From contig NZ_REBQ01000139.1 in NCBI RefSeq assembly GCF_007692655.1, positions 1-64,000 of the forward strand: DNA of 64,000 nt, read 5' to 3'. The translations under genes were made by a program, and so were the position numbers. Of this stretch, positions 1-64,000 are shown piece after piece. The notes under the pieces were generated by a model, which worked only from the letters and a program-made list of their open reading frames with translations, did no database searches and was not told the origin of the DNA. How positions within the stretch are numbered: the first letter of the stretch is position 1; the number at the start of each line of letters is the position of its first letter. Source of the stretch: Halomonas sp. GTDB taxonomy: Bacteria > Pseudomonadota > Gammaproteobacteria > Pseudomonadales > Halomonadaceae.

Positions 1-86
1 TGTCTCACCATCAGCAAGCGCCCACATGAATTACCTGATCAAATTGTTAAAGAGCTGGTCGCTGAGGCTGTGCCCCGTTGACGTGT
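1..86 (-). promoter_or_regulatory. rRNA operon leader with boxA antitermination site
   Basis: Read on the minus strand, positions 56 to 44 give AGCTCTTTAACAA, one base off the rrn boxA consensus TGCTCTTTAACAA. The following bases (TTTGATCA, then TGTGGGCGCTTG) resemble the leader just before the 16S gene in E. coli. This places a 16S rRNA gene just beyond the left edge of the window, transcribed leftward. The 16S itself is not in the window. The identification rests on boxA, its flanks and the matching promoter at 92-119. Confidence 0.85.
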
Positions 87-91
87 GGCGT

Positions 92-119
92 ATACTACCC
101 GATTTCCTGCTAGGGTCAA
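92..119 (-). promoter_or_regulatory. rRNA operon promoter
   Basis: On the minus strand TTGACC (119-114) and TAGTAT (97-92) are separated by 16 bases, as in rrn P1 promoters. An A/T-rich tract suited to an UP element lies just upstream (121-145), and boxA lies about 35 bases downstream. The start of transcription would be near position 86. Only one promoter is clear; a second rrn promoter may lie elsewhere. Confidence 0.75.
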
Positions 120-198
120 CAGAGAATTTTAGTTTTATCGCTAAAACTCGTTAAAGATTAGGCGCTCACCTGGGTAGCTAAGCGCAGCAGCATAACTC

Positions 199-212
199 TT
201 GATCCAGGACAA
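199..212. promoter_or_regulatory. Candidate Anr/FNR box upstream of the cytochrome c peroxidase gene
   Basis: TTGAT-CCAG-GACAA matches 8 of the 10 conserved bases of the FNR/Anr consensus TTGAT-N4-ATCAA. It lies about 80 bases before the start codon. Di-heme cytochrome c peroxidases are often activated by Anr/FNR under low oxygen, so the position is sensible, but a match of this quality occurs by chance fairly often. Confidence 0.3.
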
Positions 213-289
213 AATGACAGTTCTCCACTCCCGTAGGCTTATTTATAGCGACGCTAAGCCGCCGACTGTAAAAGCAAGGGAGAACAATC

Positions 290-1276
290 ATGGCTATAAC
301 AGCAAAATTACTACCCACACTGGTAGCCGGTAGCATGCTGGTTACAAGCGCCGTCATCGCGGATGACGGCTTAGGAGACTACCGCAACCGTTTTGAAGCG
401 CTGCCTCATTTACCTCCTATCCCAGCGGATAATTCCCTGACAGCGGAAAAGGTAGAGTTAGGTAATATGCTTTTTTTTGAACCGCGAATCTCCTCAAGCG
501 GTGTTATAAGCTGTGCTACATGCCACAATCCAGCCCTTGGCTGGGCTGATCGCATTCCTCGTGCAGTAGGACATGATGGTCAAATAGGCGAACGTAATAC
601 ACCCACCGTATTAAACAGCGGTTTTTTAGAATCCCAGTTTTGGGATGGACGCGAGCCTGACCTAGAGGGGCAAGCCTTGGGACCTATTCAGGCGCCGGTT
701 GAAATGGCGATGGAGCTGGACATGGCGATAAAGCGTTTAGTGGGATTTGAGCTTTATCAGGAAAAGTTTAGTGCCGCCTATCCGGATCAAGAAGACCCAA
801 TCAATAACGATAATTTGGCGCATGCGCTTGCCTCATTCCAACGCACGCTCAACACTCCAAACTCTCCCTTTGATCGTTACTTACACGGAGACTTAAACGC
901 AATCAGCGAACAGGCAAAAGAGGGCATGGTAGCCTTCGTCGATAACGGCTGTATTGCTTGCCATCGTGGTCCAGCGTTAACCGACAGCCAATTTCATGCA
1001 ATCCAAGTGCCCGGCTCAACTGATCTAGGGCGCTACATTGTCACTGAAGAAGAGAGCGATAAATATCGCTTTAGAACACCTACGCTACGCAACGTTGCTG
1101 TCACTTACCCCTATATGAACAATGGTGCAACAGAAACGCTGGAAGAGGCAGTCGCCATTATGGGTCAGGAAATGCTTGGCAGGGAATTTGATGATGACAC
1201 TATCAATAGCATTACCGCTTTTTTAGACACTTTAACTGGCGAGATGCCCAAATTTGAAGTGCCAGCACTGCCTTAA
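290..1276 (+). CDS. Di-heme cytochrome c peroxidase (CCP/MauG family)
   Basis: A 328-residue secreted protein expected to reduce hydrogen peroxide in the periplasm using electrons from small cytochromes or quinol. An N-terminal signal peptide ends near residue 24 (AVIA-DD). Two c-type heme sites are visible, CATCH at about 75-79 and CIACH at about 221-225, with the spacing of the CCP family. Near the C-terminus the usual PYMHDG or PYFHDG motif reads PYMNNG, so the His after the putative Met ligand is replaced by Asn; whether this changes peroxidase activity cannot be told. The ATG at 290 has a good ribosome site (AAGGGAGA, 276-283). The gene stands alone, divergent from the rrn promoter. A MauG-like role other than peroxide removal is possible. 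Confidence 0.88.
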   Translation: MAITAKLLPTLVAGSMLVTSAVIADDGLGDYRNRFEALPHLPPIPADNSLTAEKVELGNMLFFEPRISSSGVISCATCHNPALGWADRIPRAVGHDGQIGERNTPTVLNSGFLESQFWDGREPDLEGQALGPIQAPVEMAMELDMAIKRLVGFELYQEKFSAAYPDQEDPINNDNLAHALASFQRTLNTPNSPFDRYLHGDLNAISEQAKEGMVAFVDNGCIACHRGPALTDSQFHAIQVPGSTDLGRYIVTEEESDKYRFRTPTLRNVAVTYPYMNNGATETLEEAVAIMGQEMLGREFDDDTINSITAFLDTLTGEMPKFEVPALP

Positions 1277-1308
1277 ACAACTGACGCCATCAAACAAAGA
1301 GCACGGCA

Positions 1309-1346
1309 AAAATGGCAAAACCGCTTGGCACCCCAGTGCCAAGCGG
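1309..1346 (-). terminator. Intrinsic terminator of the adenine deaminase gene
   Basis: An 11-bp perfect stem (CCGCTTGGCAC at 1321-1331 with GTGCCAAGCGG at 1336-1346, loop CCCA). In the minus direction it is followed by TTTTGCCATTTT. It lies just after the stop of the minus-strand gene, in the convergent gap with the peroxidase gene. There is no T-run on the plus side. Confidence 0.75.
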
Positions 1347-1357
1347 GAAAACGTTAG

Positions 1358-2350
1358 TTAGTGGGCTTGTAAGCGAGCCAGCAACTCCTCACGACGCCCT
1401 GGAGTGGTAAAGGCTTCTTCAATAGCATTCTGGGTTATTTGCCGAAACACCGCTTCATCCCAACCAAACGCTTCTGCACAAGCAGTGTGATTAGCCAGCA
1501 TACCGCCTCCAAAATAAGCCGGATCGTCTGAACTAATCGTCACCTTAAGCCCCTCTTTCAAAAGTCGCGGCAGGGGGTGATCGCGTAAATCCTCTACCAC
1601 TTTGAGACTGACATTAGAAAGCGGGCATACGGTTAGCACCATCTGCTCACGGCGGAGACGCTCAACCAATTCATCACTTTCTAAACAGCGTACCCCGTGA
1701 TCAATACGCTGAACGTCCAATATATCTAATGCCTGCTGAATATAATCTGCAGGACCCTCTTCACCGGCATGGGCAACGCAAACAAGCCCTAGCTGTTTCG
1801 CACGCTTGAATACCTCAGCAAATTTTATCGGTGGATTATTTTGCTCTGCACTATCTAAACCAATGGCATCCAACAGCTTCCAGTAGGGAGCGGCTTGCTC
1901 AAGCACCTGCAGTGCCTCTTCAGCGGGGCGGTCACGCAAAAAAGCCATGATCATACCAATGGAAAGATCAAGGGTTTCCTCAGCCTCTTGCTTGGCCTTT
2001 AGCAGCCCACCCATAAGCACTTCTAACGGCACACCGCGCTGCAGATGCGCTTGCGGATCAAAATGCATGTCGATATGCATCACGCCCTCGCCTCGCGCCC
2101 GCTTAAAGTAATCCATCGCCAAGTCATAAAAATCTTCTTCATTACGAAGTACGTTCATGCCCTGAAAATAGAGATTTAAAAACCCCTGCAAATCGCTGAA
2201 CTGGTAGGCATCTTTAGCCTCTTGGACGGACGCATAAGGCAACGCAATCCCGTTGCGCTGCGCTAATGCAAACATTAACTCTGGTTCAAGAGAGCCTTCA
2301 ATGTGCAAGTGAAGCTCTACTTTGGGTAGATTGCGTAAAAATTCATGCAT
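1358..2350 (-). CDS. Adenine deaminase (adenosine deaminase superfamily)
   Basis: A 330-residue amidohydrolase of the adenosine/AMP deaminase family, acting in purine salvage. The metal-binding HLHIEG motif is at about residues 14-19; HAGEEGP, RIDHGVR, CPLSN and SSDDPAYF follow in the family order and supply the remaining metal ligands and catalytic Glu and Asp. The N-terminal LPKVELHLHIEG and the SSDDPAYFGG segment resemble the Pseudomonas proteins shown to deaminate adenine rather than adenosine, so adenine deaminase is preferred; adenosine deaminase remains possible. The ATG at 2350 is preceded by AGGAG at a six-base spacing. It is a single gene, separated by 35 bases from cydC downstream of the cyd operon, and could be read through from neither side. 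Confidence 0.85.
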   Translation of the reverse strand: MHEFLRNLPKVELHLHIEGSLEPELMFALAQRNGIALPYASVQEAKDAYQFSDLQGFLNLYFQGMNVLRNEEDFYDLAMDYFKRARGEGVMHIDMHFDPQAHLQRGVPLEVLMGGLLKAKQEAEETLDLSIGMIMAFLRDRPAEEALQVLEQAAPYWKLLDAIGLDSAEQNNPPIKFAEVFKRAKQLGLVCVAHAGEEGPADYIQQALDILDVQRIDHGVRCLESDELVERLRREQMVLTVCPLSNVSLKVVEDLRDHPLPRLLKEGLKVTISSDDPAYFGGGMLANHTACAEAFGWDEAVFRQITQNAIEEAFTTPGRREELLARLQAH

Positions 2351-2385
2351 GGAGGGCTCCTAGCGATCACATCAACGAATCGACT

Positions 2386-4092
2386 TCATTCAATTAGGTA
2401 TTGTTGAAGTTTACCGGCATCCAGATGCCAGTGAAACTCGACCCCATGCAATAGATTCAACGAGCCAAGTTGATGGACAAAATAAATGACCGTACGGTTC
2501 GCCAGCCACTGATCCAGAGAAGTGGCAATATGCCTAGCCGTTTCCGCATCGACTCCCGCGAACGGTTCGTCAAGAATCACCAGTCCTGGGTTGCGTAACA
2601 TTAACCGTGCCAAGGCAACACGTCTGGCTTGCCCCCCCGAAAGCTGCTGCCCTTTCTCTCCGACAGCAGTATCTAAGCCGTTAGGCAGACCACCCACCCA
2701 ACTATCCAGCGCCACGGCAGTTAACACCTTCCAGAGGGTAGCATCGCTCGCTGAGGGATCAGCAATTCTTAAATTCTCAGCCAAGGAGGCATCAAACAGA
2801 TCAATCTGCTGAGTTAGCACCGCAAAATTGTTCGCACGATGTTGCGAAGAGAGCTCCCATGGCGCGATGCCACCCACCGAAACCGCTCCCTGGGTAACTT
2901 GCAAACGCCCTACTAACACACTGGCCAACGAAGACTTTCCCGCGCCAGACTTGCCGGTAATAACGGCACGTTTTCCTTCAGGCAGATGAAAACTTACATC
3001 ACTCAACGCAGGGTGCAGAGACATGGGATAAAGCAGCGACACCTGTGTAGCGTTTATTGATAGTCCAGTCCCCTCCGGTAACGCTCTCTCGGTTTCGATT
3101 GACGAAGGTTCATCGGTGAGTTCATTTAACCGCCGAACAGCCGCATAGCTGGCACCCAACTTGATGAAGCTTGCCGGCAGCGCAATAAACACTTCATTCA
3201 CTCCCAGCGCAATCAATACCACCATCACCACAATAGGCGCTGCAACCAACTGCTGTGATGATACAAAGCTGGCGAACCACAGAACAGCCAATACCAGCAG
3301 GCCGGTAATAGCGCTGACAAGGCAATTAATGAGTGCCGTCTTAAGCCCTAAGCGCTGTTGGTTAAGCAGCGCTTGACTCTCTTGATCCTCGATAAGGCGC
3401 CGGTGCCATGGTGAACTTTGATAGCTCATCAACTCCGCGGACGCCTGGACTTGATCAACCACTAAGCGACGAAGAGACTGCTGATCGACCACCTGTTGGT
3501 AGCTCTGAGCAAAGCCCCACCTAGCAGCCAGCAGCGTTACGATGAACCACAATGGAACAAGCGTCACCACCATTAGCAACGCCACGCCTGGCAACCAAAA
3601 GGCTATAAAGAGCGCTACCACCGCTATGCTCAGCAAGGCGACGACCGGGGGCACAAGAATACGCAGATAAAAATTATCTAGCGTATCAATATCGGCAGTT
3701 AAGCGACTTAACCAGTCGCTGGCACGTTGCCGATGCAAGCTTGCGTCATCAAGGCGGGTTAAAAAACCAAAGACACGATAACGCAAGTCGGCAAGCAGCG
3801 TTAACACCGTATTGTGGTTGTACAGCCGCTCAATATAGCGGGCCACTGTGCGCACCAGCGCAAAAAAACGAATGCCGCCCCCAGGCACATAAACATCCAG
3901 CCTAGCGGGCAAACCCAGTGCTAAAGCAATACCAGTCAGTGCACTGGCAGTGATAAACCACCCTGACAACCCAAGCAGAGCTAGTCCAGCCAGCAACGTG
4001 ATCCAAACCAGCAGAGCACCAACCAGAAAGCGCAAACGGCGGCGTATCAGTAATTTCAGCCAAGGATGAAATTCACGCAAAATGGCCATCAT
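2386..4092 (-). CDS. cydC: CydC, thiol reductant ABC exporter subunit
   Basis: A 568-residue fused ABC exporter half: about six membrane helices in the first 320 residues, then an ATPase with Walker A (GKSGAGKS), signature LSGGQ and Walker B (LVILDEPFAGVD). With CydD it forms the heterodimer that exports glutathione and cysteine to the periplasm, which is needed to assemble cytochrome bd. The start overlaps the cydD stop by four bases (ATGA), so the two are translationally coupled; two Met codons stand side by side at the start (4092 and 4089). It is the last gene of the cydABDC operon. In E. coli cydDC is a separate transcription unit from cydAB. Confidence 0.93.
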   Translation of the reverse strand: MMAILREFHPWLKLLIRRRLRFLVGALLVWITLLAGLALLGLSGWFITASALTGIALALGLPARLDVYVPGGGIRFFALVRTVARYIERLYNHNTVLTLLADLRYRVFGFLTRLDDASLHRQRASDWLSRLTADIDTLDNFYLRILVPPVVALLSIAVVALFIAFWLPGVALLMVVTLVPLWFIVTLLAARWGFAQSYQQVVDQQSLRRLVVDQVQASAELMSYQSSPWHRRLIEDQESQALLNQQRLGLKTALINCLVSAITGLLVLAVLWFASFVSSQQLVAAPIVVMVVLIALGVNEVFIALPASFIKLGASYAAVRRLNELTDEPSSIETERALPEGTGLSINATQVSLLYPMSLHPALSDVSFHLPEGKRAVITGKSGAGKSSLASVLVGRLQVTQGAVSVGGIAPWELSSQHRANNFAVLTQQIDLFDASLAENLRIADPSASDATLWKVLTAVALDSWVGGLPNGLDTAVGEKGQQLSGGQARRVALARLMLRNPGLVILDEPFAGVDAETARHIATSLDQWLANRTVIYFVHQLGSLNLLHGVEFHWHLDAGKLQQYLIE

Positions 4093-5759
4093 TCTTTCAC
4101 CTCCCGCAACTGGCCATTTTCAAACACCAAGTGCCTGTGTGCCGCAGTGATGACGGCCGGGTGATGGGTGGCAATCACTAATGTGCGCCCTTCCTGAGCC
4201 AACTGAAGTAAAGCAGTGATTACAAACCGCTCTGTCTCCTGGTCTAGACTCGCAGTAGGCTCATCTAATAGCACAAGCGGCGCGTTACTAAGATAGATAC
4301 GCGCCAGCGCCAAGCGCTGCGCTTGACCACCCGACAAGCCAATACCACGCTCACCAATGGCTGTCTCCAGGCCGTCAGGTAGCTGGTCAAGCAGAGGCCC
4401 GAAGCCAGAGCGCGTAAGCGCTGCAAGCATTTGCTCCTGGGATGCCTGAGGAGACGCCAAGCGTAAATTGTCAGCTAGACTGCCGTGCAGCAAGCATGGC
4501 TGCTGATCCAACCAAGCATACTGGCTATTTGCATGGCGACGATACTCACCCGAACTGGGCGAAATAAAGCCCGCAAGCAACGCTAGCAGCGTGGACTTTC
4601 CACTGCCAGACGCTCCGGTAATGGCGATAACACTTGCCTGTTCAATAGTGAGATCTAGTGGCCCGACCACATGCCCCCGACCGGGATAGGCGACGCAGGC
4701 GTTGACTAACTCAACCAACGAGGAAGCCACGTGAGGCGTTTCATGCCCATCCGTTATCAACCCAGGTTCATTTAAAATATTAACAACACTTTCAGCAGCG
4801 CCAAGCGCTGAGGCACGGTCATGGTAGTGTTGAGAAAGCGTGCGCAACGGCTGGAAAAACTCAGGAGCCAGCAACAGCACAGCCAAACCTGAGAAAAGAG
4901 TGAGCGAAGGAGATGGGCCGTATTCAATATAGCCAAGCAGTCCAAAACCGACATACATCGCGACCACAGCAATCGCCACAGAGGCAAAAAACTCCAGCAC
5001 CGCTGAAGAAAGAAATGCTAGACGCAGCGTACGCATGCTTAGCCGCCGATACTCATCCGTGGCATACCAGACATCACGCTGTGCAGCCGAGGTATGGCCA
5101 AAAAGCTGCAATGTCGTCATCCCTCGCACACGGTCAATAAAATGAGCGGATAACCGCGAAACCGCCACGAACTGATCGCGATTTAGCCGCTCTGCCCCCA
5201 TCCCCACTAGTGCCATGAAAAGCGGTATGAGAGGAGCAGAAAGCAACAAAAATATTGCCACCAAATAATCGAGCCAACCGACTACCAGTAATATAAGTAT
5301 CGGCAGCCAAAGCGTAATCCGCAGTTGAGGATAAAAGCGAGCGAAGTAGCCTTCAAGCGCATCAATGTGCTCCACTACCTGGTTCGCCAATGAACCACTA
5401 TGGCGGCTGGCAAGCCAGACGGGGCCCAGCGTAGCAAGCTTGTCCAGTACTTGAGCTCTTGCTCGCTGGCGAATACGCAGACTGGCTTCCAAGCTCAGGG
5501 TTTCATGCCCCCATTGGAAGACAGCACGCATGAGCACACTAAGAGCGAGTAAAGCAAATATCGGCAGTAACGCGATAAGCGGGCGTGCTTGCACAACCAA
5601 CTGATCGATAAGCCATGCCAACCCCACGACCAATATCACTGTTTGACTACCGGCTAACACACCGCACAGTGCCGCTCCAGACAGGCGCTGGCGTTCGCTC
5701 TTTGCCAGCGCCTGTAGCCAGCTTTTTGAGGTCAGAGGCTGCTCTATTTCAATCGCCAT
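4089..5759 (-). CDS. cydD: CydD, thiol reductant ABC exporter subunit
   Basis: About 556 residues: six membrane helices, then Walker A (GASGSGKS), signature LSGGQAQR and Walker B (LVLLDEPTASLD). It is the partner of CydC in the CydDC exporter of reduced thiols. The frame is open further upstream to a TTG at 5783, which would overlap cydB by 20 bases. I chose the ATG at 5759, four bases after the cydB stop; the nearest purine-rich ribosome site (GAGGG) is rather far, about 14 bases, so the start is uncertain. The direct cydB-cydD junction leaves no room for a cydX gene between them. Confidence 0.92.
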   Translation of the reverse strand: MAIEIEQPLTSKSWLQALAKSERQRLSGAALCGVLAGSQTVILVVGLAWLIDQLVVQARPLIALLPIFALLALSVLMRAVFQWGHETLSLEASLRIRQRARAQVLDKLATLGPVWLASRHSGSLANQVVEHIDALEGYFARFYPQLRITLWLPILILLVVGWLDYLVAIFLLLSAPLIPLFMALVGMGAERLNRDQFVAVSRLSAHFIDRVRGMTTLQLFGHTSAAQRDVWYATDEYRRLSMRTLRLAFLSSAVLEFFASVAIAVVAMYVGFGLLGYIEYGPSPSLTLFSGLAVLLLAPEFFQPLRTLSQHYHDRASALGAAESVVNILNEPGLITDGHETPHVASSLVELVNACVAYPGRGHVVGPLDLTIEQASVIAITGASGSGKSTLLALLAGFISPSSGEYRRHANSQYAWLDQQPCLLHGSLADNLRLASPQASQEQMLAALTRSGFGPLLDQLPDGLETAIGERGIGLSGGQAQRLALARIYLSNAPLVLLDEPTASLDQETERFVITALLQLAQEGRTLVIATHHPAVITAAHRHLVFENGQLREVKE

Positions 5760-5763
5760 CTGC

Positions 5764-6771
5764 TCAGTGGTATCCCTCGCCAACGCGTACTTTGCCGCGG
5801 AATACCCAATATGCCCAGGCTGTGTAAGTCAAGACAATCGGGATAATAAAGACAAAGCCAACCAGCAGGAAGAGCTGAGATTCCGGCGCAGAGGCGGCAT
5901 CCCACAGCGTATAGTTTGGCGGCACGATGATGGGCCATTTACTTACAATCAACCCTAAGTAAGTAAATAAGTAAATGCCAATAGTGGCTAGAAAAGGCGC
6001 AGCCTCGCGACGTTTTTGCACCGAACGATAGACGATAAAAGCGCAGGCCATGGCAAGGAATGGAAAAATCCATATCAACTGAATATTACCGAACCAACGC
6101 TCCCACACCAGCGGGTTCACAAACGGCGTCCATACACTAATGATACCGAAAACGAGCAGCACAAGCGCCAGCAACATGGGGGTAATCTTATAAGCCCAAT
6201 CTTGAATATGCCCTTCTGATTTCAGAATCAGCCAAGTCGCCCCCAGCAACGCATAGCCCGCCATCAGACCGAAGCCAGTTAATATAGTAAATGGTGTCAG
6301 CCAGTCGAATGCACCGCCCACATAGGCGAAGTTTTCAACGGGGAACCCCTGAATATAGGCGCCGACCACCGCTCCCTGAGCAAAAGCGGCAATCGCAGAC
6401 CCCCAGCAAAATGCGCGGTTCCACCAGTGCCGGTTACGCTTAGACTTAAAGCGCAGCTCAAAGGCAACACCTCGGAATATCAGTCCCGCCAGCATCAGGA
6501 AAACGCCGATATACAGAGCTGGCAAGAAGACTGAGTAAACTAGCGGGAAGGCACCCAATAGACCCGCACCACTGAGTACCAACCAGGTTTCATTGCCATC
6601 CCATATCGGCGCGACCGAGTTCATCATTACGTCCCGGGCATCTTCATCTGGAGCAAAGGGATACAGAATCCCAAGCCCCAAGTCAAAACCATCCATCAGC
6701 ACATACATCATGAGGCCAAAACCGATGATGAAGGCCCAAATCACTGTTAAATCAAACATTTCCATGTTCAT
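5764..6771 (-). CDS. cydB: CydB, cytochrome bd-type quinol oxidase subunit II
   Basis: A 335-residue membrane protein with about eight to nine helices. The N-terminus has the typical DGFDLGLG segment and the SVAPIWDGNETWLV stretch of the CydB family. It is the structural partner of CydA and stabilises the heme site in the inner membrane oxidase that reduces oxygen with ubiquinol. It is shorter than E. coli CydB (379), as in the CioB/cyanide-insensitive branch. It lies two bases after cydA and just before cydD, so the oxidase and the exporter that supports its assembly are encoded in one operon. Confidence 0.94.
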   Translation of the reverse strand: MNMEMFDLTVIWAFIIGFGLMMYVLMDGFDLGLGILYPFAPDEDARDVMMNSVAPIWDGNETWLVLSGAGLLGAFPLVYSVFLPALYIGVFLMLAGLIFRGVAFELRFKSKRNRHWWNRAFCWGSAIAAFAQGAVVGAYIQGFPVENFAYVGGAFDWLTPFTILTGFGLMAGYALLGATWLILKSEGHIQDWAYKITPMLLALVLLVFGIISVWTPFVNPLVWERWFGNIQLIWIFPFLAMACAFIVYRSVQKRREAAPFLATIGIYLFTYLGLIVSKWPIIVPPNYTLWDAASAPESQLFLLVGFVFIIPIVLTYTAWAYWVFRGKVRVGEGYH

Positions 6772-6773
6772 GT

Positions 6774-8189
6774 TTAGCTCCTCACCGGGTCAACATCATC
6801 GTCAAAAGGAGTATGCGTAGCAGATAGTGGCCGCATTGGGCGTTTAAAGTTCTCACCGGTGGTTTCGCGCTCCTCAACTGGCAACATGCCGTTGCGCACA
6901 ACACGCGTGAGGTAGTAAATACCTGCATAAAACACCGCGCCGTAAACCAGTACGTAGCCAATTAAGGTAAATAATGCCATGGGACCGGTAAGCGAAGGCG
7001 TCAGCCCCTCTGCATGGGTCATCATTCCATAAACCAGCCAGGGGGAACGCCCTGATTCAGTGACAACCCAACCAGCCAAGACGGCGATAAAGGGCAGCGC
7101 AATCATTCGTGTCAATGATTTCAAAAACAGCTTGCTCGAATATATACGTCCTTTGCGGCGCAACATCAGACCTGCCAACGAAACCGCAATCATTAATAGG
7201 CCAATCCCAACCATTACCCGGAAGGCCCAAAACACAATCAATACCGGTGGCTGCTCTTCCGGTGCAGCTTCGCTAATACCCGGTATCTCTCCATCAGGTG
7301 AGTGAGTCAAAATAATGCTGGCTAGGTTAGGAATACCGAACGCAAAGTGATTGGTTTGCGCTTCTTGATCGGGTATCGCAAACAGTAGCAGCGGTACATT
7401 CGTGCCCGTTTCCCAATGCCCTTCCATGGCGGCAACTTTGGTCGGTTGATACTCCAATGTATTCAGCCCGTGGAAATCACCAATAACAGCTTGAACCGGC
7501 GCTAAAAACAGCAGCAGCCACAAGCACATAGAGAGTGCACGCCGATTGGCTTCCGGATCGCGGTCACGGAGCAAGAACCACGCACTAACCCCCGCCACAA
7601 CAAAGCCGCCGGTTAGAAAGGAGGCGACAGCCATATGCAAGAAACGGTAGGGGAAAGAGGGGTTAAAGATTGCCTCACTCCATGATGTCACATGAAAGCG
7701 AAAATCTATTAATTCGACGCCTGCCGGGGTATGTAACCAGCTATTGGCCGATAAAATCCAAAAAGCGGATATAAAGGTGCCTATCGCCACCATGATGGCA
7801 GCAAACAAGTGAACACCCTCAGGAACCTTACCTCGCCCAAAAAGCAACACGCCTAAGAACGCGGCTTCCAAGAAAAAGGCTGTCAGCACCTCATAACTAA
7901 GCATGGGCCCAAGAAAGTTCGAGGACGCTTGGGAAAAGTTGCTCCAGTTAGTCCCAAACTGAAACGACATGACAATGCCTGACACCACCCCCATACCAAA
8001 GACAACGGCAAATACCTTTGTCCAGAATAGAGCCAGTCGATCCCAAGCAGGATTCTCAGTCTTGTAAAACAGACCGTGAAGTAACGCTATGTAGGACGCC
8101 AAGCCAATGGTAAAAACGGGGAAGATCGCGTGAAACGACACAACGAAAGCAAACTGCAATCGCGATAACAACAGGGGATCAAGTTCCAT
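6774..8189 (-). CDS. cydA: CydA, cytochrome bd-type quinol oxidase subunit I
   Basis: A 471-residue subunit carrying all hemes. The N-terminal LSRLQFAFVVSFHAIF segment holds the His (about residue 20) that binds a b heme. The quinol-site segment (GWVVTESGRSPW) sits near residue 365. The protein is about 50 residues shorter than E. coli CydA, consistent with a short Q-loop, as in CIO-type oxidases; sensitivity to cyanide cannot be read from the sequence. It is the first gene of the operon, with a good ribosome site (AGGAGAG). A weak FNR-like site lies upstream at 8296-8309. Low-oxygen induction is an inference. Confidence 0.94.
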   Translation of the reverse strand: MELDPLLLSRLQFAFVVSFHAIFPVFTIGLASYIALLHGLFYKTENPAWDRLALFWTKVFAVVFGMGVVSGIVMSFQFGTNWSNFSQASSNFLGPMLSYEVLTAFFLEAAFLGVLLFGRGKVPEGVHLFAAIMVAIGTFISAFWILSANSWLHTPAGVELIDFRFHVTSWSEAIFNPSFPYRFLHMAVASFLTGGFVVAGVSAWFLLRDRDPEANRRALSMCLWLLLFLAPVQAVIGDFHGLNTLEYQPTKVAAMEGHWETGTNVPLLLFAIPDQEAQTNHFAFGIPNLASIILTHSPDGEIPGISEAAPEEQPPVLIVFWAFRVMVGIGLLMIAVSLAGLMLRRKGRIYSSKLFLKSLTRMIALPFIAVLAGWVVTESGRSPWLVYGMMTHAEGLTPSLTGPMALFTLIGYVLVYGAVFYAGIYYLTRVVRNGMLPVEERETTGENFKRPMRPLSATHTPFDDDVDPVRS

Positions 8190-8295
8190 TTCACTCTCCT
8201 AAGACCTGAATCGGTTTCCCATTTATGGGTTAACACAAGCTTAGTTGAGCCTTTTGGGCGCCACATTTTAGTTATAAGCACTAAGCTTATTTCTT

Positions 8296-8309
8296 TTGAT
8301 TGCATTGAA
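8296..8309. promoter_or_regulatory. Candidate Anr/FNR box upstream of cydA
   Basis: Read on the minus strand: TTCAA-TGCA-ATCAA, 8 of 10 conserved bases of TTGAT-N4-ATCAA, with one perfect half. It lies about 110 bases before the cydA start. Terminal bd oxidases are known FNR/Anr targets, which makes the position plausible. The match alone is weak. Confidence 0.3.
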
Positions 8310-8442
8310 CTGCCGCAATCACTTGAAATTGGACAGTCATCATATAACAACATGTGACCGTCAAAGATGTGTCGCATTGACGCACAGCGCACCAAAGTAG
8401 CGCATTTCTAAAGCAATTTTACGAATTGAGAAAAACAACTCG

Positions 8443-9420
8443 CTATCTCGACATCACTACAATACTTACCATATATCCTGTATAGGCGATAAATAGCGCC
8501 AGCAAAGCCCCACCCTCAAAGCGATTAATCCGACGTGGACGGCCACGCCATGAAAAAGCAAAAATAATCATCAACACGGTCATTCCCGTCATGACGCTCC
8601 AGTCGCGTACTAACACTTCGCGACCTGCCTCAATCGGCGCAATGACGCCAGCCAGCCCAACAACGCCCAAACTGTTAAAAAGGTTAGAGCCAACAACGTT
8701 ACCTAGCACCAAATCATGCTCTTTACGGCGTAGTGCGCTAACTGAAGATGCCAGCTCTGGCAACGACGTCCCTATGGCGACAACGGTCAATCCAATGATC
8801 AGATCGCTAACGCCAAAGCCCAGAGCAATCTCAACGGCCCCCCATACCAGGATGCGTGAGCTCGCTATTAGAAATACCAAACCTACTAGCGTCCAGAGAA
8901 TGGCCTTACCTCGCGACATGGGCTTATTATCGAGCACTCCTGAGACGTCAGCTTCCAATGCATCCAAGGGCTGATTACGCGAGCGAACGATACTGACGAC
9001 AATAAACACTACCAACGCAATTAATAAACAAACCGCCTCCCAGCGCGCAACAAAACCATCCAGTAGCATTAAACCTGTTACTAACATCACCAGCATTAAC
9101 AGTGGCATTTCTTTGCGAATGACACTGGAATGAACGGCAAGTGGAGAAACAAGCGCCACTAAACCCAGTATCAAGCCGATATTGGCAATGTTTGAGCCGT
9201 AGGCATTACCGACTGCCAATCCTGGGTTTCCATCAAGTGCCGCTAATACCGAGACCATCATCTCAGGCGCAGAAGTACCAAAACCGATGACCAATATGCC
9301 AATTAATAAAGGCGACAGCCCAAGCCAGCGCGATGTGGCAGCCGCTCCGTCAATAAACTTCTCGGCACTCCAAACCAGCAACGCCAAACCAAGCAACACA
9401 GCTAATAAGGGAAGTAACAT
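8443..9420 (-). CDS. Calcium/sodium antiporter (CaCA family, YrbG type)
   Basis: A 325-residue inner membrane protein with about ten helices in two inverted halves. Each half carries the alpha-repeat signature of the CaCA family: GFGTSAPEMMVS in the first and AIGTSLPELASS in the second, with the acidic residues that bind cation. Known relatives exchange Na+ for Ca2+ (or K+-dependently). It is monocistronic and divergent from pqiA. An AAGGA ribosome site precedes the ATG at 9420. In a halophile, Na+-driven exchange would fit, but the true substrate is not shown. Confidence 0.88.
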   Translation of the reverse strand: MLLPLLAVLLGLALLVWSAEKFIDGAAATSRWLGLSPLLIGILVIGFGTSAPEMMVSVLAALDGNPGLAVGNAYGSNIANIGLILGLVALVSPLAVHSSVIRKEMPLLMLVMLVTGLMLLDGFVARWEAVCLLIALVVFIVVSIVRSRNQPLDALEADVSGVLDNKPMSRGKAILWTLVGLVFLIASSRILVWGAVEIALGFGVSDLIIGLTVVAIGTSLPELASSVSALRRKEHDLVLGNVVGSNLFNSLGVVGLAGVIAPIEAGREVLVRDWSVMTGMTVLMIIFAFSWRGRPRRINRFEGGALLALFIAYTGYMVSIVVMSR

Positions 9421-9729
9421 TTCATTTCCTTCGTGACTTAATTCCAGGCACTATTTCTATGAGAGACAGTTTTCTGGGTATGATTGCCAACCACAACACG
9501 AAACCGCTATGAGAAAATATGGTCAGAGGGCTACCCTGCACTCGCAACGACTTGCCAACCAGATAATGCGCTGCTGCACCGCTGCCTAAGCAGCTTTTTT
9601 TAGTTAAGCACTTTAATTACGTTTTTAGGCGAATTTCAGACACATAGACTTGCCAAACAGCCCATCTAACAGCTTAATCCGCCACATCCTAGTAGTTTTA
9701 CAAGAAACACGCACTGAGAGTTTTAGTTT
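9421..9729. other. Intergenic region between the antiporter gene and pqiA
   Basis: 309 bases between divergent genes. It holds a plus-strand intrinsic terminator (9581-9601) that lies upstream of, not after, any recognised plus-strand gene, and a 26-codon frame at 9509-9589 that ends in the terminator loop. No clear ribosome site precedes that frame. Beyond this I see no gene. Confidence 0.6.
9581..9601 (+). terminator. Orphan intrinsic terminator upstream of pqiA
   Basis: GCTGC-CTAA-GCAGC followed by seven T. It can only end a plus-strand transcript starting within the 160 bases before it, so it implies either a small RNA or an attenuated leader of the pqi operon. Confidence 0.6.
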
Positions 9730-11094
9730 TTGCTTCGATACCGGCCAATCAAACGCCCTACTCTACCGGTCAACACCCCGCTTGTTGATCGCTTGCCACC
9801 TGAGTCGAGAACTCAGCGTAGGCGCTTGCGTGCCTGTCACGAATGCGATTGGGTGTCCGCGCTGCCACCATTAAACTCTGGCGAAAAGGCATCATGCCCA
9901 CGCTGTTCACATGTGCTGGTGAAGCGTAACCGCTTCCCTGCCCAACGCAGCATGGCACTGGCTATTGCCGCGCTAACCGCGCTTTTACTAGCCATATCTT
10001 TCCCGTTTATAAGCTTTTCAGTGGGTGGCGTAGGTAATCGCATTGAGCTGTCCCAAACCGCCACCACATTGATTGGCTTTCATCAGCCGCTAGTGGCCAT
10101 TGCCGTCATTATGACGATTGTGGTGTTGCCCGCGGTCTATCTTGTTGGGGTCATCTGGCTCCAATTTGGTTTACTGCAAAATCGCCCCATGCCCTATAGC
10201 CGTGATATTGCACGTTCGTTAGCACATTTAACGCCTTGGATGATGGCAGATGTATTCATTATCGGCGCGCTAGTCAGCCTGATTAAAATAGTCGGCATAG
10301 CCCAGATAGAACTGGGTATTTCATTTTGGGCATTTTGCGTTTTCGCAGTGCTATTACTGACCACAACACAATCCCTAGACGCTGACTGGATGTGGTTCTC
10401 ACTTGAAGGTGAGCCACTGGCCCCCGAAGGTACCCAAACAGGGCGACCTGCTGCTGAACAAGGCTTAACAGGCTGCCCCACTTGCGGGCTAATCAACAAA
10501 CTAAAGCCTCAGGGCCGAAATTACTGCATTCGCTGTCATGAAAAACTCCATCAGCGTTTACCGCACAGCCTACAACGCACATGGGCCCTCCTGGCTGCGT
10601 CCGCGATTATGTATGTGCCTGCTAACGTCTACCCCATTATGACCACCACTAGCCTTGGACACTCATCGCCTTCGACGATCATTGGGGGCGTTGTTCAGCT
10701 AATTCAAATGGGTTCCTGGCCTATCGCAGCGGTTATTTTTATTGCCAGTGTTATCGTACCCGTTGGCAAATTAGTCGCGTTAACCTGGCTTTGCTTGGTG
10801 GTTAGCCGCAGTAACGAACTGAATGCCAACAGCCGTACGCGACTTTATCGCTTAACCGAGTTCATTGGCCGCTGGTCAATGGTGGACGTTTTTGTTGTTG
10901 CTATTTTAGTGGCTTTGATTCGCGCAGGATCATTGATGTCGATTTCACCGGGTCCCGCAGCACTCGCCTTTGGCGCTGTTGTTGTGTTAACCATGTTGGC
11001 AGCGATGACCTTTGATCCGCGTTTAATCTGGGACCAGCCTCTACCTAAATCTTCCCGCCGTAAAACGGCCACCAAGGATATTGTTGATGGCTAA
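9730..11094 (+). CDS. pqiA: PqiA, paraquat-inducible inner membrane protein
   Basis: A 454-residue integral membrane protein made of two repeated halves, each a CxxC zinc-ribbon-like segment followed by a four-helix membrane block. The cysteine pairs are CHECDW...CPRC (about residues 36-60) and CPTCG...CIRCH (about 253-275). PqiA is the inner membrane component of the PqiABC MCE system, which bridges the envelope and moves lipids. The only workable start before the first CxxC is the TTG at 9730, with GAGAG nine bases upstream; no ATG exists there. The 3' end overlaps pqiB by eight bases. Confidence 0.9.
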   Translation: MLRYRPIKRPTLPVNTPLVDRLPPESRTQRRRLRACHECDWVSALPPLNSGEKASCPRCSHVLVKRNRFPAQRSMALAIAALTALLLAISFPFISFSVGGVGNRIELSQTATTLIGFHQPLVAIAVIMTIVVLPAVYLVGVIWLQFGLLQNRPMPYSRDIARSLAHLTPWMMADVFIIGALVSLIKIVGIAQIELGISFWAFCVFAVLLLTTTQSLDADWMWFSLEGEPLAPEGTQTGRPAAEQGLTGCPTCGLINKLKPQGRNYCIRCHEKLHQRLPHSLQRTWALLAASAIMYVPANVYPIMTTTSLGHSSPSTIIGGVVQLIQMGSWPIAAVIFIASVIVPVGKLVALTWLCLVVSRSNELNANSRTRLYRLTEFIGRWSMVDVFVVAILVALIRAGSLMSISPGPAALAFGAVVVLTMLAAMTFDPRLIWDQPLPKSSRRKTATKDIVDG

Positions 11095-12769
11095 CGAAAC
11101 AACGCCGAATACCGACCCTTCAAGTGAAACTGATTTAAACAAAGCCAAGACATCACGCCAAACCCGGTTATCCCCTATTTGGGTGGTGCCAATCGTCGCT
11201 ATCGCCATCGGCCTTTGGCTTGTTTATGACAACTACACAAGTCGTGGCACCCTGGTAACGCTCACCATGGACAGTGCCGAGGGCATTGAAGCGGGTAGCA
11301 CTTTAATTCGCAGCCGCAACGTCGAAATTGGTCGCGTTCAGACAGTAAGGTTGTCGGATGACCTTTCTCACGCGGTAATGACCGCGCGCATTCAGCCCGG
11401 CGTTGAGGACATGCTCCGTGAAGACAGTCGCTTTTGGGTGGTTAAACCACGTATTGGTCGTGAAGGTATCAGCGGCTTAGGCACAGTACTCTCTGGTGCT
11501 TACATTCAGCTTGAGCCCGGCAGTGCAGACGAGGCACGTCGTGAATTCCCTGTGAGCGAAACCCCGCCCATAGCCCCCACTGGTTTAGCTGGGCTGCGCC
11601 TTAGCTTAACCAGTCAGTTGGGCAACTCACTACGCGTTGGGGACCCGGTCTCCTACCAGGGTTACACCGTGGGAAGAGTTGAAGAAAACCGGTTTGACCC
11701 AGCTTCACGCACCATGCAGCACCAAGTCTTCATTGAACAGCCCTATACTGAACTAGTCACCGATAGCACACGTTTCTGGACCACGAGCGGGATTGATTTT
11801 CGATTAGATGCCGACGGTGTCCGCGTCAATGTTGAGTCTCTTGAAGCACTACTCGGCGGGGGGGTCACCTTTGGCGTACCCGAAGACCTCCCTATGGGCC
11901 AGCCTGTAGAAGCCAATACCCGTTTTACCCTATATGCCGATGAAGACGCGGCGAGAGAAGGAACGTTTAACCGTTACTTAGAGTATGTACTGCTGGTGGA
12001 TGAAACTGTGCGAGGGCTGACGCGTGGCGCGCCGGTGGAATTCCGCGGTGTGCGCCTGGGCACTGTCGCCGCTGTACCCTGGAACTTTACCGCTCCACAG
12101 CCGGATTCCCGCGCACGGTTTGCAATCCCCATACTGATTCGCATTGAGCCTCAACGTCTAGGCATTGAAAATAACGATATCGATTTGGATGAATGGGAAG
12201 CACGCTTCACCAGAATGTTCGGGTTAGGACTAAGGGCCTCACTGAAAAGCGGCAGCCTGATAACTGGCGCCATGTTTGTTGACTTAAACTTTCAGCGCGA
12301 CCTTGCCGATCAATACGTTCCTGAACAGTTCTCTGATCGCAATGTATTTCCCACTGTTGCAGGAGGGTTTGCCCAGATACAGGCTCAGGTCACCGACTTA
12401 CTTGACAAGCTAAATGCATTAGAAGTTGAGCCGTTGCTAACGGGACTGGATCGCAACTTGCAGGCCTCTGAAAGCGTACTCAATGAGGTGCGTGAGGTGA
12501 GTGTTTCCATTAACCAACTGCTCAATGATCCTGAGACCCAGGCTGTAGGTGGTAACTTAAATGCGACCCTTGATGAACTGCGCGGCACGCTGCAGGGCTT
12601 ATCCCCTTCTTCACCTGCTTATCAAGAACTAACCACAGCCATTGAACGATTGGATCGCCTGATGCGTGATTTGCAGCCACTAACACGCACGTTGAATGAA
12701 AATCCCAGAGCTCTGTTGTTCGATAATCTGGACACGCAAGACCCTATTCCCCGTGCGCCGCGCGAATAA
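11087..12769 (+). CDS. pqiB: PqiB, MCE-domain trans-envelope protein
   Basis: About 560 residues: a short cytoplasmic tail, one membrane helix (about 27-45, WVVPIVAIAIGLWLVY), then three MCE domains in tandem and a long C-terminal helical region. In E. coli PqiB stacks three MCE rings and a coiled-coil needle into a tunnel across the periplasm; the domain order here is the same. I chose the ATG at 11087, preceded by AAGGA at an eight-base spacing, over two upstream TTG codons. It overlaps the end of pqiA, indicating coupled translation. Confidence 0.92.
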   Translation: MANETTPNTDPSSETDLNKAKTSRQTRLSPIWVVPIVAIAIGLWLVYDNYTSRGTLVTLTMDSAEGIEAGSTLIRSRNVEIGRVQTVRLSDDLSHAVMTARIQPGVEDMLREDSRFWVVKPRIGREGISGLGTVLSGAYIQLEPGSADEARREFPVSETPPIAPTGLAGLRLSLTSQLGNSLRVGDPVSYQGYTVGRVEENRFDPASRTMQHQVFIEQPYTELVTDSTRFWTTSGIDFRLDADGVRVNVESLEALLGGGVTFGVPEDLPMGQPVEANTRFTLYADEDAAREGTFNRYLEYVLLVDETVRGLTRGAPVEFRGVRLGTVAAVPWNFTAPQPDSRARFAIPILIRIEPQRLGIENNDIDLDEWEARFTRMFGLGLRASLKSGSLITGAMFVDLNFQRDLADQYVPEQFSDRNVFPTVAGGFAQIQAQVTDLLDKLNALEVEPLLTGLDRNLQASESVLNEVREVSVSINQLLNDPETQAVGGNLNATLDELRGTLQGLSPSSPAYQELTTAIERLDRLMRDLQPLTRTLNENPRALLFDNLDTQDPIPRAPRE

Positions 12770-12779
12770 GGAACTCTCT

Positions 12780-13409
12780 ATGTTGATAGGAACGTTGATG
12801 AGAATATTAATGGGAACAAGTATGTCTACATGGATTAAGCGCTCACTGTTGGTGTCGATCTGCCTACTGATGTCTGCTTGCGCCAGCAGTGTGACGCCGC
12901 CTGCGCGCTATATGCTCACCGGCCATCAGATGACTAGCGCGCCAGCTCAACCAGAGGGCATTCTTCGACTTAGCGCTCCTCGACTAGCTCACTATTTGGA
13001 CGTAGATGGAATTGTGATGCAGTTGGACGATATTACGCTCAACGCGGCGCGTGAACACCAATGGGCGGAAGGATTAAATAGGCAGCTCGAACGAGGGTTA
13101 CGCGCTCGCTTATCCCAAGCACTGCCCTCTTTACGGGTGATTAGAGCTGAGGGTAGCCAGCCCGACGCGCTGACGCTTCGCATTGACGTTGACCAGTTTC
13201 AAGGACGCTTTGATGGCCAGGCGGTAACCAGTGGCCAATGGCAGTTGGTGAACGCTGAGGGCGAGCTATTGGCCATGGAAAATTTCTATGCTGAGACAAC
13301 CCTTGAGGAAGATGGCTACCCTGCGCTGGTGCGTGCGTTAAGTACAAGCTGGGATCGCACTGCCGAACTCATCGCAAATGAGATACGCGCAGGCGCTTAT
13401 TTTGACTAA
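12780..13409 (+). CDS. pqiC: PqiC, outer membrane lipoprotein of the Pqi system
   Basis: About 209 residues. A lipobox (LLMSAC) marks cleavage and lipidation, followed by ASSVTPPARYML, the segment typical of the PqiC/YmbA lipoprotein family (ABC-type transport auxiliary fold). PqiC forms a ring at the outer membrane that receives the PqiB tunnel. Two starts are reasonable: ATG 12780, with AAGGA at seven bases (overlapping the pqiB stop), gives a long 34-residue signal; ATG 12822 gives a standard 20-residue signal with a GGGAA site. I give the first, but the second is close to equal. Third gene of the pqiABC operon, 10 bases after pqiB. Confidence 0.85.
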   Translation: MLIGTLMRILMGTSMSTWIKRSLLVSICLLMSACASSVTPPARYMLTGHQMTSAPAQPEGILRLSAPRLAHYLDVDGIVMQLDDITLNAAREHQWAEGLNRQLERGLRARLSQALPSLRVIRAEGSQPDALTLRIDVDQFQGRFDGQAVTSGQWQLVNAEGELLAMENFYAETTLEEDGYPALVRALSTSWDRTAELIANEIRAGAYFD

Positions 13410-13445
13410 ACTATGCTTACCTAAAGTCCATACAAGGCCGTTGAC

Positions 13446-13913
13446 ATGACGAGCGAAGCGCACCCAACAAACCTGCCTACTGAGCAATTAAGGGATGACA
13501 TTAATACCCTGATGCAAACAGTGACGACGTTAATAGAGGGTGAACCAACGTTTGCAACCCTTGAGACGGCATTACACAGCCATGCTGCGCTTAGCGATCA
13601 ATTGGCAATGTACTCACCGGATGCGTCCTCTGCAGCTGCACTTCAGCGCATTGAGGATTTTATTACACGCCAAGCGGGATCCTATTATCAGGCCAATGAA
13701 GCAACGCTTGACGATCAAGAGAGCAAACGTTTTATCGCTCTATTTGCCCGCCAACTACTTGCTTTAGAAGGGGTAGGGCCGGCTACAGCGCGTCAACTCT
13801 TTACGGCTGGCATTTTCACTCCTGAAGCGTTTTTCAAATTAACTCCTCAAGCCCTGGAAGCCCTTGATTTACCCTCCACCACACTGGCCCGTCTTACCCC
13901 GCTGATTAAATAA
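13446..13913 (+). CDS. Uncharacterised protein with a helix-hairpin-helix-like C-terminus
   Basis: A 155-residue protein I do not recognise as a named family. The N-terminal two thirds look helical and acidic. The C-terminal part (about residues 108-150) contains LLALEGVGPATARQLF followed by TPEAFFKLTPQALEAL, which has the hairpin signature (GVGPxxA) of HhH domains that bind DNA or mediate protein contacts. It lies 36 bases downstream of pqiC on the same strand and may be cotranscribed. A hairpin at 13931-13951 follows. No function is proposed. Confidence 0.7.
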   Translation: MTSEAHPTNLPTEQLRDDINTLMQTVTTLIEGEPTFATLETALHSHAALSDQLAMYSPDASSAAALQRIEDFITRQAGSYYQANEATLDDQESKRFIALFARQLLALEGVGPATARQLFTAGIFTPEAFFKLTPQALEALDLPSTTLARLTPLIK

Positions 13914-14218
13914 AATACCCAGCTGACACGAGACAGCTAAGTAAGCTGTCTATCTGTAACCGTGTTATCATGTTCCGCCTATTACTGGCACGATTGTTTT
14001 CGAATGTGTCCGTGCACATTAGATTACAGCGCTGTTTAGCGCTGCTTCCATGTCACCAGTCTCGGTCATACACGGCAAACCAGCAACCATCGCGGCACGT
14101 TAAATTATCTGGCAAACTTCGCTGCCGCGAAGGTGAATCAACCTCGCTTTTTGAACATTCTATCTAGTGACAACCACCACCTACCGGTACTGACTCACTA
14201 GGTGACTGCGGAGAACGC
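13914..14218. other. Intergenic region before the rhlE-type gene
   Basis: 305 bases. It opens with an 8-bp perfect hairpin (13931-13951). A 65-codon open frame at 13970-14167 has no ribosome site or recognisable protein character and I do not count it as a gene. The rest presumably holds the promoter of the helicase gene, but no convincing -35/-10 pair stands out. Confidence 0.5.
13931..13951 (+). terminator. Hairpin after the HhH protein gene, possible terminator
   Basis: AGACAGCT (13931-13938) and AGCTGTCT (13944-13951) form a perfect 8-bp stem with a five-base loop, 18 bases past the stop codon. The following bases (ATCTGTAA) lack a T-run, so it may only stabilise the 3' end. Confidence 0.4.
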
Positions 14219-15475
14219 ATGAGCTTTTCTGAACTTGGCCTGCACGACGATTTACTACGCGCTGTCACAGCGCAAGGGTATACCGAACCCACCCCAATTC
14301 AGCGGCAGGCTATCCCTGTCGTATTAGAAGGTCGCGATATGTTAGCCAGCGCCCAGACCGGCACTGGCAAAACAGCGGGATTTACCCTCCCGATGCTGCA
14401 ACGCCTGAAAGATGGTAACCGCCCGGCAAAACGTCAGGTGCGTGCACTGGTATTAACCCCTACACGCGAACTGGCCGCCCAGGTAGGCGAAAGTGTAGCG
14501 ACCTATGGTCAACATCTTTCATTGCGCTCGCATATTATCTTTGGCGGTGTTGGTCAGCAGCCCCAGATTGACGCCCTTAAAGCCGGTTTAGACGTACTCG
14601 TCGCTACGCCTGGTCGTCTACTCGACCTGCACCAGCAGGGTCACGTCGACCTTTCCAGCGTGGAAATTCTAGTGCTCGATGAAGCAGATCGCATGCTGGA
14701 TATGGGCTTTATTCACGATATTAAGCGCCTGCTTCGCCTGGTTCCCAAAAAGCGTCAAAACCTGCTGTTCTCAGCGACGTTTTCCAATGAGATCCAGACC
14801 CTTGCCCAGCAGTTGCTGGATAACCCAGCCATGATTGAGGTTGCACCGCGCAACGCCACCGCAGAGAAAATCGAGCAGGCGATATATCGCGTAGACCGTG
14901 AGAAAAAACGTGAACTGCTGGCGCACCTGATACATCAAAACGGCTGGTTTCAAGTGCTGGTATTTACACGCACTAAGCACGGTGCCAACCGCCTTGCGGA
15001 ACAGCTTTCAAAGCAGGACATTCCTGCCATGGCCATTCATGGCAATAAAAGCCAAGGTGCCCGGACCCGTGCGCTGACCGCTTTTAAAAGTGGCGACCTG
15101 CAGGTACTGGTAGCCACCGACATCGCTGCCCGAGGCCTGGATATCAGCGAGCTGCCCCATGTCGTCAACTTTGACCTGCCCAACGTCGCCGAAGATTACG
15201 TGCATCGTATTGGCCGTACAGGACGTGCTGGCAGCAATGGTGAAGCGGTATCACTGGTGTGTGTGGACGAGCACGCTCTGCTAGGCAGTATTGAGCGGCT
15301 GATTAAACAGACGCTACCAAAGCATATAGAACCCGGTTTCGAGCCCGATCCCACTATAAAACCTGAACCCATTGAAAACGGTCGACGCAATCAACGCCAG
15401 CCACGCGCCAAACGCAAGCCCGAAGGCCAAAGCGCTAATGCCGGTGGCGAGCGTAAACGTCGCGCACGGCGCTAG
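14219..15475 (+). CDS. rhlE: DEAD-box RNA helicase, RhlE type
   Basis: A 418-residue cytoplasmic ATP-dependent RNA helicase. All core motifs are visible: Q motif ([14 protein letters not shown]), motif I ([10 protein letters not shown], about residues 45-54), PTREL, TPGR, DEAD ([13 protein letters not shown], about 155), SAT, and in the second RecA domain ARGLDI and [10 protein letters not shown]. After about residue 370 the tail is rich in Arg and Lys, as in RhlE proteins that bind RNA non-specifically. Relatives act in ribosome maturation, mRNA turnover and cold adaptation. The start has GGAGA upstream. Other DEAD-box subfamilies are less likely given the short basic tail. Confidence 0.9.
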
Positions 15476-15485
15476 CTAGACATGC

Positions 15486-15520
15486 TGGAATATGCGAAGG
15501 TAAGCCCTCTGCATATTCCA
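15486..15520 (+). terminator. Hairpin after the helicase gene, possible terminator
   Basis: A perfect 10-bp inverted repeat, TGGAATATGC (15486-15495) and GCATATTCCA (15511-15520), with a 15-base loop, begins 10 bases after the helicase stop. A short T stretch (GCTGTTTTGC) follows about five bases later. It is A/T-rich and not a strong terminator. Confidence 0.35.
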
Positions 15521-15583
15521 AGCTGCTGTTTTGCGCATTTATTTTCAGCCTTTAGGCATGAACTTTTTCATCATGGAGTGATT

Positions 15584-16087
15584 ATGGCGTCATCCCAAAT
15601 TATGGTCGATTACCGCCAGTGGCTGACCTTTCAACGTCAAGAGCAGCTCAGCCGCGAACATCAAGGTATTGTACAGCGTTTAGAGGATGCCCGAGCCTCC
15701 GCCAATCAAGTGGTACAGGCGTATCGCAGCATGGCAGAAAAAGCCTCAATAGAGGGCGCATGCTACCGCACCATTTTTTTGCGCCAGCGCGATGATAACC
15801 ATGCCCTGCCCTGTGAGGGATGGCTGTTTGTCAGGCGTGTTCTCAGCGAAGGTAATAGCACCCGCGTCAGGGTCACGCTACTTGAAACGTTTTCACTGGA
15901 AGATGGCATCATGTCACCCGGTGATAAACCAGCCCGCAAGCTCACACTAGAAATATTTGATCAAGTACACATCGATAAAGGTATGCGTACCAGCGTTCGA
16001 GTGGACTGCTTGGACGCATCACAGGATTATCATTTTATTACGTTACTTGATGCTGTTCGTGGAGACCTACGTCCTCACCTGAAATAA
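15584..16087 (+). CDS. Uncharacterised 167-residue protein
   Basis: I do not recognise the family. The N-terminal 50 residues (from MASSQIMVDYRQWL) look like an amphipathic helix rich in Gln, Arg and Glu; the rest is predicted beta-rich and charged, with no signal peptide, membrane helix, Cys cluster or known catalytic motif. The frame is open upstream to 15482, but ATG 15584 has GGAG at five bases and begins the protein-like sequence. It is followed nine bases later by the MFS gene, so the two may be cotranscribed. It is likely cytoplasmic. No function is proposed. Confidence 0.7.
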   Translation: MASSQIMVDYRQWLTFQRQEQLSREHQGIVQRLEDARASANQVVQAYRSMAEKASIEGACYRTIFLRQRDDNHALPCEGWLFVRRVLSEGNSTRVRVTLLETFSLEDGIMSPGDKPARKLTLEIFDQVHIDKGMRTSVRVDCLDASQDYHFITLLDAVRGDLRPHLK

Positions 16088-16095
16088 GCATTATC

Positions 16096-17319
16096 ATGGC
16101 ATCTCGTCGTTCAATCACGTTTATTTTACTGACGTTTGTGGTGGGGCTAAATCTGCGCCCCGCCATGTCATCTGTTGCCCCTCTGCTAACCCGCCTACAA
16201 GAAACGGCGGGACTTTCGGCGTCCGCGGCAGGCTTGCTCACCACACTTCCGGTGCTTTTTCTGGGCTTATCCGCCCCCTTTGCCCCAACCCTCGCAAAAT
16301 ATATTGGTAGCGAAAGAGCGCTTAGCGCGTCACTAATTTTACTCGCTACAGCCCTTGTCATACGGGTTTTGCCATTACCCGGAGTGCTATTCATTGGTTC
16401 AGCAATGGCCGGCGCCGCTATTGGTGTTGGCGGCACCCTCCTTCCGGCGCTGGTCAAACGTGAACTGCCCCATAGCGCTGATTTACTCACCGGCTTTTAC
16501 ACCATGGCACTCTGTTTTGGAGGCGCACTAGGGGCGGGGCTGAGCGTTCCACTCACGCAGCTACTTGGCAGCTGGCAAATGAGCTTAATGAGCTGGTCAT
16601 TGCTCGCCCTGTTCGCCCTACTGGTATGGCATTTAAAAATGCCGCACACATCACGTACGGCAGCCCCCTCTCACATCAATAGCGGACTCTTTCGGCTGCT
16701 TAAGCAGCCGTTAACTTGGCACGTTATGCTGTTTATGGGCATTCAGTCTTCCATGGCGTACATCGTGTTTGGCTGGCTCCCTACCCTGTTGGTGTACCGT
16801 GGTTACAACGAGGCGGATGCTGGCTGGACGATGGCCGTATCCATTATGTGTCAGCTTGCTTCCGCCCTGAGCGCACCTTGGCTGGCACGCATGGGCCGCG
16901 ACCAGCGTCCAGCCCTGCTGCTAGTGCTCTTAAGCACTGCTCTGGGGCTTTGGATGCTGCTTATCGCCCCGCTGGCGTGGAAATGGGCCGGTGCGGCGCT
17001 GCTTGGTATCGGTCAAGGGGGGAGTTTTAGCCTAGCGCTGAGCCTGCTGGTGCTTCGCACGGCTACTTCCAGGCTAGCAGGCCAGCTCTCCGGGCTTGTC
17101 CAAGGTGGGGGCTATACGCTGGCGGCAATAGGCCCCTTTGGGGTGGGTCTATTACTCCAAGCCGGTGCTGGCACCGAGCATATTGCCTGGTTATTAATTG
17201 CCCTGATCATCCTGTGCAGTGGTTTTGCACTGCTTGCCGGGCGCAATTATCGCTTAGATGACCAAAGTGGCGACCTTGTGGTGCTACGCGCCACCCAACA
17301 TGGACTATTCGGGAAATGA
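16096..17319 (+). CDS. MFS transporter, CynX/NimT family
   Basis: A 407-residue inner membrane protein with about twelve helices. The N-terminal LTFVVGLNLRPAMSSVAPLL segment is typical of the CynX/NimT (YeaN) branch of the major facilitator superfamily, whose members move small anions or drugs such as cyanate or 2-nitroimidazole. The substrate here is unknown. The stop codon overlaps the asparaginase start (ATGA), so the two genes are coupled; this raises the possibility that the carrier handles an amino acid-related compound, but that is only an inference from position. Confidence 0.82.
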   Translation: MASRRSITFILLTFVVGLNLRPAMSSVAPLLTRLQETAGLSASAAGLLTTLPVLFLGLSAPFAPTLAKYIGSERALSASLILLATALVIRVLPLPGVLFIGSAMAGAAIGVGGTLLPALVKRELPHSADLLTGFYTMALCFGGALGAGLSVPLTQLLGSWQMSLMSWSLLALFALLVWHLKMPHTSRTAAPSHINSGLFRLLKQPLTWHVMLFMGIQSSMAYIVFGWLPTLLVYRGYNEADAGWTMAVSIMCQLASALSAPWLARMGRDQRPALLLVLLSTALGLWMLLIAPLAWKWAGAALLGIGQGGSFSLALSLLVLRTATSRLAGQLSGLVQGGGYTLAAIGPFGVGLLLQAGAGTEHIAWLLIALIILCSGFALLAGRNYRLDDQSGDLVVLRATQHGLFGK

Positions 17320-18392
17320 CGATGAGCCCCCACTCTTCTTTAGCAAGCACCGCACTAGATGCAGATCGTATTCTTGTTATTTATACCGGCGGCACGATCG
17401 GCATGGAACAGCACGCGCATGGGCTTTCGCCGGGCGGTGACTTCGCCGCACGCATGGCTGCTGCACTTACTCAGCTACCGATTGCTCATCAGCGATCATT
17501 ACCAGCCTATGATGTTGTCAGCTATTCAACACTCATTGATTCTAGCGCCGCCACACCGCTTACTTGGCAGCAACTCGCCCACGACATTAATGACAAGCTA
17601 TCCACTTACGCTGGCTTCGTGATCATTCACGGCACCGATACCCTCAGTTGGACTGCCTCAAGCCTGGCTTACCAGCTTCAAGGACTTGACCGCCCCGTCG
17701 TGCTTACCGGCGCTATGAAACCGCTTGAAACTGAACACAGCGATGGGCTGGAAAACCTCCATGGCGCCCTTCAGTTTGCCGCCAAGCCTGAACTAAAAGA
17801 GGTCGCTATTTATTTTGCGGGGAAATTACTTCGCGGAGCCAGGGCTATCAAGCAGCACAGTGAAGCATTAGATGCTTTCGCAAGCCCTAGCTATCCCCTG
17901 CTTGGCGAGCGGGTAGGCGACGACTTTGTTTACTATCCTAGCCGTGGGCTTGGCCTTCAACAGCGTGGAGCGCCCCGCTTTGAATTACCCGACTACGGCT
18001 GCGTCTGTCACGGCGAAGTGATTCGGATTGTGCTTTGGCCAGGAATTGCCGCCTGGCAGTTGGATGCATGGCTGAGTGACTCTCGCATCAAAGGCGCGTT
18101 ACTGCAGCTATGGGGCGCTGGTAACTTACCTGACGCCCCTGATTTGCTGGACGTGATGGCGAAGGCCAGCGGAGAAGGCAAACTATTAGCCGCCATTAGC
18201 CAATGCCCTCAAGGCAGCATTCAATTAGGTGCTTACGCTGCTGGTCATGGCCTGAACGATGCAGGTATTCTCGCGGGTGATGACATGACACCGGAAGCAG
18301 CGTTTACCAAACTGGTTCATCTGCTGGCACAGCCACTGCCCTCAGAACTTCGGCGCCAACGGTTTATAGCTTCTCTTGTTGGTGAACGTTAA
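17316..18392 (+). CDS. ansA: L-asparaginase, type I (cytoplasmic)
   Basis: A 358-residue enzyme hydrolysing L-asparagine to aspartate and ammonia. The catalytic threonine motif IYTGGTIGM (about residues 22-30) and the second threonine motif IIHGTDTLSWTAS (about 98-110) are both present, followed by PVVLTGAMKP. There is no signal peptide, which fits the cytoplasmic AnsA type rather than periplasmic AnsB. Two Met codons (17316, 17322) are possible starts; the first overlaps the MFS stop by four bases. Confidence 0.88.
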   Translation: MTMSPHSSLASTALDADRILVIYTGGTIGMEQHAHGLSPGGDFAARMAAALTQLPIAHQRSLPAYDVVSYSTLIDSSAATPLTWQQLAHDINDKLSTYAGFVIIHGTDTLSWTASSLAYQLQGLDRPVVLTGAMKPLETEHSDGLENLHGALQFAAKPELKEVAIYFAGKLLRGARAIKQHSEALDAFASPSYPLLGERVGDDFVYYPSRGLGLQQRGAPRFELPDYGCVCHGEVIRIVLWPGIAAWQLDAWLSDSRIKGALLQLWGAGNLPDAPDLLDVMAKASGEGKLLAAISQCPQGSIQLGAYAAGHGLNDAGILAGDDMTPEAAFTKLVHLLAQPLPSELRRQRFIASLVGER

Positions 18393-18491
18393 CAAGTTAA
18401 CGGCGTTAATAACACAGCATAAGCTGGCGTAAACTCAGATTCACGCTATGGTGTAGGTGAGTCATCCAACAGCTTGAGGGAGCACATCATT

Positions 18492-18731
18492 ATGGAAAAA
18501 CCCGTACATCACTTCAGCGAACTTTTCGAGCAGTTGGGTTTGGCATCTGATGCCAGTTCAATCGAACGGTTTATAGAGCGTAATGCCCCGCTTCCTGAAT
18601 CAATGCCGCTGGCTGAAGCGCCCTGCTGGAATGAGGGACAAGCAGACTTTCTAAAAGAAGCGGTCGAAGAAGACGCCGACTGGGCTGAAGTCGTCGACCA
18701 GCTAGATGCCTCTATGCATAAATCCCACTAA
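18492..18731 (+). CDS. DUF2789 family protein
   Basis: A 79-residue acidic cytoplasmic protein. The opening MEKPVHHFSELFEQLGL and the WNEGQADFLKEAVEEDADWAEVVDQL stretch are those of the DUF2789 family, common in Pseudomonas and Halomonas and without assigned function. The start at ATG 18492 is supported by GAGGGAG nine bases upstream; the frame is open slightly further to a TTG at 18474. It lies about 100 bases after ansA and is convergent with the next gene. Confidence 0.82.
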   Translation: MEKPVHHFSELFEQLGLASDASSIERFIERNAPLPESMPLAEAPCWNEGQADFLKEAVEEDADWAEVVDQLDASMHKSH

Positions 18732-18747
18732 CAGTGTTACTGGGCCT

Positions 18748-19413
18748 TTAAACGCCCCGCGCCGCTTCTACGCGGCGTCTGAACCAGGCGCCTATCAGTA
18801 GTAGCAGTGCCAACGCGATCAAAGGTAAAACAACCTCAAACTGCAATGCATCCTCTTGCTCGATAGCCTCTAAAGCGCCATAAATGGCACTGCTATAAAC
18901 TCCCCACTTTATTGCTAGACCAAGCGTGGCGGCCACGAGATACGTCTTAAGAGAAATACTGAGTAGTCCCGCTGCAAAGTTGATAACCGAGTGTGGAAAG
19001 CCGGGCAATATACGTAATGCACACTGGGTCATTAAATCGCTACGCTTCTCAAGCATTTGCATCACTTTCAGCGTTAGTCCTGAAGGACTCCAGCGTTTTC
19101 CAGCCCGCGCCGCAAGGTGGTAAGCCCCGAACGCGCCTGCCACACTACTCAGTGTCAGCATAACGGTGGCAATCAAGGGAGGATAAAAGGGCGCAATCAG
19201 CCACAGTCCGATACTCCCCGGCAAGCCAATGGCCAAGGTCACGGCCATAATCAACATCACCCCAATGATAACTACGGGATGGTGAGAAGCCTGTGCAGCC
19301 CATTGTTTCACTGCCATTAAATCTGGTGAGTACCACAGCCATACGTAAGCCAGCATGGCGAGACATGCAAACCCAAACGCCCAGCGCCAGGGATGTCGAG
19401 GTGCGTTATTCAT
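18748..19413 (-). CDS. VTT-domain (TVP38/TMEM64, DedA-like) membrane protein
   Basis: A 221-residue inner membrane protein with about five to six helices. The central part (PGSIGLWLIAPFYPP to RILPGFPHSVINFAAGLLSI) carries the glycine-rich re-entrant and R-x-x-P-x-x-P features of the VTT domain. Relatives in the DedA/VTT superfamily act as lipid flippases or scramblases, for example of undecaprenyl phosphate, but this subgroup is not assigned. Its start overlaps the stop of the SRPBCC gene upstream by eight bases, so the two form an operon. Confidence 0.82.
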   Translation of the reverse strand: MNNAPRHPWRWAFGFACLAMLAYVWLWYSPDLMAVKQWAAQASHHPVVIIGVMLIMAVTLAIGLPGSIGLWLIAPFYPPLIATVMLTLSSVAGAFGAYHLAARAGKRWSPSGLTLKVMQMLEKRSDLMTQCALRILPGFPHSVINFAAGLLSISLKTYLVAATLGLAIKWGVYSSAIYGALEAIEQEDALQFEVVLPLIALALLLLIGAWFRRRVEAARGV

Positions 19414-19822
19414 TCAGGCGAGCTTCCACGCGTTCAAGAATCTGTCGGCTTACTTTTCCTACCAACGGCCTAGCCGCTTTATTAACGGCTTTCTCCATTA
19501 AACGATTGCGAATTTCGTAGGTGAGTGTCAGAGCCACTTCGGTGCCTTTATCGACTTCGCGCAGATGATAGCGACCTTGGTTTTTAACACCATCTAACGA
19601 CTCCCAGGCAAGTATATAAGGCGCTTGAATATCGGTAACCTCTACGTCAAACGACCAATCCATTCCTGCTGCGCGCACATGCCACCTGTAACGGTTCTCG
19701 CCAAGCGGCTCAATCGAGCGAATCAAATCAGAGTAATCAGCAAAATCTTCAACGCGACGCAGCAGTTCAAACACGCGCTCAGGTGTTGCCTTAACAATTT
19801 CACTGTGTTCGATGGTGGCCAT
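19406..19822 (-). CDS. SRPBCC family protein (polyketide cyclase/START-like)
   Basis: A 138-residue protein with the helix-grip fold pattern: an N-terminal beta strand, PERVFELLRRVEDFADYSDLI, alternating strands with Trp and Tyr, and a long C-terminal helix. It resembles the coenzyme Q-binding/RatA-type branch, which binds hydrophobic ligands, but lacks features that would fix a function. Translationally coupled to the VTT membrane protein downstream, which hints at a lipid-related task; this is inference only. ATG 19822 is the natural start. Confidence 0.72.
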   Translation of the reverse strand: MATIEHSEIVKATPERVFELLRRVEDFADYSDLIRSIEPLGENRYRWHVRAAGMDWSFDVEVTDIQAPYILAWESLDGVKNQGRYHLREVDKGTEVALTLTYEIRNRLMEKAVNKAARPLVGKVSRQILERVEARLNE

Positions 19823-19993
19823 TGGTTTCTCTCTAACAGCATGAGCCGTAAGCGTAGCATGTTGATATTAACGCTGTCCGCCCTCGTATCACTCAGACCT
19901 TATGTGGTCTGACGTTTCAGCGCGGGCCGCATTGCCGCGCAAAAGGACCGCATGCCCTAGCCATACTAAAGACTATTGCGTAAACTGCCGCAC

Positions 19994-20013
19994 TTCCGGA
20001 CCGGATCCCGGAA
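19994..20013. repeat. Small inverted repeat upstream of queC
   Basis: TTCCGG (19994-19999) and CCGGAA (20008-20013), with an eight-base centre, lie 60 bases before the queC start. A second GC-rich hairpin (GCGCGG at 19920-19925, CCGCGC at 19935-19940) precedes it. Neither has a T-run. They may be leader structure; neither fits a preQ1 aptamer. Confidence 0.35.
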
Positions 20014-20072
20014 CGCCGCGACATTTAACCGCTGCTCGCGATTAACAAATTCTCCGACAAAGAGTGCTTCTT

Positions 20073-20786
20073 ATGTCATCAACACTTCAAGTCGATGCGG
20101 ATCCCGCATCCATTGCCGTTGTTATCTATTCCGGGGGAATGGATTCTTTTACGGTACTTCACCGCGCAATACGCGAAGGCCTAACCGTCCACGCGCTATC
20201 CTTTGACTATGGTCAGCGGCATATTCGAGAACTCGATACCGCGCGACAGGTATGTAGTGAATTAGGCATCTCCCACCAGATAGTGGATATTCGTGCAATT
20301 CACAGCCTGATAGATAATTCTGCCCTCACCAATCCGGCGCTGGCAATGCCCAACGGGGAGTACGCGGCAGAGAACCTCCGTAGTACCGTGGTGCCCAATC
20401 GCAATATGATTTTACTTTCGCTAGCCATCGCTAAAGCCGTCAATATTGGTGCAGGGCGAGTCGATTACGGTGCTCATGGTGGTGACCACGTTCTCTACCC
20501 TGATTGTCGCCCCGAGTTTGTCGAAGCAATGAATCAAGTAGCTGGCATTGCCAATTTTGAACCCGTCACGCTGCACGCCCCTTATCTCTCTGCCAGTAAA
20601 GCAGAGATCCTCCGCGAAGGTTTGGCAATGCATCTTGATTATCGCCACACCTGGACATGCTATGAAGGCAGAGAGCTCGCCTGTGGCGTTTGCGGCAGTT
20701 GCCGTGAACGTTTGGCCGCATTTGCCGCGAACGGTGCCACAGATCCATTAGCATACGAACCAAATACACTAGCAGGATCTCGTTGA
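20073..20786 (+). CDS. queC: QueC, 7-cyano-7-deazaguanine synthase
   Basis: A 237-residue cytoplasmic ATP-dependent enzyme converting 7-carboxy-7-deazaguanine to preQ0 in queuosine synthesis. The PP-loop SGGMDS is at about residues 19-24. The zinc-binding cysteines are in [18 protein letters not shown] near the C-terminus. I chose ATG 20073 (AGAG eight bases upstream) over a GTG nine bases before it. First gene of a queC-queE-queD-like-ykgJ cluster with overlapping ends; queF and tgt are not in the window. Confidence 0.94.
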
Positions 20787-21430
20787 TGTATCACGTCAAA
20801 GAAGCGTTTTATACCCTGCAAGGCGAAGGCGCCCAGGCAGGCCGAGCGAGTGTATTTTGCCGCTTTAGTGGCTGCAACTTGTGGTCGGGCCGCGAAGAGG
20901 ATCGAGCCTCGGCAAAATGCACATTTTGTGATACCGATTTTATTGGCACTGATGGCATCAACGGTGGAAAATTTTCTACTGCCTCCGCGCTTGCTGAACA
21001 CATTGCAGCGCTGTGGCCCAGCGACAGTAATAATGCTGTCCCCTACGTAGTGTTTACCGGTGGCGAACCCTTATTGCAATTAAACGCGGCTTTGATTGCC
21101 TCTTTGCATAGCTATGGCTTTGAGGTGGCTGTGGAAACTAACGGAACGCTGGTGCCCCCCCCAGGCATTGACTGGCTCTGCGTTAGCCCCAAAGGAAACA
21201 ATCCATTAGCCGTCACCCAAGGCGATGAATTGAAACTTGTGTTCCCACAGAGAGAGGCCCCCCCCGAGCAGTTCTCAGCGCTTGGGTTTAAGCATTTTTA
21301 TTTACAGCCGATGGATTTGGCGCCTCTCCACCAAAACGCCAATACCGTTGCTCAGGCCACTGCTTATTGCATGGCTCACCCGCAGTGGCGCTTATCGCTT
21401 CAAATGCACAAATTAGCAGGATTTGATTAA
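20786..21430 (+). CDS. queE: QueE, 7-carboxy-7-deazaguanine synthase
   Basis: A 214-residue radical SAM enzyme forming 7-carboxy-7-deazaguanine from 6-carboxytetrahydropterin. Its iron-sulfur cysteines have the expanded spacing of proteobacterial QueE: C in SGCNLWSG, then 14 residues, then CTFCDTDF. FTGGEPLLQ binds SAM. The ATG at 20786 overlaps the queC stop by one base (TGATG) and has AGGA eight bases upstream; an immediately preceding TTG is less likely. The substrate-forming enzyme should be the next gene. Confidence 0.94.
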   Translation: MYHVKEAFYTLQGEGAQAGRASVFCRFSGCNLWSGREEDRASAKCTFCDTDFIGTDGINGGKFSTASALAEHIAALWPSDSNNAVPYVVFTGGEPLLQLNAALIASLHSYGFEVAVETNGTLVPPPGIDWLCVSPKGNNPLAVTQGDELKLVFPQREAPPEQFSALGFKHFYLQPMDLAPLHQNANTVAQATAYCMAHPQWRLSLQMHKLAGFD

Positions 21431-22275
21431 TGGCTTTATTCGTTAACCAACTTACCCATATCGACGTCTCCTTATGGTGTTCCAAACGGGGCCTTGTGGG
21501 CTGTAGCTGGCAAGTGGATGCAGTGCTGGATGGCGAGTTGGGTGAAGACGGCATGCTGTTCGATTTTGGCGAAGTGAAACCATGGATAAAGCGTACCTTG
21601 GATGCCGGCCTTGATCACACTCTACTAGTGCCAACCGAAGCTCCAGGCATTAGCATCTCCGAATGTGCTGAAGGCATACGCGTTCACACCACTACTCCTT
21701 ATGCCATGGAGGTACGTGGACCAAAAGAAGCGTTTACCCTACTGCCCTGGACAGCGATTACCACCGACAGCGTCGCGGCACATTTGAGTCATCAACTCAC
21801 CACACAGCGCCCCACCAATGTTCATCGAGTGACACTGACTCTCAATGATGAAGAGATTACTGGTGCAGCCTATGGCTACAGCCATGGGCTGAAACGCCAT
21901 ATCGGTAACTGTCAACGCATTGCCCACGGCCACCGCTCACGGCTTTATATCTGGCAGCATGACGCGCGTCAGCCCCAGTTGGAACAGCAGTGGTCTGAAT
22001 GGCTGGACAACCGTTATTTACTAGAGCAAGCGGATATTGCCACACAGCATGACGACGTGCTTACCTGTCGCTATCACGCTGCACAGGGCGATTTTGCGAT
22101 CACCCTGCCGCAGCAGCAGTGTGAGGTGTTACCTGGCCCCACTACGGTAGAAAACATAGCGCTTTGGCTTGCACAAAAAGTCGCCATCGCGAGCGGTACA
22201 GCAACGCGAGTGCAAGCGTTTGAGGGAGTCAATAAAGGGGCTATCGCTACGTACTCGCCAGATGTTGCGCCATGA
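21430..22275 (+). CDS. QueD-like 6-carboxytetrahydropterin synthase homologue with two T-fold halves
   Basis: A 281-residue protein, over twice the usual QueD length (about 120). QueD motifs are present but divided: the N-terminal half has FDFGEVK (about 44-50), LDHTLL (61-66) and PTE (68-70) but GCSW where the zinc HGH should be; the C-terminal half has YSHGL (150-154), C161 and HGH (166-168), and a PTTVEN segment near residue 239-244. Together they make one full set of zinc and catalytic residues. Position between queE and ykgJ, with one-base and four-base overlaps, makes the QueD step (dihydroneopterin triphosphate to 6-carboxytetrahydropterin) the likely role. Activity is inferred, not shown. 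Confidence 0.78.
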   Translation: MALFVNQLTHIDVSLWCSKRGLVGCSWQVDAVLDGELGEDGMLFDFGEVKPWIKRTLDAGLDHTLLVPTEAPGISISECAEGIRVHTTTPYAMEVRGPKEAFTLLPWTAITTDSVAAHLSHQLTTQRPTNVHRVTLTLNDEEITGAAYGYSHGLKRHIGNCQRIAHGHRSRLYIWQHDARQPQLEQQWSEWLDNRYLLEQADIATQHDDVLTCRYHAAQGDFAITLPQQQCEVLPGPTTVENIALWLAQKVAIASGTATRVQAFEGVNKGAIATYSPDVAP

Positions 22276-22529
22276 GTGATGGCTGTAGGGCAGGATGCGG
22301 CGCTTGCTGCATAGCACCGTCTATCAGCTCTGCTATTCCAGGTATGCCAGAGGGGAAGCCCGCTGGCATACGCTGTGTGCAGTTGGATGAAGACAACTTG
22401 TGCCGCCTATTTGGTGACCCGAGTCGCCCGTCAGTATGTGAACGCTTTCAATTTGACGTTAGCGTATGCGGCGACCAGCGTGAACACGCTATCGCCACGT
22501 TGAATTGGTTGGAGCAGGCTACCGACTAA
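22272..22529 (+). CDS. YkgJ family cysteine cluster protein
   Basis: An 85-residue cytoplasmic protein with the CxxGCGACC motif at residues 5-13 and further Cys at about 35, 44, 56 and 67, the arrangement of the YkgJ/UPF0153 family, thought to bind zinc or an iron-sulfur cluster. Function is not established. It overlaps the QueD-like gene by four bases (ATGA) and is the last gene of the que operon. The link to queuosine may be incidental. Confidence 0.82.
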   Translation: MSDGCRAGCGACCIAPSISSAIPGMPEGKPAGIRCVQLDEDNLCRLFGDPSRPSVCERFQFDVSVCGDQREHAIATLNWLEQATD

Positions 22530-22573
22530 GCAGAGCTGATCGAATAACTCCCTAAGAGTTCCTCGAACGGCGC

Positions 22574-25500
22574 CTAACCTTCAGTCTCCATTGGATGAGG
22601 CAGCCGACGATCCAGCAGACTGATCCAGCGCGTCAGTACCGGCGCATCGCTATGACTAACCTCGCTCAATAAGCTCCGAAAACGCTCTTTTGCATGCCGA
22701 TCATTAGGCTCTATCCGCGTCAGCCACAGCTCGAGCGCCGCCAATTCCTGATGCTGGTTACCATGCTCGCGGGATTGATTAACGGCCATTTCAGTTAGTG
22801 CTTTCACTTCACTGGCCGGATGCCCAAGTAAATCACGCACTTTGGCAAGCTGTGTGGCTAGTTCAGGCAGAAATAGCGTTGTTCGTTCGCGGGCAATCAC
22901 TAAGCACTGATCCAAGTAATCTTCCGCCGCATTCAGCTCACCCAGCTCAATACATGCATCTGAATACCATAATACAGGGCGCTGATAGCGGTCGCGCCCA
23001 TTCAGCTCCGCCATTTGATCCAAGCTATCGCGCAGCTTAACCAATCCAGCCGGGTCTCCAGACAGAGCAAGCTGCCAACCCAGAACACACTGCGCAGCAA
23101 TCTGCCATAGCTGCAGATCAGGTGTAGCGGTCATGGCTGCCGCTCGCTCAGCATGCCGTGCAGCCAAGTGAACGTGCCCCAACTGTCGATAAAGCGCGGC
23201 GGCAAATAGCAAGGCCAACGCTAAGGTGCCCGGATGACCGATTTTTTCCGCCAGTCGGATCGAAGCGGAGATTTGTCGCTCAGCGCGCTGATAATCGCCG
23301 CGAAGACATAGTGCCCACCCTTGGAAGCAGGCCGCGGACACTTGCGGGTGATCGGAGAACGGTAGCCACTCGATCATCATCTGGGCATTGAGCGGGTCGA
23401 TTTCATCCAGGTGATCATGAGCTTGCTGAATACGTCCCGCCCAATATTCACAGTTAGCCCGCGCATAGTCGGCTAAACGCCGATAGCGCGGATCTTCAAG
23501 ACGCGATGCAATGTCGGCAAGCGTGGAAGCCAGTGCAAACGCATCCGCATGGGCATAACGCTGGCTCCGCCCTACCCAAAGCCCCCATTTGACCAGGAAT
23601 ATCTGTTCTAGATCTTCAGGATCTTCCAGGCTGTCGCTACCCGATTCACGCAGCAGCTCACGGGCACGAACAAAGCTTTCATGGGCAGTCGGTGAGCCGT
23701 GACCTTCCAATGAGAACGCTGCCTGGCCTCTCACGGTAAGCAAGCTCACTTCACGCTCTATCTGATGTTCTACATGACGCAAACTCGCCAAGCCAAAATC
23801 TGCCATGCGCAGCGCCGTTCGGTTGGCGCTGACTTTAAGTGCTTCACGGGCCGCCAACTCAAAGTAACGCGCACCGCGAGCGTAATGGCCGCTGCGGCGC
23901 AGATGTGTGGCAAAGTCACCAGGATGGCGGCTAATCCACACAGGAAAACGTTCTTCAATTAACGTCACTACCTGTTGATGCAGCTTGACCCGCACGTCCC
24001 GCGGGCAAGAAAGATAAGCAGCCTCTTGCAGCAGCTGATGGCTAAACTGGTACTCTTGCTCACCGCTGTCTTTGTCGACCGGCTCAACAATTTCCAACAA
24101 CCGCATGTGCTCAAGTGCTTGGTTAAGCCGCCCCTTCTCCCAACCGCTACATTCGAGTAAAAAATCTAGCCGGAAGCGTTTTCCCAATACCGCTGCAACG
24201 TGGGCAATCTCTCGATCACTTTCTAACTGATCTATGCGACTGGCCAATAGGCCTAACAGGCCTTTTGGCAGCTCATCAAAGTGGACGCTACGCCCTTCTC
24301 GGCGATCCATATCTAGACGCCTGCATATTTCCTGCATATACAGCGGCACGCCATCGCAGCGCTCGATAATCTGGTTGCGCAGACGTGGGCTCAGATGAAT
24401 ACGGTAGCGGCGCGAAAGCTGTGACAAGAGACGAGATGACTGCAATGCATCTAGATTGCTTAAGCTAATCTGCTGATCCCAATGCAGTTTTACAGGCAGC
24501 ACATCACGACCATGGTAGCTGGCTACTAACATAAAGGCAGTATTAATAGGTAAGCGCGCTTGAAGGCCTGCTAGCACTTTGAAAGAAGGCTCATCAAGCC
24601 ACTGCAAGTCGTCGATCATCAGGACAAGCGTATGGGTCATCGCTTGTCGTTCGATTAAACGATGCAGCAGCATTACCACTAACTCAACAGCCTCGCCGCT
24701 TTGGGCGAGCTGAGCGGTCTCCTTTACGTCATGTACACCCAGCGCCTCTTCTAGCAAGTGCTGGCGGTCTGCATCAAGCTGATCTAATGCCAATGTCGCC
24801 TGTAGTGTATGAACGGCCTCAATCGTTAACGTCTCTTTCAAGTACCAACTTACCAGCGTACGGGCCACTCCGTAGGGGTCTAGCACCGACATTCGCGTTG
24901 TGGGCTGCCAGCAAATCGCGGCATCGCGACTCAACTCGAGTTGGCGAAAACCCACCATCAGCGCCGATTTACCCATTCCAGAAGCGCCGCGTACCAAGAC
25001 ACTCTGACGTAAGCCGATACCAGCACGTGCCAGAGCATCGCGCAGGGTGCGCAATGAGGTTTCACGGCCCACTAAACTCGGCGGGAGAGCATCTCTTCCG
25101 CCTTCGTTCTGTCCTAGCACAAGGGCGCGTAAACGCACACGGCCGTCGCTGGCAACGAGACGCGACACCAGGCGTGGCTGCAAATCAAGCGCGGGAGGCA
25201 TGTGTTGGCTTGCTTCCTGTGAGATCACTAACTCGCTGCCTTCCGCTGCACTCATTAATTCCAGCGAGGTTTGCGTTACCTGCCCCAGAGGATCCGCCAA
25301 CTGGCGCTCAGGTAGGTAAACAACGCGTCCGCTGTGCAAGCCAGCCGCTAATTCAAATTGCGGCGCGTCACCTTCATCCTGCCAATGACGAGCACTTTCC
25401 AGCGGCAGCGCCTGGCGGCAGTGCTCATAGAGAGCGACTAACTCAGCAAGCTGATGAGCTGGGCCGTGTGTACCGAAGCACGCTAGCCCTAACCCGCCGG

Positions 25501-26473
25501 TGGCGCCCGGCAGCCAAAAGCCGCCCAAGTGATGGCACTGCTGCTCAAGCCAGCGTAAGAGTTCAAGCTGCAACGTGAGGCAATTGCGCGTTGCCGCACG
25601 GTCTTGCCAATCCCCTTTCAAACGCAGTCGAATAGCCATGACAGAGAGCTGTCGCAGCTCAATCTCATCTTCACGCAGTGGCTTACTGTCAGCCGCCAAT
25701 GCTCGCGAAAAGGCTCCCTGCGGACTCATCATGCGCGGGTCATGATGACCATCAGACCAATAGCTGGCCAATTGTAAAAAGCTCGGCTCTGGCTGCTGCC
25801 CAGATAACGCTAGTAGCTGTAAATAGCTATTATATTGCTCATGTGCGGCGGCCATTTGATTCTGTTCAGCCAGTTGGCGAACCAAACGCTCGTGAAATGG
25901 ACCATAGCCAGAAAAACGACTTACCAACGTCTCCAGAATTGCATCAGGCACATCAGAGTGCGCCTCAAGCACCTGTTCAGCAAAACGAATGACTCGCTGA
26001 CGCCACTCGTTACGAACCTGCACTAACCAACGCTGGAACTCACTACAGCTTGCCAGCTGCAGCTCTTCAATCAGGTCACCTTGATAGCATGCCATTAGCG
26101 ACTCAAGGGTGTCCAAATCGCGAGGACCTTCAAGCAGTTGCTGCAACGTATGCAAATCCAACTGCCAATGGCTGGGTAGCTGGAAAGCAATTGTTTGCCG
26201 AGAAACGCTTAGCACTTGGTCTGCATTCTCTCCCAGCGACTGGCGCAAGCAGTGCAATGCATGCCGTAAATTGGTTCTGCCTGAAGATAACCCTTGATCT
26301 GGCCACAGCAGTTCTGCCAGAGCGGCGCGATTTACCGGCTGGCGATGCAACAACAAATAGACGAGCAACGCCTTAACTTTGTCGTAGCTGAAATGAGTGA
26401 TTGAGTCTTCGCCTTGAGTAAGCGAAAAATGGCCAAAAAGAGTTAACTGGTCAGTCTCACGAGCATCGCGCAT
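22574..26473 (-). CDS. Large BTAD/AAA-type transcriptional regulator with TPR region
   Basis: About 1299 residues, domain order: winged-helix DNA-binding and BTAD helical region (about 10-240, including LAELLWPDQ), a segment resembling a class III nucleotide cyclase fold (about 275-455), a STAND/AAA ATPase with Walker A GASGMGKS (about 496-503) and Walker B LVLMIDDLQWLD (about 616-627), then a long helical TPR-like C-terminus. The cyclase-like segment has GLHSGRVV and DPLGQVTQTSLELM but lacks the catalytic Asp (GATGGLGLACFG), so it is probably a sensor or scaffold. Related proteins are ATP-dependent activators. The ATG at 26473 has AGGA eight bases upstream; an ATG three codons earlier is directly abutted by AGG. 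The regulated genes are unknown. It follows miaE by 30 bases. Confidence 0.85.
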   Translation of the reverse strand: MRDARETDQLTLFGHFSLTQGEDSITHFSYDKVKALLVYLLLHRQPVNRAALAELLWPDQGLSSGRTNLRHALHCLRQSLGENADQVLSVSRQTIAFQLPSHWQLDLHTLQQLLEGPRDLDTLESLMACYQGDLIEELQLASCSEFQRWLVQVRNEWRQRVIRFAEQVLEAHSDVPDAILETLVSRFSGYGPFHERLVRQLAEQNQMAAAHEQYNSYLQLLALSGQQPEPSFLQLASYWSDGHHDPRMMSPQGAFSRALAADSKPLREDEIELRQLSVMAIRLRLKGDWQDRAATRNCLTLQLELLRWLEQQCHHLGGFWLPGATGGLGLACFGTHGPAHQLAELVALYEHCRQALPLESARHWQDEGDAPQFELAAGLHSGRVVYLPERQLADPLGQVTQTSLELMSAAEGSELVISQEASQHMPPALDLQPRLVSRLVASDGRVRLRALVLGQNEGGRDALPPSLVGRETSLRTLRDALARAGIGLRQSVLVRGASGMGKSALMVGFRQLELSRDAAICWQPTTRMSVLDPYGVARTLVSWYLKETLTIEAVHTLQATLALDQLDADRQHLLEEALGVHDVKETAQLAQSGEAVELVVMLLHRLIERQAMTHTLVLMIDDLQWLDEPSFKVLAGLQARLPINTAFMLVASYHGRDVLPVKLHWDQQISLSNLDALQSSRLLSQLSRRYRIHLSPRLRNQIIERCDGVPLYMQEICRRLDMDRREGRSVHFDELPKGLLGLLASRIDQLESDREIAHVAAVLGKRFRLDFLLECSGWEKGRLNQALEHMRLLEIVEPVDKDSGEQEYQFSHQLLQEAAYLSCPRDVRVKLHQQVVTLIEERFPVWISRHPGDFATHLRRSGHYARGARYFELAAREALKVSANRTALRMADFGLASLRHVEHQIEREVSLLTVRGQAAFSLEGHGSPTAHESFVRARELLRESGSDSLEDPEDLEQIFLVKWGLWVGRSQRYAHADAFALASTLADIASRLEDPRYRRLADYARANCEYWAGRIQQAHDHLDEIDPLNAQMMIEWLPFSDHPQVSAACFQGWALCLRGDYQRAERQISASIRLAEKIGHPGTLALALLFAAALYRQLGHVHLAARHAERAAAMTATPDLQLWQIAAQCVLGWQLALSGDPAGLVKLRDSLDQMAELNGRDRYQRPVLWYSDACIELGELNAAEDYLDQCLVIARERTTLFLPELATQLAKVRDLLGHPASEVKALTEMAVNQSREHGNQHQELAALELWLTRIEPNDRHAKERFRSLLSEVSHSDAPVLTRWISLLDRRLPHPMETEG

Positions 26474-26503
26474 GATAAACATCCTGCCTAGACTAGCGGT
26501 GCC

Positions 26504-27217
26504 TTAAGCTGGCACACCGCTATGAAAACGAAAAGCCGTATCGGGCGAAGTAATCAGCTCCGCTTCACGCGCCACAAAAAAAGCGATTCGCTCATCAATA
26601 GAGTTCGATGTTTGTTGGCGAGCAAGCATCAGATAGTCCTCAAAATGACGACCTTCTGACTTCACCAGGGTGCGATAAAACTTTGCAAGCTCTTCATCTA
26701 AATAAGGAATTAAGCACGCAAACCGCTCGCAGCTACGTGCTTCTATTAATGCACCAATGATGAGTACATCAATTAACCGCTCGGGGTCATTACTGCGTAA
26801 ATGACGCCGCAGCCCTTCGGCATAGCGAGAGGCTGTCAAATGCCGATAAGCCACTCCCCTAGACACCATAAGCTCAACCACTTGCTCAAAATGCAATAGC
26901 TCTTCACGTGCCAGCTGCGACATTTTGCTTAATAGAAGCGGTTGGTCCACATAGCGATAGAGCAAGCTCATTGCTGTCGAAGCGGCTTTTTTCTCACATT
27001 GAGCGTGGTCAATGAGGAGTGTTTCTGGATTTTCCAACGCCCACTGCAACCATGCATCAGGCGTTGCGCAGGCTAAAAAATGTTGCAGACTTTCCGGCAA
27101 AAGGTCATCGGCCCTAAGCGAATGATTGGCAGTCTGCAGTGCATCTGTTTGAAGTCCACTGACATGTAACGTATTGGGTTGTATCGACATAACACCATTA
27201 CCGAGCTTGTATCTCAT
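26504..27217 (-). CDS. miaE: MiaE-type tRNA 2-methylthio-N6-isopentenyladenosine hydroxylase
   Basis: A 237-residue ferritin-like di-iron enzyme that hydroxylates the isopentenyl group of ms2i6A37 in tRNA. Iron-ligand motifs are visible: CEKKAASTA, REELLHFEQV, EARSCERFA and SEGRHFEDYL, in the order of the family. An N-terminal stretch of about 35 residues is unlike the core; a start at ATG 27190 (MSIQPN) is an alternative, and neither start has a clear ribosome site. It lies upstream of the large regulator on the same strand. MiaA and MiaB are outside the window. Confidence 0.85.
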   Translation of the reverse strand: MRYKLGNGVMSIQPNTLHVSGLQTDALQTANHSLRADDLLPESLQHFLACATPDAWLQWALENPETLLIDHAQCEKKAASTAMSLLYRYVDQPLLLSKMSQLAREELLHFEQVVELMVSRGVAYRHLTASRYAEGLRRHLRSNDPERLIDVLIIGALIEARSCERFACLIPYLDEELAKFYRTLVKSEGRHFEDYLMLARQQTSNSIDERIAFFVAREAELITSPDTAFRFHSGVPA

Positions 27218-27485
27218 TATTGTACAACATTTAAGCGCACATGACGCCTAGTTCCCCGTTGGATGCACTCTTCATCATTTACATCCACTACCACTAATGT
27301 AGCAACGCACTTAAAATGCTCCACACATTTATAAATGCCACAGCTTAAACCTGCTCTAAAACGTTATGAATTGAAGACTATGGTAACGCGCTGTTACGAC
27401 AATCACATCCGTACACTCCTCGGTTATTCTAAAATTGGAAAAAAATTTCATGTTTTTTGACCCGACACCACCGTTGTTGAGCGCG

Positions 27486-27507
27486 TTTTGATTCATTGCG
27501 ATCAAAA
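27486..27507. promoter_or_regulatory. Inverted repeat upstream of the acnB promoter
   Basis: TTTTGAT (27486-27492) and ATCAAAA (27501-27507) are perfect complements around an eight-base centre, about 40 bases before the -35. The halves look like FNR half sites but the centre is eight, not four, bases. The binding protein is unknown. Confidence 0.35.
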
Positions 27508-27546
27508 TATCAACATAAAGTACAACAGCCGCTAGCGCTTACCAGC

Positions 27547-27575
27547 TTAACATTGTCGACAGTTTGGCGTAGAAT
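27547..27575 (+). promoter_or_regulatory. acnB promoter
   Basis: TTAACA (27547-27552) and TAGAAT (27570-27575) match five of six bases each of the sigma-70 -35 and -10 elements, with the optimal 17-base spacing. Transcription would start near 27582, giving a leader of about 136 bases. Confidence 0.6.
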
Positions 27576-27717
27576 CACCGCCATACAACCAGACGCTGTT
27601 TGTCAAGCGTATATCACATGTGTACGGCCACACTGTTCAACACTACGCGGTCATCACCGTGCAGCGTGTAGACCGTCACCATAAAGTAAATGAGAACATA
27701 AATGAGAGGGACCCAAC

Positions 27718-30321
27718 GTGCTTGAAGCTTACCGCCAACATGTCGAGGAACGTGCCGCCGAGGGCGTCCCGCCCAAACCTCTAAACGCCGAACAGGTCGC
27801 CTCGCTCGTAGAACTACTAAAGACACCGCCTGCGGGTGAAGAGGAATTCATCCTCGATTTGATCACCAACCGGGTTCCTCCCGGCGTTGATGAAGCCGCC
27901 TATGTAAAAGCAGGATTTCTAACTGCCGTTGCTAAAGGCGAAGCCTCTTCTCCGCTCATTGATAAGGTGCATGCCGTAAAACTGCTTGGCACCATGCAGG
28001 GTGGCTACAACATCGTGTCAATGGTTGAGCTACTCGATGACGAAGAGCTCGCCCGTGAAGCTGGTGAGCAGCTCAAGCACACTCTACTTATGTTCGACGC
28101 GTTTCACGATGTTGAAACTCGCGCTAGAAACGGTAACAGCGTTGCTAAGGATGTCATTCAATCTTGGGCAGAAGCTGAGTGGTTCCTGTCTAAACCGGCG
28201 CTGGCTGACAAAATCACCCTCAGCGTCTTTAAAGTGCCCGGCGAAACGAACACGGATGACCTATCACCTGCTCCAGATGCCTGGTCTCGCCCCGATATCC
28301 CGCTACACGCCAATGCCATGCTCAAAAACGAGCGTGACGGCATTGAGCCAGTCGTGCCGGGCACGACTGGCCCGCTGAAGCAGATCGAGGACGTTAAGGC
28401 CCAAGGTTTCCCGGTCGTCTACGTCGGTGATGTCGTGGGCACTGGCTCGTCACGTAAGTCAGCGACTAACTCTGTACTGTGGTTCTTTGGTGACGATATT
28501 CCATACGCGCCTAACAAGCGTGCAGGCGGCTTCTGCTTTGGCAGTAAAATTGCACCTATCTTCTTTAACACAATGGAAGATTCTGGTGCCCTGCCGGTTG
28601 AGATGGATGTTGCTAACCTGCACATGGGCGATGTTATCGACATCTACCCCTATGAAGGCAAAGTGTGCAAGCACGATACCGATGAAGTGCTCACCACCTT
28701 TGAGCTTAAAACCCAGCTGATCCTTGATGAAGTCCGTGCTGGTGGTCGTATCCCGCTAATCATTGGCCGAGGCTTAACCGGCAAAGCGCGTGAATCACTT
28801 GGACTGCCCACTTCTGACGTATTCCGCCTACCTGACCAGCCTAAAGATACTGGTAAAGGCTTCACTTTGGCCCAAAAAATGGTCGGTAAAGCCTGTGGTT
28901 TAGACGGTGTTCGGCCGGGCATGTACTGCGAGCCCAAGATGACCACCGTTGGCTCACAAGATACTACTGGCCCCATGACCCGCGATGAGTTGAAAGACCT
29001 CGCCTGCCTGGGCTTTCAGGCAGACTTAGTCATGCAGTCGTTCTGTCATACCGCGGCTTATCCAAAACCTGTTGATGTGGATACGCACCACACTCTGCCT
29101 GATTTTATTATGAATCGCGGCGGTGTATCACTTCGCCCTGGCGACGGCATCATCCACAGCTGGCTCAACCGCATGCTGTTACCGGATACAGTCGGCACCG
29201 GCGGCGACTCTCATACTCGCTTCCCGCTGGGAATATCATTTCCTGCTGGTTCGGGCCTGGTGGCATTTGCCGCAGCGACCGGTGTTATGCCTCTGGATAT
29301 GCCAGAGTCTGTCCTGGTACGCTTCAAAGGTCAGCGCCAACCGGGCGTTACGCTTCGCGACCTTGTTCACGCCATCCCGCTTTACGCCATTAAGCAAGGG
29401 CTGTTAACGGTTGATAAGTCCAACAAGATCAATGCATTCTCTGGGCGCGTATTGGAAATCGAAGGTCTTGAAGACCTAACCGTTGAGCAGGCCTTTGAGC
29501 TTTCAGATGCCTCCGCCGAACGTTCCGCCGCTGGCTGTACGATTACCCTGTCAGAAGAGAGTGTTACCCAGTACCTTAAGTCCAACATTACGCTGCTGAA
29601 ATGGATGATGGGTAACGGCTATGGCGATGAACGCACTATTAGCCGCCGCATCGAAGGGATGGAAGCTTGGCTTGCCAACCCAAGCTTAATGCGTGCTGAT
29701 CAAGACGCTGAGTACACCGAAATTATTGAGATTGACCTGGCTGAAATTAAAGAGCCGGTTCTCTGTGCGCCGAATGACCCGGATGATGCCCGCCTGCTAT
29801 CTGAAGTGGCTGGCCAGAAAATCGACGAAGTCTTTATCGGCTCTTGTATGACTAACATCGGCCACTTCCGCGCTGCCGGCAAACTGCTTGAGAAGCAGCC
29901 TGCCGGCAGTTTAAAAACGCGGTTATGGCTTGCACCACCAACCAAAATGGATCAGCATCAGCTGACTGAAGAAGGCTACTACGGTATTTACGGACGTGCC
30001 GGTGCGCGAATGGAAATGCCGGGATGTTCACTGTGTATGGGTAACCAGGCTCGCGTTGCTGCCAAGAGCACCGTGGTGTCTACGTCTACACGTAACTTCC
30101 CGAACCGCCTGGGCGATGGTGCCAATGTGTACCTCGCCTCCGCAGAACTGGCCGCTGTTGCCGCAGTAGAAGGACGCCTACCCAGCGTTGAAGAGTACCA
30201 GCGTTATATGGGTGAGTTTGACGCTATGGCGGGCGAGATTTATCGTTACATGAATTTTCACGAAATTGAGGAGTATCAAAAAATCGCCTCAAACGTGATT
30301 CCGGTCGCTCAAGAAGCTTAA
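27718..30321 (+). CDS. acnB: AcnB, bifunctional aconitate hydratase 2 / 2-methylisocitrate dehydratase
   Basis: An 867-residue cytoplasmic enzyme with the AcnB layout: an N-terminal HEAT-like domain (about 1-160), the swivelling domain ([16 protein letters not shown] at about 240-255) and then the core domains. The iron-sulfur cysteines are in SFCHTA (about 443) and in GCSLCMGNQ (about 770). It interconverts citrate and isocitrate in the TCA cycle. The start is a GTG at 27718 with GAGGG seven bases upstream. E. coli AcnB is 865 residues. It is monocistronic, with promoter at 27547 and terminator at 30423. Confidence 0.95.
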
Positions 30322-30422
30322 TAATTGTTGTAAAAGTTGTTGTAAATCTTGAGGCCGCCCCATCGCCGATGCTCGCAACATCGCAGAAAATGTAACATTT
30401 ACACTTTCTGAGTCGATGACCG

Positions 30423-30461
30423 AACGCCCCGCCACTGTTCTACAGGGCGGGGCGTTTTTTT
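30423..30461 (+). terminator. Intrinsic terminator of acnB
   Basis: AACGCCCCGCC (30423-30433) pairs with GGCGGGGCGTT (30446-30456), an 11-bp G/C-rich stem, running into seven T (30455-30461). It lies 100 bases after the acnB stop. Confidence 0.88.
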
Positions 30462-30532
30462 GAATAAACCTTATGGGTTACTTTTAAGACTCAGATGCTA
30501 AAAATTACCGTTTGGAACTCAAGGAGCACATG

Positions 30533-31027
30533 ATGGCGAATTTAAACGAAATAGTGACCCCTGACCTATGCGATGCATACCCAGAAGTCGCAGTGCTTGA
30601 CCCAATATTTGCAAATTTTGGCGGCGTAGAAGCATTTTATGGCCCTATTCGCACCATAAAATGCTTTGAAGATAACTCGCTGGTGAAACAAGCGGTGGCC
30701 GAACAGGGTAACGGCGCAGTGCTGGTAGTCGATGCAGGCGGATCACATCGCTGCGCCATGCTCGGCGATATGCTAGCAGAACTCGCTGTCGCCAACGGCT
30801 GGGCGGGAGTGGTGATGTATGGCTGTGTGCGTGATGTTGATATTCTCGCCACCCTACCATTGGGCGTTCAAGCCATCGGCAGCCACCCCCGTAAAAGTGA
30901 AAAGCGCGGCGAAGGACAGCGTGATGAGCCACTGACATTTGCCGGTGCAACCCTCAAGCCTGGGCAATGGCTCTATGCAGATAACAACGGCATTATAGTC
31001 GCCGAGCAAGAGCTGGTGCTCCCTTAA
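30533..31027 (+). CDS. rraA: RraA family protein, putative regulator of ribonuclease E
   Basis: A 164-residue cytoplasmic protein. [22 protein letters not shown] and the [15 protein letters not shown] segment are those of RraA, which in E. coli binds RNase E and damps RNA decay. Family members with the same fold can also be 4-hydroxy-4-methyl-2-oxoglutarate aldolases or oxaloacetate decarboxylases; the metal-binding G-x-x-R-D (GCVRD) is kept here, so an enzymatic role is not excluded. The start at ATG 30533 has AAGGAG six bases upstream; a Met codon three bases earlier and a TTG at 30512 are less well placed. Length matches E. coli RraA (161). Confidence 0.85.
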
Positions 31028-31090
31028 CCATCGATCCCCTTGCCAGGCGTGGCGGTTGCTGCCACCCTGGCTATTCACTCTGACAACGTA

Positions 31091-32983
31091 ATGCCCATGC
31101 AGTCTTTGACCTCTCTTTGCTCCGCCTTACTACGTACATTGCGTGATCATCTTCGCCCACTGATCGCCTATCACCTATTTTTCACGCTGCTGGCCTCTGC
31201 GCTGCTATTGCCAGCCACTGCCTGGGTAATACGTGGATTACTTGCTCAACTCAATCGAACCGTCGTTACTAACGATGAGTTAATTGCCTTACTGTTCAGT
31301 CCATTCGGCCTAGCAGGCATGCTCGTCGTGCTCGGACTTACTTTTCTGGTTATTTATTGGCAGCAAGCGGGCATGCTCCAGGTTGCCGTCCGGCCAAGAA
31401 ACAATCATTACCGGCTGGCCCTGGAAGCGCTCTGGCTGAGTACACGAAGGCTACATGCGCTAGCCGGCTTAGTCATTCTCCAGGTTGGCGCGCATGTATT
31501 ACTTCTCGCCCCCTTTATGGTGGCGCTTGCTTGGCTATACAGTTTTTGGCTGAGCGGCATCGACCCTTATTATCTTCAACGCGTGCGACCACCGGCGCTG
31601 TGGTATTTCATTGCCTGTGCGTTGCCGCTGGTCGCCGCCTGGGCATGGGCAGCCTCCTGGCTCTACTTGCGCTGGTTGCTAGCACTGCCCCTTGTCGCTT
31701 TAGAGAACTGCAGCCCGTGGCATGCATTAAAGCGTAGCGTCAGGTTGACTCGCGGATGGCGCCGCTCTATTGGCGCCGCGGTGCTGCTGTTATTGGTCAT
31801 TATTGTCAGCCTGCCTTTTCTTGCCACACTGCTATTTGACCGGCTATTTACACCGCTATTGTGGTTGTTACCAGAGCACAATGCCGTGCTTATCCCCGCC
31901 ATGTTGGCGTACTTAATTGGCTATGTGCTGGTCGCCTTGGCAATTACTTTTTTGGGTATTGCGACCAATGCGCTTCTGACTGCCTGCCTTTATATGCAAT
32001 TAGCGCACCGGGAGGCACGCCCCTCACCTCCTCCCTCAGACGCTAATGCTGGAAGACTCGCTTGGGCCGTTGAACTTAGCGTGCTGATTTTTGCCGGCCT
32101 TCAGGCATGGTGGATCCTGAATAGCTTTGAAATACGTGACAACGTGGCCGTAATTGCTCATCGCGGCAGCTCTATGGTCGCCCCGGAGAATACCTTGGCA
32201 GCCGTGAATCAAGCCCTTATTGACGGCTCAGACTATGTAGAGATCGACGTGCGCCTGACAAGTGACCAGCATGTGATGCTTTATCATGACCGTAGCCTTG
32301 CCAGGCTAACCGGTGATAATCGCGAATTTGGTGATTTAACTCGAGAAGAGCTAAGTCACTATGACGTGGGCAGCTGGTTTGGCGATGCCTTTCAAAACGA
32401 GCCCATTCCAAGCTTAGAGGAAGCGTTGGAAGCGGTCAGGGGAAAGGCAGGCTTAATGATTGATATGAAGCCTTTACCTGGTCAGGAACAGCTGCTGGCC
32501 GATGCCGTCATTGATGTGCTGAATGCTGAGAGTGATATCCGCTATCGCTGTTGGGCTACCCAACACAGCGCCTTCGATGGATATACCAACTGCGGCTTTC
32601 CTAATGCCTTTTTAGATATGCGAGTGGCAACGATGTCGCCCTCTTTATTGGCACACTTAAATGACCGGGCCCCCGAACTAAGAGTAACGTTACTCGCTCA
32701 GCTCATACTGCCTGGCACCCTGAACCGCGGCAATTTCGACGCCTTAGGTCTTAGGCATAATCGCATCACTGAAACAGAAATTCGTTTAGCACGGCTATAC
32801 GGATATGAAATTCACGCTTGGACAGTGAATGATCGCGCCAGAATGTCGGCGCTGATTGATCTGGGCGTCGATGCTATTATCACCGACTACCCAGATCGTT
32901 TAACGGAGCTTATTCAAGACCGCCGGGAATTAAGTGACGGCGCACTAATGCTGGTAAAGCTGCGCAACTGGTTACGCCAATAA
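31091..32983 (+). CDS. Membrane-anchored glycerophosphodiester phosphodiesterase
   Basis: About 630 residues in two parts: a membrane domain of about eight helices (to about residue 360) of the kind found before GDPD domains, and a catalytic GDPD domain. The latter has IAHRG (His 1), PENTLAA, DYVEIDVRLTSD (acidic pair) and LYHDRSLARLTG (second His), and ends with YEIHAWTVND...IITDYPDRL, all family hallmarks. It should hydrolyse glycerophosphodiesters to glycerol 3-phosphate and an alcohol, or act on membrane lipid headgroups. The start is taken at ATG 31091; another ATG follows two codons later, and a TTG at 31040 is unlikely. Confidence 0.87.
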   Translation: MPMQSLTSLCSALLRTLRDHLRPLIAYHLFFTLLASALLLPATAWVIRGLLAQLNRTVVTNDELIALLFSPFGLAGMLVVLGLTFLVIYWQQAGMLQVAVRPRNNHYRLALEALWLSTRRLHALAGLVILQVGAHVLLLAPFMVALAWLYSFWLSGIDPYYLQRVRPPALWYFIACALPLVAAWAWAASWLYLRWLLALPLVALENCSPWHALKRSVRLTRGWRRSIGAAVLLLLVIIVSLPFLATLLFDRLFTPLLWLLPEHNAVLIPAMLAYLIGYVLVALAITFLGIATNALLTACLYMQLAHREARPSPPPSDANAGRLAWAVELSVLIFAGLQAWWILNSFEIRDNVAVIAHRGSSMVAPENTLAAVNQALIDGSDYVEIDVRLTSDQHVMLYHDRSLARLTGDNREFGDLTREELSHYDVGSWFGDAFQNEPIPSLEEALEAVRGKAGLMIDMKPLPGQEQLLADAVIDVLNAESDIRYRCWATQHSAFDGYTNCGFPNAFLDMRVATMSPSLLAHLNDRAPELRVTLLAQLILPGTLNRGNFDALGLRHNRITETEIRLARLYGYEIHAWTVNDRARMSALIDLGVDAIITDYPDRLTELIQDRRELSDGALMLVKLRNWLRQ

Positions 32984-33009
32984 AAGACGAGCATTGATCA
33001 GGCGAGGCA

Positions 33010-34800
33010 TTACTCGCCCATCACAACACCTTCGCGACGCGGGTCAGCGCCACCAAACAGACTGTCGTCCTCAAGACGCATAATGGCTTGAAGCCCGCTG
33101 GTTAACTCACGCTCGCTCACTGTGTGGCCCCGCTCGCGCAGTGAGTCAATCGTCTCTTCCGCAAAGCGCCCTTCTTCGACAAATACATCGCCACCCAATG
33201 TAATGGCATGGGGCAGGTTCAATGCTTCTTGAGCACTCAATCCCCAGTCTCTGAGCGCAACTAGCGTTCTAGCGGTGTAATGAATAATGGCTGCACCACC
33301 GGGAGAGCCCAAGCTGGCCACTAGTTCACCCGTTTCTTGGTCAAACACTAGCGTTGGGCTCATACTGGAACGAGGCCGCTTGCCAGGCTCTACCCGATTG
33401 GCAACAGGCTCCCCATCAATTTCAGGTTCAAATGAGAAATCGGTTAGCTCATTATTAAGCAAGAAACCTCCGGCTAGGCCAGTCCCCCCATCCGATAAAA
33501 TACGTGAGCCAAACGCTTGCTCAATGGTGGTCGTCATCGCCACCGCATTGCCATCTTCATCAATAATACTAATATGACTAGTGCCGTACTCAGGTTGCTC
33601 CGGCTGGTTGGCCCAGCTCACCGCTAGCTCACCAGGGTTGCCCGGCTCAGCAGTGTCACCCATGCTCATTTCGTCAATCAGCGAACCGCGCTGCTGAAGA
33701 TACTCGGGTGCCACCATTAGCGACCAATCACCCCCTGGGGCCTCGACAAAATCTGGATCCGCAATGTAGCGGCCGCGATCAGCAAACGCTAAGCGAGAAG
33801 CTTCCAAAAATTGATGCAGCCACCCGCTGCTTGAAGCGCCATTATCTAACGGTGCTTCAAGTAACGGCTGCTTATCAAGCATGCCTAAAATCTGCATGAC
33901 GGTCAGATGACCCGATGAGGGCGGCGGAAAACCACATACTTCCCACTGCTGCCATGGAGTGCAAAGCGGCTCGCGATCGAGTGCTTCATAGCCACTCATA
34001 TCCTCAAGGGACAGACTACCTGGACGCTGGGGGTGATTTTGTACTCGCTCAACAATGTCTTCAGCCACGTCACCTTCGTGCAGCCCAGCGCTACCTTCTG
34101 CGGCTATGCGCCTAAAGACCTCTGCTAAGGCAGGGTTTTTTAGGGTATCACCAACTGCAATTGGCTCCCCATCAGCGTCATAATAAAATGTTCTCGCCAA
34201 GGGGTCTTGGCGTAGGTGCTCATCATTGGCAAGACTGGTATGCAGCCGATTACTAACCGCAAACCCTTCTTCCGCTAAGGTGATCGCCGGGATAAACAGC
34301 TCTTCCCAGGTTAGCTCACCATGCTCAGCGTGAGCCTTTTCCAGCATTCGCAGCGTCCCCGGCACGCCTACTGATAGACCGCTGGCCACAGCGTCCATGA
34401 AAGCAAGCGGCTCACCATCTTCCATAAATAGCTCGCCGGTCACGTCCTGGGGCGCCGTTTCTCTACCATCGTAGGCGCGCACTTCAGCGCCATCGTAATA
34501 CATTAGAAAAGCCCCACCTCCAATCCCACTCGATTGAGGCTCTACCAAGTTCAACACCAGTTGCACCGCAATGGCAGCGTCAATGGCATTGCCACCCGCT
34601 TGAAGCACTTGATAGCCTGCATCGGTAGCTAAGGGGTTAGCCGCCGCCACCGCAAAGGACTCTAATGCCCAGCCTGGCTTCTCTTCGTAGCCAGACTCTA
34701 CTTCAGGGGAAATTGAGGGCGCTTCATAACTAAACCCCCAGCTATATAAAGGCAGTGCCAGTAAACCTGGCAGCACATACTTAACCCGTTTTGGGGACAT
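33010..34800 (-). CDS. ggt: Gamma-glutamyltransferase
   Basis: About 596 residues, exported (N-terminal hydrophobic stretch about 8-24). A precursor cleaved autocatalytically before the Thr of GTSHISI (about residue 402), which becomes the nucleophile of the small subunit. NPLATDAGYQVLQAGGNAIDAA, SGIGGGAFL and GSPGG segments are typical. It hydrolyses or transfers the gamma-glutamyl group of glutathione in the periplasm. ATG 34800 is preceded by GGGAGA; a GTG immediately before it is an alternative. Convergent with the phosphodiesterase gene; a small GGCGAG/CTCGCC hairpin spans its stop codon. Confidence 0.92.
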   Translation of the reverse strand: MSPKRVKYVLPGLLALPLYSWGFSYEAPSISPEVESGYEEKPGWALESFAVAAANPLATDAGYQVLQAGGNAIDAAIAVQLVLNLVEPQSSGIGGGAFLMYYDGAEVRAYDGRETAPQDVTGELFMEDGEPLAFMDAVASGLSVGVPGTLRMLEKAHAEHGELTWEELFIPAITLAEEGFAVSNRLHTSLANDEHLRQDPLARTFYYDADGEPIAVGDTLKNPALAEVFRRIAAEGSAGLHEGDVAEDIVERVQNHPQRPGSLSLEDMSGYEALDREPLCTPWQQWEVCGFPPPSSGHLTVMQILGMLDKQPLLEAPLDNGASSSGWLHQFLEASRLAFADRGRYIADPDFVEAPGGDWSLMVAPEYLQQRGSLIDEMSMGDTAEPGNPGELAVSWANQPEQPEYGTSHISIIDEDGNAVAMTTTIEQAFGSRILSDGGTGLAGGFLLNNELTDFSFEPEIDGEPVANRVEPGKRPRSSMSPTLVFDQETGELVASLGSPGGAAIIHYTARTLVALRDWGLSAQEALNLPHAITLGGDVFVEEGRFAEETIDSLRERGHTVSERELTSGLQAIMRLEDDSLFGGADPRREGVVMGE

Positions 34801-34928
34801 CACAGCGTTCTCCCGCGACTTATGAAATAACGATCCGATCGATAATGAACCGGCCTATAACGGCGATTTGCAACGGCACGATCTCTCACCACAATCTGCA
34901 GCAGCTAGCTACTACAAAGGTAGCTTAT

Positions 34929-34964
34929 AAAAATGCTTACGCCCGGCACAATGGCCGGGCGTAA
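34929..34964 (-). terminator. Intrinsic terminator of ppsA
   Basis: TTACGCCCGGC (34937-34947) and GCCGGGCGTAA (34954-34964) form a perfect 11-bp stem. In the minus direction it is followed by GCATTTTTATAAG. It begins about 24 bases after the ppsA stop, separating it from ggt. Confidence 0.85.
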
Positions 34965-34987
34965 ATGAAGTGCAGATACTCCTTAAA

Positions 34988-37372
34988 CTACTCGATTTTT
35001 TGGCCTGCGAGCATAAACCATGTTTCTAATACCGCGTCAGGGTTAAGCGATACTGAGTCGATGCCCTGCTCCATCAACCATTTAGCTAAGTCAGGATGAT
35101 CTGACGGGCCCTGCCCACAAATACCCACGTACTTGCCTTTCGCTTTACACGCCTGAATCGCCATGGCAAGCAGCTTCTTAACCGCCGCGTTACGCTCGTC
35201 AAACAGATGGGCCACAATGCCAGAGTCACGATCCAGCCCTAGGGTAAGCTGGGTCAAATCGTTAGAGCCAATTGAGAAACCATCAAAATACTCAAGGAAC
35301 TCGTCGGCAAGCAGTGCGTTAGCTGGCAGTTCGCACATCATGATGACTTTCAGACCCTCAGGGTCCGCATCTCCGCCACGCTGCAAACCATTAGCGGCTA
35401 ACAGATCCACCACCTCACGCGCCTCATCAGTAGTGCGCACGAAGGGCACCATGATTTCGACATTGTCGAAGCCCATCTCTTCACGCACCCGTTTTAGGGC
35501 GCGGCACTCAAGTTCAAAACAGGGCCGGAACGCCTCGGAAATGTAACGTGAAGCACCACGGAAGCCCAGCATGGGGTTCTCTTCGCCAGGCTCATAAAGC
35601 TTGCCGCCAATCAGGTTCTCATATTCGTTAGACTTAAAGTCTGACAGCCGCACGATCACACGCTGCGGGTGGAAGGCCGCCGCCAGTGTTGATATACCCT
35701 CAACCAGCTTATCGACATAAAAACTAACAGGGTCGGCATAACCAGCGGTACGCAAATCGATCACCTGCTGTAAGTCGACAGGCAAGGTGTCGTACTCGAG
35801 CAGTGCTTTAGGGTGAACGCCGATCATGCGGTTAATAATAAACTCTAACCGCGCCAAGCCCACACCTGCATGCGGCAAGCTGGCAAAACCAAACGCACGG
35901 TCTGGGTTGCCTACGTTCATCATGATTTTAAACGGAATTTCTGGCATGGCATCGACGCTGGAGACTTTACAGTCAAAATCCAGCAGCCCTTCGTAGACAT
36001 TCCCGGTGTCGCCTTCCGCGCAGGAGACCGTGACATCGATGCCTTCACGCAGCTGGGTAGTGGCATCGCCACAGCCAACGACGGCTGGGATACCCAGCTC
36101 ACGAGCAATGATTGCCGCGTGGCAGGTACGTCCACCACGGTTAGTGACAATGGCAGAGGCACGCTTCATGATCGGTTCCCAGTCAGGATCTGTCATGTCG
36201 GTCACTAAAATATCGCCGTCATGAATCTTGTCCATATCGTCTGGGCTTAACACGACTTTGACAGCGCCACGGCCTATACGCTGGCCAATTGCGCGCCCCG
36301 TAATCAGGGTGCGGCCTTTTTCTCGCAGCTGGAAACGCTCAAGCTTACCGCCCTCTTGCTGGGAAACCACCGTTTCCGGACGTGCTTGAACGATATACAG
36401 CTCGCCGTCATCGCCATCCAGTGCCCACTCAATGTCCATTGGGCGCTGGTAATGCTGCTCAATGGTCATTGCTTGACGCGCCAGGTCCATCACTTGTTGA
36501 TCGTTGAGACAGAAACGGCTGCGGTCTTGATGCGGCACATCAACGGTTTCTACCGATTTTCCCGCGCTGGCATCTTTGCCATAGACCATTTTGATCAGCT
36601 TGGAGCCGAGGTTGCGACGCAACACCGCCGGGCGTCCAGCGGCTAATGTTGGCTTATGGACGTAAAATTCATCAGGGTTCACCGCGCCCTGGACCACCGT
36701 TTCTCCCAGCCCCCAAGAGGCGGTCACAAAGACGGCCTCGCGAAACCCAGACTCGGTATCCAGGGTGAACATAACGCCTGCCGCGCCGGTTTCTGAGCGC
36801 ACCATTTTCTGCACGCCCGCCGAGAGTGCGACATTCTCATGGGCGTAGCCACGATGCACACGGTAAGAAATAGCGCGATCGTTGAATAGCGAGGCAAATA
36901 CCTCGTGAACGGCACGCTTAATATTGTCGAAGCCCTCGATATTGAGGAACGTTTCTTGCTGCCCTGCAAAAGAAGCATCGGGCAAATCTTCGGCGGTTGC
37001 TGAACTGCGTACGGCAACTTTTAGCTGAGGATGTTGCTGCTGCAATTTGCTATAGGCATCCTCCATGGCTGCTTCAAAGGCAGGAGGCAATGGCGTATCA
37101 ATAATCCACTGACGAATCGTACGGCCAGCCTCGGCTAATGCTTTAACGTCATCAACATCCAAACGTGCAAGAGTAGCGTTAATACGCTCGTTGAGACCTT
37201 CGTGGGAGAGAAATTCACGGTATGCATGAGCGGTAGTGGCAAAACCACCGGGAACAGTCACGCCAGCACCTGAAAGATTGGAGATCATTTCACCGAGCGA
37301 GGCATTTTTACCACCCACGCGTTCGACGTCCGTCATACCCAACTGATCGAACCACAGAATATAATCTTCCAC
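34988..37372 (-). CDS. ppsA: Phosphoenolpyruvate synthase
   Basis: A 794-residue cytoplasmic enzyme making PEP from pyruvate and ATP, releasing AMP and phosphate. The N-terminal ATP-grasp domain ([11 protein letters not shown] at about 19-29) is followed by the swivelling domain with the phosphorylated His in [10 protein letters not shown] (about 420-430), and the PEP-binding TIM barrel ending in [13 protein letters not shown]. It serves gluconeogenesis from pyruvate or lactate. ppsR, encoding its regulator, is divergent across a 363-base gap. Length fits the family (about 790). Confidence 0.95.
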
Positions 37373-37735
37373 GTAACCCCCTGCTCTTAAAGATCGACAC
37401 AGCCATTAAATAGTCGTTAAAACTATGGGCCGTGGACTATTGATGGGGACACACTAGCACCGTGCCTATGTATTCGCCATTGGTCTAATAGCGAAGAGAG
37501 TGGAGGATTTTTACAACACAAGGGCTTTTTAGGCCATTTGTGTAGTCAGTCGCTTTACGCATGGGTTTACCTATCGACATCACAACGTCTGCATTGCAAC
37601 CTTATATCACTATCTTTTATCGCTAACTTTTATCACTACCTTTCGTCACTGCTTTTATGACAAGTTGTGCTGGCACAGGGCTCGGCTCACAATAGCGGTA
37701 TGAAGGAAGGCAATCACTTACTGGCGGATGTTGCT
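37373..37735. other. Divergent intergenic region between ppsA and ppsR
   Basis: 363 bases carrying the promoters of both genes. The part next to ppsR is A/T-rich and includes four imperfect tandem copies of a 13-base unit (37604-37655). No RNA gene or reading frame of protein character is seen. Confidence 0.55.
37604..37655. repeat. Four tandem copies of a 13-bp unit upstream of ppsR
   Basis: Units at 37604, 37617, 37630 and 37643 (ATATCACTATCTT, TTATCGCTAACTT, TTATCACTACCTT, TCGTCACTGCTTT). The middle two agree at 11 of 13 positions; the last is weaker. They lie about 80-130 bases before the ppsR start and could be an array of binding sites or simple slippage. Confidence 0.5.
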
Positions 37736-38569
37736 ATGACGCGTACGGCTTTTTTTATTTCTGATGGCACCGGCATTACAGCGGAAAGTTTAGGGCGCAG
37801 TCTGTTGGCCCAGTTCAGCGATGTTGATATCAACATGCTAACGAAACCCTATATTGATACGGTAGAGAAAGCGCAGGCATTAGCCGAAATTATTGAAGCG
37901 ACGGCTGCTCGTGACGGCCACCGGCCGATTATCATCGATACCATTGTCGACCAGCAAATTCGTAACGTTATTCGTCAGGCATCAGGTTTCAAAGTTGACA
38001 TCTTTTCGACGTTTCTGGAGCCCTTAGAGCAAGAGCTGGATACTCATTCTTCCTACAGCGTCGGACGAACGCATTCGATTGGCAGCGATGATGTCTATAT
38101 GGATCGCATCCACTCAGTACATTTCGCGCTCGATAATGACGACGGGGCAAGAACCCATCAATACGATAAGGCGGATATTATCCTGGTCGGTGTTTCACGC
38201 TGCGGTAAAACCCCCACCTCCCTCTATTTGGCGCTGCAGTTTGGTATTCGGGCCGCCAACTACCCGCTGACTGAAGACGATTTAGATGAGGATGGCATGC
38301 TAAAACTTCCCAAGGCGCTATCCCCGCATCGTCAAAAGCTATTTGGACTCACCATTGATGCACGTCGTTTGGCTGCCATTCGCAATGAAAGGCGCCCGAA
38401 TAGCCGGTACAGCTCAATGGATCAATGTCTGCAAGAAGTAGAACAGGCAGAGTCGCTATACCGCACCATGCATATTCCATTTATCGATGCGACCCGCTTC
38501 TCAGTCGAAGAAATATCCACGCGAATGATAGCTGAGACAGGATTAACGAGGCGCTTTTCGCCCCGTTAG
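37736..38569 (+). CDS. ppsR: PpsR, PEP synthase regulatory protein (kinase/pyrophosphorylase)
   Basis: A 277-residue cytoplasmic protein of the DUF299 family. It inactivates PEP synthase by ADP-dependent phosphorylation of an active-site Thr and reactivates it by phosphate-dependent removal. [14 protein letters not shown] opens the family core, and the P-loop is [12 protein letters not shown] (about 147-158). The frame is open upstream to 37667, but homologues start at this MTRTAFF segment, so ATG 37736 is preferred although its ribosome site is weak. It is paired divergently with ppsA. Confidence 0.93.
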
Positions 38570-38590
38570 CCCCTGATGTTAAAACTAGTA

Positions 38591-39169
38591 TTACAGCCCC
38601 TTGGGAGCAAAAATACCGGGAGCGTTGCGCCAGTAACCTTTGTAATCCATACCGAAGCCAAAAACATATCGGTCGGCTACTTCTAAACTACAGTAGTCGG
38701 CCTTTAAGCCAGGTACCGCTTTACGGCTGTGCTGCTTATCCACCAGTACAGCCGTCGTGACACTCGCCGCCTGGGCTTCCTTACAATAAGCCAAAATAGC
38801 CGCCAGCGTAGCGCCCTCATCCAATATGTCATCAACAATGACCACATGGCGACCGGCCATGGGCACTTCTGGAGAAACCCGCCAGAAAAGCTCCCCCCCG
38901 CGCAGCTCATTGCGGTAACGGGTGGCATGTAAATAGTCGACTTCCAGTGGAAAGCCCAAACGGGTGAGCAGATGTCCGGTGGTGATCAAGCCGCCATTCA
39001 TCACACAGTAAAAGACCGGCAGTTTATCGCCTAAGTCCCGAGTGATCGCCTCCGCCATACGATCAAGCGCCCTTTCCACCTCTTGCTGCGAAATTAAGCA
39101 GTCGGCGTTATCCATCAATTCGCGCATCGAATCCAATGACTCTAATGCGTCTTTATCTAACGTTGACAT
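38591..39169 (-). CDS. hpt: Hypoxanthine-guanine phosphoribosyltransferase
   Basis: A 192-residue purine salvage enzyme transferring the phosphoribosyl group of PRPP to hypoxanthine or guanine. The PRPP loop is VVIVDDILDEGATL (about 101-114). KADYCSLEVADRYVFGFGMDYKGYWRN near the end carries the base-binding DRYVFGFGMD motif. It is the last gene of a psrA-ldt-nagZ-hpt series on the minus strand, 78 bases after nagZ; the nagZ-hpt order also occurs in Pseudomonas. It is convergent with ppsR. Confidence 0.88.
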   Translation of the reverse strand: MSTLDKDALESLDSMRELMDNADCLISQQEVERALDRMAEAITRDLGDKLPVFYCVMNGGLITTGHLLTRLGFPLEVDYLHATRYRNELRGGELFWRVSPEVPMAGRHVVIVDDILDEGATLAAILAYCKEAQAASVTTAVLVDKQHSRKAVPGLKADYCSLEVADRYVFGFGMDYKGYWRNAPGIFAPKGL

Positions 39170-39247
39170 CTACCAACTCCACGGCGGGTTAAAAGCTTGA
39201 ATACATTAATTAACGCATGATCCACATTATCGTTATGGGGTTCGCTG

Positions 39248-40264
39248 CTACGGCGCATTCGCCAACGCTTCAAGTTTCGCGTGGGTGCGCCGCCAGCGAC
39301 CTAACGCGCTAAGTGCATCTATATCAGGACGCGCACGACTATAGCGCAGTTTGGCAGGGCGTTTAGCGTCGATACCTTTACACGCCTCCATCACCTCAAT
39401 CGCCGCGGCCCGGTCATTGCATACCAGCAACATATCGCAACCGGCAGCCAATGCAGCCCGGGCTCGCTCCCCGGGCTCACCCGCTTCGTGGGCCCCCGCC
39501 ATGCTTAAATCATCCGAAAACACACAGCCTTTAAAGCCAAGCGACTCCCGCAGCATTCCTAACCAACTGGGCGAAAACCCCGCCGGCCGGGTATCGAAGG
39601 CGCTATAAATGATATGGGCAGGCATCACACCATCCAACTCACCTGCTAACTGAGCAAACGGGACTAAATCATGCTGCTTGATCATCTCCAAGGGGCGGTC
39701 ATCCACCGGCAGCGCTACATGGGAATCTGCCGCAACGCCACCATGCCCGGGGAAATGCTTACCTACAGCGGCCATGCCGGCATCGTGAAGCCCTTGAATA
39801 AAGGCTCTACCCAACTGCGCCACATGCTGGGGATCATTGCTAAAGCTACGATCGCCAATCACGCTGGAGACACCACTCTCCACATCCAGCACGGGTGCAA
39901 AGCTCAAATCCAGCCCACAGGCGGCCATTTCCATCCCCAGCAGCCAACCAGCATCTTTCGCCAGCGTAAGCCCCTCTTCTTGGTTGGCGCGATAACATTC
40001 ACCGATACGCGCCATTGCAGGGAGGCGAGTTAAGCCCTCTTTTATACGCTGTACCCGCCCCCCCTCCTGGTCGACAGCCAGTAAAAGATCCGCGCGTACT
40101 CGGCGAATGTCACTGCACAGTTGACGGACTTGGTAGCCATTTTCGACATTGCGGGCAAACAAGATAACGCCCCCTACCGTCGGTTCAACCAGCAAGCGTT
40201 TTTCTGCGGCGGTCAATGCTGTGCCTTCAAGGTCGAGCATGACCGGGCCTAAAGGTTGAGTCAT
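39248..40264 (-). CDS. nagZ: NagZ, beta-N-acetylglucosaminidase of muropeptide recycling
   Basis: A 338-residue cytoplasmic glycoside hydrolase of family 3. KHFPGHG (about 164-170) and SHVALP carry the catalytic His-Asp loop, and FSDDLSMAGA (about 245) the Asp nucleophile. LAVDQEGGRVQR is also typical. It removes GlcNAc from anhydro-muropeptides during peptidoglycan recycling, which can feed AmpR-linked beta-lactamase induction elsewhere. A 16-bp perfect palindrome lies 32 bases upstream. Confidence 0.94.
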   Translation of the reverse strand: MTQPLGPVMLDLEGTALTAAEKRLLVEPTVGGVILFARNVENGYQVRQLCSDIRRVRADLLLAVDQEGGRVQRIKEGLTRLPAMARIGECYRANQEEGLTLAKDAGWLLGMEMAACGLDLSFAPVLDVESGVSSVIGDRSFSNDPQHVAQLGRAFIQGLHDAGMAAVGKHFPGHGGVAADSHVALPVDDRPLEMIKQHDLVPFAQLAGELDGVMPAHIIYSAFDTRPAGFSPSWLGMLRESLGFKGCVFSDDLSMAGAHEAGEPGERARAALAAGCDMLLVCNDRAAAIEVMEACKGIDAKRPAKLRYSRARPDIDALSALGRWRRTHAKLEALANAP

Positions 40265-40295
40265 CGAAATAGGTCCATGGAAAAGGGCAATGATT

Positions 40296-40311
40296 CTAGA
40301 CGATCGTCTAG
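40296..40311. promoter_or_regulatory. 16-bp perfect palindrome upstream of nagZ
   Basis: CTAGACGATCGTCTAG is a perfect palindrome 32 bases before the nagZ start codon, in the 90-base gap after the L,D-transpeptidase gene. Its size and symmetry suit an operator of a dimeric repressor. No T-run follows, so it is not a terminator. Confidence 0.45.
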
Positions 40312-40354
40312 CAGTGTCAAAATCTGGACAGTCAAACTAATCAGTCAAGAGCAA

Positions 40355-40891
40355 TCAATCAAAAGACTGACGGCTACCGTGTAACCAAACCGGTGTGCCC
40401 GGCAAGGCCAAGGAAAAGATATACAATAAATCGTGATTGCGTAAGCGAATACAGCCGTGAGAAGCAGCAATCCCCATAGGCTGGTCAGGGGGCGTACCAT
40501 GCAGATAGATATAACGCCGTTGCGAGTCGACCTGACCACCGCGGTTGATACCCTTTTCTAACCCACACAGCCAAAGAATTCGGGTCAATATCCAATCACG
40601 CTCTGGGTGGGCCTCGGCTAGCTCAGTATTGAAAACTTCGCCTGTCCATCGGCGGCCACGAAACACCGCATTATCAGGAGCGCCTTCACCAATAGCCGCT
40701 CGCACATAGTGCCAACCATGGGGGGTTTTACCGCTCCCATTGCGCTCTCCAACACCCGCTACACCGGTAGAAATAGCACACTCATGCAGCACTTTTGGTC
40801 CCCGCCAACAGCGCAACTGCTGATGGGTGGTATCAATTTCCAGCCAGATATTTTCAATCGGGGGAAGCTCAGCTAACCTGGGCGTTTGCAT
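40355..40891 (-). CDS. L,D-transpeptidase (YkuD) family protein without signal peptide
   Basis: About 178 residues with the YkuD catalytic motif HGTPPDQPMGIAASHGCIRL, including the nucleophile Cys of SHGCIR. Members form 3-3 cross-links or attach lipoproteins to peptidoglycan outside the cell. The start at ATG 40891 is supported by AAGGA four to five bases upstream and overlaps psrA by 23 bases. From there the protein (MQTPRLAELPPIENIWLEID) has no signal peptide or membrane helix, which is odd for a periplasmic enzyme. The reading frame extends upstream inside psrA to 40942 without adding one. It may act in the cytoplasm or be exported differently. Confidence 0.82.
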   Translation of the reverse strand: MQTPRLAELPPIENIWLEIDTTHQQLRCWRGPKVLHECAISTGVAGVGERNGSGKTPHGWHYVRAAIGEGAPDNAVFRGRRWTGEVFNTELAEAHPERDWILTRILWLCGLEKGINRGGQVDSQRRYIYLHGTPPDQPMGIAASHGCIRLRNHDLLYIFSLALPGTPVWLHGSRQSFD

Positions 40892-41561
40892 GATTTCCTT
40901 CTTCAAGCTTGCGTTCTTCAAGGGACTGAGGGAGCGGCGCATTCATGGCAGCCACCACAACGGGCCGCAGACGCTTCACTAAATCTCGCACGGTTACCTG
41001 CTCATGATAATCTTTTTCAGCAATATCACGCAGGGCATCAAGCCCAGAAAGAGTAAAAATTACCGTGCCCAGCATAAAGTGTAGCCGCCAAAAACGCTCA
41101 GCGTCAGGCAGTTCCGGCGTGGCTTTACGCACCAACTCAGTGAAGCGCGTAAACACATCACCATACTCTTGTTGGATATGGCGCCTTAAATGCCCCTGGG
41201 CCTGACTATAGGCCAGACCAAGTAAGCGCATAAACACTTTCAAACTATTACGTTCAGCAGGCACGGCTAAAACGCTAGTGGCCATGGTTTCGAGTAGGGT
41301 TTCAAGTGGAATCACTTGCCCCGAGTAGCGCGCTTCCAAGTCATCTAGCGCGGTGTGGAATCGCTGCGTAAAGGGGTCTAAGTAGCGCGAAAAAACCGCC
41401 TGAATAAGCGCTTTTTTAGAGCCGAAATGGTAATTCACAGCAGCCAAATTGACACGCGCTTTACTAGTGATGTTGCGCAGCGAGGTTTCCGCAAAACCTC
41501 GCTCTGCAAACAGCACTTCGGCAGTGTCGAGTATACGGGTAACCGTATCAGATTGAGCCAT
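40869..41561 (-). CDS. psrA: PsrA-like TetR family transcriptional regulator
   Basis: A 230-residue repressor. The N-terminal TetR helix-turn-helix (residues about 8-55, with AERGFAETSLRNITSKA and NLAAVNYHFGSKKALI) closely follows Pseudomonas PsrA, which senses long-chain fatty acids and controls beta-oxidation and rpoS. The neighbours, lexA divergent and nagZ downstream, are the same as in P. aeruginosa. PsrA-like boxes sit at 41575-41588 just before its start and at 41682-41693, suggesting autorepression. The C-terminal ligand domain is typical in size. A generic TetR role cannot be excluded without binding data. Confidence 0.85.
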   Translation of the reverse strand: MAQSDTVTRILDTAEVLFAERGFAETSLRNITSKARVNLAAVNYHFGSKKALIQAVFSRYLDPFTQRFHTALDDLEARYSGQVIPLETLLETMATSVLAVPAERNSLKVFMRLLGLAYSQAQGHLRRHIQQEYGDVFTRFTELVRKATPELPDAERFWRLHFMLGTVIFTLSGLDALRDIAEKDYHEQVTVRDLVKRLRPVVVAAMNAPLPQSLEERKLEEGNHANAQVS

Positions 41562-41574
41562 AGCGCTCTCCAGG

Positions 41575-41588
41575 GAAACGGGTGTTTA
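41575..41588. promoter_or_regulatory. PsrA-type operator at the psrA promoter
   Basis: GAAAC-GGGT-GTTTA fits the published PsrA pattern G/CAAAC(N2-4)GTTTG/C except for the last base. It lies 14 bases before the psrA start codon and just downstream of the predicted promoter, where a repressor would block transcription. Confidence 0.5.
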
Positions 41589-41600
41589 AAACATAGCAAA

Positions 41601-41629
41601 ATACTATGCCATAACACCCATGGGCTCAA
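41601..41629 (-). promoter_or_regulatory. psrA promoter
   Basis: On the minus strand TTGAGC (41629-41624) and TAGTAT (41606-41601), four of six matches each, with a 17-base spacer. The predicted start is near 41594, next to the candidate PsrA box. Confidence 0.45.
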
Positions 41630-41681
41630 CGCTTGATTTGTTAACGAAATGCCGCAGCGTTTATAAGAAAACGCTTAGTTT

Positions 41682-41693
41682 CAAACAGGTTTG
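41682..41693. promoter_or_regulatory. PsrA-type operator in the psrA-lexA gap
   Basis: CAAAC-AG-GTTTG is a perfect match to the PsrA pattern G/CAAAC(N2-4)GTTTG/C and a perfect palindrome. It lies about 55 bases upstream of the psrA -35 and about 78 upstream of the lexA -10, so it could serve either gene. Confidence 0.55.
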
Positions 41694-41752
41694 TGGCTGT
41701 TAAGGGTGAAAAACTAAGCTATCAACAAGCCATATACTGGACAGAGGAACAT

Positions 41753-41776
41753 ACTGTATACTTAAACACATATAAT
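41753..41776 (+). promoter_or_regulatory. LexA box and -10 element of lexA
   Basis: ACTGTATACTTAAACACA contains CTGT-N8-ACAC, one base off the SOS box CTGT-N8-ACAG (41754-41769). A perfect -10, TATAAT, follows at 41771-41776. No good -35 is visible, as the box occupies the spacer. A weaker box-like sequence (CTGG-N8-ACAT) starts at 41737. Together they indicate LexA autoregulation. Confidence 0.6.
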
Positions 41777-41827
41777 TCATGTCGACATGACACTTGTTAC
41801 CTTTTATTCACCATTTTGGAGTCTGGT

Positions 41828-42505
41828 ATGTCGCGTCCACTAACCGCTCGCCAACAGCATGTATTTGATTTTATTGTTAAAACAATGGGCGAATTTGGCT
41901 ACCCTCCCACGCGTGCTGAAATTGCCAAGGCGCTGGGCTTTCGCTCACCCAATGCCGCCGAAGAGCATTTGCGCGCCTTGGAGCGCAAAGGCGTCATTCG
42001 TATTATTCGCAACACGTCACGTGGAATTCGGCTACCTAACCAGGAGCCAACGGAAGCGTTAGACACAGCGGTCACCCCCCTGCCAGCTAACGCAGAAGCC
42101 CCGCCCACGGGTCTGCCAGTCATTGGCGAAGTCGCAGCCGGCAGTCCTATCTTGGCGACTGAGCATATTGACCGCTACTGCCCGCTGCCCCCTGAATACT
42201 TCACGCCGAAAGCGGATTACCTGCTGAAAGTGCGGGGCCTATCAATGAAAGATATCGGCATTTTAGAAGGCGATTTGTTGGCGGTTCACCGTACAGAGCG
42301 GGTGCGTGACGGCCAAATCGTTGTGGCGCGTCTGGATGATGAAGTGACAGTAAAACGCTTCAAACGCCAGGGGCATAAGGTAACGCTGTTTGCCGAAAAC
42401 GCTGATTTTGCACCCATTGAAATCGACCTACGCTCACAGTCTCTCGATATCGAAGGCGTCGGCGTCGGCGTTATTCGCGGTGGCAATGGCCAAGCACTGG
42501 GCTAA
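41828..42505 (+). CDS. lexA: LexA, SOS response repressor
   Basis: A 225-residue repressor with an N-terminal winged helix ([12 protein letters not shown], then [24 protein letters not shown] as recognition region) and a C-terminal self-cleaving peptidase. The Ala-Gly cleavage site is in GEVAAGSP (about 103-110), the catalytic Ser in GLSMKD and the Lys in EVTVKRF. The frame is open upstream to 41693, but ATG 41828 has GGAG at six bases and is the family start. It is about 20 residues longer than E. coli LexA, with a Pro/Ala-rich linker before the cleavage site. Divergent from psrA; no sulA follows. Confidence 0.96.
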
Positions 42506-42513
42506 GAACGGCG

Positions 42514-43185
42514 CTACTGTAAATCGATATAGCGGTGGTCATTAAAAGTGGCCACCCAAGCCGGATGATAGACCAGCAAAATACTTAACAGCATGCCGGT
42601 GATAAACGCTTCTGAAGGCATTAGCAGGGGTAAGAAGCGTGCATACTCTTGAGCCAGATAAACGGCGTCCGGGTCTGTTCCCGCGACGATAATCAGCAAT
42701 ACGGCTGTAAGGCCGCCCCCTAGCGTGGCTAAAGCGGCACCGAAGAAACCACAGGCAAATAGAAATACCATTAAGTTATCCGGTAGGCGGCGATCTACTA
42801 GCCGCCATACCACGCCGGTGATGACCGCCGGCACAATGCCTGTGACCAGTATATTAGCGCCCAACAGCTGCCATTCATTACGCCCGATCACCACCATCGC
42901 CACATTAATCAACACATTGCTAATGAGCGCCAATGGTACCTTGAACACCAACGTCATTAAGACGGTAAAGACAAGGTGCAGCGTTAGCCAGTCGACCGCT
43001 TGGGCGCGGAGCTGCCACATCAGCACCACGGCTAGGGTTGCGCCTAACCAGCGATGCTGAAGCTCTGTATCGGCTATTAATAGCCGCCAAGGCCGCCGCC
43101 AGAGTAGCCACACCATCACGCCCAGGGAAAGTAACCAGGTAAGCAGTAGCGCCCACGGCGCTAACACACTTTGCGCAAATGACAT
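42514..43185 (-). CDS. CbiM-like energy-coupling factor transporter permease
   Basis: A 223-residue protein with about six to seven membrane helices. The C-terminal LLMPSEAFITGMLLSILLVYHP segment is characteristic of CbiM-related ECF permeases found in Pseudomonas and relatives. In complete systems such proteins take up Co2+ or Ni2+, but no ECF ATPase or T component is in the window, and the His-rich N-terminus of true CbiM is absent. The substrate is unknown. It is convergent with lexA, with an eight-base gap, and lies 36 bases after purU on the same strand. Confidence 0.75.
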   Translation of the reverse strand: MSFAQSVLAPWALLLTWLLSLGVMVWLLWRRPWRLLIADTELQHRWLGATLAVVLMWQLRAQAVDWLTLHLVFTVLMTLVFKVPLALISNVLINVAMVVIGRNEWQLLGANILVTGIVPAVITGVVWRLVDRRLPDNLMVFLFACGFFGAALATLGGGLTAVLLIIVAGTDPDAVYLAQEYARFLPLLMPSEAFITGMLLSILLVYHPAWVATFNDHRYIDLQ

Positions 43186-43221
43186 GGCAACCCCAACGAT
43201 TATCGTGCGTTAAGTAACGTG

Positions 43222-44076
43222 TTAACTAAAGACAACGGTTTTGTTGCCATGCACCAGCACGCGATCTTCCAGATGCCAGCGTAATCCACGCGCAAGCACT
43301 GCTTTTTCAACGTCGCGGCCAAAACGTACGAGGTCAGTAGGCGTATGACAATGGCTTACTCGGTGAATATCCTGCTCAATGATCGGCCCCGCATCCAGCT
43401 CCTCCGTTACGTAGTGACAGGTAGCACCAATCAGCTTAACGCCACGCTGATACGCCTGGTGATAAGGTTTCGCGCCTGCAAAAGAGGGTAAAAAACTGTG
43501 ATGGATATTGATCACTTTGCCAGCATAACGTTCGCACAGCTCGGGGGGAAGAATCTGCATGTAGCGCGCCAGTACTACGCAGTCAGCACGAACGGTGTCA
43601 ATTTGATCCTGCACCTGGGCAAACGATGCCTGCTTGTTGTCAGGATCCACCGGCACATGATGATAAGGAATACCGTACCACTCGGTTAACGAGCGCATAT
43701 CATCATGATTGGAGATAACGCCTACAATATCGCAGTCCAACTCACCTGCCTGCCAGCGATACAGCAAATCAACCAAGCAGTGTGATTCACGCGACACCAT
43801 GAGCACAACACGCCGACGCTGCTGGGTATCCACCAGGGCCCATTGCATATTGAATTCGCTGGCCACTGGTTCAAATGCAGTGCGAAGCGCTTCTGCCGAC
43901 ATTCCCACTGAATCCGCTAATATCTCGTAACGCATAAAAAAGCAGCCAGTTTCTAAATCCGAATGCTGACTTGCTTCGGTAATAGAACCGCCCTGCTGGG
44001 CAATAAAGCTCGATACACGTGCAACAATACCCACTCGATCAGGGCAGGACACAACTAAGCGATAATAATGAGACAT
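43222..44076 (-). CDS. purU: PurU, formyltetrahydrofolate deformylase
   Basis: A 284-residue cytoplasmic enzyme releasing formate and tetrahydrofolate from 10-formyltetrahydrofolate. The N-terminal ACT domain (about 1-85: YYRLVVSCPDRVGIVARVS) is regulatory in homologues; the catalytic formyltransferase-type domain has INIHHSFLPSFAGAKPYHQA and the Asp in EELDAGPII. It balances one-carbon pools and can supply formate for PurT. Length matches E. coli PurU (280). Confidence 0.94.
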   Translation of the reverse strand: MSHYYRLVVSCPDRVGIVARVSSFIAQQGGSITEASQHSDLETGCFFMRYEILADSVGMSAEALRTAFEPVASEFNMQWALVDTQQRRRVVLMVSRESHCLVDLLYRWQAGELDCDIVGVISNHDDMRSLTEWYGIPYHHVPVDPDNKQASFAQVQDQIDTVRADCVVLARYMQILPPELCERYAGKVINIHHSFLPSFAGAKPYHQAYQRGVKLIGATCHYVTEELDAGPIIEQDIHRVSHCHTPTDLVRFGRDVEKAVLARGLRWHLEDRVLVHGNKTVVFS

Positions 44077-44208
44077 GTTTGCTACTCTTGACCTATTTCA
44101 ACGCGACTTATGAAAAAAACCAGCACGCCAAACCAGTGGTGTAAGCGCATTAACTGAGCTACTGAAATGTTGGCTGGGCTATATAGTGTATCGGAAGGCC
44201 AAGGATGA

Positions 44209-44238
44209 TTGTTAGCCGCCCCTGCCTTCCCGTATAGT
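44209..44238 (+). promoter_or_regulatory. Promoter of the RNase J gene
   Basis: TTGTTA (44209-44214) and TATAGT (44233-44238) with an 18-base spacer, about 33 bases before the start codon. Four of six and five of six matches. Confidence 0.45.
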
Positions 44239-44270
44239 TAAAGCATTACTTTTTAGGCCTTTTATAACCG

Positions 44271-45947
44271 ATGCATTCACCACGCGTTCAAATTCGTCCC
44301 CGTCGTCGCCCACCGCTGCGCTTGCTGCCGCTGGGGGGATGCGGTGAAATTGGAATGAATCTAACGCTGTACGGGTATGATGATCACTGGATTGCCGTCG
44401 ACTGTGGCATGATGATTCGCCAAGATCTTCCCAATTCTCCGCTTCAAGTGCCCAATCTTGATACGCCAAAAGCATTAGGCATCATACCCCAAGCGCTGTT
44501 TATCACCCACGGCCATGAAGATCATATTGGTGCAGTGGCTTGGCTTTGGCCGATGTGGAACTGTCCCGTCTATGCCACGCCGCTAGCGGCGGGCTTATTA
44601 AAGCTTAAATTTGCTGAACATGGGCTAAGCAGTGCCTCCATACAGGTGATTGAGCCCGGTGAGGCGCTTGAAAGCGGCCCGTTCACTCTACGCTACCTGC
44701 TCTTGACCCACTCTATTCCCGAAAGCTGCGCGTTGATGATGCTAGCGGGCGGATATCGTGTTCTGCATACCGGTGATTGGAAGCTTGATCCTGAACCACT
44801 CATTGGCACTCCCGTGAGCTCAGCACAGTTTAGAGCCCTCGCCCCCGTTGACTTGGTGGTAGGCGACTCTACCAATGCGACCATGCCCGGTCATTCAGGC
44901 AGCGAAGGAGACGTGGCCAAGGCGTTGGCCAAAACGCTGGCTAACTGCACCGGCCGCGTAGTGGTCTCTTGCTTTGCAAGCAACTTGGCACGGGTACTGG
45001 CCATAGGCCTTGCAGCTAAACAGTCTGGGCGTCGTATTAGCCTAATGGGACGCTCAATGGAACGTATGGTTAGCGTGGCTCGAGGGCTTGGCTATATGGA
45101 CGATCTGCCACCGTTAGTGCCCAACCAAGACCTGGGTTATTTGCCCCCGGATGAAGTCGTCATCATTGCCACCGGTAGCCAAGGTGAGCCCCGCGCAGCG
45201 CTTCAACGACTTGCCCAGGGTAGCCACCCCTTCGTTGAACTACAGGCTGGTGATAACATCATTTTTTCGGCTAAAGCCATTCCCGGCAATGAACGCCCTA
45301 TCGAACAGCTAAAAAAACGCATAGCCCAGCTCGGGGTGCATATTTACGATGAGTTCACTCACCCTGATCTGCACGCAACGGGGCACCCTGCACAGGATGA
45401 ATTAATTAAGTTTTATCAGTGGGTCAAGCCGAAACACCTTATGCCCGTACATGGCGAGTCACGCCACCAGCAGGCCCATCAGGAAATTGCCAGACAGCTA
45501 AACGTCAGCGCCCCGCTAACACCGGTCAACGGTGATCTAATCTGCTTCGATAGCCATGGTCTTCGCTGCGAGGCACGCTATCCACAGCCGCCCTGTATTG
45601 TCAGCCAGAACAGCGTTGTTCCACACCCTGGACTGGAGAGTAGCGGTGCCAATAAAGCTCGCCGAGGCAGACTCTACTTAGCACTCCCGGTTACCGCCAG
45701 CGACACTGGCTGGACACGCATTGGACGGCTAATGCTTGACGCCTCCAGCGCTAGCCCTCTGGATGAAGATAGCTTTATCGACTGGCTGGACGATCAGCTT
45801 GATACCATTGCCGCTGAGACCTTGGCTGACTTGCGTCAAGCACTGCAGCCTCGGCTGATTCAATGGCTGGCGGATCATATGCAGCACCTTCCCGACGTGC
45901 ACTTGCAGATCATGGCCGCAGAAATGCCTGAGACTGCCAATCGCTAG
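44271..45947 (+). CDS. Ribonuclease J family metallo-beta-lactamase
   Basis: A 558-residue cytoplasmic protein with the beta-CASP/metallo-beta-lactamase layout of RNase J. RLLPLGGCGEIGMN opens the domain; the metal motif HGHEDHIGA is at about 80-88, with HTGDWKLD and later DSTNA (motif 3 region), and KPKHLMPVHGESRH carries the C-terminal His. RNase J is an endo/5'-exoribonuclease best known from Firmicutes; its presence in a gammaproteobacterium that also should have RNase E is less usual. The N-terminus is strongly basic. Activity is inferred from motifs. Nine bases separate it from convergent moaE. Confidence 0.87.
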   Translation: MHSPRVQIRPRRRPPLRLLPLGGCGEIGMNLTLYGYDDHWIAVDCGMMIRQDLPNSPLQVPNLDTPKALGIIPQALFITHGHEDHIGAVAWLWPMWNCPVYATPLAAGLLKLKFAEHGLSSASIQVIEPGEALESGPFTLRYLLLTHSIPESCALMMLAGGYRVLHTGDWKLDPEPLIGTPVSSAQFRALAPVDLVVGDSTNATMPGHSGSEGDVAKALAKTLANCTGRVVVSCFASNLARVLAIGLAAKQSGRRISLMGRSMERMVSVARGLGYMDDLPPLVPNQDLGYLPPDEVVIIATGSQGEPRAALQRLAQGSHPFVELQAGDNIIFSAKAIPGNERPIEQLKKRIAQLGVHIYDEFTHPDLHATGHPAQDELIKFYQWVKPKHLMPVHGESRHQQAHQEIARQLNVSAPLTPVNGDLICFDSHGLRCEARYPQPPCIVSQNSVVPHPGLESSGANKARRGRLYLALPVTASDTGWTRIGRLMLDASSASPLDEDSFIDWLDDQLDTIAAETLADLRQALQPRLIQWLADHMQHLPDVHLQIMAAEMPETANR

Positions 45948-45956
45948 GCCCGCGCT

Positions 45957-46418
45957 TCAATCACGCCCCCAGCGCGCCGCGTCCTGTTGATCAGAGTGGC
46001 GCTCTTTGACCCAGTATTCACCTTGGGTGGAGTGCTCCTTCTTCCAAAAAGGCGCCTGGGTTTTTAAAAAATCCATAATAAAGTCACAGGCTTCAAATGC
46101 TTCGCGGCGGTGTGCGCTCGCTACCAGCACACGCACAATAGGGTCGCCGGGGATGAGATAGCCTACCCGGTGAATAATGCGCACCGCCTGAAGAGACCAA
46201 CGCTGCCAGGCTTGTTCGCCTATATCCGTCAACGTTGCCTCAGTCATCCCCGGATAGTGCTCCAGCGTTAAACCTGTGACGTCTGGCGTTTCGTTGAAAT
46301 CACGCACTAACCCAGTGAAGGTAACAACTGCGCCAATGTCGCTGCGTCCTGCTAACGCATCTTCGTAGCCGTAGGCCATCGAAAAAGGCGCCGCCTGAAT
46401 CGCCACGTTTATGTCCAT
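45957..46418 (-). CDS. moaE: MoaE, molybdopterin synthase catalytic subunit
   Basis: A 153-residue cytoplasmic protein. LVRDFNE, LTLEHYPGM, RIIHRVGYLIPGD and VLVASAHRREAFEACDFIMDFLK are family blocks; the active-site Lys is in WKKE (about 127-130). With thiocarboxylated MoaD it converts cyclic pyranopterin monophosphate to molybdopterin. It starts one base after the moaC-moaD fusion gene, so the two partners should be made together. Last gene of the mobB-moaCD-moaE series. Confidence 0.94.
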   Translation of the reverse strand: MDINVAIQAAPFSMAYGYEDALAGRSDIGAVVTFTGLVRDFNETPDVTGLTLEHYPGMTEATLTDIGEQAWQRWSLQAVRIIHRVGYLIPGDPIVRVLVASAHRREAFEACDFIMDFLKTQAPFWKKEHSTQGEYWVKERHSDQQDAARWGRD

Positions 46419-46419
46419 A

Positions 46420-47217
46420 CTATCCCCCAGTCACCGGCGGAAAAAACGCTACTTCATCATCATCGGTAACCAATGCATCATCGTTTGCCATCACTTGGTT
46501 AATAGCACATAGCGTGCGCTGTTCAGTGAGCAGTTTGAAACGGCTATCGCGTTGGGCCAAGGCTGTTTTCAGTCCACCGATATCTCGACTTGCGAGCTCA
46601 TCCAGACTCACCAACGCTTCGCTTTCGCCTAACCTCTCTCTAAGTTCGGCCAAAAATTTGATCCGCACACAGGGCGAAGGGCAGCGCTCCCCAAGGCTTA
46701 CTTCTCCCGCCATACCGTCGCCGGTGACGATAGGTGCTTGAACACTCATGCGCTGATAATCACCACGCTGACCGCCCTCTTTACTATCCAGCTGGATGGC
46801 CTCAATACACATACTTTTATCAACCGCCTTACACATATCGTAAAGCGTTAAACACGCCACCGACACAGCGGTAAGCGCCTCCATTTCCACGCCAGTTCGA
46901 CCATTTAAGCGACACAGGGCAACAACGTTGACACACGACTCCGCCAGATCGATTTCGAACTCCACCGAAACCTTAGACAGGGCTAGTGAATGGCACAGTG
47001 GAATCAGCTCGTGAGTGCGTTTGGCAGCTTGAATACCAGCGATACGCGCCGTTGCAAGCACGTCGCCCTTGGGCAATCCTCCGTCGCTGAGTAGCTTTAA
47101 CGTTTCCGGCTGCATAACAATGCGCCCTGAGGCGATTGCTTCGCGGCGTGTCTCTTGCTTATCGCCGACATCCACCATGTTGGCTTCGCCACGCATATTG
47201 AGGTGCGTTAGAGGCAT
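46420..47217 (-). CDS. moaC: MoaC-MoaD fusion: cyclic pyranopterin monophosphate synthase and sulfur carrier
   Basis: 265 residues joining two usually separate proteins. Residues about 1-158 are MoaC, with the active-site [11 protein letters not shown] (about 73-83) and [11 protein letters not shown] (about 126-136). A short linker follows. Residues about 183-265 are a ubiquitin-like MoaD ending in the obligatory C-terminal Gly-Gly. MoaC makes cyclic pyranopterin monophosphate; MoaD carries the sulfur to MoaE. The MoaD tail must be free at the C-terminus, and it is. A strong AAGGAAAGG ribosome site precedes the ATG. No frameshift is involved; it is one reading frame. Confidence 0.93.
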
Positions 47218-47299
47218 AGTGTCACCTTTCCTTTATTGAAGCCAAAAATGCTTGGAGCTATTGTATTTACAACCACTATATTTAAACCACACCACTTAA

Positions 47300-47324
47300 A
47301 GCCTTAGCACCTTAGGCTAAGGCT
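47300..47324 (-). terminator. Hairpin at the mobB stop, possible terminator
   Basis: AGCCTTAGC (47300-47308) and GCTAAGGCT (47316-47324) form a perfect 9-bp stem that includes the mobB stop codon. Only three T follow in the minus direction, so termination before moaCD would be partial at best. Confidence 0.35.
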
Positions 47325-47859
47325 CCATTTTGGCGCTTGTCCACGCCACTATCCAGCGCGCAATCGCGTCACTATCATCAAGGTCTAACTGACTCACTGA
47401 CACTGGCAACTCGATAGCGGTGGAAGGCCCTATCGCCACGGCCTCAACCCAGGGACCGGTTAAAATAGCCGGATCACCAATACCATCGCGATAGAGTACC
47501 AGCTTGGGAATAGGCCATGATTTAAAGCCCTCGACAATAACCAAATCCGGCTTGTGCGGCTCCATCATGGCAATTAACTGAACTAGATCAGGCTCTTCCT
47601 GCTTAGGCGTCTCCTGCATTAGCGCAAACCGCTGTCGCGAGGCCACCAACACCGGCGCGGCGCCAGCACTACGCAGCTTAAAGCTATCCTTACCGGGCTG
47701 ATCTACTTCAAAAGAGTGGTGGGCATGCTTGATGACAGCCACTTTCAAACCCTGCTCACCCAGTAGCGGCAGCAGCTTCTCTAATAGCGTTGTCTTACCT
47801 GTGCCGCTCCAGGCAGCGATCCCCAGCACAGGGAAAGCGCTGCTTAGTTCGTTAGCCAT
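47317..47859 (-). CDS. mobB: MobB, molybdopterin-guanine dinucleotide biosynthesis adaptor
   Basis: A 180-residue GTP-binding protein. The P-loop GIAAWSGTGKTTLLEKLLP is at about 13-31, and KHAHHSFEVDQPGKDSFKLRSAGA is the conserved segment following it. MobB assists MobA in adding GMP to molybdopterin. It lies about 100 bases upstream of the moaC-moaD fusion on the same strand; mobA and moeA are not in the window. Confidence 0.92.
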   Translation of the reverse strand: MANELSSAFPVLGIAAWSGTGKTTLLEKLLPLLGEQGLKVAVIKHAHHSFEVDQPGKDSFKLRSAGAAPVLVASRQRFALMQETPKQEEPDLVQLIAMMEPHKPDLVIVEGFKSWPIPKLVLYRDGIGDPAILTGPWVEAVAIGPSTAIELPVSVSQLDLDDSDAIARWIVAWTSAKMEP

Positions 47860-47907
47860 GCTGCCGGTACTCCCAAAAAACTGCGCGCTGATTAATGGAG
47901 GGCGGCG

Positions 47908-49140
47908 CTACTCGCCCTCTTCCTCACGGGGTAATAGCCAGTTCAACGCGATACCTACCAGGGCAGCCAAGCTGACACCCTGCAAGGTAAACTGTCCACC
48001 GCCAAACTGCATGCCACCAATACCAAACACCAGAATGAGCGAGACCACCACTAAGTTGCGCGGCGCGGTCAATGACTGACCTGCGCGAACCAGGGTGTTC
48101 ATACCTATAACGGCAATGGAGCCAAACAGCAGCGTCATAATACCGCCCATCACCGGACCGGGTATGGTTTGCAGCAGCGCACCGAGCTTAGAAACAAACG
48201 CCAGCACGATGGCGATAACCGCCGCTACCACCATGTACTTTGGGTTGAACGCGCGGGTAAGGGTTACCGCGCCCGTGACCTCCGAGTATGTGGTATTGGG
48301 CGGGCCGCCAAATAGCGCTGCCACCGTTGTCGCCAAACCATCGCCTAGCAAAGTGCGGTGCAGACCCGGCTTTTCTAGATAATTTTTGCGCGTCACCGAG
48401 CCAATAGCGACCATATCACCAATGTGCTCTACCGCGGGCGCAATGGCGACAGGAATCATAAACAGAATAGCAGCCCAGTGAAAACTGGGTGCCGTAAAAC
48501 TGGGCACCGAGAACCACGCTGCCTCACGAACCGGCGTAAAGTCGACGACGCCCATTAGCAATGCTATTAAATAGCCAGTGACAATGCCGCCCATAATCGG
48601 CACCAGGCGTAGCAGCCCGCGCCCAAATACCGCCAGCAGCAGCGTCACCAGCAGGCTCGCCATGGAAAGAAAAATAGCCGCGCCATAGTCGATGTTATCA
48701 CTGGTTTCACCCGTTGCCATGCTCACTGCCACCGGCGCCAGCGCTAGGCCAATCACCATAATCACCGGGCCAACCACCACCGCAGGTAATAAACGGTGCA
48801 ACCAGGCAGTACCTTTTAAGCGCACGGCCTGCGAGATGACGACATAAACAAGCCCAGCCGCCATAAGCCCCCCCATGGTGGCAGACACGCCGAAGCTAGC
48901 CACAGATCCTTGAATGGGGGCAATAAAAGCAAACGAAGAGGCCAAAAATACTGGCACTGTCTGTTTGGTAACCGCATGAAACACTAGCGTTCCCGCGCCG
49001 GCAGTAAACAGCGCAACGCTTGGGTCAAGACCGGTCAGCAGTGGCACTAACACTAAGGCGCCAAAAGCAACAAATAGCATCTGCGCGCCGGTTAGCACTA
49101 CCTTGGGCCAGGGTTCAGCCGGGCTGGCAGTTTCACTCAT
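47908..49140 (-). CDS. uraA: Uracil/xanthine permease (NCS2 family)
   Basis: A 410-residue inner membrane transporter with about fourteen helices. SSFAFIAPIQ near residue 72 and the AVEHIGDMVAIG segment (about 240, with the substrate-binding Glu) followed by GLATTVAALFGGPPNTTYSE are hallmarks of the UraA branch. It should import uracil by H+ symport. It lies downstream of upp, the enzyme that traps uracil, but an intrinsic terminator at 49174-49209 sits between them, so expression may be partly uncoupled. Confidence 0.88.
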   Translation of the reverse strand: MSETASPAEPWPKVVLTGAQMLFVAFGALVLVPLLTGLDPSVALFTAGAGTLVFHAVTKQTVPVFLASSFAFIAPIQGSVASFGVSATMGGLMAAGLVYVVISQAVRLKGTAWLHRLLPAVVVGPVIMVIGLALAPVAVSMATGETSDNIDYGAAIFLSMASLLVTLLLAVFGRGLLRLVPIMGGIVTGYLIALLMGVVDFTPVREAAWFSVPSFTAPSFHWAAILFMIPVAIAPAVEHIGDMVAIGSVTRKNYLEKPGLHRTLLGDGLATTVAALFGGPPNTTYSEVTGAVTLTRAFNPKYMVVAAVIAIVLAFVSKLGALLQTIPGPVMGGIMTLLFGSIAVIGMNTLVRAGQSLTAPRNLVVVSLILVFGIGGMQFGGGQFTLQGVSLAALVGIALNWLLPREEEGE

Positions 49141-49173
49141 CAGGTAACTCCTCGGGAATAGGTATTAAAGGGG

Positions 49174-49209
49174 CAAAAAAATGCCCCTGGCGCTAAGCGC
49201 AAGGGGCAT
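49174..49209 (-). terminator. Intrinsic terminator between upp and the uracil permease gene
   Basis: ATGCCCCTGGCGC (49181-49193) pairs with GCGCAAGGGGCAT (49197-49209) with one mismatch and a three-base loop; minus-strand T-run at 49180-49175. Begins 15 bases after the upp stop. Confidence 0.8.
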
Positions 49210-49223
49210 GCAATGCAGATTGT

Positions 49224-49853
49224 TCAGCGTGTTCCAAAAATCTTATCACCAGCATCACCCAACCCAGGGACGATATAGCCGTTTTCATCGAGACGCTCAT
49301 CGATTGATGCGGTGTAAATTTCAATCTCGGGATACGCTTCCTGCACCCGTTTAATCCCTTCTGGGGCCGCCACTAACACAATCACTTTCATGTGTTCACA
49401 GCCACGCTCACGCAGCATGTCAAGGGTTGCCACCATTGAGCCGCCGGTCGCCAGCATCGGATCAATCACAATCGCCATACGCTCTTCAATATCGTTGGCA
49501 AACTTGGCAAAGTAAGGCACCGGTTGCAGCGTCTCTTCATCACGGTAAAGACCCACAACGCTCACCCGTGCACTGGGGATCAAATCCGTTACGCCTTCCA
49601 GCATGCCTAATCCTGCGCGCAATATTGGCACGACAGTGACTTTCTTACCTTTAAGCCGCTGAGTTGCAATCGGCTCGCCGTTCCATCCCTGAATCTCATG
49701 ATCTTCCAGTTCCAGACCTTTGGTAGCTTCGTAGGTCAGAAGTTTAGCAACCTCACCTGCCAGCTCACGAAAGCTCTTAGTGCTCAGATCAGCTTCGCGC
49801 ATCAGACCCAGCTTATGTTGAACAAGCGGGTGGTTAATGGCGTAAACACTCAT
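49224..49853 (-). CDS. upp: Uracil phosphoribosyltransferase
   Basis: A 209-residue cytoplasmic enzyme making UMP from uracil and [19 protein letters not shown] (about 127-141) is the PRPP loop, and the C-terminal [11 protein letters not shown] binds uracil. [10 protein letters not shown] is also typical. It is followed by the uracil permease gene across a terminator and preceded by the ung-gpt-apt operon about 95 bases upstream. Confidence 0.95.
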
Positions 49854-49948
49854 GGGACTTCCTCACTGCAGGGGATTCAGAATGGCAACCAAGGTTGCAT
49901 CCACTAGGCATAAAATTGCCGATATTCTACCCGCAACCACTTACCAGG

Positions 49949-50632
49949 TTAAGGGTTTTCAGGTAACTGCCAATCGATTGGGGTCCGCCCTTGGGCGTGT
50001 AGAAACTGATTTGCTTGAGAAAAATGCCGGGTGCCAAAAAACCCCCTGTGCGCGGAAAGTGGTGATGGATGCGGCGCTTCAAGTATCAAATGGCGCGTTT
50101 GGTCAATCAGCGCTCTCTTTTGCCGCGCATGGCTGCCCCAGAGTAAAAACACACACGGGGGTGCATGTTGACTGACGGTTTCAATAGCCCGATCGGTAAA
50201 CGGCTCCCACCCCTTACCCCTGTGAGACGCCGCGTTCCCCTGCTCCACGGTAAGCGAAGTGTTGAGTAGCAGCACGCCCTGCTTTGCCCAGGCTTCCAGA
50301 TGGCCATGTCGCACCGGCCTAACCCCTACATCGCTAGCCAACTCTTTATAGATATTAACCAGCGACGGAGGCACAGGAATACCAGGCTGCACAGAAAAGC
50401 ATAAGCCGTGGGCCTGGTTTGGGCCGTGATAAGGATCCTGCCCCAAAATAACCACTTTCACTTCATTCAGCGGCGTCAGTTCAAAGGCACGGAACCATTG
50501 AGAAGAGTGCGGGTAGATAATTTTCTTGGCCGCTTTTTGCTGGGCCAAAAACGCTTTAAGCGCCAGCATATAGTCAGCCTGAAACTCATTGCCCAGCCAC
50601 TGACTCCAGTCTTCGGGAAGTGGATTGGCCAT
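49949..50632 (-). CDS. ung: Uracil-DNA glycosylase
   Basis: A 227-residue family 1 enzyme excising uracil from DNA. The water-activating loop [14 protein letters not shown] (about 63-76) and the DNA-contact loop [11 protein letters not shown] (about 188-198) are intact. It starts two bases after the gpt stop, at the end of the permease-apt-gpt-ung series, an unusual place for a repair gene among nucleobase salvage genes. Confidence 0.95.
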
Positions 50633-50634
50633 GA

Positions 50635-51114
50635 TTACCTCTTCATTTGGTCTACGAGTGGCTCAACGTAAGCGACGCCCATATCCCAAGGGAACTGAAT
50701 CCAGCACTGCTGGGCAACTTCCGTTAGGTATTGATCCACCAGCGGACGGCCATCCGGCTTGGCGTAAATAGTCACGAAGTGAGCCTTTGGCAGCATTTTG
50801 CGCACGGCGCGAGCCGTTTTACCGGTATCCACCAGATCATCTACCAACAGCCAGCCGTCACCGTCATGATCAACGCCTTTCATTATGTCCAGGCCACCCT
50901 GATCCATATGGTCATAGCTCTTGATGCACACCGTATCAATCAGGCGGATATTGAGCTCCCGAGCAATTAGCGCAGCGGGAATTAATCCGCCGCGAGTAAT
51001 CGCCACAATGCCCTTAAAATCGCGCTCGATCATCTGGTGACAAAGTGTGCGCACATCGCGATGCAGTTGATCCCATGAAACAGTGAAATGCTGATGGTAA
51101 CGTTCGCTGCTCAT
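50635..51114 (-). CDS. gpt: Xanthine-guanine phosphoribosyltransferase
   Basis: A 159-residue enzyme similar to E. coli Gpt over its length: [34 protein letters not shown], the PRPP loop [14 protein letters not shown] (about 88-101) and [11 protein letters not shown] near the end. It converts xanthine, guanine and hypoxanthine to nucleotides, partly overlapping hpt at 38591. It lies six bases after apt and two before ung. Confidence 0.92.
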
Positions 51115-51120
51115 GGATAA

Positions 51121-51666
51121 TTACTCGTCTTCGTTGAAAGAACAAACGGCGAATACGCTGTAACCAGCGTCACGAATTTTCTGAGAACCACCCAGTTCAG
51201 GCAGGTCAATAATCGTCGCCGTTTCTACCACATGGCCACCGCTGCGCTGAATCAAGTTGGCCGCTGCCAGCATGGTGCCACCGGTGGCGATTAAATCATC
51301 CATGAGAAGAATGCGGTCATCCTGCTGAAACGCATCGGAGTGCAACTCCACTTCTGAGTGCCCGTACTCCAACGTGTAGGTCTCGCTGATCGTCTTAAAG
51401 GGCAACTTCCCCTTCTTGCGCACCGGCACAAAGCTGCACCCTAGCTCATAGGCCAAGGGGGCACCAATAATAAAGCCGCGCGCATCGATAGCCGCGATAG
51501 CATCCAGGTCCATTTCCTGATAGCGGTGTACGAAACTATCAATCAGCTTGCGAAACGCCGCGCTATTTTGTAGCAAGGGAGTGATATCGCGAAAATTCAC
51601 TCCCGCCTCAGGCCAGTCAGGAACGGTGCGAATAACGGACTTGATGTAGTCGCCGTAGATGCTCAT
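51121..51666 (-). CDS. apt: Adenine phosphoribosyltransferase
   Basis: A 181-residue enzyme making AMP from adenine and [21 protein letters not shown] and [17 protein letters not shown] are typical; the PRPP loop is [15 protein letters not shown] (about 118-132). I chose ATG 51666 (GAGA seven bases upstream) over an ATG at 51678 that would add four residues. Its place right after the purine permease suggests coupled uptake and trapping. Adenine deaminase at 1358 competes for the same substrate. Confidence 0.94.
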
Positions 51667-51702
51667 CGCGTCTCTCATTGAGTAAAAAGTGGTAAGGGTT
51701 AA

Positions 51703-53001
51703 TCAATCCAAGAATAGAAATCTTGCCGCAAACAGCAGGGCTAAAATAATCACGGCAGGGTTCAAGTCGCTAAAACGCCCCGACAGTGCTTTGATCGCCA
51801 CAAAGCTAATAAAGCCTAGCGCAATGCCCTCGGCAATTGAGAACGTCAGCGGCATTGCCAAGGCAGCAATAAGAACCGGTGCGGCATCGGTAGGATCTTC
51901 CCAGTTTGCGTGTGCCAAACTGCCCGCCATAAGCACAGCAACGTACAGCAATGCACCTGCCGTGGCATACGCCGGAATAGAGCCTGCCAAGGGCGCAAAG
52001 AACAAGCTGATCAGGAACATAACCGCAACGACCACGGCCGTGAGACCGGTACGGCCACCTGAAGCGATACCCGCCGTCGATTCAATATAGCTGGTCGTGG
52101 TCGAGGTACCTAACGCAGCACCAGCCATAGACGCCGTGCTGTCTGCCATCATGGCACGTCCGATGCGTGGCAACTTACCATCTTTATCGAGCAGTTTACC
52201 GCGATGGGCAACGCCCACCAGCGTGCCGGACGTGTCAAACAAGTCGACAAACAGGAACGCAAAAATAACGCTCAGCATGGCAATATCAAGCGCGCCTACT
52301 AAATCCATGGCCATAAAAGTGGGTGCGATCGATGGTGGCATAGACATCAGACCACCATACTCATTATGACCCAGCACCATAGCGATGACGGTAATACCTA
52401 GAATACCGATCATTACCGCGCCGGTTACTTTCAAATATGCCAGCGCTGTAATCACGAAGAAGCCCAGCAGCGCGTAGATAGCTGGCGGCTGGGAAAGATC
52501 ACCCAGCGTCACAAAGGTAGCCGGATTAGCGACGACGATGCCGGCGTTTTTCAGCGCAATCATTGCCAGGAACAAGCCGATACCCGCAGCGATACCCAGC
52601 CGCAGCGACATTGGAATGGCATTTATAATCCACTCACGAACTTTGAAAATACTTAACAGCAAGAAGGTTACCCCCGAGAAGAAGACCGCGCCTAGCGCTG
52701 CTTCCCAGGTATAGCCCATGCCCAACACCACGCCATAGGTAAAAAAGGCGTTCAGCCCCATCCCCGGCGCTTGGGCAATCGGGTAGTTCGCCCACAGGCC
52801 CATAATCAAACAGCCAATCGCGGCGGCTAAGCAAGTCGCGACAAACACGGCACCATAGTCCATGCCCGCTTCAGACAGAATGCTTGGGTTAACAAAAATG
52901 ATATAGGCCATCGTCAGGAAGGTGGTTATCCCGGCGATCACTTCTGTTTTGATATTGGTTTTGTGCTCGGTGAGCTTGAAATAGTTATCCAGAAGTTTCA
53001 T
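51703..53001 (-). CDS. Purine permease, AzgA-type NCS2 family
   Basis: A 432-residue inner membrane protein with about thirteen helices. LTEHKTNIKTEVIAGITTFL at the start, FVATCLAAAIGCLIMG, APGMGLNAFF and LFVDLFDTSGTLVGVA are hallmarks of the adenine/guanine/hypoxanthine permease branch (COG2252). It should import purine bases by H+ symport. It is the first gene of the operon with apt, gpt and ung, 36 bases before apt. Which base is preferred cannot be told. A partial palindrome centred near 53178 lies in the upstream gap. Confidence 0.9.
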   Translation of the reverse strand: MKLLDNYFKLTEHKTNIKTEVIAGITTFLTMAYIIFVNPSILSEAGMDYGAVFVATCLAAAIGCLIMGLWANYPIAQAPGMGLNAFFTYGVVLGMGYTWEAALGAVFFSGVTFLLLSIFKVREWIINAIPMSLRLGIAAGIGLFLAMIALKNAGIVVANPATFVTLGDLSQPPAIYALLGFFVITALAYLKVTGAVMIGILGITVIAMVLGHNEYGGLMSMPPSIAPTFMAMDLVGALDIAMLSVIFAFLFVDLFDTSGTLVGVAHRGKLLDKDGKLPRIGRAMMADSTASMAGAALGTSTTTSYIESTAGIASGGRTGLTAVVVAVMFLISLFFAPLAGSIPAYATAGALLYVAVLMAGSLAHANWEDPTDAAPVLIAALAMPLTFSIAEGIALGFISFVAIKALSGRFSDLNPAVIILALLFAARFLFLD

Positions 53002-53226
53002 TGAGCTTATTATCCTTAGCGATAACGCCGCACAGATATGCGGTCTGGGGCCGAGAAAAGCCGCACATATTACCCAAAGGCACCCGTTGATGCGAGCGCC
53101 TTAACTATGTCGACTAACGAAAGCAGGCATTAACCTACCGGTGAATATCAAGCAAACTTCAGGCCATTACTTAACCGATCGGTCAACCCGCAAGCGAATA
53201 AAGCCAATATTGAGGTTATAAGTCGC

Positions 53227-53859
53227 TTATTGAGCCAATTGTTGTCGCGCCATGACACGCTCTACGGTTTCAACGATCACCTGAGTCTGCGGATCAATCT
53301 CAATATTGACATGGTCACCGGGCGCTCGGTGTTGCAGCATCGTACGGGAGAGCGTTTCTGGAATTAAGTTGACGCTAAACTCAACCCCGCCGCTCGCCGC
53401 TGGCCGCACATCACCAATGGTTAAGCTAATCCCATCGACGCCAATATAGCCTTTTTCAAACACGAAACGGCCCAGCTTTTCTGGCAGTGAAAACCACAGC
53501 CGACGGTTATTAGGCGCCTCTTCAATCGACACGACTTCGGCCATACAAATCACATGGCCGGACATCGAATGTCCTCCGATCTCATCCCCAAAACGTGCCG
53601 CTCGCTCTATATTGACGCACTGACCAGCGGTTATTGCACCAAGATTGGTCAGGCGAAGTGTTTCACGCATTAAATCAAAACTGACGCGCTCACCCTCTAT
53701 CGACGTCACGGTTAAGCACACGCCGTTATGGGCGACGGATGCACCAATCTCAAGTCCTGCCCGCATGGAGTCCGGCATTTCGACAACATGCACGCGAAAC
53801 TCCTCCGATTCTTGCACCGCCACTACTTTGGCCACCCCTTGTACAATGCCGGTAAACAT
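53227..53859 (-). CDS. ribE: Riboflavin synthase, alpha subunit
   Basis: A 210-residue enzyme dismutating 6,7-dimethyl-8-ribityllumazine to riboflavin. It has two similar lumazine-binding halves: MFTGIVQG with SVAHNGVCLTV (about 41-51), and GGHSMSGHV (about 95) with GVDGISLTI (about 140). The AGGAGG ribosome site before ATG 53859 is strong. No other rib genes adjoin, and no FMN riboswitch signature is seen upstream. It is divergent from the metNIQ operon. Confidence 0.95.
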   Translation of the reverse strand: MFTGIVQGVAKVVAVQESEEFRVHVVEMPDSMRAGLEIGASVAHNGVCLTVTSIEGERVSFDLMRETLRLTNLGAITAGQCVNIERAARFGDEIGGHSMSGHVICMAEVVSIEEAPNNRRLWFSLPEKLGRFVFEKGYIGVDGISLTIGDVRPAASGGVEFSVNLIPETLSRTMLQHRAPGDHVNIEIDPQTQVIVETVERVMARQQLAQ

Positions 53860-53949
53860 ATCCTGCCTCCTGTTGACCTTAAGATTACCCTTTCAATGCC
53901 GCAAGCTTACTACTGGTGCATCATCTTTGTGCAGTAGTCTCGGTTATAT

Positions 53950-53978
53950 TTGACATGCAAACCGCCTAACTTTAGACT
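53950..53978 (+). promoter_or_regulatory. Promoter of the metNIQ leader
   Basis: A perfect -35 TTGACA (53950-53955), a 17-base spacer, and TAGACT (53973-53978, four of six). Transcription should start near 53985, about 185 bases before metN. Confidence 0.65.
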
Positions 53979-53984
53979 TTCGGC

Positions 53985-54106
53985 GCAAATGATATGACGC
54001 CGATTTGTACCCATATTGCGGGCGTCCATCAGGTTTATAATCTGGTGAAGTGCAGCTAAAAGGGTGTGTCCAGCGTTGATGGCCGCCCATTAAGGGTGGC
54101 TTTTTT
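53985..54106 (+). promoter_or_regulatory. metNIQ leader with anti-antiterminator, antiterminator and terminator
   Basis: Four segments can pair in alternative ways. Segment 1 (53994-54001, ATGACGCC) pairs with segment 2 (GGCGTC at 54021-54026, continuing CAT past one bulge). Segment 2 (GGGCGTCCATC, 54020-54030) pairs at 10 of 11 positions with segment 3 (GATGGCCGCCC, 54078-54088). Segment 3 supplies the left arm of the terminator (54082-54106). Stems 1:2 and 3:4 are compatible with each other and exclude 2:3, the logic of an OFF-type attenuator. No known SAM aptamer core is recognised. A 21-codon frame (53994-54059) spans segments 1 and 2 but has no ribosome site and no extra Met codons. Confidence 0.6.
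54082..54106 (+). terminator. Intrinsic terminator within the metNIQ leader
   Basis: GCCGCCC (54082-54088) pairs with GGGTGGC (54094-54100), one G-U pair, loop ATTAA, followed by six T. It stands 63 bases before the metN start and downstream of the promoter, so it can only act on the leader. Confidence 0.82.
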
Positions 54107-54169
54107 ATTCCCGCCCCACACCTGCTCTCTCACCCTCTCCGTCTTCGGCCTACCAGCAAGGCAGACGCT

Positions 54170-55213
54170 ATGATTGAACTTAGCAACGTCAGTAAAACCT
54201 ATGGTAATGGCGCAGCCGCTGTCCATGCCTTAAAAAATGCCAATCTCACCGTCCCCAAAGGCAAGATTCACGGCGTTATTGGGCTTTCCGGCGCCGGCAA
54301 ATCAACGCTAATACGCTGCGTCAATTTATTAGAGCGCCCGACCAGCGGCAGCGTCGTGGTGGATGGTCAAGAAATGACGCGCTTAAGCAGCGCGGCGCTC
54401 AACCGCGCACGCCATCGCATTGGCATGATTTTTCAGCACTTCAACTTACTGACCACCCGCACAGTGTTCGACAACGTTGCCCTTCCCCTGGAACTGATGG
54501 GGCAAAAGCGTCAAGCCATTCGCGAGCGCGTCGGCCCACTGCTAGACATGGTTGGCCTTACGGATAAAGCCAACCAGTATCCCGCTCAATTATCGGGTGG
54601 ACAAAAACAGCGTGTTGCCATTGCTCGCGCCCTGGCCAGTGAGCCACAAGTACTGCTTTGCGATGAAGCGACCTCAGCATTAGACCCACAAACCACCGGC
54701 TCGATATTAGAACTGCTGCGCGATATCAATCGTCAATTAGGCATTACCATTTTGTTAATCACTCACGAGATGGAAGTGGTTAAATCCATCTGCCATCGGG
54801 TCAGCCTGATTTCTGATGGGAAGCTGGTAGAAGATGCTGAAGTGGGCGAATTTTTCACCGCTCCACGTACTCAGCTGGGGCGTGAGTTTCTGAACGACTT
54901 CCTTCAGTTAACGCCACCCAAAGAACTTATTGAACGGCTATCGGATACCGCGGGAGAACATACTCACCCCGTAGTGCGTTTAACCTTTTCCGGCGATGCG
55001 GTCTCAACACCGCTTATTTCGCGCCTGGCTCGTGAGTGTGGTGTTGATGTCAGCATTCTGCAAGCCAAGGTAGAGTCCATTCAAGATCGTACATTGGGCC
55101 TAATGATCGCTGAACTGCTGGGTACACCGGCACAAACCCAGCAAGCCATGACCTATCTTGAATCCCATCAACTACAGGTAGAGGTACTCGGCCATGTCCA
55201 GCGCAATGTTTAA
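54170..55213 (+). CDS. metN: MetN, methionine ABC transporter ATPase
   Basis: A 347-residue cytoplasmic ATPase of the D/L-methionine importer. Walker A GLSGAGKS (about 39-46), signature LSGGQKQR and Walker B VLLCDEATSALD are present, then a C-terminal ACT-like NIL domain (about 265-345), which in E. coli MetN binds methionine and inhibits transport. It overlaps metI by 20 bases. Transcription probably passes the leader attenuator. Confidence 0.95.
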   Translation: MIELSNVSKTYGNGAAAVHALKNANLTVPKGKIHGVIGLSGAGKSTLIRCVNLLERPTSGSVVVDGQEMTRLSSAALNRARHRIGMIFQHFNLLTTRTVFDNVALPLELMGQKRQAIRERVGPLLDMVGLTDKANQYPAQLSGGQKQRVAIARALASEPQVLLCDEATSALDPQTTGSILELLRDINRQLGITILLITHEMEVVKSICHRVSLISDGKLVEDAEVGEFFTAPRTQLGREFLNDFLQLTPPKELIERLSDTAGEHTHPVVRLTFSGDAVSTPLISRLARECGVDVSILQAKVESIQDRTLGLMIAELLGTPAQTQQAMTYLESHQLQVEVLGHVQRNV

Positions 55214-55847
55214 CCTTATTTTACAGGCCACGCTGGATACCCTTTATATGGTGGCGGTTTCTGGGGTGCTTTCCACGTTGGTTGGTCTACCGCTGGGCGT
55301 GATGCTTTATGTTACCCGTCCGCGCCAAATCCTGGCCAAGCCATTGCTTAATCAAGCGCTAAGCATTGTGACCAATATTGGCCGCTCAATTCCCTTTATC
55401 ATTCTGATGGTTGCGATTATTCCATTCACACGCATGCTGGTCGGCACATCGATTGGCATTAACGCCGCCTCGGTGCCGCTGACCATCGCCGCCATCCCTT
55501 TTGTCGCGCGGCTAGTAGAGGGAGCACTGAACGAGCTTTCTCCCGGTTTAGTTGAAGCTGCCCAAGCGATGGGAGCAACCCCCTGGCAAATTATTTGTAA
55601 AGTGCTGATTCCAGAAGCCCGGGGCGGCATTATGACAGGACTGACCATCACGGTGGTGACATTAGTCAGCTACTCTGCCATGGCAGGTGCCGTAGGCGGC
55701 GGTGGTTTGGGTGACTTAGGCATACGCTACGGCTACAACCGCTTCAATCCAACCATTATGCTAATTACGGTGGTGATCTTAGTGGTGATGGTACAAGGCT
55801 TTCAAAGCCTGGGAGACTATTTAGTACGCAAAAGTGACCGCAAATAA
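55194..55847 (+). CDS. metI: MetI, methionine ABC transporter permease
   Basis: A 217-residue inner membrane protein with five helices. The ATPase-coupling EAA loop reads VEAAQAMGATPWQIICKVLIPEA. GRSIPFIILMVAIIPFTR is typical of MetI. It forms a homodimer with two MetN. The 5' end overlaps metN; an ATG at 55206 is an alternative start. Confidence 0.95.
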   Translation: MSSAMFNLILQATLDTLYMVAVSGVLSTLVGLPLGVMLYVTRPRQILAKPLLNQALSIVTNIGRSIPFIILMVAIIPFTRMLVGTSIGINAASVPLTIAAIPFVARLVEGALNELSPGLVEAAQAMGATPWQIICKVLIPEARGGIMTGLTITVVTLVSYSAMAGAVGGGGLGDLGIRYGYNRFNPTIMLITVVILVVMVQGFQSLGDYLVRKSDRK

Positions 55848-55951
55848 CACCCTTGCGACACCTTTGCTATTTATAACAAAATCGCATTAGACATTGCTTT
55901 CTTATTACCACATCATTGCCTTATTCACTAACAGCACCATTGGAGAGCCCC

Positions 55952-56743
55952 ATGCAAAAATTGATTATTGGTAGCCTTACGGCCCTGGCCCTAGCAGTCA
56001 ATGTCGCCAATGCTGAAACTCGAAGCATCAAAATGGGCACCGTCGCGGGACCTGAAACGGAAGTCATGGAAGTCGCCGCCCGCATTGCCAAAGAAGAGTT
56101 CGACCTGGACGTGGAAATCATCGAATTTACTGACTACGTCACTCCCAATGCCGCCCTGGCGGATGGCAGTTTGGATGCTAACGCCTACCAGCATGAGCCT
56201 TACTTACAGTCGATGGTAAATGATCGCGGCTACGATTTAGCGATTGCGGGCTATACCTTCGTTTACCCGATTGGCGCCTACTCAGAAAAGTATGACAGCA
56301 TTGATGACCTGCCGGACGGTGCCCAAATTGCGCTGCCCAATGACCCTTCCAATGAAGGGCGTGCGCTGATTTTGATGCATAACAAAGGCCTGATCACGCT
56401 CAATGATCCGGAATTCCTCGAAGCAACACCGATTGATATCGCTGAAAACCCGCGCAACTTCCGCTTCCGCGAAATTGAAGCAGCCCAGCTTCCCCGTGTG
56501 CTACCTGATGTCGACATGGCCTTCATCAACAATACTTTTGCACAGCCAGCAGGCTTGCATTTGGAAGACGCTTTGATCAAAGAGGGCCCTGAGTCTCCTT
56601 ACGTGAATCTGATCGCCGTGCGTGGCGGTGACGAAGATCGCGAAGAGATCCGCCAACTGGTTGATGCTTACCAACGCGATGAAGTCATCGCAAAAGCTGA
56701 AGAGCTATTCAAAGGCGCAGCGGTACCCGGTTGGATCGAGTAA
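55952..56743 (+). CDS. metQ: MetQ, methionine-binding protein
   Basis: A 263-residue substrate-binding protein. The signal peptide (about 1-21, ending ANA before ETRS) lacks a lipobox cysteine, so unlike E. coli MetQ it should be a soluble periplasmic protein. IKMGTVAGPETEVMEVAA and DANAYQHEPYLQSMV are family blocks. The start at ATG 55952 (GGAGAG upstream) is preferred to a frame opening at 55916. It lies 104 bases after metI, and a strong hairpin (56770-56820) follows. Confidence 0.93.
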   Translation: MQKLIIGSLTALALAVNVANAETRSIKMGTVAGPETEVMEVAARIAKEEFDLDVEIIEFTDYVTPNAALADGSLDANAYQHEPYLQSMVNDRGYDLAIAGYTFVYPIGAYSEKYDSIDDLPDGAQIALPNDPSNEGRALILMHNKGLITLNDPEFLEATPIDIAENPRNFRFREIEAAQLPRVLPDVDMAFINNTFAQPAGLHLEDALIKEGPESPYVNLIAVRGGDEDREEIRQLVDAYQRDEVIAKAEELFKGAAVPGWIE

Positions 56744-56769
56744 TACCACCCACTCGCCTAGGCAAATGA

Positions 56770-56820
56770 CATCAGGCCGACACTCATATGCAAACCATAT
56801 GAAAAAGTGTCGGCCTGATG
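56770..56820 (+). terminator. Long perfect hairpin after metQ
   Basis: CATCAGGCCGACACT (56770-56784) and AGTGTCGGCCTGATG (56806-56820) form a 15-bp perfect stem. Inside it two CATATG copies (56785-56790, 56796-56801) form a further 6-bp stem. It begins 26 bases past the metQ stop and has no T-run, so it may be a weak terminator, an RNA-stabilising 3' end, or a transcription-barrier element. Confidence 0.55.
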
Positions 56821-56867
56821 CGTTAGTTGAAACAGAGCACTTAAAAAAGAGCTAAAAAAGAGAACTC

Positions 56868-57365
56868 ATGCCACATACTGTTGACTACCCTTTCCTTAGC
56901 CGCCAGCTTGAAGCACTGCTTGACACCCGCGACTGGCTAACCAATAGCGCGCAAACCTGTGCGTTTATTTACCAACAGCTAAGCGGCCTCAACTGGGCAG
57001 GCTTCTATATTCAGCGGCAACCTGAGGTGCTGGGCCTAGGCCCCTTCCAGGGCCAACCCGCCTGCCACCCTATTCCCTTTAGTAAAGGCGTCTGCGGTGC
57101 CGCCGCTCGTAACCAGACCACCCAGCGGGTAGACGATGTCCATGCCATTGCCGACCATATCGCCTGCGATGCTAACTCCCGCTCCGAGCTAGTGGTTCCC
57201 ATCCTGATAGATAATCGCCTATGGGGTGTGCTTGATCTGGATAGCCCGCTGCATGCGCGTTTTACCGAACAGGATCAAGCGGGTATAGAAGCACTCGTGG
57301 CGACCTTTATTCGCCAGACTGACCTGCCCGACCTTATAAACCCTACTATAAACCCGACCTTATAA
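56868..57365 (+). CDS. msrC: Free methionine-(R)-sulfoxide reductase (GAF domain)
   Basis: A 165-residue cytoplasmic GAF-domain enzyme reducing free methionine-R-sulfoxide. LNWAGFYI, LGLGPFQGQPAC, the KGVCGAAARNQT loop and HIACDANSRSELVVP carry the three catalytic and resolving Cys of the fRMsr family (E. coli YebR/MsrC). The last residues repeat INPT. Its place after the methionine importer fits salvage of oxidised methionine; a hairpin between them leaves it open whether it is cotranscribed. Confidence 0.9.
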   Translation: MPHTVDYPFLSRQLEALLDTRDWLTNSAQTCAFIYQQLSGLNWAGFYIQRQPEVLGLGPFQGQPACHPIPFSKGVCGAAARNQTTQRVDDVHAIADHIACDANSRSELVVPILIDNRLWGVLDLDSPLHARFTEQDQAGIEALVATFIRQTDLPDLINPTINPTL

Positions 57366-57388
57366 AAGCAGCCACATAACAGCCAAAC

Positions 57389-57423
57389 AAAAACACCCCG
57401 AGCCAAGGGCACGGGGTGTTTTT
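57389..57423. terminator. Bidirectional terminator between msrC and the tRNA-Val genes
   Basis: AAAAACACCCCG (57389-57400) and CGGGGTGTTTTT (57412-57423) form a 12-bp stem with T-runs on both strands. It can end msrC on the plus strand and the tRNA transcript on the minus strand, which finishes ten bases away. Confidence 0.85.
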
Positions 57424-57432
57424 GAATGTATC

Positions 57433-57509
57433 TGGTAGGACCAGGCGGATTTGAACCGCCGACCTCCACGATGTCAACGTGGCGCTCTAACCAACTGAGC
57501 TATGGTCCT
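57433..57509 (-). tRNA. tRNA-Val (GAC), copy 3 in transcription order
   Basis: 77 bases on the minus strand with an encoded CCA. The acceptor arms are AGGACCA and TGGTCCT with discriminator A; the anticodon loop TTGACAT gives anticodon GAC (codon GUC); GTTCAAATC forms the T loop. It is identical to the two other copies and is the last of the tandem array. Confidence 0.95.
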
Positions 57510-57534
57510 AAATGGGCGTATGTATCGGCGGCGA

Positions 57535-57611
57535 TGGTAGGACCAGGCGGATTTGAACCGCCGACCTCCACGATGTCAACGTGGCGCTCTAACCAACTGA
57601 GCTATGGTCCT
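57535..57611 (-). tRNA. tRNA-Val (GAC), copy 2
   Basis: Same 77-base sequence as the neighbouring copies, with anticodon GAC and encoded CCA. It is the middle copy of the array, separated by 25-base spacers on both sides. Confidence 0.95.
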
Positions 57612-57636
57612 AAATGGGCGTATGTATCGGCGGCGA

Positions 57637-57713
57637 TGGTAGGACCAGGCGGATTTGAACCGCCGACCTCCACGATGTCAACGTGGCGCTCTAACCAACT
57701 GAGCTATGGTCCT
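57637..57713 (-). tRNA. tRNA-Val (GAC), copy 1 in transcription order
   Basis: Same 77-base sequence, first to be transcribed. The A/T-rich region upstream (57714-57780) contains a plausible -10 (TACAAT on the minus strand near 57726) but no convincing -35, and a TTACGCAA/TTGCGTAA inverted repeat at 57753-57777. Confidence 0.95.
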
Positions 57714-57969
57714 ATAGCAATTATTGTAAGCACGTAAATCGCAATAAGTTTGTTACGCAAAAAAAAATATTGCGTAAAAGCTGTCTTACAAAACCTATGG
57801 CAATTACGGATCAATAAGCAAATACATGCCGAACAACGGATGCAAATTTTACCCACTTACCAATGAATTGCAAGCTATTTCCCACCGTTATCAATGCTTC
57901 AATACACCCTTCAAGCAACCGCATCATTTGCTTGGCCGAGCGCAGACAGTTTTCTTAGACAACCTAACG

Positions 57970-59346
57970 TTACTCGGGAATCCCGCCTTTAGTCAGCATG
58001 CTCGGGTCGAGCAGACGCTCCAAGGTTTCCCGATCAAGGTCGGTCTTCTCTTCTGCGACATCAATAATTGGCCTGCCCGCCTGATAGGCTTCCTTGGCAA
58101 CGGCGGCGGCGGCGTTGTAACCGATTACTCCATTCAACGCAGTGACCAGAATCGGGTTACGCGCCAAGGGGCCTGTCATATTGTCTTGGCGAACGTTAAA
58201 TGTCGCAATCGCGCGGTCAGCTAGTAGCCGGGAGGTATTGCTCATCAGACTAATGGAGGTGAGTAAATTGGAAGCGACTAGCGGCAGCATAACGTTCAAT
58301 TGAAAATTACCACTTTGGCCCGCTACCGTGATCGCCGTATCCAAACCGATGACCTGTGCCGCTGCTTGGGCAGCGGACTCCGGAATCACCGGGTTTACCT
58401 TACCCGGCATAATCGAGCTACCCGGCTGTAACGCCTCCAGCTCAATCTCACCAAGCCCTGCCAACGGCCCAGAGTTCATCCAGCGCAGATCATTGGCGAT
58501 TTTCATTATTACGCAGGCTAACCCCTTCAACTGACCCGACAGCTCAACGGCAGCATCCTGAGAAGAAAGGCTAGCAAAAAAACTGTCGTTGGGGGTAAAT
58601 GACAAGCCGGTTTGCTCGCTCAACTCTTGGGCAACTCGTTCAGCAAAGCCCTCTGGTGCATTAATACCCGTGCCTACCGCTGTGCCACCCTGTGCGATCC
58701 GGCATAGCCTTTTCATGGCGCTATCAAAACGCTCAATTGCCTGGTTCACTTGGCTCGACCAAGCCCCCAGTTCTTGATCCATGCGAAGGGGCATGGCATC
58801 CATCAGATGGGTGCGGCCGGTTTTTACCACATGGCTTAGTTCACCGGCACGCCGGTCGATGGTTTCGCGCAGATGGAGTAGCGCTGGCCGAAGCGTTTCA
58901 TGCACTTCGATAGCGGCTGAAAGATGAATAGCCGTAGGGATGACGTCGTTGCTCGACTGCCCCATATTGACGTGGTCATTCGGGGTTACCTCAACCCCCT
59001 CCCTGCTGGCCAGGGTTGCCAGCACCTCATTCACGTTCATATTGGTTGAGGTGCCTGAACCCGTCTGAAATACATCAATAGGGAATTGATGGTCGTGCTT
59101 GCCTACCAATACTTCACGAGCAGCCTTTTGAATCGCTTCGGAACGAGCATCATCCAGCCCACCCAGGGCTTGATTCGCACGCGCTGCCGCTAGTTTTATG
59201 CGTGTTACCGCATGAATGAAGGCGGTTGGCATCGGCGTGTGTGAGACAGGAAAGTTATTAATTGCCCGCTGGGTTTGTGCTCCGTAAAGCGCATCGGAAG
59301 GTACTTCTAGTTCACCCATGCTATCGCGTTCCGTACGTGTTGCCAT
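57970..59346 (-). CDS. fumC: Class II fumarate hydratase
   Basis: A 458-residue cytoplasmic enzyme interconverting fumarate and malate. QTGSGTSTNMNVNEV (about 95-109), TGRTHLMDAMP and the catalytic-loop signature GSSIMPGKVNPVIPE (about 316-330) mark the aspartase/fumarase superfamily. The signature ends VIPE, as in aspartate ammonia-lyase, whereas E. coli FumC has TQCE; the opening RTERDSMGELEVP and YGAQTQRAINNFP nevertheless fit the FumC group of Pseudomonas. Being iron-free, it suits oxidative conditions. A few doubts remain about aspartase activity. Confidence 0.9.
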   Translation of the reverse strand: MATRTERDSMGELEVPSDALYGAQTQRAINNFPVSHTPMPTAFIHAVTRIKLAAARANQALGGLDDARSEAIQKAAREVLVGKHDHQFPIDVFQTGSGTSTNMNVNEVLATLASREGVEVTPNDHVNMGQSSNDVIPTAIHLSAAIEVHETLRPALLHLRETIDRRAGELSHVVKTGRTHLMDAMPLRMDQELGAWSSQVNQAIERFDSAMKRLCRIAQGGTAVGTGINAPEGFAERVAQELSEQTGLSFTPNDSFFASLSSQDAAVELSGQLKGLACVIMKIANDLRWMNSGPLAGLGEIELEALQPGSSIMPGKVNPVIPESAAQAAAQVIGLDTAITVAGQSGNFQLNVMLPLVASNLLTSISLMSNTSRLLADRAIATFNVRQDNMTGPLARNPILVTALNGVIGYNAAAAVAKEAYQAGRPIIDVAEEKTDLDRETLERLLDPSMLTKGGIPE

Positions 59347-59416
59347 GGATCGTCCTCCTCTGTTTACTGTTTAAGATAACAAGGCCATTAAGTTAACGAG
59401 GCTCAAGATAAAATGT

Positions 59417-59452
59417 TGCACTGCACAAAACAGCTTGCTATGCTGCACTGCA
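59417..59452. promoter_or_regulatory. Paired TGCACTGCA sites upstream of the phasin gene
   Basis: TGCACTGCA occurs at 59417-59425 and 59444-59452, 27 bases apart centre to centre. Each is made of two TGCA halves around one base. They lie 140-170 bases before the phasin start. The PHA regulator PhaR recognises TGC/GCA-rich repeats at phasin promoters in other bacteria, so these are candidate PhaR sites. Confidence 0.5.
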
Positions 59453-59588
59453 AGATAGCTAGACAAAATAGCTTGAAAAGCTAACCAATCAAAAAGCAGC
59501 GCCAACTTCAGGAGTGCTGCTTACAGCAATAATGTTTATGACACTATTTGTTCATAACACTATTGATGCAACCCCGGAGAGTATTAAT

Positions 59589-59963
59589 ATGCGCACTTTA
59601 AACACTAACGAAATGAATCAGCAGTTTGACAATATGTTCATGGCTCCTGTTCGTGCCTACATGGCTTTAAGCATCGATTACACTGAAAAAATGATCAATG
59701 CGCAAATGGATGCCAGCAAAGCCTATGCCGACACTGGCATTGCGCAAATGCGTCAAATGATGAGCGTGAAAGACGCTGAAGGCCTACGGAGCTACATGGA
59801 AGGTCAGCAAAAAGTGGTTAAAGACTTGGCAGAACGTGCTAAGGGCGACGCCGATAAGGTTGTTTCTTTACAGCAGGATTTTATCCAGAAAAGCCAAAAA
59901 ATTACCGAAGATAATGTGAAGCAGGCGCAAACCGCTGCCAGCAAATTGAGCAAAACCGCTTAA
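59589..59963 (+). CDS. Phasin family protein
   Basis: A 124-residue, highly helical, Met- and Gln-rich protein without cysteines. The MNQQFDNMFMAPVRAYMALSI start and amphipathic helices (YTEKMINAQMDASKAYADTG) are those of small polyhydroxyalkanoate granule-associated phasins. It should coat PHA granules and limit their size. The frame is open upstream to 59514, but ATG 59589 has CGGAGAG eight bases before it and begins the family sequence. PHA synthase genes are not in the window. Confidence 0.85.
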   Translation: MRTLNTNEMNQQFDNMFMAPVRAYMALSIDYTEKMINAQMDASKAYADTGIAQMRQMMSVKDAEGLRSYMEGQQKVVKDLAERAKGDADKVVSLQQDFIQKSQKITEDNVKQAQTAASKLSKTA

Positions 59964-60028
59964 TACCACTCTCTGAGTGCAAATCGCTGGTAAAGCAACA
60001 GCGATAGGTTTGTGACATCTTTGTCGTT

Positions 60029-60067
60029 TAAAACGCCCCGTTGGCTCTTTGCCAATGGGGCGTTTTA
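60029..60067. terminator. Bidirectional terminator between the phasin gene and hda
   Basis: A 17-bp stem: TAAAACGCCCCGTTGGC (60029-60045) with GCCAATGGGGCGTTTTA (60051-60067), one G-T pair, five-base loop. T-rich on both strands. It ends directly before the hda stop codon. Confidence 0.85.
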
Positions 60068-60068
60068 G

Positions 60069-60776
60069 TTACCAGCCGAGCGCCGATTTCACAAACGGAA
60101 TAGTTAGCTTGCGTTTGGCCGACAACGACGCCTTATCCAGTGTCTCTACTGCGCGGCATAGTTCGCCCAATTCACGGGGGCCACGATGCAAAATATAGCG
60201 TCCCACATCATCGGGCAGCTGCATCCCTCTTACGCTGGCACGTAACTTAATAGCGGCTAAACGCTCGCCATCATCCTGCAAGGGGTGAACATGAAAGGTA
60301 ACCCCCCAGGTCAGTCGCGACGCCAAATCAGGCAGCACCACATTTAATTGGCGCGGCGACACACTGGCAGCAATGACCAGTTTTTTACCTGCATCGCGCA
60401 ACCGGTTAAAAGCATGAAAGAGCGCCTCTTCCCAACGTTTACGACCGATGACACACTCCAGGTCGTCAATGGCCACGAGGTCCAGGCGCTCTATATCCTC
60501 AAGCATTAACGGCGGAAAATGGCCTAAGTCATTTAACGGTAAATAGAGCGCGCGCTTATCAGCATCAGACGCTCCATGACAAGCCGCCTGAAGCAAGTGA
60601 CTCCGCCCAACCCCAGGTGCTCCCCAAAGGTAAAGAAACTGCTCGCCATGAGATGTTAATTGCTGGGCTAAGTGTTCGACCAGCGGCACATTCTCCTGGG
60701 CCACATAATAATTATCGAAGGTTGCGTCGTCGCGTAACCCTATCCCTAAGGGAAGCTGTTCCAGATGTCGGCTCAT
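60069..60776 (-). CDS. hda: Hda, DnaA regulatory inactivator
   Basis: A 235-residue AAA+ protein homologous to DnaA domain III. The N-terminal QLPLGIGLRDDATF contains the sliding clamp-binding motif; Walker A is GAPGVGRSH, with Arg where most ATPases have Lys, as in other Hda proteins; Walker B is LDLVAIDDLECV. With the clamp it stimulates hydrolysis of DnaA-ATP after initiation, preventing over-replication. The start overlaps the upstream permease gene by four bases. The permease-hda-purM neighbourhood is common in gammaproteobacteria. Confidence 0.93.
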   Translation of the reverse strand: MSRHLEQLPLGIGLRDDATFDNYYVAQENVPLVEHLAQQLTSHGEQFLYLWGAPGVGRSHLLQAACHGASDADKRALYLPLNDLGHFPPLMLEDIERLDLVAIDDLECVIGRKRWEEALFHAFNRLRDAGKKLVIAASVSPRQLNVVLPDLASRLTWGVTFHVHPLQDDGERLAAIKLRASVRGMQLPDDVGRYILHRGPRELGELCRAVETLDKASLSAKRKLTIPFVKSALGW

Positions 60777-61903
60777 GGAGACTTCCTTTGATCATGTCGT
60801 CCCAGCTCAATGTGCTGTGAAGAACTGTCTTCAAGAATGGTCGTGTGATTATCACTATTTTTTTCGTCGTACAGTTCACTATGCTGGTAGCGGATTTTCA
60901 CTTCCTTTAGCAGCACCAGAATGACGGCCGCGATAGGCAGTGCCAGTAACACACCGGTTAGGCCGAACAAGCTCCCCCCTGATAAGACAGCAAAAATTAC
61001 CGCTACCGGGTGCAAGCCTATCTTATCGCCGAGGAGTTTTGGCTGCAGCACCACACTTTCGATAATTTGCCCAACGCTGAAAACAGCAATAACCCCCAAT
61101 ACCCCCCACAAGGAACCAAACTGGAACAGTGCCACCACGACGGCAATGATTAGCCCTACAATAAAGCCCAGAAACGGTACGATGCTCACTAAACCAGATA
61201 TAAAACCGATGAGGAGACCGAAGTTAACCCCCATCAATGTTAAACCCACCGAGTAGATAACGCCTAAACACAACATGACCAACAGCTGCCCACGTAAAAA
61301 GGCGGAAAGCACTTCATCGCAGCGACGCGCCAATCTAAAACAGTCACTGGCCCACTGGCGTGGAATGAGGTCAGCAATGCTGGCGAGTAAACGGTTCCAG
61401 TCTAACAGCAGATAAAACGTCACTACCGGAATGAGCGCAACGTAAGTTATCCAGGTAGCAAACGCCATACCCGAACGGCCAATCTGACCTAACGCCTGAG
61501 CTAAGTAGCCCCCCGCATCGCGCCAGTTTTCCGTTAGCGTATCCTGAACATTACCTAGCTCAGTGGCCAAGTCATAGCCGGTCCACTCTTGCACCTGGGG
61601 AGCCAACACATTCTCTACCCAATCAAACACACCGGGCACTGCATCGCCCAACTGCTTAAATTGCTGAACAATCAGCGGTATCAAAATCAGCAGGCTCACC
61701 ACCAACACAACCAGCAACACTAAAAAGACACTGCACACTGCCAGCGGCCTATTCAAGCCCCAGCGCTGAAAGCGGTTTGCCAACGGATCAGCTAAATAAG
61801 CGAGAATCATTCCCGCAATAAAGGGCATCAGTACCGCATCCAGCAAATAAATTAGGCTGCCGATCACTACCAACAGCAGGATCCCCCACCAAGAATTACG
61901 CAT
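60773..61903 (-). CDS. AI-2E family (PerM) membrane transporter
   Basis: A 376-residue inner membrane protein with about eight helices. The first helices include AVLMPFIAGMILAYLADPL, the family hallmark, and the C-terminal membrane block contains FGLLIGFISGLVSIVPFLGFIVGL. Relatives export diverse small molecules or act as Na+/H+ antiporters (UPF0118); AI-2 transport itself is shown for few. The C-terminal tail of about 35 residues is hydrophilic. Coupled to hda by a four-base overlap. Confidence 0.85.
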   Translation of the reverse strand: MRNSWWGILLLVVIGSLIYLLDAVLMPFIAGMILAYLADPLANRFQRWGLNRPLAVCSVFLVLLVVLVVSLLILIPLIVQQFKQLGDAVPGVFDWVENVLAPQVQEWTGYDLATELGNVQDTLTENWRDAGGYLAQALGQIGRSGMAFATWITYVALIPVVTFYLLLDWNRLLASIADLIPRQWASDCFRLARRCDEVLSAFLRGQLLVMLCLGVIYSVGLTLMGVNFGLLIGFISGLVSIVPFLGFIVGLIIAVVVALFQFGSLWGVLGVIAVFSVGQIIESVVLQPKLLGDKIGLHPVAVIFAVLSGGSLFGLTGVLLALPIAAVILVLLKEVKIRYQHSELYDEKNSDNHTTILEDSSSQHIELGRHDQRKSP

Positions 61904-61953
61904 ATATCCCTCTCAATCTTGGATTTAATCCGTGCACCTACTATGCCGGATGT

Positions 61954-61968
61954 GAGCGAAATTCGCTC
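61954..61968. repeat. 15-bp palindrome between the permease gene and purM
   Basis: GAGCGAA-A-TTCGCTC is a perfect palindrome around one base, about 50 bases before the divergent permease start and 130 before purM. It does not resemble the PurR operator, whose centre is CG. Confidence 0.35.
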
Positions 61969-62099
61969 GTTAAGCGTTACATAATGTGTGACAGCGGTGC
62001 GGCTTTGGCCGCTGAGTGTTACAATCCGCCCCAGTTATTGTCCAGCACTGGCTTGTTGCCAGCACTACCAGCACCGCTATTTGCTTCACAGGATCTGTC

Positions 62100-63167
62100 A
62101 TGACCGAGACCTCTTCTTCTTCGGCTACTCCTTCCCTCAGCTATAAGGACGCAGGCGTAGATATCGATGCCGGTAACGCCTTGGTTGACCGCATCAAACA
62201 CGTTGCCAAACGGACTACTCGCCCCGAAGTAATGGGTGGGCTGGGTGGCTTTGGCGCGCTTTGTGAAATACCGGCAGGCTATCGGCAACCCGTACTTGTT
62301 TCGGGCACAGATGGCGTAGGCACCAAGCTACGCTTGGCGATGGATCTTGGTAAACACGACACGATTGGTATTGACCTTGTCGCCATGTGTGTAAATGATC
62401 TTATCGTTGCCGGGGCCGAACCGCTGCTATTTCTTGACTACTATGCCACGGGTAAGCTCGATGTGGATATTGCTGCTGACGTTGTCACTGGCATTGGCGC
62501 CGGCTGCGAGCTGGCGGGCTGTGCCTTAGTAGGCGGGGAAACCGCTGAGATGCCGGGCATGTATGAAGGCAGCGACTACGACTTGGCAGGCTTTTGCGTT
62601 GGCGTCGTTGAGAAAGCCGATATTTTAGACGGCAGCAAGGTCGCTGAGGGGGATGTAGTGCTTGGACTGGCATCGTCCGGGCCGCACTCCAATGGCTATT
62701 CGCTGATTCGGAAAATTCTTGAAGTCAGTGACGCTTCGTTGGATACCGACATTGCAGGCAAGACGCTTGGGGACGCATTGATGGCGCCCACGCGTATCTA
62801 TGTTAAATCACTGCTCTCCTTAATGCGCGGTAGCGATATTGGCGTTCATGCGCTTTCGCATATTACCGGCGGCGGACTGCTTGAAAATATCCCCCGTGTT
62901 CTACCTGACGACCTGGCTGCACATATCGATGTTAACAGCTGGCAGCGTCCAGCCGTATTTGACTGGCTACAGGCTCAAGGCAATGTGAATGAAACCGAGA
63001 TGCACCGGGTCCTTAACTGTGGCATTGGCATGATCGTCGTTGTGCCTCAACACCAAGCTGAGCAAGCAGCCGCTCATCTTGAAGCCGAAGGCGAAACGGT
63101 TTACCACCTCGGCCAAATCATTAAACGCCAAGGGGAAGCCGTTATTCTGGAGAACCTCTCGGCATGA
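62100..63167 (+). CDS. purM: PurM, phosphoribosylformylglycinamidine cyclo-ligase
   Basis: A 355-residue purine biosynthesis enzyme closing the imidazole ring to give AIR, with [37 protein letters not shown] and [11 protein letters not shown] are conserved blocks; the C-terminal half has [13 protein letters not shown]. The frame is open upstream to 62016, but ATG 62100 with AGGA six bases before it is the family start. It overlaps purN by four bases. Confidence 0.95.
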
Positions 63168-63931
63168 CCAATACGGACTACCAAAGCGACACCATCAAGG
63201 ATGTTACACCTGAGCCCCTTGGTGCACGCCGTATCGTGGTGCTGATTTCAGGTAATGGCAGTAATCTGCAGGCATTGATTGATGCTCAATCCCATGAGCG
63301 GTTGGGCGGTGGTGAAATCGTCGCGGTGATTTCCAATGTTGCTGACGCCTACGGTTTGAAACGCGCCCATGACGCAGGCATTGAAGCAGTGGCTCTTCCC
63401 CATCGCGAATATGATAGCCGCGAAGCCTATGATGGCGCGTTAATCAAAGTGATCGAGCGCCACGAGCCTGATCTCATTGTACTGGCGGGCTTTATGCGAA
63501 TCTTAACGCCTCGGTTTGTGCAGCGTTTTTTGGGCCGTATGTTAAATATTCACCCGTCGCTGTTGCCTGAGTACCAAGGGCTCAATACCCATGCACGGGT
63601 GCTGGCCGATAGCGTCCCCAGCCATGGCTGTAGCGTACACTTCGTGACCGAGGAGTTAGACGGTGGGCCAGTCGTGCTGCAAGCCGAGCTCCAGGTCAGC
63701 GCTGATGACACAGCCGAAACGCTGCAGGAGAAAGTACGTGCCCGAGAGCATCTAATCTACCCTATTGCCATACAGTGGTTTTTAGAAGGCAGGCTCCAGT
63801 TCAGCGCAGAAGGCGCTAAAATGGATGGCCATCTACTACCCGAACATGGCATGCGCCTCTCTCACGCCGATGCAGCTGAAGAACTTGACGAAGAGCTTGA
63901 CGACGACCTAGACGAAGCTGCGCAAGAGTAA
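63164..63931 (+). CDS. purN: PurN, phosphoribosylglycinamide formyltransferase
   Basis: 255 residues; adds a formyl group from 10-formyl-THF to [38 protein letters not shown] and [13 protein letters not shown] are the catalytic and substrate motifs (Asn, His and Asp triad). It is about 40 residues longer than E. coli PurN (212): an N-terminal extension of about 22 residues and a strongly acidic C-terminal tail ([17 protein letters not shown]). Translationally coupled to purM. The acidic tail may reflect halophilic life but is not part of the enzyme core. Confidence 0.94.
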
Positions 63932-63948
63932 CTTAAGCATCAGGCACT

Positions 63949-63987
63949 AAAAAGCGCCTTACGGTTACAGCCGTAAGGCGCTTTTTT
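63949..63987 (+). terminator. Intrinsic terminator of purMN
   Basis: AAAAAGCGCCTTACGG (63949-63964) pairs with CCGTAAGGCGCTTTTT (63971-63986), a 16-bp stem with a six-base loop and a T-run. It begins 18 bases after the purN stop and could also work on the minus strand. Confidence 0.88.
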
Positions 63988-64000
63988 ATCGCACTCGTCA

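Follow-up and report, generated by a model that had tools for sequence, protein, structure and literature searches.

The window analysed here, a 64,000-nucleotide stretch of Halomonas sp. DNA, carries the genes metN, metI and metQ of a methionine ABC transporter, preceded by a leader with a promoter, a structured RNA and an intrinsic terminator (Table 1). TIGR02314 is the best NCBIfam family for MetN, at a score below its cut-off of 499.7 bits; the metQ start was inferred, and the family scan was run on 55955-56743. The promoter of the initial annotation is present as a promoter-like site, and 91 of 93 unique metN-type leaders have a TTGAC-N18-21-TAnnnT match upstream of P1, at a distance of at most 70 nt. 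Promoters and terminators are about as numerous in the region as in shuffled sequence (1 versus 0.9 and 2 versus 1.0, respectively).

Table 1. Features of the metN leader and of the genes behind it (positions in the window)
Feature	Position	Strand	Basis or detail
Sigma70-like promoter TTGACA-17-TAGACT	53950..53978	+	motif match
SAM-II-type aptamer with P3 and start of expression platform	53996..54074	+	covariance-model match extent, signature match
P1 5' strand GACGCC	53996..54001	+	pairs with 54021-54026
L1 GAUUU, putative third strand of SAM-binding triplex	54002..54006	+	invariant in 37/37 leaders; RF00521 consensus letters
P2a 5' strand ACCC	54009..54012	+	pseudoknot with GGGU 54062-54065
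P2b 5' strand UUGC	54016..54019	+	invariant in 37/37 leaders; same in RF00521 consensus
P1 3' strand GGCGTC	54021..54026	+	
P3, 9-bp hairpin with a 3-nt loop, inserted where L3 begins	54027..54047	+	covariation
Remaining L3 AAGTGCA	54048..54054	+	each position invariant or at least 90% among leaders
GCUAAAA, P2b 3' strand and putative SAM-contacting strand	54055..54061	+	conservation, RF00521 consensus
P2a 3' strand GGGU, also in antiterminator 5' arm	54062..54065	+	
Proposed antiterminator hairpin	54062..54088	+	54062-54066 with 54084-54088; 54070-54072 with 54080-54082
Intrinsic terminator, 8 bp and U tract	54081..54106	+	stem 54081-54101, T run 54101-54106
Small hairpin containing AAGG ahead of metN start	54140..54167	+	
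metN, methionine ABC transporter ATPase	54170..55213	+	TIGR02314, 483.9 bits
metI, permease	55194..55847	+	NF008049, 258.8 bits, above cut-off
metQ, substrate-binding lipoprotein	55952..56743	+	TIGR00363, 273.4 bits, above cut-off

The leader is conserved throughout the genus. A DNA search with a 230-base leader stretch found it in 36 of 36 other same-genus genomes (71-85% identity over 121-256 bases), and the same search of order-level genomes gave matches at chance level only. All 37 leaders, counting that of the window, are followed by a metN start, as located with tblastn. Letters invariant across the 37 include CGCCGATTT, CCC, TTGCGGGCGTC, GCTAA and GGG, the last two within the block GCAGCTAAAAGGG, which the initial annotation had picked out as conserved-looking and which does belong to the putative binding core. 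In terms of folding energy the leader does not stand out (z -1.48, with 17 of 200 shuffled versions folding equally well or better). Of the 37 same-genus leaders, 30 are predicted to form the AAGG hairpin, with GUCU:AGAC replaced by GUUU:AAAC in two; the energy of the hairpin is not significant, 88 of 500 shuffles being as stable.

The window was scanned with the Rfam models, a check that the initial annotation had proposed for the SAM riboswitches. No SAM-riboswitch model matched, either at the gathering thresholds or at E ≤ 10, and the output held just tRNAs and three chance-level hits. The T-box, SAM-I and SAM_V models gave no match in the window, in agreement with the earlier remark that no SAM-I core could be recognised. 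Seven further same-genus leaders, scanned at E ≤ 10, returned six chance-level hits and no SAM riboswitch. Weak scattered RF00521 matches (E ≤ 1) in 33 of 38 relatives were discarded, since none was above the cut-off and none lay at the metN leader; such matches also appeared in 10 of 14 control genomes. A hit in the window's own genome, at C103 (L041), was inspected by eye. Elsewhere in the window, three equal-score tRNA genes with 102 nt spacing were found on the minus strand at 57436-57713, and a 103-aa plus-strand ORF over them was rejected as a repeat artefact.

The letters of the leader point to SAM-II. For reference, 150 genomes of the phylum were searched with RF00521; 24 had a match at E ≤ 1e-4, and 22 of these exceed the cut-off. 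The RF00521 consensus and the inspected loci have, in order, P1, GATTTG, a short L1 that ends with TTGC, the second strand of P1, L3 and GCTAAA, and these are also the letters of the metN leader. In the window, 6/6 P1 pairs close an L1 that begins GAUUU, and the UUGC/GCUAA core (P2b) is found in all 37 leaders and in the RF00521 consensus. A letter signature composed of GATTTG, 6-11 nt, TTGC, P1 complementarity and GCTAAA has one match in the 64 kb, at 54002 in the metN leader, and none in 200 Markov-resampled windows. It matched 18 of 30 RF00521 loci, and in each of the 18 the main match has an 11-nt spacer between P1 and GCTAAA. The spacer in the window is 28 nt, the added length being P3, which starts one base past P1. 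By analogy with SAM-II and SAM-V, UUGC would pair with the GC and AA of 54055-54059. Judged by these letters, the fold is not new but that of a SAM-II (RF00521) aptamer with P3 inserted in L3, and the RNA is very probably an S-adenosylmethionine (SAM) sensor of the known SAM-II type. The description of the switch as undescribed, given in the initial annotation, has to be dropped, the core being that of SAM-II.

Relatives within the family would close the gap between this leader and SAM-II: in other genera the same platform occurs with a compact L3 and RF00521 scores above the cut-off of 36. Three metN leaders of the family exceed this gathering value (L162, 47.8 bits; L168, 38.9 bits; L161, 36.9 bits). 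Both L161 and L162 precede metN and share the GGGTGTGTCCAGCGTTGA platform and the terminator of the window, with a 12-nt L3 that has no P3. Because the window copy fails the Rfam score and P3 is absent from SAM-II, the leader is filed as a SAM-II variant and not as SAM-II proper.

Two covariance models connect the leader to RF00521 from the other side. R1 was built from 24 leaders of the Halomonas genus only, and R2 was trained on 93 R1 matches, consisting of 26 family loci, compact ones included, and 67 named records. The window aptamer, a training member of both models, scores 104.1 bits with R1 and 78.6 bits with R2. Of the 30 loci found by RF00521, R1 recovers 9 in the correct position (8 with E ≤ 0.0025) and misses 21, with one off-place match in L072 (E 0.004); it also matches betaproteobacterial leaders, the best E being 2.8e-10 in 613 kb. 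R2, whose training set holds none of the 30 loci, recovers 25 (24 at E ≤ 0.0055) and misses 5. This second recovery is not wholly independent, because L161, L162 and L168, also found by RF00521, are in the R2 training set; the 9/30 of R1 is the cleaner test.

Covariation was examined for P1, P2a and P3, and for the structure as a whole. Among 24 leaders, 8 of the 9 P3 pairs are changed on both sides, and the whole structure has 34 both-side-change cells, compared with a shuffled mean of 10.9. Both-side changes were found in 9/9 P3 pairs among 92 distinct wider matches, a result that leans towards the R1 structure because the alignment (A3) and R2 were fitted to it. P1 and P2a hardly vary in the genus, and the three counted P2a pairs show no variation there, so that the covariation of both helices derives from wider groups. 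P1 varies in a compensating manner across all fetched aptamers, with the types GACGCC/GGCGTC, GGCGCC/GGCGCC, CGCGCC/GGCGCG, AGCGCC/GGCGCT and CGTGGT/GCCACG among relatives. The initial annotation had drawn this stem from 53994-54001 with 54021-54029 and had suggested a covariation check on collected leaders; the stem stands and compensates, but its core is limited to the 6 bp listed in Table 1.

For P2a, unique aptamers obtained with the letter signature (261 of 298, also used for the platform counts) were compared with permuted pairings of L1 and 3' strand. A second type of aptamer occurs among them, in which L1 ends in AGC before TTGC and the 3' strand is GCTAAAGC; it does not have the usual P2a register (e.g. 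L332, L334, L210), and its pseudoknot may be a 2-bp GC/GC pairing. Many genomes of the class nonetheless carry this type ahead of MetZ-like ORFs. Without this type, 62 of 81 distinct L1/3' combinations have at least 3 bp (permutation mean 40.8, maximum 50, 2000 permutations), and 41 of 81 have 4 bp (mean 18.5, maximum 29). With all 132 combinations included, 73 have at least 3 bp; 1000 permutations averaged 50 and never exceeded 63. In the GCTAAAGC type itself, 10 of 49 combinations reach at least 3 bp versus a mean of 8.5, and the register is unsupported.

In comparison with SAM-II (RF00521), the leader has the same P1, GAUUU, UUGC/GCUAA core and P2a pseudoknot, and, going by the part of PMC1273637 that describes the class, the same arrangement of a promoter just upstream of P1, a downstream terminator and a methionine gene. 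It differs in the extra P3 and the longer spacer, in the missing Rfam match of the window copy, in its gammaproteobacterial host and in preceding an importer. According to the portion of Huang and Lilley (PMC6061858) at hand, P3 is present in SAM-V and absent in SAM-II, and in SAM-V the P3 stem-loop comes right after the 3' end of P1, followed by As and the P2 3' strand, as in the metN leader. By analogy with the same account, AAGTGCA would occupy the position of the A-containing strand of SAM-II and SAM-V. The SAM-V described there has a P3 of 3 bp in the crystal structure and a P2a of 2 bp, and is called translational, whereas the metN leader has a 9-bp P3, at least 4 bp in P2a and a terminator behind it. 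Occlusion of a ribosome site beside the aptamer, as in SAM-V, was not encountered, since the terminator follows and metN starts 105 nt past the GGGU. The collection called SAM-II long loops (RF01726), which in the available part of Weinberg et al. 2010 (PMC2864571) expands SAM-II in Bacteroidetes and marine samples, is different as well: its model, run on 5 genomes at E ≤ 10, did not pick up the metN leader in any of them.

An aptamer of SAM-II shape could in principle have changed its ligand, for example to SAH or another sulfur metabolite. Relative to the RF00521 consensus, the 3' strand lacks one base (GCUAAAA-GGG versus GCUAAAgA-GG), and P3 is an addition, both of which would fit such a change. 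However, GAUUU, UUGC and GCUAA, the letters expected around SAM, are invariant in 37/37 leaders, and the downstream genes of the group resemble those of methionine synthesis or import. In Bacillota, as reported in the consulted part of PMC12452182, metN, metI and metQ are preceded by SAM riboswitches. A changed ligand is improbable on this evidence, and SAM is the preferred one.

The expression platform is arranged around the GGGU at the 3' side of the pseudoknot. In the proposed mechanism, abundant SAM would bind the P2b/L1 triplex and lock the pseudoknot, with GGGU captured by ACCC; the C-rich arm 54084-54088 would be left free, and 54081-54088 would pair with 54094-54101 to give the terminator. 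At low SAM the pseudoknot would be loose, and GGGUG-UGU-CCA would pair with UGG-C-CGCCC once both are transcribed, GGGUG with CGCCC and CCA with UGG. This antiterminator would occupy the 5' arm of the terminator, and the polymerase would read on into metNIQ. Pseudoknot and antiterminator exclude each other. The antiterminator (-10.3 kcal/mol) forms part of the predicted minimum-energy structure when the transcript ends at 54088 or 54093, and the terminator (-15.1 kcal/mol) is more stable once its 3' arm exists; read-through therefore requires a kinetic argument, namely that the antiterminator would be preferred as the RNA emerges.

Platform pairings were counted in 94 unique leaders having GGG[TC]G and C[AG]CCC, 93 of them with enough upstream sequence. 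At least 8 contiguous terminator pairs are found in 92 of 94. All 5 outer pairs of the antiterminator are possible in 93 of 94, which is weak evidence because the segments are nearly invariant and the leaders were chosen by letters that favour this hairpin. Two loci of the family, L164 and L165, retain the aptamer ahead of metN, and the usual antiterminator and terminator are not visible there by eye, which suggests a change of platform. An OFF switch that acts in cis through a terminator before metNIQ, as the initial annotation had it, is very likely right. SAM-II-like transcriptional OFF switching of the leader is well supported, with SAM as the ligand that we infer, and there is high confidence in the full reading of a SAM-II-type transcriptional switch in which SAM leads to the terminator and scarce SAM to the antiterminator and metNIQ read-through.

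The initial annotation had assigned the antiterminator role to a different pairing, between the P1 3' strand region and the terminator arm, as the state that excludes P1, and had taken a CTGG/CCAG pair inside its loop as part of a binding site. That pairing would be the basis for a new riboswitch class, with the two stems as exclusive states. It exists and is strong here (11/12 pairs, 54020-54031 with 54077-54088, -16.8 kcal/mol), and no Rfam SAM model matches the window. Nevertheless, of 94 unique leaders only that of this genome reaches 11 pairs, and the other 93 have 4-10 of 12, a degree of conservation that speaks against its being a switch arm; the CTGG/CCAG pair would connect two separate elements, the variable P3 and the antiterminator arm. 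With core letters that are those of SAM-II and same-platform relatives that score as RF00521, a new class is highly improbable, and the 54020-54031 pairing may instead add to read-through in this species.

Two other readings of the region leave SAM with little or no role. The first is translation-coupled attenuation through the 21-codon frame 53994-54059 (MTPICTHIAGVHQVYNLVKCS and a stop), offered as an alternative in the initial annotation. The frame is indeed open in the window, and 21 codons are kept in 24 of 93 unique leaders, but an ATG stands at that position in just 40 of 93, the sole Met codon is the start, no ribosome site is seen, and variation in P3 length shifts the frame; the probability of attenuation is next to nil. 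The second holds that the terminator chiefly yields a short, stable trans-acting RNA and that SAM exerts little control over metNIQ. SAM-II leaders of Sinorhizobium meliloti are reported, in the portion of PMC9373788 concerned, to yield the small RNAs RZ, RA1 and RA2. This reading is compatible with the SAM-responsive switch and does not exclude it; as the main function of the leader it is very improbable, given that the leader adjoins metN in all 37 cases and that the antiterminator pairing is kept.

The distribution of related leaders was surveyed with both models. R1 matches 232 of 275 family genomes and 20 of 24 genera, some of the matches being compact; among the 43 family genomes without a match, two are same-genus (G416, 99% complete, and G419, 66%). 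In the order, 23 of 341 genomes matched R1, and the matches outside the family are weak (23-40 bits) and mostly of compact length. Within the class, R2 has matches at E ≤ 1e-4 in 173 of 369 genomes and 126 of 271 genera; the class in the GTDB sense also holds betaproteobacteria. When the downstream ORFs of 27 class loci were compared with a small reference set, 21 were MetZ-like, 3 MetN-like and 1 MetK-like, and 2 had no match. Overall, related matches precede ORFs resembling MetN, MetX, MetZ, MetK and MetA. A pattern scan of named genomes, set to longer L3 spacers, matched at least 118 stretches and says nothing on proportions; among the matches listed, one cluster comprises at least 66 downstream ORFs, MetX by two tested members, many of them from Burkholderia relatives and Comamonadaceae. 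Similar overlooked sensors look common in related bacteria.

Some further arrangements were observed at other loci. In several Halomonadaceae genomes, two compact SAM-II-like aptamers stand in tandem, about 109-137 nt apart: L189/L202 (G283:C20), L190/L201 (G293:C1:1305644 and 1305759), L193/L203 and L194/L204. The first of each pair is of the type AGCTTGC...GCTAAAGCG with its own terminator, and the second begins like CCGCCGATTTAAGCACCAACTTGCGGGCGG. Tandem SAM-II/SAM-V riboswitches are known in Pelagibacter, according to the part of PMC11508383 consulted. At L151 (1848-1956 and 1495-1572, minus strand), a SAM-I/IV riboswitch (RF01725, 54.9 bits) lies upstream of a compact SAM-II-like aptamer, and the tandem precedes an ORF without a Pfam match; in L174 and L199, SAM-II-like aptamers are likewise followed by members of this ORF cluster. 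SAM-II-like leaders with an L3 of P3 length precede ORFs of one cluster in L258, L284 and L300, the first two from Pseudoalteromonas; the L284 ORF belongs to the Na+/H+ antiporter family (PF03553) and is possibly a methionine transporter. Leaders with an L3 of that length also precede ORFs clustering with MetN in L256 (Legionella nautarum) and L223 (a Tatlockia MAG). Sub-threshold matches of RF02424 (Bp2_287, a Burkholderia sRNA) lie on the strand opposite to SAM-II-like aptamers in L188, L189, L196 and L199, and RF02424 may be the reverse strand of a SAM-II-like leader.

SAM-II-like matches with an L3 of P3 length also precede metX in betaproteobacterial species. Leyn et al. (2014, PMC4239095) described a metXZ RNA element in betaproteobacteria, upstream of metX or metZ, for which the available part of the article names no ligand. 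The element likewise has two pairings forming a pseudoknot, a terminator and a metX/metZ context; it differs in that its published description, in the part available, makes no link to SAM-II, and the comparison was made by description and not by letters. Context, pseudoknot layout and taxa agree, and the betaproteobacterial metX leaders are likely the published element. A search of the open-licence literature on SAM-II and SAM riboswitches in connection with Halomonas, metN, gammaproteobacteria and metXZ did not find this leader reported.

These results bear on methionine regulation in gammaproteobacteria, where the initial annotation had expected MetJ as the usual regulator. MetJ was found in 0 of 29 genomes (19 of the genus and 10 of the order's other families), with a positive E. 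coli control; the leader offers a proposed regulator for metNIQ in a genus with no detected MetJ (0/19). Leyn et al. (PMC4239095), in the part available, likewise list no MetJ for Oceanospirillales and place SAM_alpha only in Rhizobiales and Rhodobacterales; that known range, as well as the ligand of the metXZ RNA, now becomes testable. The leader suggests that SAM-II can accept the P3 helix said to distinguish SAM-V. With 3 of 20 scanned class-survey loci reaching the RF00521 cut-off, the data also suggest that the Rfam cut-off misses many SAM-II-type leaders. On balance, it is slightly favoured that the halomonad metN and betaproteobacterial metXZ leaders form one P3-bearing branch uniting the SAM-II/SAM-V superfamily, and that SAM-II-type switches, mostly invisible to Rfam, are the main SAM sensors of metN, metX and metZ in MetJ-less gamma- and betaproteobacteria.
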